35,021 nucleotides of DNA from a bacterium (GTDB lineage Bacteria > Bacillota > Limnochordia > DTU080 > RSA5): the NCBI GenBank assembly GCA_002919195.1, contig PKEU01000089.1:1-35021 (forward strand). Reading direction: 5' to 3'. Shown piece after piece: positions 1 to 35,021 of the stretch. Position 1 is the stretch's first letter. Each line of letters opens with the position of its first letter. The position numbers were made by a program, and so were the translations under genes. A model generated the notes under the pieces. It ran no database searches and had not been told where the DNA came from. It worked only from the letters and a program-made list of their open reading frames with translations.

Positions 1-1063
1 TCTCGCGCGGGTCGAGCAGCGGCTGTTCGATCCAGAGCCTCAAGAGCCGCCCGCCCATCGCGGTCTGGGTCCGGTCGAGCACCCACAGGAGCGATCCCCG
101 CCGCTGCTGGGAACGGATGGTCTGCACCAGCTCCAGGTTCCTGCGGGTCGCCGGGTCCAACACCATGTACGTGGAGGAGGAGTAGGTCACCAGGCGGGTG
201 ATCTGTCCCAGAGCCCCTTTTTGCGTTTGGATGAGGTAGTCGATCACCACGCCCGCCGCCCGGACTGCCAGCGGCAGCCTCTCGCAGCCGAAACCTTCCA
301 GAGACGCCGTTTTGAAGTGATCGAGGAGCAGGCGGCGCGCCGAAGAAAAGCTCAACGCGGGATCGGGCAGCACTTCAACGGTGCCTGGGCAGGCCTGGAC
401 CAAGAGCTCGCGCTCCGGCTGGAGGAATGGGTCGCCAAAAGCAGGATCGAGGAGGAGTTCGGCGGGATGCAGGCGCGCGATCTCGTCTCTCACCACGGCG
501 AGGGCGTCGTCGCCCTCGATCTGGGTGCACATAAACTCGCCGGTCGACAAGTCACACGCGGCGACACCGTAAACGCCTCCCCCCTCGGGGAGGAGGCGCT
601 CCTGAGCCGCCGCTGGCTCTGGATCAAACCCCGACCTTTGTGCCCCCGCTCCCCGGGGCCGGTCCCCGCGGGTGACGGCCACTAGGAAGTTGTGCTCCCG
701 GGCTTTTAGCATTCCCGCCTCTGTGACGGTCCCAGGGGTGACGACCCGGACGACTTCGCGCCGGACGACACCTTTGGCGAGCTTTGGATCTTCGACTTGC
801 TCGCAGATCGCCACCTTGTGGCCCGCCGCCACCAGCTGGGCGATATAACCCTCGGCGGAGTGGTACGGCACGCCGCACATGGGGATGCGCCGGCCTTTCC
901 CCGCTTCCCGGGAGGTGAGGGTGATCTCGAGTAGCCGGGAAGCAAGGATGGCGTCTTCGTCAAACATCTCATAAAAATCCCCGAGGCGAAAGAAGACGAT
1001 ACACCCCGGGTACTGGTTTTTCACGTCGTAATACTGGCGGAGCATTGGAGTGAGGCTTGACAT
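1..1063 (-). CDS. mutS: DNA mismatch repair protein MutS, N-terminal part (3' end outside window)
   Basis: MutS recognises mismatches and small loops in newly copied DNA and recruits MutL. About 354 residues are visible, starting at an ATG (1063-1061) preceded by an AAGGTG Shine-Dalgarno. Residues 30-34 read FYEMF, the Phe-x-Glu mismatch-reading motif of MutS domain I (F30, E32). The following GVPYHSAEGYI and VAICEQVEDP stretches are also typical of domain I. The connector domain follows, and the start of the lever domain is seen near the edge (SLLWVLDRTQTAMGGRLLR). The ATPase domain and stop codon lie outside the window. It is the third gene after miaB and the PRC-barrel gene, as in the miaB-mutS-mutL layout common in Bacillota, so mutL may follow. 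The identity is secure; only completeness cannot be judged. Confidence 0.97.
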   Translation of the reverse strand, partial: MSSLTPMLRQYYDVKNQYPGCIVFFRLGDFYEMFDEDAILASRLLEITLTSREAGKGRRIPMCGVPYHSAEGYIAQLVAAGHKVAICEQVEDPKLAKGVVRREVVRVVTPGTVTEAGMLKAREHNFLVAVTRGDRPRGAGAQRSGFDPEPAAAQERLLPEGGGVYGVAACDLSTGEFMCTQIEGDDALAVVRDEIARLHPAELLLDPAFGDPFLQPERELLVQACPGTVEVLPDPALSFSSARRLLLDHFKTASLEGFGCERLPLAVRAAGVVIDYLIQTQKGALGQITRLVTYSSSTYMVLDPATRRNLELVQTIRSQQRRGSLLWVLDRTQTAMGGRLLRLWIEQPLLDPRE

Positions 1064-1103
1064 CGATCAGCGCACCTTCCTTGCTCCCAAAAGGCCAAGA
1101 GCA

Positions 1104-1529
1104 TCAACTGTCGCTTTCGGGGGGCATGTTGCGCCTCGCAGCTTCCTCCTCGAGCCAGTAGGGCGTTCGCCGCAAAACGGCGTACAGCGCCGCCTCATAA
1201 TCTTTGCTCATGGTCTGCCGAAACGCTGGGAGCTCTGCGATATCGTCTTTCGTGAGGCTGGAGTAGACGCGATCTTCGGTGATGTCGACGATGGTGTTGG
1301 CCGGAAGAAGGATGTGCCGCTCCCTTTCGAGGTCGTGGACCACCAGATACCGGATGGTGTACATCCGCGGCTCGATCACTTGCCGGATGACGGGTCCGAT
1401 TTCGGCGCCGTCGGTGGTGATCACCAGCGACTGCCAAACCTCTCTGGAGCCTGTCTCATACAGCGTTTGCTCGGGATCGAGGGGAATGACCCGCGCTTTG
1501 GGGGGGCTGGACCGCACGCGTTTTTTCAC
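1104..1529 (-). CDS. PRC-barrel domain protein
   Basis: A 141-residue soluble protein. The core (SLVITTDGAEIGPVIRQVIE, then YTIRYLVVHDLERERHILLP, then NTIVDITEDRVY) has the repeating beta-strand pattern of PRC-barrel domains. That fold is found in the ribosome-maturation factor RimM, the photosynthetic reaction-centre H subunit and many small stand-alone proteins. The frame is open six codons further upstream to an ATG at 1547, but GGAAGGAGC (1537-1545) sits 8 bases before a GTG at 1529-1527, which I take as the start (VKKRVRSS). The C-terminal third is alpha-helical and charged and resembles nothing I can name. It lies between miaB and mutS in one transcription unit, where Bacillus carries ymcA and cotE. 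No enzymatic residues are apparent. A sensor, adaptor or RNA-binding role is only a guess. Confidence 0.75.
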   Translation of the reverse strand: MKKRVRSSPPKARVIPLDPEQTLYETGSREVWQSLVITTDGAEIGPVIRQVIEPRMYTIRYLVVHDLERERHILLPANTIVDITEDRVYSSLTKDDIAELPAFRQTMSKDYEAALYAVLRRTPYWLEEEAARRNMPPESDS

Positions 1530-1614
1530 CGTGCACGCTCCTTCCATGGATGAGAGCAGGCCGAACCGTCCACTTCACAACAAGCCCTTCCGCGCCGCGA
1601 GCACGGGGCTTGGA

Positions 1615-3018
1615 TCAACCGACCAACTCGCCCGAGAGGCTCCACGTCTGAGCTTCTACCACGCGGACATCGACGGTCTTGCCGATGAGCTCTTGGCCTC
1701 CCGCAAAAACGACCAGCTTGTTTTGGCGAGAACGCCCCGAGAGTTTGCTGGGATCTTTGTGGCTTACGCCCTCGACCAGCACCTCAACGGTGCGCCCCAC
1801 CCATTCCTCGTTCTTTTTGCGGCTGATCCGATTTTGCACCTCGATCAGGTGATAGATGCGGTCTCGCTTGACGTCTTCGGGCACTTGCTCCTTGAGGCGG
1901 GTGGCCGGTGTGCCGATGCGGGGCGAATAGATAAACATAAACGCGCCGTCAAACTCGACTTCCTCGACGAGGCGAATCGTCTCCATGAAATCTTCGTCTG
2001 TCTCGCCGGGAAAACCGACGATGATGTCCGTCGTGATCGCAAGATCCGGTATGGCGGCTCTCATTTTCTCCACCAAGCGCAAGTACTGCTCTCGGGTGTA
2101 GCGCCGTCCCATCCGCCTCAAAGTGCGGTCGCTGCCGGCCTGGACCGGCAAGTGGACGTGTTCGCACACCTTTTCGGCCCTCGCCATCACCTCGACGACA
2201 TCGTCGGTGAAGTGCTTCGGGTGGGGCGACGTAAACCGGATGCGCTCGATCCCGGGGACCTGGTTGACCTCGTCGAGGAGGCGGGCAAAGTTTTCCCCTC
2301 CAGGAAGGTCGTTGCCATAGGCGTTGACATTTTGACCGAGCAGCATGATCTCTTTGTAGCCCTGCTCACCCAAGGAGCGGCATTCGGCCAAGATCTGCTC
2401 CATCGCCCGGGAGCGCTCTTTGCCCCGGACGTAGGGGACGATGCAGTACGTGCAAAACTCATTGCACCCGTAGATGATGGTCACGTAGGCCTTGAGCTTT
2501 CCTTCCCGCTGGACAGGAAGGCCCTCGACCACGTCTCCTTCTTCGTGCCAAACCTCGATGACCCGCTCGCCCGTCACCCGCACTTTGTGCAAGAGCTCGG
2601 GCAAGCGGTGGATGTTGTGGGTGCCAAAGACCAGGTCGACGTGCTCAAGGCTTTGCCGGATCCGTTCGAGCTCCGCCTTTTGTTGCACCATGCAGCCGCA
2701 GATGCCGATGATGAGATCGGGGTTTCTCTCTTTCAGCTGCCGGAGCATGTGGAGCTGGCCATACACCCTCCGCTCGGGGTTTTCCCTGACGGAGCAGGTG
2801 TTGTAAAGGATGAGGTCCGCCTCTACAGGCGTCGCGACCTCCACGTAACCCATCTGAGAGAGCATCCCGAGGATGATCTCGCTGTCGTGCTCGTTCATCT
2901 GGCAGCCGAGAGTCTGGATCCAGACGCCCTTTTGCCCAGGCTTCTTCTCTTGCAGGCGCCGCTGGAGCTCATCCTCCTCGACACGCCCGATGACAGGCAG
3001 CTCGATCACATCGTTCAC
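1615..3018 (-). CDS. miaB: tRNA-2-methylthio-N6-dimethylallyladenosine synthase MiaB
   Basis: Radical-SAM methylthiotransferase that converts i6A37 to ms2i6A37 in tRNAs reading UNN codons. The 467-residue product has the three-part family layout. The N-terminal UPF0004 domain carries cysteines for the auxiliary 4Fe-4S cluster (C39 in TLGCQMN, C75 in NTCSVRE, C109 in GCM). The radical-SAM cluster is CNEFCTYC (C185, C189, C192). A C-terminal TRAM RNA-binding domain covers roughly residues 400-465. The start is a GTG at 3018-3016 with a weak GGTGG-type ribosome site; the frame has no better start. It is the first gene of a miaB, PRC-barrel, mutS unit driven by the promoter at 3042-3071. The length and all six cysteines match MiaB rather than MtaB or RimO, and the link to mutS supports the same choice. 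Confidence 0.96.
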   Translation of the reverse strand: MNDVIELPVIGRVEEDELQRRLQEKKPGQKGVWIQTLGCQMNEHDSEIILGMLSQMGYVEVATPVEADLILYNTCSVRENPERRVYGQLHMLRQLKERNPDLIIGICGCMVQQKAELERIRQSLEHVDLVFGTHNIHRLPELLHKVRVTGERVIEVWHEEGDVVEGLPVQREGKLKAYVTIIYGCNEFCTYCIVPYVRGKERSRAMEQILAECRSLGEQGYKEIMLLGQNVNAYGNDLPGGENFARLLDEVNQVPGIERIRFTSPHPKHFTDDVVEVMARAEKVCEHVHLPVQAGSDRTLRRMGRRYTREQYLRLVEKMRAAIPDLAITTDIIVGFPGETDEDFMETIRLVEEVEFDGAFMFIYSPRIGTPATRLKEQVPEDVKRDRIYHLIEVQNRISRKKNEEWVGRTVEVLVEGVSHKDPSKLSGRSRQNKLVVFAGGQELIGKTVDVRVVEAQTWSLSGELVG

Positions 3019-3041
3019 CCCAATCCACCAGCATCTATGTC

Positions 3042-3071
3042 ATTATAGCAAACCGACGAGAGAGCGCACAA
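3042..3071 (-). promoter_or_regulatory. Housekeeping promoter of miaB operon
   Basis: On the minus strand a perfect extended -10 element, TGCTATAAT (TATAAT at 3047-3042), lies 18 bases downstream of TTGTGC (3071-3066). Transcription would begin near 3035, leaving a leader of only about 17 bases before the miaB GTG. The match to the sigma-A consensus is among the best in the window. Confidence 0.75.
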
Positions 3072-3141
3072 CCGGAAGCCCCGGCCGGCCGGGAATCCGC
3101 TTCAACCAGGTCTTCCAAGACCAGGACGCGCGGCTTTCGGC

Positions 3142-4227
3142 ATGCCGCAGGGGTTTGACGCCCGATGGCGAACCAAGATGGTCATGTCGATGCGTTCTGG
3201 CAGGTTTTTGGGATCACCCGGCCCGGCGGCGGCGTGCGCAGCGTTGTTGGCTTGGGCTCTCGTCTTGCTCTACCCAGCGTCGCCGGTGGCTGCCCGTGAT
3301 GTCCCTTCATTTTTCCGCGCTGTGGCCGTGGTGTGGTTTCTGCTCAACGTGTACCTCTGGCTGGTCCCCCCTTGGCGGCAGCTCGTGATCGAACGGCGGG
3401 GGCCGCTCTTGGGATTTGGCTTCGCCTTTGGCGCCGCCCTCATCAGCCTCGTGGCCGACGCTTTTTCCCGGGGTTGGCTGGCCGCGTTGGGGCTTGGAGC
3501 CTGGCGTTTTCTCGTCCTTTTCCTTCCATTCCTGCCTCCTTTGGTAGCGAGGCTCCCCTACCGCCCTCGCGGGATCGACCTAGGCGTCGTGATCCTCAGC
3601 CTCCTCCTACCGATCCTCCCCGGCTTTCAATCGCTCTGGTTTCCGGTGGATCTTCTCGGCCAGGGAGGTGGGCTTTTTCGCTCAGGCCTTGGACCGGGCG
3701 CCCTCAGCGCGGCGGCGCTTCTTTGGACGTACTTTTACGGGATCCGTTTTTGGACTCTGGCTCCTCTCGATTTCAAGGCCCGGCCAGGCGACCTCGGCGC
3801 CATCGCCGCGGCCTCCTTTCTAAGCCTTGTCGCGGCCGTCCTCCTGCGCTGGCTGCCCGGAGAGCTAGGCTCCGTGTGGCCGGTGTTGCCGGCCGGCGTT
3901 TGGGAGGCGGCGTGGTGGCTTCTCACCGGGATCGGCTTGGCCGCCCTCTTTGAAACACTCGTGTTCCGGAGCATCCTACAGGCGTGGATCACGCAAGGGC
4001 TCACGCGCCGGCTCTCCAAAAAGACGCCAATGCCAAGGCTGCTGGCCGCCGCCGCTGCCGCCTTGCTCCATGCGGTATACGGTCCCTTCGGGCTTTCGCC
4101 GGAGCTCGGCTTTGTGATATCCTTGGCATTGGGCTTGGTCTACACCCGGTCCAATCGCTACTTCCCGGCGGCGGTGGCACACGGGCTTATCTTGTTGGTG
4201 CTGGCCGTCGCGGGAAGGTTCTTGTAG
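3142..4227 (+). CDS. CPBP-like intramembrane protease family protein (divergent)
   Basis: A 361-residue polytopic membrane protein with about eight to ten hydrophobic segments. The C-terminal third resembles CPBP (Abi/CAAX-type) glutamic intramembrane proteases: FETLVFRSIL fits motif 1, LLHAVYG fits motif 2, and AVAHGLIL fits motif 3. In canonical motif 1 (EExxxR) two glutamates precede the arginine; here only the first is kept and the second is threonine (E-T-L-V-F-R). Activity is therefore uncertain. Family roles include protein maturation, bacteriocin self-immunity and secretion. The start is unsure: ATG codons occur at 3142, 3178, 3184 and 3190, none with a clear Shine-Dalgarno. It is divergent from miaB and is followed, after about 120 bases, by the ThyX-like gene on the same strand, with no terminator between them. 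Confidence 0.6.
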   Translation: MPQGFDARWRTKMVMSMRSGRFLGSPGPAAACAALLAWALVLLYPASPVAARDVPSFFRAVAVVWFLLNVYLWLVPPWRQLVIERRGPLLGFGFAFGAALISLVADAFSRGWLAALGLGAWRFLVLFLPFLPPLVARLPYRPRGIDLGVVILSLLLPILPGFQSLWFPVDLLGQGGGLFRSGLGPGALSAAALLWTYFYGIRFWTLAPLDFKARPGDLGAIAAASFLSLVAAVLLRWLPGELGSVWPVLPAGVWEAAWWLLTGIGLAALFETLVFRSILQAWITQGLTRRLSKKTPMPRLLAAAAAALLHAVYGPFGLSPELGFVISLALGLVYTRSNRYFPAAVAHGLILLVLAVAGRFL

Positions 4228-4307
4228 CGCTTCTTACCCCAACCGGACGGAAGTAGGTCCTGCTAAAGCCGCTCCCTGGGGGGAAACCATCGAACCGGCA
4301 AAGTTTC

Positions 4308-4331
4308 GAATACGCAACGGAATACGCAACG
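4308..4331 (+). repeat. Perfect tandem 12-bp direct repeat
   Basis: GAATACGCAACG occurs twice head to tail (4308-4319 and 4320-4331), ending 3 bases before the Shine-Dalgarno of the ThyX-like gene. It could be an operator or part of a leader RNA. No promoter elements are clear around it. Confidence 0.7.
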
Positions 4332-4347
4332 ATTGAGGTGGTACGCG

Positions 4348-5889
4348 GTGAGCGACGAGCGACGCGACGTGTCTTACGCCCGAGACGAGACGGCCCGTAA
4401 GGTCTTTGCCGTCTTGGGAATTCCCCCTGAGGAGCTGGCCTATACCATGGCCTCCTACTCCCGGAGCCGCCGCAGCTTTTTGGAGAGCAACCGCTACATC
4501 ACCGGGCAAAAGGCGGCTAATTTCCTAGAAACCTTTTACTTTGCGTACGGCCACCGGAGCATCGCCGACATGGCCCACATCCCCTTGGCCATCGAAAACA
4601 TCAGCATCCTGGCAGCGATTGAGGTCGTCGCCGAACAACTTTGGGACGGCCAAGAGCGGAGCACGCGCTACCAGGACTTTACTGTCACAGGCTACTGCGT
4701 TCCCCAAGAAATCCAAGAGGGGACGCTTCAAAACGAATACGTCGCCGCCGCAGACGCGCTCTTTGCCGCCTATGAAAAGGTGAGCGCCGCCGTTTACCAG
4801 TACTACCTCGACACGGTGGAAAAGCCTGAGTCCATGGAGGAAAAGGATTTTGCCCGCACCTTGCGGGCCAGGGCCTTTGATGTAGGGCGTTACTGCCTGC
4901 CGCTCGCCACCCACACCAGCGTCGGCCAGATCACCTCCGCCCGGACGCTGGAACGCCAGATCAGCCGGCTCCTCGCCAGCCCCTTCGGCGAGGTGCGGCG
5001 CGTTGCGGAGGCCATGCGCGAGGCGGGCCGGGCGCCGGCCCGTAACCCCAGAGATGAAAGGCTCCTGGAGCTCCTGGAGGAGTTGGGCGATGACGCCGCG
5101 GCTTTGGGCGCTTTGCGAGAAGCGCTGCAACCGGTGGCAGCCGCCCCCACTCTAGTCAAGTACACGGCGCCCGACATTTACCGCATCGAGACGCTCAAAA
5201 TCATGCGCGAGGTCTACGAAGGCCTCCTGGGTAAGGTGCCTGTAGGCGTGACCGAAGCCGTCACGCTGGTCGAAGTGGACGATCCGGCCGTGGAGGCCCT
5301 CTCCAAGCTCTTGTATACGGTGGGGCGCCATCCCTTTAGCCAGATCGTCTTGCACGTGCAGACGCTGAGCCGGCCCGAGATCCGGGAACTGTTGGAAATG
5401 GCCTTTCAAGAGCGGGGGCAGCACGACGAGTGGCTGCCTGAGTTTCGCGTGGGCTATCTCAATTTTGACGTGGTCATGGATATCGGAGCCTTTCGGGACT
5501 TGCACCGGCACCGCCGGTGCCAAAAGTACCGGCAGCCCTTTTCCACCCATTTGGGATTTGACGAACCCGAAGCGGTTGCCCTCGCCGGCGCGGAAACGGT
5601 CTACCGCGAGGCGATGAAGCAAGCCTTTGCCGTCTCTGAAAAGATCGAAGCGGCCCAGCCACCCTTGGGGGCGTACATCCTTCCCCTGGGCACCCGCTGC
5701 CGCGCCCTCTTTTCTATGGACTGGGCCGAACTGGCCTACATAGCGGAGCTGCGGACGCGGCCGAGCGGGCACTTTTCCTACCGGCGCATCGCCTACGAGA
5801 TGTATCAAAAGGCGATTCGCTTTTATCCTGATATGGCCCCTTATGTGCGGGCCGTCGATCCAGCTTATGAGGACTTGACCGAGCGCTGA
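4348..5889 (+). CDS. Internally duplicated ThyX-like (FAD-dependent thymidylate synthase family) protein
   Basis: A 513-residue protein made of two ThyX-like halves. Half one (about residues 30-230) has GHRSIAD (68-74), a central helix ending in STRY (105-108), and a LPLATHTSVGQITSARTLER stretch like the ThyX C-terminal part. Half two (about 320-500) has RHR (387-389), then ILPLGTRCRALFSMDWAELA and the final helix. Canonical ThyX is about 220-250 residues with one RHR-x7-SxRY signature. Here half one keeps SxRY but has AEQ for RHR, while half two keeps RHR but has proline in place of the serine. ThyX methylates dUMP using methylene-tetrahydrofolate and FAD; whether this protein does so is unknown. 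An upstream TTG (4333) keeps the frame open, but GAGGTGG (4335-4341) places the start at GTG 4348. Its last 25 bases overlap the convergent 74-residue gene. Confidence 0.8.
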   Translation: MSDERRDVSYARDETARKVFAVLGIPPEELAYTMASYSRSRRSFLESNRYITGQKAANFLETFYFAYGHRSIADMAHIPLAIENISILAAIEVVAEQLWDGQERSTRYQDFTVTGYCVPQEIQEGTLQNEYVAAADALFAAYEKVSAAVYQYYLDTVEKPESMEEKDFARTLRARAFDVGRYCLPLATHTSVGQITSARTLERQISRLLASPFGEVRRVAEAMREAGRAPARNPRDERLLELLEELGDDAAALGALREALQPVAAAPTLVKYTAPDIYRIETLKIMREVYEGLLGKVPVGVTEAVTLVEVDDPAVEALSKLLYTVGRHPFSQIVLHVQTLSRPEIRELLEMAFQERGQHDEWLPEFRVGYLNFDVVMDIGAFRDLHRHRRCQKYRQPFSTHLGFDEPEAVALAGAETVYREAMKQAFAVSEKIEAAQPPLGAYILPLGTRCRALFSMDWAELAYIAELRTRPSGHFSYRRIAYEMYQKAIRFYPDMAPYVRAVDPAYEDLTER

Positions 5890-6089
5890 AGGATCTGGGC
5901 GCGGTAAGTCTCGCCCTTCAGGAACACCTTGCACCAGTCGCCGCACACGGGCCCCACCTGGAGCTTGGCGCCCACCTCGACGTCGTGGGCGGCGATGACT
6001 CCCAGCACGTGACCGGCGTCGGTCTCGACGATGACGCCCGAAGCATCCTGCTCAACGCCGACCACCGAGTAGATGTCTCCCTTTTTCAC
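5865..6089 (-). CDS. Small conserved-looking protein of unknown function (74 aa, CGDWC motif)
   Basis: I do not recognise the family. The start is well supported: AGGAGG lies 7 bases before GTG 6089-6087 (VKKGDIYSVVG). The sequence is beta-rich with alternating hydrophobic residues, as in small barrel folds, and has a CGDWC pair of cysteines near residues 49-53. There is no signal peptide or membrane segment. It follows thiI by 18 bases, and the cysteine desulfurase gene is upstream of thiI. A role in sulfur or persulfide handling is possible from position alone. The stop codon lies inside the 3' end of the convergent ThyX-like gene, giving a 25-base antisense coding overlap with no terminator visible. 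It could be lineage-specific. Confidence 0.6.
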   Translation of the reverse strand: MKKGDIYSVVGVEQDASGVIVETDAGHVLGVIAAHDVEVGAKLQVGPVCGDWCKVFLKGETYRAQILQRSVKSS

Positions 6090-6107
6090 TGAATCTCCTC
6101 CTCGGCT

Positions 6108-7307
6108 CTAGAGTGACAGCGATGGTTCCAGGACGGGCTCGACCACGTCAACGGTGGCTACGGCCTCGTCGACCAGTTCATCGATGGGCATGTCCGCTTC
6201 GGCCGCTCGCACTCGTTCGATGCGCGGCCGGGTTTCGGGCCGGTCCGGCACAAAGAGCGTGCAGCAGTCGGGATAAGGCAAGACCGAAAGGTCGTAGGTG
6301 CCGATCTGTTGGGCAAGCTCAACGATCTCGCCTTTGTCCATCGCCACCAGCGGCCGCAAAATCGGCATGGAGGTCACCTCATTGATCGCGGCCATGCTCT
6401 CCAGGGTCTGGCTTGCCACCTGGCCGACACTCTCTCCGGTGATCAACGCGGGTATGCCGTGCTGCGCCGCGATACGGCTCGCGATCCGGAGCATCATCCT
6501 CCGCATCACGGTGATCGTCATCGCCGGTGGCACATGCTGGCGGATGGCAGTCTGCGCGGGTGTGAAGTTGACGACGTACACCGGGATAGGCTCAAAGCTA
6601 TAACGGCTCAACACCCCGGCAAGGTCGATCACCTTCTCTTTCGACCGGTCCGACGTAAACGGGAAACTGTGAAAGTGGATCGCCCGCAGGCGGATGCCTC
6701 GCTTCATCGCGAGCCACCCCGCGACGGGGGAGTCGATGCCGCCTGAAAGCAACAAAAGCCCTTCGCTGCTCGAACCCACGGGCAAGCCACCCGGACCCGG
6801 CAGGATCTCCGTGTAAAGGTAAATCGCCTTTTCGCGCACCTCCACGTGGAGGACGAAATCCGGCGCGTGCACGTCCACTTCCAAGCGTGGGAACGCCCTC
6901 AACAGGTACCCGCCGAATCGCCCGTTGAGCTCCGGGCTAGTCAAGGGAAACTGCTTGTTGGATCGTTTGGCCTCCACCTTAAACCGCACCGGACCTTTGG
7001 TGGCCTGCAGCTTCTCTTCGACCAAAAGGCGCGCTCCCGCGAGCGCTTCGTCCAGGGAAAGGGGAGCCGCTTTGGCCGGGCTGATCGAGACGACGCCAAA
7101 GACGGAGCGCAAGCGGTCGATGGCCTGGCGAGGCGCCTCTCGGCCGCCAAAATCGACGACGATGCGACCGTGCTCCCTCCGGACGGAAGCCTCAATCTCT
7201 GGCCCCAGCGCCCGCCGCAGATTTTGGACCAGGCGATTTTCAAAGGCCGGGCGATTTTTCCCTTTCAGTCCGATCTCCCCATAACGGACGAGCACCACGC
7301 TCTCCAC
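6108..7307 (-). CDS. thiI: tRNA 4-thiouridine synthase ThiI
   Basis: ATP-dependent sulfurtransferase that activates U8 of tRNA for thiolation and can feed sulfur to thiamine biosynthesis. The 399-residue protein has the ferredoxin-like and THUMP RNA-binding region (about residues 1-170), then the PP-loop ATP pyrophosphatase motif SGGIDSP (188-194), and a PDCCT cysteine motif near residue 348. There is no C-terminal rhodanese domain, so this is the short form usual in Bacillota, which receives sulfur directly from a partner cysteine desulfurase. That partner is encoded just upstream with a 50-base gap. The GTG start (7307-7305) has AAAGGAG 8-9 bases ahead. A role in s4U8 is favoured over thiamine synthesis because no thi genes are nearby. 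Confidence 0.95.
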   Translation of the reverse strand: MESVVLVRYGEIGLKGKNRPAFENRLVQNLRRALGPEIEASVRREHGRIVVDFGGREAPRQAIDRLRSVFGVVSISPAKAAPLSLDEALAGARLLVEEKLQATKGPVRFKVEAKRSNKQFPLTSPELNGRFGGYLLRAFPRLEVDVHAPDFVLHVEVREKAIYLYTEILPGPGGLPVGSSSEGLLLLSGGIDSPVAGWLAMKRGIRLRAIHFHSFPFTSDRSKEKVIDLAGVLSRYSFEPIPVYVVNFTPAQTAIRQHVPPAMTITVMRRMMLRIASRIAAQHGIPALITGESVGQVASQTLESMAAINEVTSMPILRPLVAMDKGEIVELAQQIGTYDLSVLPYPDCCTLFVPDRPETRPRIERVRAAEADMPIDELVDEAVATVDVVEPVLEPSLSL

Positions 7308-7357
7308 GGCGCACTCTCCTTTCGCGTCCCGCCACTCGCGAAGGACGCGGGCTTCTC

Positions 7358-8515
7358 TTACAGCAAGATCTTTCTAAGGGAGCTGACCGCCTCTTGGATG
7401 ATCTCGACAGCCTGTGCGATCTCTTCTGCGGTCGTCGTATACGAGAGGCTGATCCGGATCGAGCTTTCCGATTCCCTTTCCGCAAGACCCAAAGCTTTGA
7501 GCACGTGGCTCACTTCCGCCTTCCGGGAAGAACAGGCCGACCCCGTCGAAACGTAAAGCCCCTTCTCTTCCAGCGCGTGGACCAAGACCTCGCCGCGCAC
7601 GCCCGGAAAGGAGAGGTTGACGATGTGGGGAGCCGCTCCTTCCCCACGTGCGCCGTTGAGGCGGGCGCCCTCGATCGAGAGGAGCCCCTCGATCAGCTGC
7701 TCCTTGAGCTGGTAAAGCTCCTTTTGGCGCGGCCGGCCTTCGCGCTGCCACACCTTGATCGCCGCGCCCAACCCGGCGATACCAGGGACATTTTCGGTGC
7801 CAGAACGCAGGCCCCGTTCCTGGGTTCCTCTGCCAAAGAGCGGTTGCAGTTGCACCCCTTTGCGGCAGTAGAGCGCCCCGATCCCTTTGGGGCCGTGGAG
7901 TTTGTGCGCGCTCACAGATAAAAGGTCGACACCTAGCTCCTCTGGAGCGACGGGTATCTTGCCAAAGGCCTGCACTCCGTCGACGTGAACCAGGATGTCT
8001 TCCTTCTTGCCGCGGACAGCCTCGACAATCTCCCCGATGGGTTGTATGGTCCCGATCTCGTTGTTGACGTGCATCACGCTGAGCAAGATCGTCTCGCCGG
8101 TGACGGCTGCCGCTGCCTCCTCGGGATCGACGCGCCCCTCGGCATCGACGGGGAGGTACGTCACCTTGAAACCTTCGGCCTCAAGATCGCGGCAAGCAGC
8201 CAAGACCGAAGAGTGCTCGATCTGAGTGGTGATGAGATGCTTTCCCCGCCGCTGCCTCGCCCTCGCTACTCCTTTGATCGCCAGGGCATTGGCTTCGGTG
8301 CCGCCGGAGGTGAAGTAGACCTCCGCGGGGGAGACCCCGAGCATCTCCGCCACAAGGCTTCTCGCCTCTTTGACGATGCCTTCCGCCTCCATCCCCTTCC
8401 GATGCAGCGAGGAGGGGTTGCCGTACGCGACGACGAGAGAATGGTGAATCGCTTGGGCCACCTCCGGATGAACCGGGGTGGTTGCCGCATTGTCAAGATA
8501 CAGCTCCCGTTGCAA
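7358..8515 (-). CDS. Cysteine desulfurase, NifS/IscS type
   Basis: PLP enzyme that takes sulfur from cysteine as an enzyme-bound persulfide. The 385-residue protein has the class V aminotransferase features: LDNAATTP at the N terminus, the cofactor-stacking histidine in IEHSSVL (H101), the PLP lysine in SAHKLHGPKG (K205) and the catalytic cysteine in STGSACSS (C328). The loop around the cysteine is of the short NifS/NifZ kind. The start appears to be TTG 8515-8513, with AAGGGTG 8 bases upstream. The Shine-Dalgarno overlaps a 14-base palindrome (8525-8538) that may be an operator. It is paired with thiI, like the NifZ-ThiI pair of Bacillus that thiolates tRNA, so dedicated supply to ThiI is likelier than general iron-sulfur assembly. 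No scaffold gene (iscU/sufU) is present. Confidence 0.93.
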   Translation of the reverse strand: MQRELYLDNAATTPVHPEVAQAIHHSLVVAYGNPSSLHRKGMEAEGIVKEARSLVAEMLGVSPAEVYFTSGGTEANALAIKGVARARQRRGKHLITTQIEHSSVLAACRDLEAEGFKVTYLPVDAEGRVDPEEAAAAVTGETILLSVMHVNNEIGTIQPIGEIVEAVRGKKEDILVHVDGVQAFGKIPVAPEELGVDLLSVSAHKLHGPKGIGALYCRKGVQLQPLFGRGTQERGLRSGTENVPGIAGLGAAIKVWQREGRPRQKELYQLKEQLIEGLLSIEGARLNGARGEGAAPHIVNLSFPGVRGEVLVHALEEKGLYVSTGSACSSRKAEVSHVLKALGLAERESESSIRISLSYTTTAEEIAQAVEIIQEAVSSLRKILL

Positions 8516-8524
8516 GGTCCGTCA

Positions 8525-8538
8525 CCCTTTCGAAAGGG
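8525..8538. promoter_or_regulatory. Perfect 14-bp palindrome in cysteine desulfurase leader (possible operator)
   Basis: CCCTTTCGAAAGGG is a perfect palindrome about 10-24 bases upstream of the TTG start and downstream of the predicted -10 at 8559-8564. It overlaps the Shine-Dalgarno. A dimeric repressor or an RNA hairpin occluding the ribosome site would both fit. The regulator is unknown. Confidence 0.5.
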
Positions 8539-8558
8539 ACCAAAAGACCCCTCCTTAC

Positions 8559-8567
8559 ATGATACCA
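8559..8567 (-). promoter_or_regulatory. Extended -10 promoter of cysteine desulfurase-thiI operon
   Basis: Minus-strand TGGTATCAT is an extended -10 element (TGn plus TATCAT, 5 of 6 consensus bases). No good -35 is seen; the position it would occupy lies in the terminator hairpin of the upstream operon. Transcription would begin near 8552. Confidence 0.45.
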
Positions 8568-8579
8568 GAGCGCGACGAA

Positions 8580-8600
8580 GGGGCGCTACACCAGCGCCCC
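8580..8600 (-). terminator. Hairpin after the envelope operon
   Basis: An 8-bp perfect stem GGGGCGCT/AGCGCCCC (8593-8600 with 8580-8587) and a 5-base loop lie 45 bases after the stop of the SLH/coiled-coil gene. The following tract (TTCGTCG on the minus strand) is only weakly U-rich, so termination may be partial. Confidence 0.5.
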
Positions 8601-8645
8601 CTCACCTCTTACGACCGCGGTTAGTTTCTCCTTACGGCGCGACTT

Positions 8646-9953
8646 CTAGTTCGCCAGGCCGATCAGCCCCAAGAGCGCTCCGATGATGCCAAACATCTGC
8701 GCTTGCCGGGCCGATGCCAGCTCCCTCTCCGTGTTTTGCCGGTAGCTGTTAAACTCCTCACGCAGGGCTTTAAGCTCTTCGGCGACGGTGCCCGCCAAGA
8801 GGAAGCTGTGCTGATACTGCGACTCCAATTCGTCCATCAACCGGTCGCTCAGCGCCCGCAGCTGCTCCTCCGAAAGCCCGATTTGGCTCTGCATGGCCAG
8901 CACTTGCCGCTCGACCCCGTCCACCTGGTTTTTCAGGGCCTCGAGGCGGCTCGTCACATCGTCCAGCGCATCCACCCGCTGTTGCAGGGCCTGAACCCTT
9001 TGCGCCAGCGCCGCGTCGGCCTCCTGGAGGCTCGAGTATTGCCCCGACGAAGCCGCCCGCTGCTCCTCGATGGCGAGCTGCTGCGCGGCCAAAGCCTCCG
9101 ACTGCGCGTTGAGCTCGCTGCGGATGCCCGCCAGCGCTTGCTCCACGTCGGCGATGAGCTCGTCCAGTTCGTCCGAGAGCGACTGGACGTTGGTCTCCAA
9201 CGTCCTAAGCCGCGCCGCGTCCGCCTCCAGCGATTCCTGCAGTCCGCCCAAAGCGATGCCGCTATCGGCCAGCGCCTGCCGGACATTGGCCTCCAATGCG
9301 GCTATCCGGTCCTCACTCTCCGCTTTCAACGCGGCGATCATCTCGATCACTTCGCTGCGGAGAGCATTCTCCCGCTCATCGAGGAGGTTTCTCAGCTGGT
9401 TGAGGTTTTGCTGCAGCTGGACCACTTCGGCTTGGAGCTCGGCCCGCAGGGCGGCCTCTTGCTCAGCCAGGTCTCCGGTGAGCCTGCGCTCGAGTTCCTC
9501 GACGTCCGCGATGACATCCGAGAGAAGCGCGATCACCTCGGACATTTTATCTTCAACGACCGCGACTTGCCTCTCATTGGTAGCGATCCGGGCATCCGTT
9601 TGGTCGAGGCGGGCGTAGACGGCCACCAGTTCCTCCCGGAACTCCGTGACGACACGCCGCAAGAGCTCGACGTCCTCCCGGCTTTGAGGTTGGACGCCAC
9701 CTGTCTCGATCTCCCGCAGGATCCGGGCCACAACCGTGGCCAGGGTAAACCGGTCAGCGGGTTGATCACCGCGGAACAACCCGTCCTCGACGGCGACGTA
9801 ACCCCGCTCAACGAGATCCATCACCGCCTCGTAAGCCCAGTGATCCGGCGGCACGTCCCGCACGGTTTGCGCTGAAACCGGTCCTGCCGCCAGGGCCACG
9901 AGCATCGCGCCGATCAGTGCTACCCATACCCGTGGAAACTTTGCTGTCACCAT
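8646..9953 (-). CDS. Secreted SLH-domain/coiled-coil protein, Omp-alpha-like envelope tether
   Basis: A 435-residue exported protein. Residues 1-28 are a signal peptide ending PVSA before QT. Residues 33-83 form one SLH domain (DVPPDHWAYEAVMDLVERGY), which in other systems binds pyruvylated wall polymers or peptidoglycan. Residues 92-410 are an almost unbroken coiled coil rich in Glu, Leu, Ala and Gln. Residues 419-435 are a short hydrophobic tail (QMFGIIGALLGLIGLAN). This is the plan of Thermotoga Omp-alpha, a rod that spans the periplasm with its SLH head on the wall and its C-terminal tail in the outer membrane. An earlier ATG at 9974 overlaps the previous stop, but AGGAG 8 bases before ATG 9953 favours the start used here. 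It is the last gene of the exbB-exbD-tonB operon. Homology to Omp-alpha itself is inferred from layout, not aligned. Confidence 0.8.
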   Translation of the reverse strand: MVTAKFPRVWVALIGAMLVALAAGPVSAQTVRDVPPDHWAYEAVMDLVERGYVAVEDGLFRGDQPADRFTLATVVARILREIETGGVQPQSREDVELLRRVVTEFREELVAVYARLDQTDARIATNERQVAVVEDKMSEVIALLSDVIADVEELERRLTGDLAEQEAALRAELQAEVVQLQQNLNQLRNLLDERENALRSEVIEMIAALKAESEDRIAALEANVRQALADSGIALGGLQESLEADAARLRTLETNVQSLSDELDELIADVEQALAGIRSELNAQSEALAAQQLAIEEQRAASSGQYSSLQEADAALAQRVQALQQRVDALDDVTSRLEALKNQVDGVERQVLAMQSQIGLSEEQLRALSDRLMDELESQYQHSFLLAGTVAEELKALREEFNSYRQNTERELASARQAQMFGIIGALLGLIGLAN

Positions 9954-9973
9954 CGACACCTCTCCTGTCCTCA

Positions 9974-12133
9974 TTACTGGACGACTCTCACTTGGCCATG
10001 GGCCGGCATGACGCGCACCTCTTGGCCGTCTTGATCATAGACCCGGACCCGGCCAAATTGGATCGCATGATCTCCTGGTTTGAGCGCCTTCAATCGCAGG
10101 GTCGCCAGCGTGTCGCTCACCAGGCGCAGCACAGGCTCGCTGGCCCCAGCCCGTTGGCCCCGGATTCGGACCATGACGGTCCCGTCCGGGCCTTCCACAA
10201 CTTGGGGCGTCTGCCATGACAGGACCTTGGCCTGACCCTCGGCCTCTTCGACAAAGACCCGTCCCTTATCGACCCCTAACGGACCACCAACGAGCTCGAG
10301 CGCGCTGGAGTCAAAGCGCACTTCGATTTCGGCGCCGTAGAAATTGCGGACATTGCGCGCCGCGATCCGGACCAGGAGGTAATCGCCCGGGCGGAGCTCG
10401 CTCTCGCCTCGCACGGGTTCGATCCGGAGCTCACTGTCGAGCGACGGGATCTCCAAAAAGCCGTTGGCCCGGAATTCCCTTTCGACGCCGGCGATCTCCC
10501 CCTTGACGCTGAAGGGCAAGTTCCCAAAGTAGGGATTGGGGCGGCGTATGGGCTCGATGTGCCACGTCACTTCCAGCGCTTCACCTGTGTAAAGAGGCCC
10601 GATGGGCTTCACGGACCGATCGCCTTCTGCCAGTCGAAGCCCCAGCGGCGACTCCCACGACACCACCACGCTGTTGGCGTCCGCCCCGCCGGTATTTTCG
10701 ACGCGCGCCCTCACCTTATAGGGAACCGGCTGCCACTCGCCGTCGACAACCCGCAACCGGCCCTCCTTCTCGTGCAGGGTGATGGTCAGCGCCGCTGGCG
10801 ACACGATCCGCACGCTGCGGCTGACGGCGTTCGATTCGGCATTGATCGCCTCGACGCGCACCGTGTACGTCAGCTCGCCGCCCACCGCCCCGTCGAGGGC
10901 GACGCGCCAGGTCACTTGCGACGTACGTCCAGAAGGCAAGTTGCCAAGGCGGCGGACCAGCGCTTCACCACCGGCGGGGCGCAGTCCCCTCGGCAGCTCC
11001 AGCCGGGCGACGACGTCGCGAGCGTCGCCTTCACCCGTGTTTTGGATGTACGCGATGATCGGGAAGGTGACGGTACGGTCGGGATCAGCCGTCACCGTCG
11101 ACGGCGAGGTGACCCCGATCGAAAGCTGACCGGGCGAAATGGAGATGCCGCCGAGGCCGTAGTGGGTTACGTACACGCGCTCCTCTCCCGGCAAGAGCGG
11201 GCGGGGGTCCCAGTAAAGCGCGGTAGCGCTATCCAGCTCAAACTCTCCTAGCCGGGTAAAGTCCCGGCCTGGTTCGAAATCAAAGTCCCACACACCGTCG
11301 GCCAGGGCGCCCCAGTTGGTGAAGTACACCCGGTCGGGTGTCGTCACGTCGCTCCCTCGTAAGGTTCCTTGAGCGGTTACCCTGGGATCGGTAAGCGAGT
11401 CGAAGGCCTGCCAAAACTCGGGGATCTGATCGCCAAAAAAGGCCGTGTCGGTGGTGATTGCAGACTCTTCGACACGAAAGGGCGCCCCGTCGTTGGAGCC
11501 CAACATGGTATCGAGCACCAGGCGGAACCCCACGTTATGGGCGCGCTCATCGCGATTGACGAGGCGATACTCGATGCGCACCGTGTCGAGCAGGCCTGTC
11601 GTAGAGCTGCGGATAATGCTCAAGTTTTGCGTGACGTCGATCGGGCCTAACCGGTAGGCCGTCTCGATCAGGCGGCCATCCACGACCCGCGGCGCGATGA
11701 GCTGCTCGCCAGTGAGACCAGCACGTCCTGCTCGTTCCGTCGCCTTACCACCAAAGACGTAATCAATCCCGTCGATGCGGACCGTCGCGTAGGAGGTCCA
11801 GGGAACTTGCCCAGGGATCATGTAGATGAGAGGACTTTCGTTGTCCGACTCGCGGTCGGGGTCGCCTCCCGTGGTCTGCACAGCGAAGCGACCCGTGTTC
11901 TCATCCGTGGCATTGACGATGATCGAGATGTATTCGTTGTACAGGCGGACCGTGTCGGCATCTTCCGCCGGATCCGCGTCCGCCGCGGAAAACTGCAGCG
12001 TCGCCGCGGCCTCCTCCTGGGCCGCGACCGGCAACGCAAACAAGACCGCCGCTGCGAGCGCCATAACCATAACCAGCGCCCAGCAGTTGAGGGACTGCGT
12101 CAAGACAAGACAGCGTGTGTTGCGTCGTGGCAC
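9974..12133 (-). CDS. Large secreted multi-domain protein with C-terminal cohesin-like domain
   Basis: About 719 residues, exported. A long N-terminal hydrophobic stretch ends at an ALPVAA signal cleavage site near residue 39. Residues 60-330 form a beta-rich module I do not recognise. Two Ig-like modules resembling CARDB/DUF11 repeats follow (about 340-445, with GEGDARDVVARLELPRGL, and 450-550, with NTGGADANSVVVSWESPLGL). Residues 570-720 resemble a cohesin-type fold (NFYGAEIEVRFDSSALELV, then a final strand FGRVRVYDQDG). There is no sorting motif, membrane tail or SLH domain. TTG 12136 and GTG 12133 are both possible starts; GGGAGG is better spaced for GTG. It is the fourth gene of the ExbB/ExbD/TonB operon and directly precedes the SLH/coiled-coil gene. 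It could bind a partner or a surface polymer; no enzymatic motif is seen. Confidence 0.7.
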   Translation of the reverse strand: MPRRNTRCLVLTQSLNCWALVMVMALAAAVLFALPVAAQEEAAATLQFSAADADPAEDADTVRLYNEYISIIVNATDENTGRFAVQTTGGDPDRESDNESPLIYMIPGQVPWTSYATVRIDGIDYVFGGKATERAGRAGLTGEQLIAPRVVDGRLIETAYRLGPIDVTQNLSIIRSSTTGLLDTVRIEYRLVNRDERAHNVGFRLVLDTMLGSNDGAPFRVEESAITTDTAFFGDQIPEFWQAFDSLTDPRVTAQGTLRGSDVTTPDRVYFTNWGALADGVWDFDFEPGRDFTRLGEFELDSATALYWDPRPLLPGEERVYVTHYGLGGISISPGQLSIGVTSPSTVTADPDRTVTFPIIAYIQNTGEGDARDVVARLELPRGLRPAGGEALVRRLGNLPSGRTSQVTWRVALDGAVGGELTYTVRVEAINAESNAVSRSVRIVSPAALTITLHEKEGRLRVVDGEWQPVPYKVRARVENTGGADANSVVVSWESPLGLRLAEGDRSVKPIGPLYTGEALEVTWHIEPIRRPNPYFGNLPFSVKGEIAGVEREFRANGFLEIPSLDSELRIEPVRGESELRPGDYLLVRIAARNVRNFYGAEIEVRFDSSALELVGGPLGVDKGRVFVEEAEGQAKVLSWQTPQVVEGPDGTVMVRIRGQRAGASEPVLRLVSDTLATLRLKALKPGDHAIQFGRVRVYDQDGQEVRVMPAHGQVRVVQ

Positions 12134-12175
12134 CAAAAATTCCTCCCTGGAATCCAGCGCTGACGCCCGGCCGCC

Positions 12176-13312
12176 TCAGCGAGCGAAGGAGCCCACCGTC
12201 GGCGGGACCTTGATGAGTCCATCGACTCGGTGCGTCAGGCTCCGGGCCTCGGGATCGTAGATGAAAACCACCCGGATTTCGTACGTCTCATCGTAGGGCC
12301 GGTACGTCATGCCCCGGGTCGCCACGGTTACCGAGTAATCGTCGATGGCGTCAATGCCCGACGACGACGTGACTACGGTCTCGAGGACGTTGCCAGCCGG
12401 ATCGACGATCACCGCCACTTCGACCGTCAGCGCCCGATTGATCACACCGACAAAGTTTTTGGGCCAACCGTAGGAGCCGGGGCTGCTGATCATCGACAAG
12501 CCCATGGGCGGCAAGGCCGGCTCGGTGGAAAGCTCCGCGTTGGGCGCGGCCGAGCTGACGTTTTCACGGGCGCCCGTGCCGCCCGGTTCGGAGGCCGAAG
12601 CGCTCTCCTCGCCCGCCGCCAGCTCACTTTGCGCGGGCGGGCCGGACTCGGCCGCCGTCGCCGCCCGGGAGGAGACTTCCTCTTCCACCTGGGGGGGCGC
12701 CGGCACCGCCGGCACTGGCCGGGTGCCCTGCGGCGCCGTAAGGACCGGCGTCAACGTGGCGGCAACCTCGACGTCGCCCACCTCCGCGTCGGAGGCAGAG
12801 GGAGCTTCCGCAGGCGTCGCGGGCCGCGCTTCAGGTTGGGGCCGCGCCTCGGCGACCGAAGGGGTGACCGCGGTGGGTTTCTCCTCTTGAGGCTGCTCTT
12901 GGATGACCTCTGCCCGGACTTCCGGAACCCTCACCTCGGCCTCGCTCCGCGCAGGGCCGGGCTCGGGTTTGGCTTGTTGCTCCGCTGGAGGCGCCGGTTC
13001 CGGACGAGGCTGCGGCTGCGGAATCGCTTGGGGCCGGCGCGCCGCTTCCGCTACGGCGGCCCGCGGGCGCTCCGGCGTCGTGACGTCGACTAACGTGACG
13101 TAGGTGAGACCTCCCTGATCTCCAGGGAACAATCCAGCGAATAAACCCGAAGGCACACGGGGGGCGATCAGAAACAAGAGGGCATGCAGAACGATGGAAA
13201 TGAGAAAAAAGACGGGCATGCGTCGCTCGCGTTCCAAATCCTCCATGTATCTCACATCCCTGGACCCAAAAAGCGGCGCGATCACACAAGGCGCCAGAAA
13301 GGCGCGAAACAC
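12176..13312 (-). CDS. tonB: TonB-family energy transducer
   Basis: TonB couples the ExbB-ExbD proton channel to the outer membrane. The 378-residue protein has the full architecture. A short cytoplasmic N terminus precedes one membrane segment (about residues 33-50) containing SIVLH, the SxxxH motif required in TonB for response to proton-motive force. A long Pro/Ala/Glu-rich spacer (about 75-270) follows, then a C-terminal TonB domain (about 285-365) with DPAGNVLETVVTSSSGIDAIDD and a final IRVVFIYDPE strand. The GTG start at 13312 lies 3 bases after the exbD stop but lacks a good ribosome site; ATG 13246 (MEDLERERR) is a plausible shorter start that gives a more typical N terminus. No TonB-dependent receptor is encoded in the window. 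Presence in a spore-former genome implies an outer membrane. Confidence 0.87.
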   Translation of the reverse strand: MFRAFLAPCVIAPLFGSRDVRYMEDLERERRMPVFFLISIVLHALLFLIAPRVPSGLFAGLFPGDQGGLTYVTLVDVTTPERPRAAVAEAARRPQAIPQPQPRPEPAPPAEQQAKPEPGPARSEAEVRVPEVRAEVIQEQPQEEKPTAVTPSVAEARPQPEARPATPAEAPSASDAEVGDVEVAATLTPVLTAPQGTRPVPAVPAPPQVEEEVSSRAATAAESGPPAQSELAAGEESASASEPGGTGARENVSSAAPNAELSTEPALPPMGLSMISSPGSYGWPKNFVGVINRALTVEVAVIVDPAGNVLETVVTSSSGIDAIDDYSVTVATRGMTYRPYDETYEIRVVFIYDPEARSLTHRVDGLIKVPPTVGSFAR

Positions 13313-13315
13313 GCC

Positions 13316-13732
13316 TTACGACTCAGGAGGCTGTGTGCCAAAGGCAAATCGAGAGACGCCTCCCTGCCGGGCTGCGTCCATGACACCGACGGCGTGTTCC
13401 CAGTACGCCCGGCTGTCACCCCGGATGATCAACGTCGCTTGCGGGTTTTCCCTCGCGAGCCGTTCCGCCGCCTGGCGGATGGCGGTGAGATTCGAAAGCC
13501 TTCCGTCAAGATAAATCGCGCCGCTTTGGGTGATGGTGACCTCAAGGTGCGCCGGCGGTTGTTGTTCTCCGGTAGCGGCCCGGGGCAGGTCGACTTCGAT
13601 ACCGCTTTCTACCGTGCGGAACGTGGTAAACAACATGAAGAAGACGAGGAGGAACATGATGACGTCGATCATGGGCAGCATCTCGACGCGAGGTTGCCGG
13701 TAGCGGATCCGGCGACTCGTCTCAAATCTCAC
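13316..13732 (-). CDS. exbD: ExbD/TolR-family proton-channel subunit
   Basis: A 138-residue inner-membrane protein. It has a short basic cytoplasmic N terminus, one transmembrane helix with the essential aspartate (LPMIDVIMFLLVFFMLF, D23), and a periplasmic domain ending in GVSRFAFGTQ, all as in ExbD/TolR. With ExbB it forms the proton-driven motor that powers TonB. The GTG start overlaps the exbB stop as GTGA and has GGAGGT 8 bases ahead, so translation is probably coupled. ExbD is favoured over TolR because a tonB gene follows 3 bases later and no tolA, tolB or pal is present. Confidence 0.93.
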   Translation of the reverse strand: MRFETSRRIRYRQPRVEMLPMIDVIMFLLVFFMLFTTFRTVESGIEVDLPRAATGEQQPPAHLEVTITQSGAIYLDGRLSNLTAIRQAAERLARENPQATLIIRGDSRAYWEHAVGVMDAARQGGVSRFAFGTQPPES

Positions 13733-14349
13733 CGGGGATTACCTCCGTTGGTGATCAGATCGGTGAGTTCCAGCGCCCGGCGGCTCATCTCTCGTACCCT
13801 GCGCTCGATCTGGCTGCTCAGCCAGTGGTGGATCGCCATTGTCGGAATAGCGATGATCAAGCCCGCCGCTGTCGTGATCAGCGCCTCGGCGATCCCTACG
13901 GCCAATGCGGCGGGATTGCTCTCGACTCCCTGAAAGTTACCCAGGACTCGGAAGCTGGAAATGATTCCCGTCACAGTGCCGAGAAGGCCCAGCATCGGCG
14001 CGATGGTGACGATGGTCGCCAGCAGGCCAAGACCCCGCTCCATCTTGAAGATCTCGTCCTGCCCCACCTCTTCCAGATGCTCGCGCAGCTCCTCTTTCGG
14101 CCGATCACTGTAAGCGATGCCGGCGGACAAAATCGCAGCCACCGGCCCTTTCGACTTTCGTAAAAGCTGCATCGCTTCGAGGACTTTCCCCTCTTGGAGG
14201 CAAAGCTTCACATCTTCCATGAGCTCTTCGGAATCAGCCCGGGTTTTGGCCAGGTACCAAATGCGCTCAAGAGAGACCGCTACGGCGATTACTGATGCCA
14301 ACAAAAGGGGGATCATCACGGGTCCGCCCTTGATGATGATGTCGAGCAT
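13729..14349 (-). CDS. exbB: ExbB/TolQ/MotA-family proton-channel subunit
   Basis: A polytopic inner-membrane subunit of the TonB motor, about 206 residues. Three transmembrane segments are visible: MIPLLLASVIAVAVSLERIW near the N terminus, ATIVTIAPMLGLLGTVTGII in the middle, and ALITTAAGLIIAIPTMAI near the C terminus. The APMLGLLGTVTGII and TTAAGLIIAIP stretches are family hallmarks. The frame is open to a TTG at 14376 that has no ribosome site; GGAGGT about 10 bases before ATG 14349 favours the shorter form. It is the first gene of the envelope operon and overlaps exbD by 4 bases. A clear promoter is not visible between it and the preceding terminator. Confidence 0.92.
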   Translation of the reverse strand: MLDIIIKGGPVMIPLLLASVIAVAVSLERIWYLAKTRADSEELMEDVKLCLQEGKVLEAMQLLRKSKGPVAAILSAGIAYSDRPKEELREHLEEVGQDEIFKMERGLGLLATIVTIAPMLGLLGTVTGIISSFRVLGNFQGVESNPAALAVGIAEALITTAAGLIIAIPTMAIHHWLSSQIERRVREMSRRALELTDLITNGGNPR

Positions 14350-14404
14350 CTGCCCATCGACCTCCGCGTCCGCCAATACGTCAAAACCGCGACAAAAATG
14401 GGGG

Positions 14405-14447
14405 AAAAAGAACCGAGACGCAACGGCATCGGCCTTTCGCGTCCCGG
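14405..14447 (-). terminator. Rho-independent terminator after the GNAT gene
   Basis: On the minus strand the arms CCGGGACGC (14447-14439) and GCGTCTCGG (14421-14413) pair with one G-U, with a small inner GGC/GCC stem in the loop. TTCTTTTT (14412-14405) follows. It separates the GNAT gene from the exbB operon. Confidence 0.7.
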
Positions 14448-14528
14448 TCTAGGTTCGACATGGAAATATCCGTTCCTGTCGGTTGTAATGGGATTTTCTC
14501 GCCCTGGAACCGAATGAGAACCTTGAAC

Positions 14529-15101
14529 TCAACCGGCTTCCCGCTGGGCTTTCGAGAGGCGGCGCGCAGGAGCTCGAGGTCCTTGGAAAAATTCGGAACG
14601 CAAGATCCGCATCAAAAAGAGCGTGACCTCTCCGCCGTCGGGCCCGGGCCGCCGGAGCCGGCCTTCCTTGCGAAATCCCACCTTTTCATAACAGCGAATC
14701 GCGCGCCTGTTGGCCGCAAAGACCCGGAGGTAGACACGGGTGAGCCCCAGCGCCGAAAAAGCGTGGCGCACAAGGGTGCGTACCGCGTCGGTGCCGAAGC
14801 CTTGATCCCAGTAGGCCTTCTCGCCTATGCGAATGCGGAGCTCCGCGTCGCCGCTCCGCCAGGCGATGTGGTCCAACTCGATGTGTCCGATCAACAGGTG
14901 GCTGTGCGTGGAGATCGCGTAGTGCTGGCTGTGGCGGTCGCTCATCGCCCGGCGGTACCATTCCGGATAGTCCGCCAGCGCCTTGGGGTATTCTCCCTCG
15001 AGGTATCGCGAGACGTCGGGATCGTTGCTCCAGGCGGCCAGTTTGGGCCAATCGGCGGGCTGGAGCGGCCGGAGGAGGACCCTCTCGCCGCGGATGATCA
15101 T
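14529..15101 (-). CDS. GNAT-family N-acetyltransferase (RimJ/RimL-like)
   Basis: A 190-residue acetyl-CoA-dependent acyltransferase. The N terminus IIRGERVLLRPLQPADWPKL and the segment AELRIRIGEKAYWDQGFGTD (motif A, acetyl-CoA pyrophosphate binding), followed by RVYLRVFAANRRAIRCYEKV, are typical of the RimJ/RimL branch that acetylates protein N termini, antibiotics or small molecules. The frame is open upstream to 15347, running into sigF, but AAAAAGGAG 8 bases before ATG 15101 marks the start. The product is soluble. It follows sigF by about 170 bases, where Bacillus has spoVA genes, and ends at the terminator 14405-14447. The substrate cannot be told. Confidence 0.87.
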   Translation of the reverse strand: MIIRGERVLLRPLQPADWPKLAAWSNDPDVSRYLEGEYPKALADYPEWYRRAMSDRHSQHYAISTHSHLLIGHIELDHIAWRSGDAELRIRIGEKAYWDQGFGTDAVRTLVRHAFSALGLTRVYLRVFAANRRAIRCYEKVGFRKEGRLRRPGPDGGEVTLFLMRILRSEFFQGPRAPARRLSKAQREAG

Positions 15102-15274
15102 GGCTGCCACTCCTTTTTGCGTCTGCCGCGCGGAAAGCCAAGAGGCGCGCGCGTCCCTTGCTGCGTCGTCGGCTGCCATGCGGCTTAAAGTCAGAGGAAC
15201 CGGTCCCGTCACGCTAGGTCGGCTATTCGGCCCGCCCAAGGGCGCGCCCTCCAAGCAAATGTAACCAGGAAGGC

Positions 15275-16039
15275 TCAACTCTCCCACAGGCGGCGCAGGC
15301 GCTCCCGGATCCGCTTTTCGAGCCTTGAGATGTGCGCCTGCGAACACCCCAGCGCCTCGGCGATCTCCGTTTGGGAACGCTGATAAACATAGCGCGCGAT
15401 CACAAACTCGCGTTCATCCTCGTTCAGCCTCTCCAAGACTTGGCGCAAAGCGATGCGCTCCACGTCACCGGGCGCGTCTTCATCCCGGTGAAGCCGGTCC
15501 TTGAGGGAAAGGCCTTGCCCTTCGTCGTCTTCAAAGGCCTCATCGAGGCTCGTCACAGGAGAAACAGCGTCGAGCGCCGCGACCACTTCCTCCCGGGTCG
15601 CTCCGATGTGGGCCGCCACCTCCTCAGGCGTTGGCGACCGTCCCAGCTGCTGTGTCAAAAGTTCCCGGGCTTCGGTCACCTGGCTCGCCATGCTCCTTAA
15701 CGAGCGGCTCACTTTGATGGGTTGATCCTCTCGCAGGAAACGTTGGATCTCCCCCGTGATCAACGGCACCGCGTAGGTGGAGAACGCAACGTCATACTCC
15801 AAATCAAACCTCTCGATGGCGCGCATGAGGCCGATGCAACCTGCTTGAAAGAGGTCGTCCAGCTCGCGCCCGCGCCCAGTGAAACGGCGGGCGACGCTCA
15901 TCACAAGTCGCAGGTTGGCCTCGACCAGCCGTTCTCTGGCCTCGGCGTCGCCCGACTGGGCCAGTTGGATGAGTTCTCTCACCTCTTGCACGCCCAAACG
16001 GGGTGTCTCAGGTAAGGAGAAATGGGGCAGCGTTTCCAT
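15275..16039 (-). CDS. sigF: RNA polymerase sporulation sigma factor SigF
   Basis: Sigma-F directs the first forespore-specific transcription. The 254-residue protein has sigma-70 region 2 (LVMSVARRF, DDLFQAGCIGLMRAIERFD, AFSTYAVPLITGEIQRFLRE), region 3 (RSPTPEEVAAHIGATREEVV) and a region 4 helix-turn-helix (QTEIAEALGCSQAHISRLEK). Sigma-F and sigma-G are similar; position directly after spoIIAA and spoIIAB identifies SigF. The start is ATG 16039 behind AAAGGGGGG. Its gap of 77 bases from spoIIAB is wider than in Bacillus and contains a small hairpin (16096-16110). SpoIIAB would hold the protein inactive until SpoIIAA is dephosphorylated. Confidence 0.96.
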   Translation of the reverse strand: METLPHFSLPETPRLGVQEVRELIQLAQSGDAEARERLVEANLRLVMSVARRFTGRGRELDDLFQAGCIGLMRAIERFDLEYDVAFSTYAVPLITGEIQRFLREDQPIKVSRSLRSMASQVTEARELLTQQLGRSPTPEEVAAHIGATREEVVAALDAVSPVTSLDEAFEDDEGQGLSLKDRLHRDEDAPGDVERIALRQVLERLNEDEREFVIARYVYQRSQTEIAEALGCSQAHISRLEKRIRERLRRLWES

Positions 16040-16095
16040 GGCGCCCCCCTTTCCAACTCCGGTGTGGGCCGTGTGGCAGAAGGCTGCGCCCTGCG

Positions 16096-16110
16096 AGCGG
16101 CTATGCCGCT
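16096..16110 (-). other. Small hairpin between spoIIAB and sigF
   Basis: AGCGGC and GCCGCT (16096-16101 and 16105-16110) form a perfect 6-bp stem with a 3-base loop just after the spoIIAB stop codon region. There is no U tract, so it is not a classical terminator. It might modulate sigF expression or be incidental. Confidence 0.35.
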
Positions 16111-16116
16111 TGCGCG

Positions 16117-16578
16117 CTAGAGAAGGCGCGACGACGCGGCCTCGTGCTGCTTGGCCTGCGAGGGCTTTTTCGCCATGCGGACGCGAGTGCCGTGGCCCAC
16201 CTGCGTCTCGATCTCAAACTCGTCCATAAACTCGCTGATAAAGTAGAGCCCGAGCCCCAAGTGCTCTTCGGGCGCCGTTGTGTTTGATGGTTGTTTGGCC
16301 CAATCGACGTCGGCGATCCCCGCCCCCTGGTCTTCGATGACCACAACGAGCTTATCGCCTTCGACGGCCAGGTGCATGCGGATAAGCCCGGGGCCGCCCG
16401 GGTACGCGTGGACGACAGCGTTGGAGACCGCCTCGGAGACGCACATCCTGATGTCGTCGATTTCATCCAGCGTAAAGTCAAGCCGGGACGCGTAGATCGC
16501 CGTCGCATTGCGCGCGAACCCAACGTTCTCCGGAAGGCTGGGAAATTCCAAGGTAACGTAATCCTGGACACTCGACAT
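16117..16578 (-). CDS. spoIIAB: Anti-sigma-F factor / serine kinase SpoIIAB
   Basis: GHKL-fold protein that binds sigma-F and also phosphorylates SpoIIAA using ATP. In 153 residues the Bergerat ATP site is clear: N box SEAVSNAVVHAY (48-59), G1 box EDQGAGI (82-88) and G2 box GLGLYFISEFMD (108-119). The ATG start (16578) has AAGG 8 bases ahead. The gene lies 18 bases after spoIIAA. A C-terminal tail of about 15 residues (SQAKQHEAASSRLL) extends past the usual end and looks unstructured. Confidence 0.95.
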   Translation of the reverse strand: MSSVQDYVTLEFPSLPENVGFARNATAIYASRLDFTLDEIDDIRMCVSEAVSNAVVHAYPGGPGLIRMHLAVEGDKLVVVIEDQGAGIADVDWAKQPSNTTAPEEHLGLGLYFISEFMDEFEIETQVGHGTRVRMAKKPSQAKQHEAASSRLL

Positions 16579-16596
16579 ACCAGTCGCCTTCCTCCT

Positions 16597-16935
16597 TCAG
16601 AGGCCCGCGAGGGCTTGACCCTCGGAGTCGTGGACGGAGATGAGTTTGAGCACACCCGACATGGCAAACACCCTCTGCACCGGGAGCTGCAGGCCGACGA
16701 CGGCGAGCCGCCCTCCTCTCGCGGAGACCTCCTTGAGGCGCCCCAAGATGGCGCCCACCCCCGAACTGTCGATGAAGGTCACATCATGCATGAGCAAGAC
16801 CAGGTTTTTCAAGCGCTGACGCTCTTGGAAAGCTGCGGTGACCGCCTCGCGAAAGGCGGCGGCGCTGTGGAGATCCAGCTCGCCGTCGAGGCGGACGATG
16901 AGCGTCTCTCCCAAGACTTTCAAAGACGCGCCCAA
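16597..16935 (-). CDS. spoIIAA: Anti-sigma-F factor antagonist SpoIIAA
   Basis: STAS-domain protein that, when dephosphorylated, displaces SpoIIAB from sigma-F. The regulated serine is S57 in FIDSSGVGAILG, matching Ser58 of Bacillus. The frame is open to ATG 17004, but that codon lies within the loop of the dacF terminator and has no ribosome site. GGGGAGG (16944-16950) stands 8 bases before TTG 16935-16933, and starting there gives 112 residues that line up with the N terminus of Bacillus SpoIIAA (117 residues). I therefore use TTG. It is the first gene of spoIIAA-spoIIAB-sigF; a sigma-H-like promoter may overlap the terminator just upstream. Confidence 0.93.
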   Translation of the reverse strand: MGASLKVLGETLIVRLDGELDLHSAAAFREAVTAAFQERQRLKNLVLLMHDVTFIDSSGVGAILGRLKEVSARGGRLAVVGLQLPVQRVFAMSGVLKLISVHDSEGQALAGL

Positions 16936-16966
16936 GCGGGTTTCCTCCCCTCCTCCGGCCCTCGCG

Positions 16967-17021
16967 AAACAAAAAGACCCGGGCCGCAGGCTTAAGGTAG
17001 CCATACGTTCCAGCCCGGGTC
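16967..17021 (-). terminator. Rho-independent terminator after dacF
   Basis: GACCCGGGC (17021-17013) pairs perfectly with GCCCGGGTC (16984-16976), with a small GGCT/AGCC stem inside the loop, and is followed by TTTTTGTTT (16975-16967). A second small hairpin, CTGCAG-TTTTTT-CTGCAG (17047-17030), sits between it and the dacF stop. It separates dacF from the spoIIA genes. Confidence 0.8.
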
Positions 17022-17033
17022 AGGGATTCCTGC
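17005..17033 (-). promoter_or_regulatory. Possible sigma-H-type promoter for spoIIAA-spoIIAB-sigF
   Basis: Minus-strand GCAGGAATC (17033-17025) matches 8 of 9 positions of the sigma-H -35 consensus (RnAGGAWWT). CTGGAACGT (17013-17005), with a GAA core, is a weak -10 at an 11-base spacing, slightly short. It overlaps the dacF terminator. spoIIA is transcribed by sigma-H in Bacillus, which makes the position meaningful. Confidence 0.3.
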
Positions 17034-17052
17034 AGAAAAAACTGCAGAGTTT

Positions 17053-18240
17053 TTAGGGAACACGCACGATGTTGAGGAAATACCGCCCGATGAGCGCAAA
17101 GACCGACGCTTTTTCCACCGTCGTCTCGGCGACCAGCGGCACCCGGCCTCGTTCCTCACCGTCGAGCCGCACGATGAGATGGCCCATGACCTCTCCTTCA
17201 AAAATGGGAGCCACGGGCCTGCGGGTCAGGACGATCTCCGTCTCAGGCTCAGCCGTCGACTCCCGGGGCATCGAGACCGGTAGATCCGCTCCCGCCACCA
17301 AGCGCAGGGAGGGCTCTTTCCCCTTAATGGTCTCCACCTCGGTGATCACGTCTCCCTCTTTGGCCACGACCACGGCCTTGAGGCGGCTAAACCCGTAGTC
17401 CAGGAGCCGGCGGATATCGGCATCCCGTTCGGCGCTCGTCCGGGCGCCCAGCGTGACAGCAATGAGGCGCAGGCCGTCCCGTTCGGCCGTCGCGGCCAGG
17501 CAGTACCCGGCCTCGCTGGTCATCCCCGTCTTGATGCCGTCCATTCCCGGGTAGCTCCTCATCATGCGGTTGTACGACCAGAGGACAGGCTTTTGCAAGG
17601 TCTCAGGCCGCATGACGACCGGCCCCCAGGTCGAGGTGTATTCGAGAAATCCCGGCAGAGAAATGGCATATCGAGACATCAGCGCGATATCGTAGGCGCT
17701 GGAGACGTGGGGACCGCTCTTACCGACTGTCCGGGGCGGCAGTCCCGAGGGGTTGGCAAATTGGGTGTTTTGCATCCCCAGCTCCTTGGCCTTTTCGTTC
17801 ATCATGTCTACAAAGGCCTGCTCCGTCCCGCCGATGTGCTCGGCTACCGCGACCGCAGCGTCGTTGGCCGAACCGACCGCGATGGCGTACAACATCTCTT
17901 CGAGGGGCATCCGTTCTCCAGGCTCAAGCCAGATCTGAGTGCCCCCCATGCTCGCGGCATATTCGCTCGTCACGACCAGGTCATCGAGCGACGCCCGGCC
18001 CTCCTGCACCGCCTCCAGAGCCAAGAGGAGCGTCATCACTTTGGTGACGCTGGCGGGAGGAAGCGGGGTGTGCTCGTTGTGGGCGTAGAGAATTTCGCCC
18101 GTGTGATAGTCCATCAACACCGCCGCTTTGGAATGCAGCGCAATCTCCTGAGCGCCGGTGGATCGTGAGGCCCCAAACAGCGTCGTGAGGGCGAAGAGCC
18201 ACACGAAGATCTTGGTGCAGCGATCGCTGGAGCGATTCAC
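17053..18240 (-). CDS. dacF: D-alanyl-D-alanine carboxypeptidase DacF
   Basis: Penicillin-binding protein 5-type enzyme that trims the terminal D-Ala from peptidoglycan stem peptides and in sporulation helps control spore cortex cross-linking. The 395-residue precursor has a signal peptide (about 1-30) and the three catalytic motifs: SVTK (64-67), SAN (124-126) and KTG (237-239). The C-terminal beta domain (about 290-370) and a hydrophobic amphipathic tail (FALIGRYFLNIVRV) for membrane attachment follow. The GTG start (18240) has GGGAGG 10 bases ahead. It lies between pdp and spoIIAA, the conserved Bacillus position, and ends in its own terminator. Confidence 0.95.
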   Translation of the reverse strand: MNRSSDRCTKIFVWLFALTTLFGASRSTGAQEIALHSKAAVLMDYHTGEILYAHNEHTPLPPASVTKVMTLLLALEAVQEGRASLDDLVVTSEYAASMGGTQIWLEPGERMPLEEMLYAIAVGSANDAAVAVAEHIGGTEQAFVDMMNEKAKELGMQNTQFANPSGLPPRTVGKSGPHVSSAYDIALMSRYAISLPGFLEYTSTWGPVVMRPETLQKPVLWSYNRMMRSYPGMDGIKTGMTSEAGYCLAATAERDGLRLIAVTLGARTSAERDADIRRLLDYGFSRLKAVVVAKEGDVITEVETIKGKEPSLRLVAGADLPVSMPRESTAEPETEIVLTRRPVAPIFEGEVMGHLIVRLDGEERGRVPLVAETTVEKASVFALIGRYFLNIVRVP

Positions 18241-18320
18241 GGGATTTCAGCCTCCCACGGGGCGCCCGCAAGCCCCCCGTCCTTGCCTGTCTATCAAGAG
18301 CCTATTCCAAGAAGCGGAAA

Positions 18321-18326
18321 ATTATA
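18321..18326 (-). promoter_or_regulatory. Candidate promoter -10 for dacF
   Basis: A perfect TATAAT (18326-18321, minus strand) is preceded by TTG. The -35 at 17 bases (TCGAAG) is poor and lies in the end of pdp. Transcription would begin near 18314, giving a leader of about 73 bases. A sporulation sigma factor could also be involved. Confidence 0.4.
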
Positions 18327-18338
18327 CAAGTCGTGTGA

Positions 18339-19646
18339 TCACGCTTCGAGGCGCGCCAGCAGGAGCTCGGGCGCCTCCGCCGCTTGAGCGCTGATCCGAA
18401 AAGCCTTTTGGATCGCCCGGGCCGTAGTGTCCGCGTCGCGAGGAGATGAGGCATGCACGACGGCCAGGCGCTCTCCCCGCTCGACGGAGTCACCGGTCTT
18501 TTTTTCGAGGACGATCCCCACGCTGAGATCGATGGGGTCGTCTTTCTTTTTGCGACCCGCTCCCAGATTCATCGTCGCAAGCCCGATGACAAGGCCGTCG
18601 ATTTCAGCGACCCAACCGCTTGCGTCCGACACGACGTCGAGCTTGACCGGGGCGGTTAGGAGCCGGGTTGGATCGTCCACCACGCGCGGATCGCCCCCTT
18701 GCGCCGCGACGATCTCCTTCATCTTGGCCAGCCCCGCGCCGCTGTCGAGCGCCTCTTGAATGAGCCTGGCTCCTTCATTAGGGTCCTTGGCCACCCGGCC
18801 AAGGTAAAGCATCTCTCCTCCCAGCGTCCTGAGGAGCCTGACCAGATCATCAGGTCCCCTGCCCTGCAAGGCTTCAATGGCTTCCGCCACCTCCACCGCG
18901 TTGCCGACGGCACGCCCGAGGGGTTGATCCATCGCGGTCACCCAGGCGACGGCTCGACGCCCTGCCCGCGCCGCGATCCTGATCATCGTTTCGGCAAGCA
19001 CCCGGGCCTGGCCGGCGTCCTTCATAAAGGCGGCCTTGCCCGCCTTGACGTCCAAGACGAAGGCGTCGGCGCCCGCAGCGATCTTTTTCGACATGACGCT
19101 CGACGCGATCAGGGGAAGGCTCTCGACGGTTCCCGTCACGTCCCGCAGCGCGTAAAGCGCCTTATCTGCCGGCGTAAGATCCAGGCTCTGCCCGGCGATG
19201 ACAGCCCCGGTCCGCTCCAGCGTTTCCATAAACTCATCGAGCGAAAGCTCGGTCCGAAAACCGGGGATCGCCTCGAGCTTGTCCAGGGTCCCGCCCGTGT
19301 GGCCCAAAGCCCGGCCCGACATCTTCGCAACAGGAAGGCCGCACGCCGCGACCAAAGGGACGAGGGCCAGCGTGGTCTTATCGCCCACGCCCCCCGTCGA
19401 ATGTTTGTCTACCTTGACGCCGGGAATCCGTCTCAGGTCCACCTTAGCTCCCGAATCCACCATCGCCAAAGTGAGCTCCGCCGTCTCTTCGTCGCTCATC
19501 CCCTGGTAGTAGACGGCCATCAAAAACGCGGCCATTTGATAATCCGCGACCTCGCCGCGGGTGTAGCCCTCGACCAAAAAGCGAATCTCTTCCCGCGTGA
19601 GATGGCCGCCATCGCGCTTTTTGATGATCAGGTCGACGGCTCGCAC
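18339..19646 (-). CDS. pdp: Pyrimidine-nucleoside phosphorylase
   Basis: Cleaves uridine, thymidine or deoxyuridine with phosphate into base and (deoxy)ribose-1-phosphate. The 435-residue protein has the phosphate-binding [14 protein letters not shown] (about 80-93) and the family signature [20 protein letters not shown] (about 109-128). The C-terminal glycine- and lysine-rich segment [14 protein letters not shown] is typical. The GTG start (19646) has GGGAGG 9 bases ahead and overlaps the 3' end of deoB by 19 bases, so they are co-translated. DeoB converts its pentose product to the 5-phosphate form. Discrimination between pyrimidine-nucleoside phosphorylase (Bacillota type) and thymidine phosphorylase (deoA) rests on lineage and is not certain. 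Confidence 0.93.
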
Positions 19647-20830
19647 GAGCGTGCACCTCCCGCAAGCTCACCCAGAAAGCTTCTTCCGGCTTCTGGAGGC
19701 TCTACCCCAAAAAGCGCTGCGAGCGTGGCTGCCACGTCGGCGAAGCTCTCCCGCTGTCCCAAATGGACAGGACGAACCCCGTGACCAGCGACTAAAAGGG
19801 GTACGATCTCCCGGGAGTGATCGGTGCTCGGCGTCGTCGGATCATTGCCGTGATCGGCGACGATCAAGAGCAGGTCTTTCGGCCGGAGCGTTGCCAAGAT
19901 CTCAGGCAGCCGGGCGTCAAAGGCTTCGAGAGCCTGGGCAAACCCTTGGGCGTTGTTGCGGTGTCCGTACACGGCGTCAAAGTCGACGCAGTTGGCAAAG
20001 ATCAATGCCGGCGCCGCGATCTCCTTCATCGCCTGAATCGTCTTGTCGACCGTGTCCATGTTGTCTTTGGTGGCTGTCCACGTCGTAATGCCGCTGCCTG
20101 CGAAAATATCGTAAATTTTTCCAACAGCATGCACCGCGATGCCTTGGCGCGTCAGCCGATCGAGAATCGTGGGGCGAGGAGGAGGCAGGCTGAAGTCTTT
20201 CCTCCCCGCGGTCCTTTGGAAGGATCCGGGCTCACCGACAAAGGGGCGCGCGATCACCCGGCCGACGGCGTGCTCGCCCTGGAGGATCTCCCGGGCCTGC
20301 TGGCACATGCGGTAAAGCTCTTCCAGCGGAATCACTTCTTCGTGCGCGGCAATCTGAAAGACGCTGTCGGCCGAGGTGTAGACGATGGGCCAACCCGTCT
20401 CCATGTGCTCTTTTCCCAGCTCCTCGATGATCACTGTACCCGAGGCGGGCTTGTTGCCCAGCACTTTACGGCCGATCGCTTTCTCAAACGCTTGGATCAC
20501 GTCGGGAGGAAAACCGTTGGGATAGGTGGGAAAAGCCCGATCCAAGATGATGCCGGCGATCTCCCAGTGGCCCGACGTCGTATCCTTGCCCCGGGAACGC
20601 TCTTGCATGGTCCCATAAGCGCCTTGGGGCTCGGCGACCTTGGGCACACCGGGGATATCGGCCAAGAGGCCGAGGCCGAGCCCGGCCAGATGGGGCAGGT
20701 GCAGGCCGCCTACGCTCCTCGCGGTGTTGACGAGGGTATTGCTCCCCTCGTCGCCGTATTTATGGGCATCGGGAGCCTCGCCGATACCGACACCGTCCAG
20801 GACGATCAAAATCGCTCGATCCCAATCCAT
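19628..20830 (-). CDS. deoB: Phosphopentomutase DeoB
   Basis: Mn-dependent alkaline-phosphatase-superfamily enzyme interconverting (deoxy)ribose-1-phosphate and -5-phosphate in nucleoside salvage. The 400-residue protein starts with [16 protein letters not shown], whose aspartate is a metal ligand. [13 protein letters not shown] carries the phosphorylated threonine. [19 protein letters not shown] carries further metal ligands near the C terminus. The ATG start (20830) has GGAGG 6 bases ahead. It is followed by pdp with overlap. In Bacillus deoB (drm) also sits near dacF-spoIIA and spoIIM, but with punA, fur and xerD, which are absent here. The 126 bases upstream hold no confident promoter. 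Confidence 0.96.
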
Positions 20831-20956
20831 GGAAAGCCTCCAACCGAGAAAATTCGACGCTTTTTACACCCTGCGCCGCGCAACGAGACCAGGCGCCAAT
20901 ATCCGCGACCCAATTCGAGAAAGATCGAGTTCGCCCTGCCGAAAGAGGCGCCAGGA

Positions 20957-21604
20957 TCAAAATTGAAGCCATCGGGCGATGAGCTGCACGAGAATCGGGG
21001 TGACGTGCGCCTGGATCCACGTGCCCGCTGCCACGCTGAGGGCCGCGGCCCCACACAGCGTCGTCGAGGCGAGAAACTGGCTCAAAAGGCTCTCCCGTCG
21101 CCGCCGGCCCATAAGCGCGTTGACGGCGCTGACGGAAAAGGTCACGGCTGCGCCCGAAGCCAGAGCGACACCGAAAAGCGTAAAGAGGTTGTGCGGCGCA
21201 ACGGAGACGAGGCCAAAGAGGATCCCTTTGAGCGACAGCTGATCAAGGAGAAAGCGCAGGGTGAAACCGACCGCAAACCCCCGCAGAAAGACGAGAGCCA
21301 GGGCCAGCGGAGCGCCGATGATGGTCAGACCCAAAAGCCACGGAACGCCGGCTCCCTGGGCCACGCTGGTCAGGATGCCAACATCCCGCGCTCCTAAACT
21401 CCTCTCAGCTGGCAACGCTGCCCCGCGGACATACTGGTCGAGAAAGGCCGAGAGCTCTTGATAATCCTCTTCCTCGAGGGAATTCACCGCGACGGCGCCC
21501 ACAGCCGCGCCCCCGGCCAGCAGTGCGACCACCAAGGCGTAAATGACGGCCCGTTCGCGAAAATACCCGGCCATGTGCTCCATGAGCGCGCTCCGCCACC
21601 GCAT
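20957..21604 (-). CDS. spoIIM: Stage II sporulation protein M (SpoIIM)
   Basis: Membrane protein that with SpoIID and SpoIIP forms the machine dissolving septal peptidoglycan for engulfment. The 215-residue protein has about five hydrophobic segments; the central LRGFAVGFTLRFLLDQLSLKGILFGLVSVAPHNLF region, with a conserved PHNLF, is a SpoIIM hallmark. The frame is open upstream to 21667, but GAGGGGG shortly before ATG 21604 favours the start used here. It follows the endonuclease Q-like gene by 69 bases and precedes deoB. Linkage to the sporulation block matches Bacillus, which supports the call. Confidence 0.92.
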   Translation of the reverse strand: MRWRSALMEHMAGYFRERAVIYALVVALLAGGAAVGAVAVNSLEEEDYQELSAFLDQYVRGAALPAERSLGARDVGILTSVAQGAGVPWLLGLTIIGAPLALALVFLRGFAVGFTLRFLLDQLSLKGILFGLVSVAPHNLFTLFGVALASGAAVTFSVSAVNALMGRRRRESLLSQFLASTTLCGAAALSVAAGTWIQAHVTPILVQLIARWLQF

Positions 21605-21673
21605 CCTGCATCCCCCTCTGCCGCCGGGCGCGTCCTGTGCGCATGTCCAAAGATATGTAACGCCCACGACTCG

Positions 21674-22870
21674 TTATGCCCTTGAGGCGCCCGAACGATC
21701 CAGCAGTACCCTGCCGTACCTTCCTCCGCCGCCTTCTGCCAAGGCGAGCCTCCCTTCCCGCGCGGCGACGATCAATTGCGCGATCCGGAGCGGCACCACT
21801 TCAGCCAGTTGCTCAAGACTTGCCCGGTGAATCACCTGCATTTCGCTGCCAAACGCGGCGATCAGCCGGTCGAGAGTCCGGGCGCCCACGCCGGGGACGT
21901 ACTCCAAGGGCACCTGGTAATAGTAGGGAGGCCGTCCCGAGGGGGTGTACGACGGCGGCCGGTCGGCGATCTCGTCTAACCGGTCAGCCACGCCGGCAAC
22001 GATGTCCTTGCCGCCGCAGCGGGGACAAAGCCGGTCGGGTCGGAGCGGAATGTGCGTCTCACACGCGTTGCAATACGTGCGGTGATACTTGCCAAGCCGC
22101 GGGTCAAGACCGTAGTTGGCCACAATCCCTCCTTCTTGGCCGGTCAGGGCGCGCCGGAGGCTTTCAAAGCTTAAGCTTGACGCCTGGATGCGGTTATACT
22201 CCCGGGCGATCTTGGCGAGGGAGTGCGCGTCAGAGTTGGAAAGGAAGCTGAAACCGTCAAGTTCCCGGATGCGCGAGGCCATCACCGTGTCGCAGCTCAG
22301 CCCCAGCTCAACGGCGGGGATCGCCTCGAGATCTGCTGGCTGAAAGGCCTCGCTCAGGCGGCTCGCGCTGTGGCCGTAGTAACCTTTGTGGGGTGTAAAC
22401 GCATGGGCGGGGACCAAAAACCCGCCGCAAGCCACGCACAATCGGAGCAGCTCTCGGACGTCACAGCGGGCCTTTTGGGAGCTGAGATGGACGTTGGTGA
22501 CGTAGCCCTCCAGCCTGCGGGAAAACTCTGCGGCAGCCTCATGATCGGGAAGGTAAGCGATGAAGTGCGCCTCCCCCTGGGCCACATCGACCCCCACTTC
22601 TACGGCGGGAAAAACGGCAAGCTTGTCCCGGTAGAGGAGACCGCCTCCAGGCTGCAGGCTCATCTCGCCCTTTTCCAAGAGCCCGGCGATGTCGCGCAAC
22701 ACGCCGGGCGACGCACAGTCGACAATGGCCACAGCGTCGATGCCCTTGCGGTAGACGGCTTCGTGCAGGATGTTTTCGAAGGTGAGATTGGCGGAGGCGG
22801 TCACTTTGACAGGAGAGCCGCTTTGCGTGCGGCCGATGTGAACGTGAAGATCCGCGAAGTACTCGATCAT
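21674..22870 (-). CDS. Endonuclease Q-like PHP-domain nuclease
   Basis: Resembles endonuclease Q, which nicks DNA 5' of deaminated bases (uracil, hypoxanthine) and abasic sites, and the Bacillus homologue YqxK. The 398-residue protein begins with a PHP metal-binding domain: DLHVH (7-11), PAHAFTPHKGYYG (around H156) and SNSDAHS (D214, H216). A four-cysteine zinc site (C267, C270, C282, C285) and a helix-hairpin-helix-like segment, LEYVPGVGARTLDRLIAAFG (about 327-346), for DNA contact follow. The ATG overlaps the previous stop as ATGA. Placement with DUF3866 and spoIIM matches the position near spoIIM in other spore formers. DNA deamination repair is a likely role; activity has not been shown for this protein. 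Confidence 0.87.
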   Translation of the reverse strand: MIEYFADLHVHIGRTQSGSPVKVTASANLTFENILHEAVYRKGIDAVAIVDCASPGVLRDIAGLLEKGEMSLQPGGGLLYRDKLAVFPAVEVGVDVAQGEAHFIAYLPDHEAAAEFSRRLEGYVTNVHLSSQKARCDVRELLRLCVACGGFLVPAHAFTPHKGYYGHSASRLSEAFQPADLEAIPAVELGLSCDTVMASRIRELDGFSFLSNSDAHSLAKIAREYNRIQASSLSFESLRRALTGQEGGIVANYGLDPRLGKYHRTYCNACETHIPLRPDRLCPRCGGKDIVAGVADRLDEIADRPPSYTPSGRPPYYYQVPLEYVPGVGARTLDRLIAAFGSEMQVIHRASLEQLAEVVPLRIAQLIVAAREGRLALAEGGGGRYGRVLLDRSGASRA

Positions 22871-23985
22871 CGAGCTCGCCCGCTTTCCCTGGCCTCGAGG
22901 AGCCTCGCCGCTTCCTCGCCCGCGACGGCCGCCGCCTGGAAAAACGCCGGGTCGTCCTTATCGCTGCGGCCCATGGTCGTCACCTTTATCCCGTGCTGGC
23001 TGAGGAGCGCTTTGGCGTGGGCATGAGCCCTTACGCCGTCTCGCCACACGATCGTGTGGCCCTTGGCCTCGAGTGCTTTTGCTTGCTCTTTCAGGCGCTC
23101 CCGCCACGGCGCACGGTTGAAAAGGGGCAAGGGAACGGTGAGAGGGTAATGGACAAACCGGGTGAGGGCCGTCATCGTATGATGGCTGATCCCATGATGA
23201 CGCTCCCGTGGGTCGTGAAAGCTGACGCGGGCCACGGGAAGCGGCCTTCCCCCCAGGTCCTGAGCAGCGTCGAGGATGGGGCCCTGCTCCAGCGCCGTGC
23301 AGCCAAGGGATGTCCCCGTTCCCACCACACCGGGTCCCATCGCGACGATCGTGACATCGGCCTTCACGACCACTTTGGCCGCGGCCAGAGCCGAAGGGAC
23401 GGTGACCGCCTCGTAATCCCCGCCAAACGCATGGCCCGCGGTGATGACCGCATCGACGAGGCCAGCTCGGCGCAAACCCTGGACGACCTGGGAAAAGGCG
23501 GCGGGCAGCGCTGCCCCGTCGGTCATAACGTAAGCCACCCGGGCTTGAGGCGCCCGGTGTTTTACGGCCGCGGCGACGAGCGGCACCTGACTGTGGAGCC
23601 CGCCGACAGCCACCGGCATCCCCTCGAGATCGGGAATGTCCCGGAGCTGCTCGTGATAGGGGCTTCCCTCCTCTTCGACGGCCAGCACCCGTACCTGAGA
23701 GGGCGTGTAGCGGGCCTTCATGATGTGGCCGTCTCGGCTTGTCTCCGTCGACCGGCCCCACACGGCCGTCACAAAGTGAAATCCGCCCGTGCCGAGCCCC
23801 AGCCACGCCGCGGTGGTGTTGAGCGAGACCCGATCGCCCGGGGCCAGGGGGCCGGTCAGCGCGTGGTAGCTGATTGCCCGGTCTTTCTTGCCGTCCACCT
23901 CGACCCAGGCTTGGGTCACGCCCGCCCCGCTTGCGATAATCTCTACAACGACGCCCTCCCGGATCCGGACGAATGACGCCTCCAT
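22867..23985 (-). CDS. DUF3866 family protein of unknown function
   Basis: A 372-residue soluble protein, recognised as the DUF3866 family of Bacillota by its overall sequence (GDRVSLNTTAAWLGLGTGG, PVAVGGLHSQVPLVA, VVGTGTSLGCTALEQG, ISHHTMTAL). Conserved histidines and glycines suggest an enzyme, but no catalytic assignment is known to me. The frame is open to 24036 inside the pnp terminator; GGGAG 6 bases before ATG 23985 marks the real start. It overlaps the endonuclease Q-like gene by 4 bases, so the two are probably made together. The ATG lies only about 23 bases after the pnp terminator tract, leaving little space for a separate promoter. Confidence 0.85.
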   Translation of the reverse strand: MEASFVRIREGVVVEIIASGAGVTQAWVEVDGKKDRAISYHALTGPLAPGDRVSLNTTAAWLGLGTGGFHFVTAVWGRSTETSRDGHIMKARYTPSQVRVLAVEEEGSPYHEQLRDIPDLEGMPVAVGGLHSQVPLVAAAVKHRAPQARVAYVMTDGAALPAAFSQVVQGLRRAGLVDAVITAGHAFGGDYEAVTVPSALAAAKVVVKADVTIVAMGPGVVGTGTSLGCTALEQGPILDAAQDLGGRPLPVARVSFHDPRERHHGISHHTMTALTRFVHYPLTVPLPLFNRAPWRERLKEQAKALEAKGHTIVWRDGVRAHAHAKALLSQHGIKVTTMGRSDKDDPAFFQAAAVAGEEAARLLEARESGRAR

Positions 23986-24008
23986 GTTGCTCTCCCTTCC
24001 CCTTCGAC

Positions 24009-24033
24009 AAAAAAGCAGGCCCGTCGGCCTGCT
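24009..24033 (-). terminator. Rho-independent terminator after pnp
   Basis: A perfect 8-bp stem AGCAGGCC/GGCCTGCT with a GACG loop (24033-24014) runs into TTTTTT (24014-24009) on the minus strand. It is the clearest intrinsic terminator in the window and ends the nusA-to-pnp operon. Confidence 0.92.
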
Positions 24034-24064
24034 CACGTCGCTTTCTTATCCTTAGGGAGCCCGC

Positions 24065-26260
24065 TCACGAACTCCGCCCACGATCGCCTCGTCCCGGCCC
24101 GCGCCGCCGATCGCCTCGTTGACCCTGACGGGAGCCGTTTCGCTGCTGCTCGCGCGTCTCCGTCCGCTCGGGCGCGGGCAGGAGGTCCTTGCGCGAGAGG
24201 TTGATCCGGCCGAGGGGATCGATATCGGTCACCATCACCGTCACTTCGTCGCCCAAGTTGACGACGTCTTCGACTTTGCCGACCCGCTCGTGGGACAGCT
24301 TGGAGATGTGGATCAGGCCCTCTTTGCCCGGCAAGATTTCCACAAAGGCGCCAAAGTTCATGATCCGCTTCACCTTGCCGGTGTAGATGGCGCCCACCTC
24401 CACATCGCGGGTCAAGGCCTCGATCATGCTGACCGCCTTTTGTGCCCCCTCCTCGCTGGTGGAGGCGATAAAGACGCGACCGTCGTCTTCGATGTCGATT
24501 TGGACGCCCGTCTCGTCGATGATCTTGCGGATCATCTTGCCGCCAGGGCCGATGACATCGCGAATCTTGTCCACTGGGATGGTGAGCGTCGTAATGCGAG
24601 GCGCCCAGCGGGATAGCTGGGGACGGGGCTTGTCGATGACCTCCAGCATTTTGCCGAGGATGTACATGCGGCCCTCCCGCGCCTGTCTCAAGGCCTGCGC
24701 CAGGATCTCCCGGTCGACGCCGCTGATCTTGATGTCCATCTGCAGCGCGGTGATACCCTCGGTCGTGCCCGCCACTTTGAAGTCCATGTCTCCCAGAGCG
24801 TCTTCGATCCCCTGGATGTCACTCAAAACGGCAAATTTCTCGCCGTACTTGACGAGCCCCATGGCGATGCCCGCCACCGGCCGCTTAATCGGCACGCCGG
24901 CGTCCATGAGCGCGAGCGTGCTGCCGCAGACGCTCGCCTGAGACGTCGACCCGTTGGAAGAAAGGACTTCGGAGACAAGGCGGATCGTATAAGGGAACTC
25001 CTCCTCCGGGGGGATCACCGGCAACAAGGCCCGTTCTGCCAAAGCGCCGTGGCCCACTTCCCGTCGTCCCGGCGACCGCATCGGACGCGTTTCACCCACC
25101 GAAAATCCGGGGAAGTTGTAGTGGTGGATGTAGCGCTTGCGATCTTCATCGCTGAGGTCGTCGAGGATCTGCTCGTCGGACTTGAGGCCCAGGGTACACG
25201 TCGTCGCGACCTGGGTTTGGCCACGGGTAAAGAGGCCGGAGCCGTGCACCCGGGGCAAGAAGCCCACTTCACACCAAATCGGCCTGATCTCATCGAGGCG
25301 CCGCCCGTCGGGCCGTTGCCCCTTCTCGGTGATCATGCGCCGGACTTCCTCTTTGAGGACGCGGTCAAACACGTTGTCGATGTCTTTGGCGCGCTCCTCG
25401 TGGACCTCCGCGCCGAAAGCCTCTTGGTAGGCCTCGTGGAGTCGCTGCCGCAGAGCGTCCAGCTGGGCTTCCCGCTCCTGCTTGAGCGGGCTCGTCACCG
25501 CCTCGATGAGCGGCTCCGTCACCCACTCGCGCACCCACGCGTCGACCTCTGGGTCGACCTCGTAGAGTTGCACCTCGACCTTTTCCTTGCCGACGGCCTC
25601 CCGCATCCGCTCCTGCAGCTCGACCAGGCGCTTGATCTCCTCGTGCGCAAACAGGATCGCCTCGAGAATCACTTCCTCGGGCACCTCTTTCGCGCCCGCT
25701 TCGACCATGATCACCGCATCTTTGGTGCCGCCGACCACGAGGTCGAGATCGCTCTTTTCGTCTTGTTCCCGGGTGGGATTGATGACAAACTGGCCGTCGA
25801 CCCGCCCGATCCGTACCCCGCCCACAGGACCGTTGAACGGGATATCCGAGATGACCAAGGCGGCTGACGCGCCGATCATCGCGGCGATGTCAGGGGGATT
25901 GTCCTGGTCGACCGACATGACCGTCGCCACCACTTGGACATCGTTGCGAAAGCCCTCGGGAAAGAGGGGACGCAAGGTCCGGTCGACCATGCGGGCGGCC
26001 AAAATGGCGCTCTCCGTCGGGCGTCCCTCGCGCCGGAACCAACCGCCAGGGATCTTGCCGACGGCATACATCCTTTCTTCGTAGTCGACCAACAAGGGAA
26101 AGAAGTCAATCCCTTCCCTGGGATCTTGCATGGTCGCCGTCACCAACACCACCGTATCTTCATAGCGCACCAGCACGGCGGCGTTGGCTTGCTCGGCCAC
26201 GTGGCCGGTCTCGAGGACCAGGCGGCGACCTCCAAATTCCATTTCAAAGGTGTGTTTCAT
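24065..26260 (-). CDS. pnp: Polyribonucleotide nucleotidyltransferase (PNPase)
   Basis: Phosphate-dependent 3'-5' exoribonuclease of RNA decay. The 731-residue protein has two RNase PH domains. The first contains [26 protein letters not shown]; the second contains [10 protein letters not shown] and [21 protein letters not shown]. An all-alpha linker joins them, then a KH domain ([20 protein letters not shown]) and an S1 domain ([20 protein letters not shown]) follow. A basic tail ([18 protein letters not shown]) is likely RNA-binding. The frame is open to 26320, but AGGAGGT 10 bases before ATG 26260 gives the usual start ([11 protein letters not shown]). It follows rpsO, separated by a terminator and a structured leader of about 230 bases. 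rpsO-pnp order is conserved in most bacteria. Confidence 0.97.
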
Positions 26261-26369
26261 GCAGATGAAAACCTCCTGTTGTCCGCTCTCACTAACCTGT
26301 CCATATTTTTCCCCATTCAAACTCCCACCGCGTCATTGGCAAGGCGCGATCACAGTTGGGCGCTGGATC

Positions 26370-26388
26370 CCTTGCGAGGGAGGCAAGG
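26370..26388 (-). other. Leader hairpin upstream of pnp
   Basis: CCTTGC and GCAAGG (26388-26383 and 26375-26370 on the minus strand) form a 6-bp stem with a 7-base loop about 110 bases before the pnp start. pnp leaders in other bacteria carry stem-loops used for RNase III/PNPase autoregulation; a similar role here is a guess. Confidence 0.3.
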
Positions 26389-26439
26389 ACAGGAGCTTTG
26401 CGAGCGGGCGAAACCCGTTGCGTATCCTGCTTGTGAGCT

Positions 26440-26468
26440 GGCCGGCGCGCCATGGCGACCGATCGGCC
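26440..26468 (-). other. GC-rich leader stem upstream of pnp
   Basis: GGCCG (26440-26444) pairs with CGGCC (26464-26468), enclosing the palindrome GCCATGGC. It lies just after the rpsO terminator. With the second hairpin at 26370 it accounts for most visible structure in the rpsO-pnp interval; I found no convincing pnp promoter there. Confidence 0.3.
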
Positions 26469-26487
26469 GCACGGTCGTTTACCAGGG

Positions 26488-26515
26488 AAAGAGGGCGGGA
26501 AAACCCGCCCTCTTT
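26488..26515 (-). terminator. Terminator hairpin after rpsO
   Basis: A perfect 12-bp stem AAAGAGGGCGGG/CCCGCCCTCTTT with a 4-base loop begins 2 bases after the rpsO stop. The run after the stem is short in U (CUUUCCC), so read-through into pnp is likely. Confidence 0.75.
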
Positions 26516-26517
26516 CA

Positions 26518-26787
26518 TTAACGGCGAAGACCGAGCTCTTCGATCAGCGCCCGGTACCGATCCACATCCTTGGACTGCAGATAATTGAGCAGGCCACGAC
26601 GCTTGCCGATCATCTTATAAAGCCCACGCCGGGAGTGATGATCCTTTTTGTGGACCTGCAAGTGCCGGGAAAGCTCGTTGATCCGCTCTGTCAAGATAGC
26701 GATCTGAACCTCGGGCGATCCCGTGTCGTTTTCATGCAACTTAAACTTCTCGATGATCGCTTGCTTGGCATCGCGCTTCAAAGCCAT
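26518..26787 (-). CDS. rpsO: 30S ribosomal protein S15
   Basis: Primary 16S rRNA-binding protein of the small-subunit platform. The 89-residue length and sequence ([55 protein letters not shown]) are standard for S15. The ATG (26787) follows AAGGAGGTGA, a near-complete anti-16S match. It has its own promoter (26920-26948) and a leader of about 125 bases with a long-range helix, consistent with S15 autoregulation seen in other bacteria. A terminator hairpin follows immediately. Confidence 0.98.
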
Positions 26788-26857
26788 CTCCAGTCACCTC
26801 CTTGCTCCCCCAAAGCGTCGGCTTGAGCTTGCGACGCATCGTAGGGGTCAACGCGTC

Positions 26858-26907
26858 ACGGTAGGCCAAGGCCGCCGCAGGAGGCCGCGCGCGTCCTAGC
26901 TTACCGT
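26858..26907 (-). promoter_or_regulatory. Structured rpsO leader (possible S15 autoregulatory element)
   Basis: ACGGTA (26907-26902) pairs with TACCGT (26863-26858) on the minus strand, enclosing a GGCC-loop-GGCC stem, within the transcribed rpsO leader. Several bacterial rpsO leaders fold into junctions bound by S15. This one was found by eye and its class is not assigned. Confidence 0.4.
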
Positions 26908-26919
26908 CTTATCTCATTT

Positions 26920-26948
26920 ACTATAGCACGCACGTGGAAAGAAGTAAA
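26920..26948 (-). promoter_or_regulatory. Promoter of rpsO
   Basis: Extended -10 TGCTATAGT (TATAGT at 26925-26920) with -35 TTTACT (26948-26943) at a 17-base spacer, minus strand. Transcription would start near 26913. The surrounding A+T-rich island stands out in the GC-rich window. Confidence 0.72.
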
Positions 26949-26956
26949 TTGCATTT

Positions 26957-27964
26957 TCACAATCCAAAATAGGCCCGAGCTTGCGAGACATCCCTTTCGA
27001 TCTGCCGGATCAGCTCTTCTTGCCTATCAAAGCGGATGATGCCCCGCAAACGCTTAAGAAAATCGATCCGGAGCTTTTCCCCGTAAAGATTGCCTTGAAA
27101 GTCCAGCAAAAATGTCTCGACGGTCCGCTCGCCCCCGCCAAAGCTGGGACGGGTCCCGATCACCGTCAGCCCACGATGAGGCGGCGTGCCCCGGGATTGA
27201 CCGGAAAAAGCCGCTTGGGTCACGTACACGCCGTCGCCCGGCAGCACCAAATCCGGATCGACGCTCAAGTTGGCGGTCGGATACCCGAGGGCCCTGCCCC
27301 GGGCGTCGCCGCTCACCACGACGCCTTCGAGAGAAAACGGGCGTCCAAGGAGGTCGCGGGCTCCTTCCACGTCCCCTTGCGCCACCAGGGCGCGAATCTT
27401 GGTGCTCGAGACCCCTTGCCCGCTGCGAGCCACCGGCTGGATGACCATGAGGTCGTAGCCCAGCTTGGCTGAGCACTCTTCGAGCAGATCGACGCCCCCC
27501 CGGGCTTCAAACCCAAAACGGAAATTGTACCCTACGACGACAGCCTTGGCCCCAAGGGAAGCGCAGAGCACCTTTTCGACAAACTCCTCGGCGGGCAGTC
27601 GCGAAAAAGCCGTGTCAAACCGGACGACGACCACGTGGGAGACTCCTGTCTCCAGGATCAGTTCCAGCCGCCGCTCAAAGGAAGTGAGTAGCCTGGGCTT
27701 TCGCTCGGGCGCCAGCGTCGCGGCGGGATGCCTGTCAAAGGTGAAGGCGACGGAGCGCCACCCACGCTCACGGCTGATCTCCACCGTCTTTGCAAAGATC
27801 TCTTGATGACCCAGGTGCACGCCATCAAAGGTGCCAAGCGCTACAACACTATGGGAAAAGAGCGGCTTTCGCCGGGCCAAGAGCTCCTCCCCGCTCCACA
27901 TGGACCAGCCCGGGCCTGCGGAGATTTTTGCGTCTGTCTCCTCCTGCTCTGGTAGCCAACTCAA
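26957..27964 (-). CDS. ribF: Bifunctional riboflavin kinase / FAD synthetase RibF
   Basis: Makes FMN from riboflavin and then FAD. The 335-residue protein has the nucleotidyltransferase domain with GTFDGVHLGHQEIF (about residues 44-57) and SSTKIRAL (about 206-213), then the riboflavin kinase domain with RGRALGYPTANL and DGVYVTQAAF. The probable TTG start (27964) overlaps the truB stop as TTGA, suggesting coupling; ATG 27901 is an alternative that removes 21 residues without cutting the conserved domain. truB-ribF-rpsO-pnp order is as in Bacillus. Confidence 0.95.
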   Translation of the reverse strand: MSWLPEQEETDAKISAGPGWSMWSGEELLARRKPLFSHSVVALGTFDGVHLGHQEIFAKTVEISRERGWRSVAFTFDRHPAATLAPERKPRLLTSFERRLELILETGVSHVVVVRFDTAFSRLPAEEFVEKVLCASLGAKAVVVGYNFRFGFEARGGVDLLEECSAKLGYDLMVIQPVARSGQGVSSTKIRALVAQGDVEGARDLLGRPFSLEGVVVSGDARGRALGYPTANLSVDPDLVLPGDGVYVTQAAFSGQSRGTPPHRGLTVIGTRPSFGGGERTVETFLLDFQGNLYGEKLRIDFLKRLRGIIRFDRQEELIRQIERDVSQARAYFGL

Positions 27965-28929
27965 CCTCGTTCATCTCCTCGCCGCGACGCAGTTTCGATC
28001 ACGCGGATGGGCGAAATCCTCGCTCTCCCCGGGTCGAGCCGTCCGATGCAGACCAGTCCCCATCCCGGCTGAGAGACCCGGATGACACCGTCGTACCCCG
28101 GTTCGCCTTGGAGGCCTTGGGGCCGCACCGTGACCGCCTGGCCTTGCTTCAGGCGGGCCGCTTCTTCTTCGGTAGCGACGTACCTCGCTAGGTGCTCCAC
28201 CGCGCTTTCCGGCTCGAGGAGGATTTCGGCGAGCCTGTTTTCGGCGACGGCGGCTTCGATCTCTGCAAAGGTATGGCTCTTTTCGAGCGTGTAGGGTCCC
28301 ACCCGGGTCCGCACCAGAAATGACATGTGCGCTCCGCAACCGAGACGCTCTCCGATATCGTGGCAAAGGGTACGGATGTACGTCCCCTTGGAGCACACCA
28401 CATCAAAGAGGACCCGCGTGCCGGTGACCAATTGGGTCGTCCCCCTAGGAAGCACCGCCACCACGTGCATCTCGTAAATGTGAACCTTTCGCGGCGGACG
28501 CTCGACTTCGTGCCCCTTGCGGGCCAGCTCATACAGGCGCCGTCCACCCACGCGGATCGCCGAAGTCATCGGGGGAACTTGCTCGATCTCGCCCAGAAAG
28601 GCCGCCATCGCATCGCCAAGGCGCACAGGAGGCAGAGAAAAGCTCTCACTCACCCTGATCGTCTCTCCGGACGCATCCTGGGTGTCGGTGACGATGCCAA
28701 GCGTCATTTCGGCCCTGTAAGCCTTGGTCTGCTCCGTCACAAAGGGCATCAATTTGGTGGCCGGACCCACCAAGATGGGCAGCACGCCGGCGGCGCCGGG
28801 ATCCAAGGTCCCGCCGTGACCGATGCGCCGCTCACCCAAGATCCGTCGCATGCGGGCTACGGCGTCGTGCGAGGTGATGCCCGGCGGTTTGAGCAAATTG
28901 ATGACGCCCGCCAAAGGACGGCGCGTCAT
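27961..28929 (-). CDS. truB: tRNA pseudouridine(55) synthase TruB
   Basis: Converts U55 in the T-loop of tRNAs to pseudouridine and acts as a tRNA chaperone. The 322-residue protein has KPPGITSHDAV and the catalytic GHGGTLDPGAAGVL, with aspartate D43. KAYRAEMTLGIVTDTQDASG and YIRTLCHDIGERLGCGAHM are also typical. A C-terminal PUA-like domain covers about 250-315. The ATG (28929) overlaps the nrnA stop as ATGA. Confidence 0.97.
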   Translation of the reverse strand: MTRRPLAGVINLLKPPGITSHDAVARMRRILGERRIGHGGTLDPGAAGVLPILVGPATKLMPFVTEQTKAYRAEMTLGIVTDTQDASGETIRVSESFSLPPVRLGDAMAAFLGEIEQVPPMTSAIRVGGRRLYELARKGHEVERPPRKVHIYEMHVVAVLPRGTTQLVTGTRVLFDVVCSKGTYIRTLCHDIGERLGCGAHMSFLVRTRVGPYTLEKSHTFAEIEAAVAENRLAEILLEPESAVEHLARYVATEEEAARLKQGQAVTVRPQGLQGEPGYDGVIRVSQPGWGLVCIGRLDPGRARISPIRVIETASRRGDERG

Positions 28930-29906
28930 ACAGGATCACCCGCCAGTTGGACGGCCCGGGCGACAATCTGCTCCACCGCTTGATCCAAAGTGCCGCGAAA
29001 AGTGCATCCGGCGGCTCTCGGATGGCCGCCTCCCCCAAACTCCTGGGCGAGCTGGCTCACGTCGACCCGCCGCTTCGAACGAAAACCGACGCGCACTTCG
29101 CCGGGACCGGTCTCTTTAAAGAAAAGGGCCACTTCCACCCCGTCGATCATGCGAGGATATTGGATGAACCCTTCCGATTCGTCGGCGCGTGCGCCTTCTT
29201 CGCGGATCATCTCCTGCGTCAAGGTAATCCAGGCGACGCTGCCGTCGGGGCTCCTTTGCAGCGTCTCCAAGACGCGCCCCAACAGGCGCACGTACTCCCA
29301 CGAGCGCGTGTCGTACAGCTCGCCTGCGATGACGTCGGGCTCGGCCCCATGGCGGACCAAGTCGGCAGCAATTTCAAAGGCGGCCGCGGTCGTGTTGGAA
29401 AAACGGAACGACCCCGTATCCGACATGATCGCTGCGTAGAGCAGGGTGGCCACCGACGCGTCCAAGCCGACACCGGCGGCGCGGATGACGCGGTAGATGA
29501 GCTCTCCTGTGGCGGCCGCCCCGGGATCGATGAGGTTGATGTCACCGGTGCCCTCGTTGGTCACGTGATGGTCGATGTTGATCACTCGCTCGACCCGGTC
29601 CGCCCAAAGAGCAACACTTCCCGTCCTTTCCAGCTCACAATCGACGACGACCAGGGTATCCCACGTTTCCCGGCTCCATGGCGCGCCGGCGGTGGGATGG
29701 GCAATCCGGTCGATGCGGGGGAAAAACTGCCATTGAGGCAAGAGGGCGTCGTGGGAAAGGGGTTGGGCCTCCTTTCCCAATCTTTCCAGCAACCAATCCA
29801 CGGCCAGGAGGGATCCGATGCAATCGGGATCCGGGTCGACGTGACCTGCTATGAGAAACCGGCGGCCCTCCCGGAAGGCTTGGACGACCGGAACAAGCGC
29901 GCTCAC
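28926..29906 (-). CDS. nrnA: DHH/DHHA1 nanoRNase/pAp phosphatase NrnA-like
   Basis: Degrades 2-5 nt RNA fragments and, in many members, dephosphorylates pAp. The 326-residue protein has DHH motif I AGHVDPDPDCIGS (about 20-32), motif III IDHHVTN (about 116-122) and the DHHA1 substrate-binding GGGGHPRAAG (about 294-303). The GTG start overlaps the rbfA stop as GTGA. Insertion of nrnA between rbfA and truB is common in Clostridia-like genomes. Some close DHH proteins act on cyclic dinucleotides, but the short length and lack of membrane or GGDEF parts fit NrnA. Confidence 0.92.
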   Translation of the reverse strand: MSALVPVVQAFREGRRFLIAGHVDPDPDCIGSLLAVDWLLERLGKEAQPLSHDALLPQWQFFPRIDRIAHPTAGAPWSRETWDTLVVVDCELERTGSVALWADRVERVINIDHHVTNEGTGDINLIDPGAAATGELIYRVIRAAGVGLDASVATLLYAAIMSDTGSFRFSNTTAAAFEIAADLVRHGAEPDVIAGELYDTRSWEYVRLLGRVLETLQRSPDGSVAWITLTQEMIREEGARADESEGFIQYPRMIDGVEVALFFKETGPGEVRVGFRSKRRVDVSQLAQEFGGGGHPRAAGCTFRGTLDQAVEQIVARAVQLAGDPV

Positions 29907-30268
29907 TCGTTTCCCGGCTCCTTTACCTCCGCCGAACTTACTTGCCGCAACAGTTCAAAGATGCGCGCGCCGCGGGCGATCGATTCGTCCAGCTTGACCT
30001 GTATCTCTGGCGTATAGCGCAAGCGGATGCGCTGGCCAATCTCGGTCCGAATGTGGCCGGTTGCTCGCTGGAGCGCTTCCATCGTCTCGGTTTTCTCCTG
30101 CTCATCACCGTAGACGCTGACAAAGATCTTGACGTGCCTGAGGTCGCCCGACACCTCCACGTCGGTCACCGTGACAAACCCGACCCGTGGGTCTTTGAGT
30201 TTGCGGATGATGTCGCTGGCCTCTTTCTTAATCTCCTCACGAAGCCGTTGGACTCGCTGGCCCGCCAT
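29903..30268 (-). CDS. rbfA: 30S ribosome-binding factor RbfA
   Basis: Small KH-type factor for late maturation of the 16S rRNA 5' end. The 121-residue protein has QRVQRLREEIKKEASDIIRK, DPRVGFVTVTDVEVSGDLRH and a C-terminal RLRYTPEIQVKLDESIARG, all typical. The frame stays open to 30403, but AGGAGGT 9 bases before ATG 30268 gives the family start. It overlaps nrnA by 4 bases and follows ylxP by 49 bases. Confidence 0.96.
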   Translation of the reverse strand: MAGQRVQRLREEIKKEASDIIRKLKDPRVGFVTVTDVEVSGDLRHVKIFVSVYGDEQEKTETMEALQRATGHIRTEIGQRIRLRYTPEIQVKLDESIARGARIFELLRQVSSAEVKEPGNE

Positions 30269-30317
30269 CGCTTGCAAACCTCCTGTCCACGCCGGCGCCT
30301 CCAGCCTGCGGCCGGGG

Positions 30318-30617
30318 TCACCGCCATTCCAACGACCAATCGCACACCTCGGCCCCGTCTCTGGACTCGGCGATGGAAAGCGCCTGCCTGAGGGTGTTTT
30401 CAACCGCTCGCCGATCCGAGCCTACACAGGCCACGGCGACCTTGGCTCTCTGATGCAAGTCTTGAAAAGCGACTTCGGCCACCGAGACGTCAAGGCGCGA
30501 CTTGAGACGATCCTTCAGCCCCCTAACGACGCGCCGCTTCTCCTTGAGCGAGGTGGATCCAGGGATGACCAGGTCCAACGTGACGAGGCCGAGGTAAAGG
30601 CGGTCGCCGTCCGGCAC
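30318..30617 (-). CDS. ylxP: DUF503 family protein YlxP
   Basis: A 99-residue protein of the YlxP/DUF503 family (LVIPGSTSLKEKRRVVRGLK, DVSVAEVAFQD). Its function is not established; the conserved place between infB and rbfA suggests a ribosome-related role. The frame opens at GTG 30626, too close to the Shine-Dalgarno. GGGAGG lies 8 bases before GTG 30617, which I use. It follows infB by 30 bases. Confidence 0.9.
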   Translation of the reverse strand: MPDGDRLYLGLVTLDLVIPGSTSLKEKRRVVRGLKDRLKSRLDVSVAEVAFQDLHQRAKVAVACVGSDRRAVENTLRQALSIAESRDGAEVCDWSLEWR

Positions 30618-30647
30618 CCCTTGCACCTCCCAATCGTTAGGGGCGCC

Positions 30648-32774
30648 CTACACCTCTCGCATTTCGAAGACCTCGATGATGTCGCCCTCTTTGATGTCGT
30701 TGAAGCGCTCGATCCCAATGCCGCACTCATAGCCTTCCGCCACTTCGCGGACGTCATCCTTGAAGCGCTTCAGCGAGGCGAGGCGTCCCTCGTAGATGAC
30801 GACGTTGTCCCTCAGGACGCGCGCTTCAGCACTCCGGACAATCTTGCCCTCGGTGACGTAACAACCCGCCACAGTGCCCACGCCCGGGATGCGGAACGTC
30901 GCGCGCACCTCGGCCCTCCCCAACACCACTTCTTCGTAGGTGGGCTCCAAGAGGCCCTGCATCGCGTTTTCCACGTCCTGGATGGCGTCGTAGATCACCC
31001 GGTACAAGCGAATATCGACGCCCTCCCGTTCGGCGAGATTGCGGGCGCTGGGTTCGGGCCGGACGTTAAAGCCGATGACGATCGCGTTGGAGACGGCCGC
31101 GAGGTTGATATCGCTTTCGGTGATGCCGCCCGCGGCGCCGTGGATCACGTTGACCCTCACGCGGTCGTCGGAAAGCTTCTCCAAAGAGTGGCGCAGCGCC
31201 TCCACCGAGCCCTGCACGTCGGCTTTCACCACGATGTTGAGGTCCTTGACTTCACCCTCTTGCACGCGGCTAAAGAGTTCTGCCAAGCGCAGCCGGTTGG
31301 CCCGCTGCGCCTCGGTGCGATTTTCCTGCTGCCGGGCAGCGGCGATCTCGCGCGCCGTCCGTTCGTCGGCCACCACTTCCAAGAGATCACCCGCTTGCGG
31401 CACATCGGAAAGCCCGAGCACTTGGACGGGCATCGACGGGCCAGCCACCTTGACCGAACGCCCCATCTCGTCGATGAGAGCCCTTACGCGGCCAGCGATG
31501 GGGCCTACCACGACCGCGTCGCCCACGCGAACCGAACCGTTTTTCACGAGGATCGTCGCCACCGGTCCTTTCCCTTTGTCGAGCTCAGACTCGATGACGG
31601 TGGCTTGCCCGGGCCGGTCGGGGTTGGCCTTGAGCTCTCGAAGCTCTGCGACGAGGAGGATCATCTCCAAGAGGTCGTCGATTCCTTCGCCCTTCAAGGC
31701 CACGACAGGGACAACGATGGTATCCCCGCCCCAATCTTCGGGGACGAGATCGTGCTCGGCCAGCTGCTGCTTCACCCGATCCAGATTGGCTCCGGGACGA
31801 TCCATCTTGTTGACAGCGACGATAATCGGCACATCCGCCGCCTTGGCGTGGTTGATCGCTTCGACTGTCTGAGGCATGACGCCGTCGTCGGCCGCAACCA
31901 CGAGGACGGCGATGTCGGTCACTTGAGCTCCCCGAGACCGCATCGCGGTAAAAGCCTCATGGCCCGGGGTATCGATAAACGTGATCTTCTTGCCGTTGCG
32001 CTGCACTTGGTACGCGCCCAGGTGCTGTGTGATCCCGCCCGCTTCGGTCTCGACCACCCGAGTCTTGCGAATCGCGTCGAGAAGCGTGGTCTTCCCGTGA
32101 TCGACGTGGCCCATGATGGTGACGATCGGCGGCCGCTCCTTAAGCAGCTCGGGGGGATCCTCGCTGGTGTCGACCACTGCCGTCTGCGTCTCCTGGGGAC
32201 GCTCCACCTTGTAGCCGAGCTTCTGGGCGACCATCGCCGCCGCGTCATGATCGATGCTTTGGTTGATGGACGCCATCACGCCGATGCCCATCAACGTCTT
32301 GATGATGGCCGTGGCGGGAACTCCCAGCTTTTCGGCAAACTCTCGCACCGTAATCGTATCGGGAATCACCAGGGTGCCCCGGTTCTTTTGGGCGCCATCG
32401 CCTGATGGCGCGCGGTCTTTTCGCCTGGCCTTGGCATCGTGCCGGGCAGCCGGGCCGCCGGCTTGCGCTTGGGGATGCTGGGGCTTTTTGGCCTCGTGAC
32501 GACGGGGCGCCGCTGAGCCTTTGCCCTGCCGCTCCCTTGCGCGCTCGTCGCGTGAGGGCGGGCTGGTCTTTTCTGAGGCAAGGCTCGCACCGCCTTGAGC
32601 GCCGGGCGCCTCGCCGTCCTTGGAAAAGTGTTCCCGCACCAGCTCGGCGATATCGTCCTCGATGGTGCTCATGTGGTTTTTCACATCGGCGCCCAATTCC
32701 TCAAGGAAGTCGACGAGGTCCTTGCTCTCCAATCCCAGATCGCGCGCCAACTCGTAGACACGAACTTTAGACAT
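30648..32774 (-). CDS. infB: Translation initiation factor IF-2
   Basis: GTPase that brings initiator tRNA to the 30S subunit and promotes subunit joining. The 708-residue protein has an IF2N domain (1-50) and a short basic, low-complexity linker (about 52-130). A second IF2N motif (about 140-190) precedes the G domain with GHVDHGKTT (222-230), DTPGH (268-272) and NKMD (322-325). Domains II, III and IV follow. ATG 32774 has GGGGTG ahead. The linker is short compared with high-GC relatives that carry very long N termini. It follows ylxQ by 20 bases. Confidence 0.97.
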
Positions 32775-32794
32775 ACCATCACCCCAACCTTTCT

Positions 32795-33103
32795 CTATTC
32801 CCCACGCGAAAGAGCCTTGCGCACCGCCTCCGCCAGCCCGGCGTCGACGATCGCCGCCACCGCCCGATCGGGGCGCCCGATCGCCGCGCCGAGCTCATGT
32901 TTGCTCGCCCACCGCACCCACGGGACGCGCTTTTCACCCGCGAGCCGGATCATCCGCTGGGCGGTCCTTTCGGCAGCATCTTGGGAGATGATGACCAGTT
33001 TGGCCTGTCTTCGCACGACAGCCCGCTCGACGGCTTCGTTTCCCGAGACGAGCCGCCCCGCCCTTTGCGCGAGGCCTAACAAACTTAGGACGTTCTCCAT
33101 CAT
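32795..33103 (-). CDS. ylxQ: L7Ae-family RNA-binding protein YlxQ
   Basis: A small L7Ae/L30e-fold protein that in Bacillota is thought to bind kink-turn RNA. The 102-residue product carries [22 protein letters not shown] and [20 protein letters not shown], both family-like. The start is uncertain: adjacent ATGs at 33103 and 33100, with GGATGA nearby, fit best; TTG 33121 extends the frame by six codons. It lies between ylxR and infB as in Bacillus. Confidence 0.88.
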
Positions 33104-33128
33104 TCGATCATCCGATGACAACGCCTGA

Positions 33129-33404
33129 CTACATTGCTTGGACGGCTTGCACTCGTTGCCTGAGCTCCTCCACCAGTTCGGGGCTGATGGGGCGCTCCAG
33201 CGCTTTCTCCAGGCGCTTCCCCTTGACCGCAGCGTCGAAACATGCGATGTCGGGACATATATAAGCTCCTCGACCCGAGAGTTTCCCGGTGCTGTCGACG
33301 TGCAACTCCCCTTGGGGATCGCGCACGATCCGGATCAACTCCCGCTTGGGCCGGGTCGTGCGACAGCCGACGCACGTCCTCATAGGTATCTTTCGCTTTT
33401 TCAC
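33129..33404 (-). CDS. ylxR: YlxR/DUF448 family RNA-binding protein
   Basis: A 91-residue protein with RTCVGCRTTRPKRELIRIVR and the strictly family-like KLSGRGAYICPDIACFDAAVKGKRLEKAL. YlxR is a nucleic-acid-binding protein of the nusA operon; in Bacillus it has been linked to regulation of many genes and more recently to RNase P. The GTG start (33404) has a G-rich ribosome site. It sits 27 bases after nusA. Confidence 0.94.
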   Translation of the reverse strand: MKKRKIPMRTCVGCRTTRPKRELIRIVRDPQGELHVDSTGKLSGRGAYICPDIACFDAAVKGKRLEKALERPISPELVEELRQRVQAVQAM

Positions 33405-33431
33405 CGCACACGCCCCCCGGTAGAAAAATGC

Positions 33432-35021
33432 CTACGACTCCTTGTCCTCTTCCTCATCGTCGGCCGAGCCCAGCAAGGCCGCCAACTGGGAGAAGTCCTT
33501 GAGCACCACCTTCTCCTTGTCTTTCTTGCCGGTCGCTGGCTTGATCTTGGGGGGTTGGCTTTCGCGCTTGGGTGCCGGCTCCGACTGCCCGCCGTCCACC
33601 ACAAAGACGGCCGGCTCATCACTGTCGTCTTCATCGTCTGCATCAAAGAGGGACGGCAACGGCTCTTCCTCGTCGAGCTCCTCTTCGATCATCGTCTGAA
33701 GCTCTTTCCTGGCAGCGCGGCCCTTCTTCACTTTGGGCGCTACGGTCTCCGGCTTTTCCCGTTCTTCATCGAGCTCTTCAAAGAGGTCTTCCGGAATTTC
33801 CAGATCGATGTCGAGCGTATCTTCTTCCGCCGCCGCGCCAGCCGCCGCCTCGTCGACGACCGCCTCAACCGGCTGATCTTGGGCAAGCGACGCGGCCTCT
33901 TCCTCGACGCCGACATCCTCGGTCTCCACGCCCACGCCGGCAGCGGGCTCGCCGGCCGCCACCGCAGCCGGGGCATCGCTCTCCGTAGCGACCGGCTCGA
34001 GCTCGGCCACGGCCGCGGGAGCTTCGGCTTCCTCTTGGGCCACGGCCTGCGCGAGCGAGCGGGCTTCCAGCATACGCTGCGCCTCCAAGAGCGCGAGCTC
34101 GGCCATTTGCGACTCGCTCTTGATGTCGATCTTCCATCCGGTGAGCCGCGCCGCAAGGCGCGCGTTTTGCCCTTCCCGCCCGATCGCAAGCGACAGCTGG
34201 TGGTCAGGAACGACCGCCCGGGCACTCTTTTCATCTTCATTGGTATAGACGCGGACGACGCGGGCGGGGCTGAGCGCATTGGCCACAAAGCGCTCGGGAT
34301 CGGCGGAGTACTCGATGATGTCGATCTTTTCACCTTTCAGCTCTTGGACGATGGCCTGCACCCGCATGCCCCGGGGACCCACGCAGGCGCCCACCGGGTC
34401 GACGTTGGGATCGCGGCTGCTCACCGCGATCTTGGAGCGGTTGCCCGCTTCCCGGGCGACGGCGCGAATTTCGACGATCCCTTCGTGAATCTCTGGCACT
34501 TCCAACTCAAAGAGCCGCTTGAGCAATCCCGGATGGCTCCGGGAGACGATGACTTGGGGGCCTTTGGTCGTCTGACGCACTTCGCTGATATAGACTTTGA
34601 TCCGTGCGCCATGGCTGTAGGTCTCTTTAGGCATCTGCTCGCTGGGGGGCAAGATCGCTTCGACCCGGCCGAGGTCGACCAGGACGTTTCTGTGGTCGGA
34701 CCGCTGGACGATGCCGGTGACGACATCGCCCTCCCGGTTTGCGTACTCCTCGTAGACGATCGCACGTTCCGCTTCGCGGATCCGCTGGATGACGACTTGC
34801 TTCGCCGTCTGCGCCGCGATGCGGCCGAAGTCTCTCGGAGTCACTTCAATCTCGACCACGTCGCCGGCGCTGTAGTTGGGATTGATGGCCCGGGCCGCCT
34901 CGAGAGAGATTTCGTTGGCGGGATCGACGACCTCTTCCACTACTTGCTTTTGCGCAAAGACCTGGATCTTCCCGCTCTTTTCGGAAATCTCGACCCGGAC
35001 GTTTTGCGCCGCCTGGTCGTT
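33432..35021 (-). CDS. nusA: Transcription termination/antitermination factor NusA with long acidic tail (5' end outside window)
   Basis: NusA binds RNA polymerase and nascent RNA and modulates pausing, termination and antitermination. The gene enters from the right edge; 529 residues are visible. They contain the end of the N-terminal polymerase-binding domain (PRDFGRIAAQTAKQVVIQRI), the S1 domain (EGDVVTGIVQRSDHRNVLVD), KH1 (DPVGACVGPRGMRVQAIVQE) and KH2 (LSLAIGREGQNARLAARLTG). After KH2 a roughly 210-residue low-complexity region rich in Glu, Ala and Asp continues to the end, with DADDEDDSDE and a final LGSADDEEEDKES. Bacillus NusA stops soon after KH2, so this tail is unusual. It is the first visible gene of the operon through pnp; rimP is expected just outside. 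Confidence 0.96.
   Translation of the reverse strand, partial: NDQAAQNVRVEISEKSGKIQVFAQKQVVEEVVDPANEISLEAARAINPNYSAGDVVEIEVTPRDFGRIAAQTAKQVVIQRIREAERAIVYEEYANREGDVVTGIVQRSDHRNVLVDLGRVEAILPPSEQMPKETYSHGARIKVYISEVRQTTKGPQVIVSRSHPGLLKRLFELEVPEIHEGIVEIRAVAREAGNRSKIAVSSRDPNVDPVGACVGPRGMRVQAIVQELKGEKIDIIEYSADPERFVANALSPARVVRVYTNEDEKSARAVVPDHQLSLAIGREGQNARLAARLTGWKIDIKSESQMAELALLEAQRMLEARSLAQAVAQEEAEAPAAVAELEPVATESDAPAAVAAGEPAAGVGVETEDVGVEEEAASLAQDQPVEAVVDEAAAGAAAEEDTLDIDLEIPEDLFEELDEEREKPETVAPKVKKGRAARKELQTMIEEELDEEEPLPSLFDADDEDDSDEPAVFVVDGGQSEPAPKRESQPPKIKPATGKKDKEKVVLKDFSQLAALLGSADDEEEDKES

Follow-up and report, generated by a model that had tools for sequence, protein, structure and literature searches.

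A conserved ExbB-ExbD-TonB gene cluster with a secreted multi-domain protein and a putative SLH tether in diderm Bacillota: a possible analogue of Tol-Pal

Introduction

Those lineages of diderm Bacillota for which no Ton system was reported earlier almost universally have a Ton-type motor as part of their core gene set, and it is linked there not to a receptor but to a putative tether: the genes exbB, exbD and tonB are followed by genes for a secreted multi-domain protein (P720) and for an SLH/coiled-coil protein (SLHcc). The five genes may form one trans-envelope, proton-driven machine that resembles Tol-Pal, a reading in which we place belief and doubt in equal measure. It can further be envisaged, somewhat doubtfully, that diderm Bacillota outside the Negativicutes own an energised equivalent of Tol-Pal that acts at division to constrict and stabilise the outer membrane and that was lost together with that membrane. 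If true, such a system, either of independent origin or ancestral, would do here what Tol-Pal does in Gracilicutes, and the module may be the long-missing counterpart that holds and pulls in the outer membrane of these bacteria.

Pal is reported not to occur outside Gracilicutes (PMC10628300), and it is only from this group that curated Tol-Pal systems were obtained (PMC12204202). With the module, the question of how diderm Bacillota energise and constrict their outer membrane becomes directly testable in cultured species such as Limnochorda, Geochorda, Orenia and Halanaerobium. Among diderm Firmicutes, a 2025 survey detected Ton systems only in Negativicutes (PMC12204202). In Halothermothrix orenii, exbB, exbD and tonB were found together without a receptor, and the authors suggested a different function (PMC2626281); that report mentions neither P720 and SLHcc as linked genes, nor how widespread the linkage is, nor a parallel with Tol-Pal. 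The original prediction for the present DNA remarked that the combination was not recognised as described, and no description of the five-gene module was found in the open-licence literature.

The gene cluster

The window, by which we mean the whole stretch of 35,021 nucleotides that was analysed, belongs to a 3.13-Mb draft genome that is 97% complete. The five consecutive minus-strand genes are all present and intact at the place where they had been predicted, and comprise the following features.

13729..14376, minus: exbB/tolQ-type proton-channel subunit, 215 aa (Pfam MotA_ExbB, E=1.4e-33)
13316..13732, minus: exbD/tolR-type subunit, 138 aa (Pfam ExbD, E=4.4e-28)
12176..13312, minus: tonB, TonB-family force transducer, 378-aa ORF (SxxxH motif, TonB_C in homologues, predicted C-terminal domain)
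13157..13219, minus: TonB transmembrane helix with SxxxH (AF2 helix, pLDDT about 90; invariant S15 and H19 of the TonB alignment)
12203..12502, minus: TonB C-terminal domain (AF2 pLDDT >90 over most of the domain)
9974..12136, minus: P720, secreted protein, 720 aa (AF2 pLDDT 88)
11102..11959, minus: P720 N-terminal beta domain, residues 60-345 approximately, the most conserved part
10802..11104, minus: P720 NEW3/CARDB-type Ig-like domain (Pfam matches among 45 homologues)
10442..10774, minus: P720 second Ig-like beta domain (AF2 beta sandwich)
9983..10429, minus: P720 C-terminal cohesin-like domain (PDB cohesin profile matches, Pfam Cohesin)
8646..9974, minus: SLHcc, with a signal peptide, one SLH domain, a long coiled coil and a C-terminal hydrophobic helix
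9747..9857, minus: SLH domain of SLHcc, DVPPDHWAYEAV... (Pfam and homologue comparison)
8649..8696, minus: predicted C-terminal hydrophobic membrane anchor of SLHcc (hydropathy)
14406..14449 (about), minus: hairpin with a T-run ahead of exbB, probably the terminator of the gene before it (fold z=-2.7)
8580..8600, minus: GC-rich 9-bp hairpin downstream of SLHcc, a perfect stem without T tail (weak)

The tight packing that had been predicted agrees with the sequence within the choice of start codons. The exbB and exbD genes overlap by 4 nt, and exbD and tonB are separated by 3 nt, or by 69 nt if tonB starts at the ATG at 13246, which is probably its start. The gap between tonB and P720 is 39 nt, and P720 and SLHcc either overlap by 1 nt or are 20 nt apart, depending on the start codon. 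The sequence bears out only in part the hairpins that were proposed for the two ends: the hairpin upstream of exbB resembles a terminator, the one downstream of SLHcc lacks a T tail, and a terminator scan of the region gave no more sites than expected by chance (6 found, against 7.1 expected from shuffled sequences).

The motor and its transducer

The source genome carries a single exbB, and the exbD of the module is its only ExbD. The equivalents of the ExbB pore residues Thr148 and Thr181 are invariant among 37 module copies, as is the proton-binding Asp of ExbD (37/37). Ser and His of the SxxxH motif do not vary in the TonB alignment, and the motif is present in 70 of 73 loci. The Pfam TonB_C match of the TonB in the window is weak (E=0.0014), and the family is matched by 39 of 42 homologues. 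The functional residues of ExbB, ExbD (Asp) and TonB (SxxxH), which were earlier said to look intact, are so, and the module shares the ExbB, ExbD and TonB_C families, the SxxxH motif and the ExbD Asp with the ExbB-ExbD-TonB systems for nutrient uptake.

Among PDB structures, the predicted C-terminal domain of TonB best matches TonB C-terminal domains (E. coli 1xx3, TM(target) 0.73), with a TM(target) of only 0.39 against the related fold of TolA III (1lr0). This proximity to TonB was counted against a Tol-Pal-like machine. Below cut-off, TolQ/TolR models outscore ExbB/ExbD models, which belong to the same homologous superfamily; since ExbBD copies linked to receptors show this preference equally, it is not diagnostic of Tol and was discarded as evidence.

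Conservation of the cluster and co-occurrence with BamA

P720 was detected in 59 of 61 Limnochordia, where full-length copies show about 41-70% identity, and in 57 of 59 genomes from the class to which Orenia belongs. About 39 Limnochordia loci leave enough contig upstream, and these retain the order exbB-exbD-tonB-P720-SLHcc; in roughly a third of them the divergent tonB escapes a single-sequence search, and in one SLHcc does. When one genome per GTDB species was scanned, 232 relatives were obtained, and the best 80 of these were analysed. They include Orenia, Halonatronum, Halanaerobacter, Halanaerobium and Frackibacter (Halanaerobiia), unclassified Bacillota and Limnochordia, and the order is kept in all 73 loci with contig room among these best 80 of 232, an ORF always taking the position of tonB. 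Another 20 loci, from about 19 families of the phylum, all contained the complete set, although tonB went unrecognised in one of them. This linkage, found in every relative in which the contig leaves room for it, is far beyond chance.

Neither of the two findings named as fatal to the original prediction was made: the genes are linked in relatives, and the outer-membrane assembly protein BamA/Omp85 is encoded in the source genome and in 59 of 61 genomes of the class. Among 398 genomes sampled across the phylum, 87 have both full-length P720 and BamA, 1 (a draft) has P720 only, 15 have BamA only and 295 have neither (Fisher p ~1e-70, uncorrected for relatedness), so that BamA accompanies P720 in 87 of 88 carriers. 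The 15 BamA-positive genomes without P720 fall in families f43 (10), f72 (3) and f147 (1), which are probably Negativicutes, plus one genome from an otherwise P720-positive family. Since the module tracks BamA across the phylum, it could mark loss of the outer membrane.

The presence of BamA is in line with the two-membrane endospore former that the cluster, together with sporulation genes, was taken to imply. As a novelty this was set aside, because Limnochordia, the class of the source organism, are already described as diderm: electron microscopy of Geochorda and Carboxydochorda showed two membranes (PMC11456536), and a title cited in the same paper presents Limnochorda pilosa as a Gram-negative spore-former.

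Relation to TonB-dependent receptors

No gene for a TonB-dependent receptor or another barrel was found in the conserved cluster, whether in Limnochordia, in the GTDB-wide set or in the loci from further families. At the genome level, a receptor barrel model scored above cut-off in 7 of 61 genomes of the class and in 12 of 26 Halanaerobiia and other genomes, and a receptor plug model matched 22 of 59 P720 carriers of the phylum sample as compared to 12 of 13 BamA-positive genomes without P720. The same models recover receptors in the controls E. coli, Caulobacter and Bacteroides. In most carriers no receptor is detectable, and the module is independent of TonB-dependent receptors there. The claim that a receptor is lacking holds for the operon; elsewhere in the source genome, outside the module, there is one TonB-dependent receptor.

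Where receptors do occur, they usually have a motor of their own. A further ExbD was present in 14 of 17 receptor genomes and in none of 40 genomes without receptor (Fisher p 9e-11), and it lies at most a few genes from the receptor. Receptor-less genomes have one ExbD, that of the module, apart from one truncated draft with none. In a tree of ExbB plus ExbD, a single branch separates the 37 module copies from the 14 that are linked to receptors (SH-aLRT 92, obtained by a quick method and with some long branches), also for copies from the same species. Over the lineage as a whole, the module does not qualify as an ordinary Ton system for nutrient uptake: its cluster contains no receptor, and its genomes usually have none. 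The source genome, Orenia and Halonatronum possess a receptor and only the ExbBD of the module, so the module motor may serve both the receptor and the module in these organisms. The occurrence of such genomes was counted against a Tol-Pal-like machine.

It is unlikely, in our view, that the module is a Ton uptake system whose receptor is too divergent for detection, with P720 as periplasmic guide and SLHcc as structural anchor. Normally, an ExbB-ExbD-TonB set whose C-terminal domain is of the TonB type energises receptors, three genomes combine one receptor with this motor only, and divergent receptors were raised as a possibility for Halothermothrix orenii (PMC2626281). However, the conserved cluster is without a barrel gene, classical receptors usually bring their own ExbBD, and the barrel and plug models miss most carriers yet find the control receptors.

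The secreted protein P720

The open reading frame of the secreted protein, predicted earlier with 719 residues, encodes 720 aa, and its structure is predicted confidently. It consists of a conserved N-terminal beta domain, in which the invariant columns of the alignments are concentrated, two Ig-like domains and a cohesin-like C-terminal domain. Sequence searches for the N-terminal domain found no Pfam or PDB relative. The first Ig-like domain is matched in Pfam by NPCBM_assoc in 41, by DUF11 in 31 and by CARDB in 28 of 45 homologues. A profile of the C-terminal domain matches PDB cohesins (best E=7e-15, 3l8q), and Pfam Cohesin is found in 32 of the 45; in a PDB sequence search with P720, the cohesin domain alone was matched. 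Whole-chain Foldseek gave generic multi-Ig matches only (integrins and similar, TM ~0.2) and was uninformative, and a conserved lipobox was rejected as well (6 of 66 sequences).

The N-terminal domain also heads large surface proteins in genomes without BamA, where it is fused to RHS/YD, RCC1/lipase or triple-SLH proteins. These fusions, as well as the frequent use of cohesin and Ig-like domains in surface scaffolds, would fit assembly of a cell surface or S-layer, with the TonB motor driving secretion or attachment of P720 and SLHcc serving as wall anchor; Ton-dependent secretion was reported for Oar and PopC in Myxococcus (PMC6434023). We consider this rather improbable, since the cluster includes neither a secretion channel nor a receptor and since P720, unlike variable surface proteins, is a small core gene, nearly always single copy and of near-constant length across two classes.

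The putative tether SLHcc

A signal peptide, an SLH domain, a long coiled coil and a C-terminal hydrophobic helix, in that order, make up the plan of Omp-alpha of Thermotoga. SLHcc shares all four elements, as the original prediction of an Omp-alpha-like tether proposed. The SLH domain is recognised by Pfam in the window copy (E=3e-4) and in 33 of 37 homologues, the coiled coil varies in length, and a C-terminal hydrophobic stretch that ends 0-3 residues from the C-terminus is present in 37 of 37 copies. Unlike Omp-alpha, SLHcc is encoded together with a proton motor and P720. SLHcc would be an outer-membrane tether with its helix in the outer membrane; the helix could instead lie in the inner membrane. 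A conserved lipobox was considered and rejected (4 of 61).

OmpM of Negativicutes resembles SLHcc in its wall-facing SLH domain, coiled-coil stalk and role as a tether (PMC10628300). It differs by a C-terminal beta-barrel porin, whereas the coiled coil of SLHcc leads without a barrel into a single C-terminal helix, and by its occurrence in presumed Negativicutes without P720. SLH proteins were also noted in an outer-membrane locus of Halanaerobiales (PMC5007114).

P720 and SLHcc might merely link membranes and wall as a static tether, with the Ton genes serving receptors as neighbours. SLH-type tethers in other diderm Terrabacteria are not known to require energy, and in the source genome the single receptor could be what the Ton motor serves. 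Nevertheless, the linkage is kept without a detectable receptor across many families and the motor residues are invariant, and we regard a static tether operon as highly improbable.

Comparison with Tol-Pal and proposed mechanism

By role, the gene order equals that of tolQ-tolR-tolA-tolB-pal in E. coli, with the last two genes matching by role and not by homology. Both systems have a motor pair, a transmembrane transducer with a TonB/TolA-type C-terminal domain, a secreted soluble beta protein and a wall-binding anchor, and both are core to genomes with an outer membrane and do not need a receptor. They differ in that the module lacks the TolB beta-propeller, having the multi-domain cohesin/Ig protein P720 instead, lacks Pal, with wall binding predicted to occur via the SLH domain, and has a transducer whose C-terminal domain is closer to TonB than to TolA. 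TolB_N (PF04052) was absent in 51 of 52 genomes, with one weak match in the other, and no propeller match was obtained for P720 in PDB profile and Pfam searches. There is no Pal/OmpA-type lipoprotein in the cluster; the four OmpA-domain matches that were inspected resemble MotB and were rejected as Pal candidates. Because TolB and Pal are absent, the module is not a member of Tol-Pal, and its best reading is that of an analogue that would work on an SLH tether.

In the Tol-Pal cycle, Pal is kept from touching the wall by bound TolB, until TolA, driven by the proton motive force, pulls TolB away and Pal is deposited at the septum (PMC8928145). By analogy, ExbB and ExbD would be a proton-driven inner-membrane motor that works the TonB-like protein, the C-terminal domain of which would span the periplasm to reach its target. 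This target would be the co-encoded pair of P720 and SLHcc and not a nutrient receptor, and the predicted TonB-driven envelope module built on two exported proteins fits both the linkage and the co-occurrence with BamA. SLHcc would bind the wall by its SLH domain and be anchored in the outer membrane by its C-terminal helix. P720, as a periplasmic multi-domain beta protein in the role of TolB, would bind SLHcc, in the role of Pal, and free or reposition the tether; the energised TonB-like protein, in the role of TolA, would pull P720 off SLHcc. Tethers may then accumulate at those places, probably the division site, at which the outer membrane has to be fastened to the wall. The protein contacts, the force on P720 and a role in constriction are modelled on Tol-Pal.

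Other observations counted against such a machine concern the two exported proteins. P720 is not a propeller, and it has no obvious TonB box and no obvious disordered N-terminus like that of TolB. The lengths of TonB and SLHcc do not co-vary (rho -0.17, p 0.19), and in some relatives an SLHcc of about 1450 aa is found alongside a short TonB.

Distribution and surroundings of the module

The N-terminal domain of P720, the secreted 720-residue protein of the module, is a surface module common to monoderm and diderm relatives. In Bacillota genomes without BamA, it stands at the start of large proteins of up to 2580 amino acids, where it is followed by RHS/YD repeats, by RCC1 and a lipase-like domain, or by three SLH domains.

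Loci L216, L219, L220, L221 and L223 (genomes G299, G277, G353, G141 and G337): large proteins headed by the P720 N-terminal domain

The genome of the window encodes a sole TonB-dependent receptor.

G000:C1:64692-66173 (L168): TonB-dependent receptor

Since no ExbBD genes lie near this receptor, its energising may be a second task of the window's ExbBD-TonB. The same receptor situation was observed in Orenia and Halonatronum.

Among relatives of the same order as the window's organism, the SLH/coiled-coil protein (SLHcc) of G004 and G005 reaches ~1450–1480 amino acids, several times the usual coiled-coil length, and the adjoining TonB is short.

L076:7936-12279 and L111:8031-12473: very long SLHcc

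Some lineages carry a second small SLH protein directly upstream of exbB, and in Halanaerobiia an additional small ORF with a hydrophobic N-terminus, which may be a sixth module member, follows SLHcc.

L116:2959-3651, L199:3811-4401, L208:10803-11495 and L214:11072-11764: small SLH protein
L126:8586-9209, L136:8605-9213 and L142:8770-9363: ORF of ~200 amino acids

The window itself also contains an ORF whose product may be ThyX-like, in tandem or fused form.

4333-5889, plus strand: 518-residue ORF, two stretches matching the Thy1 (ThyX) family
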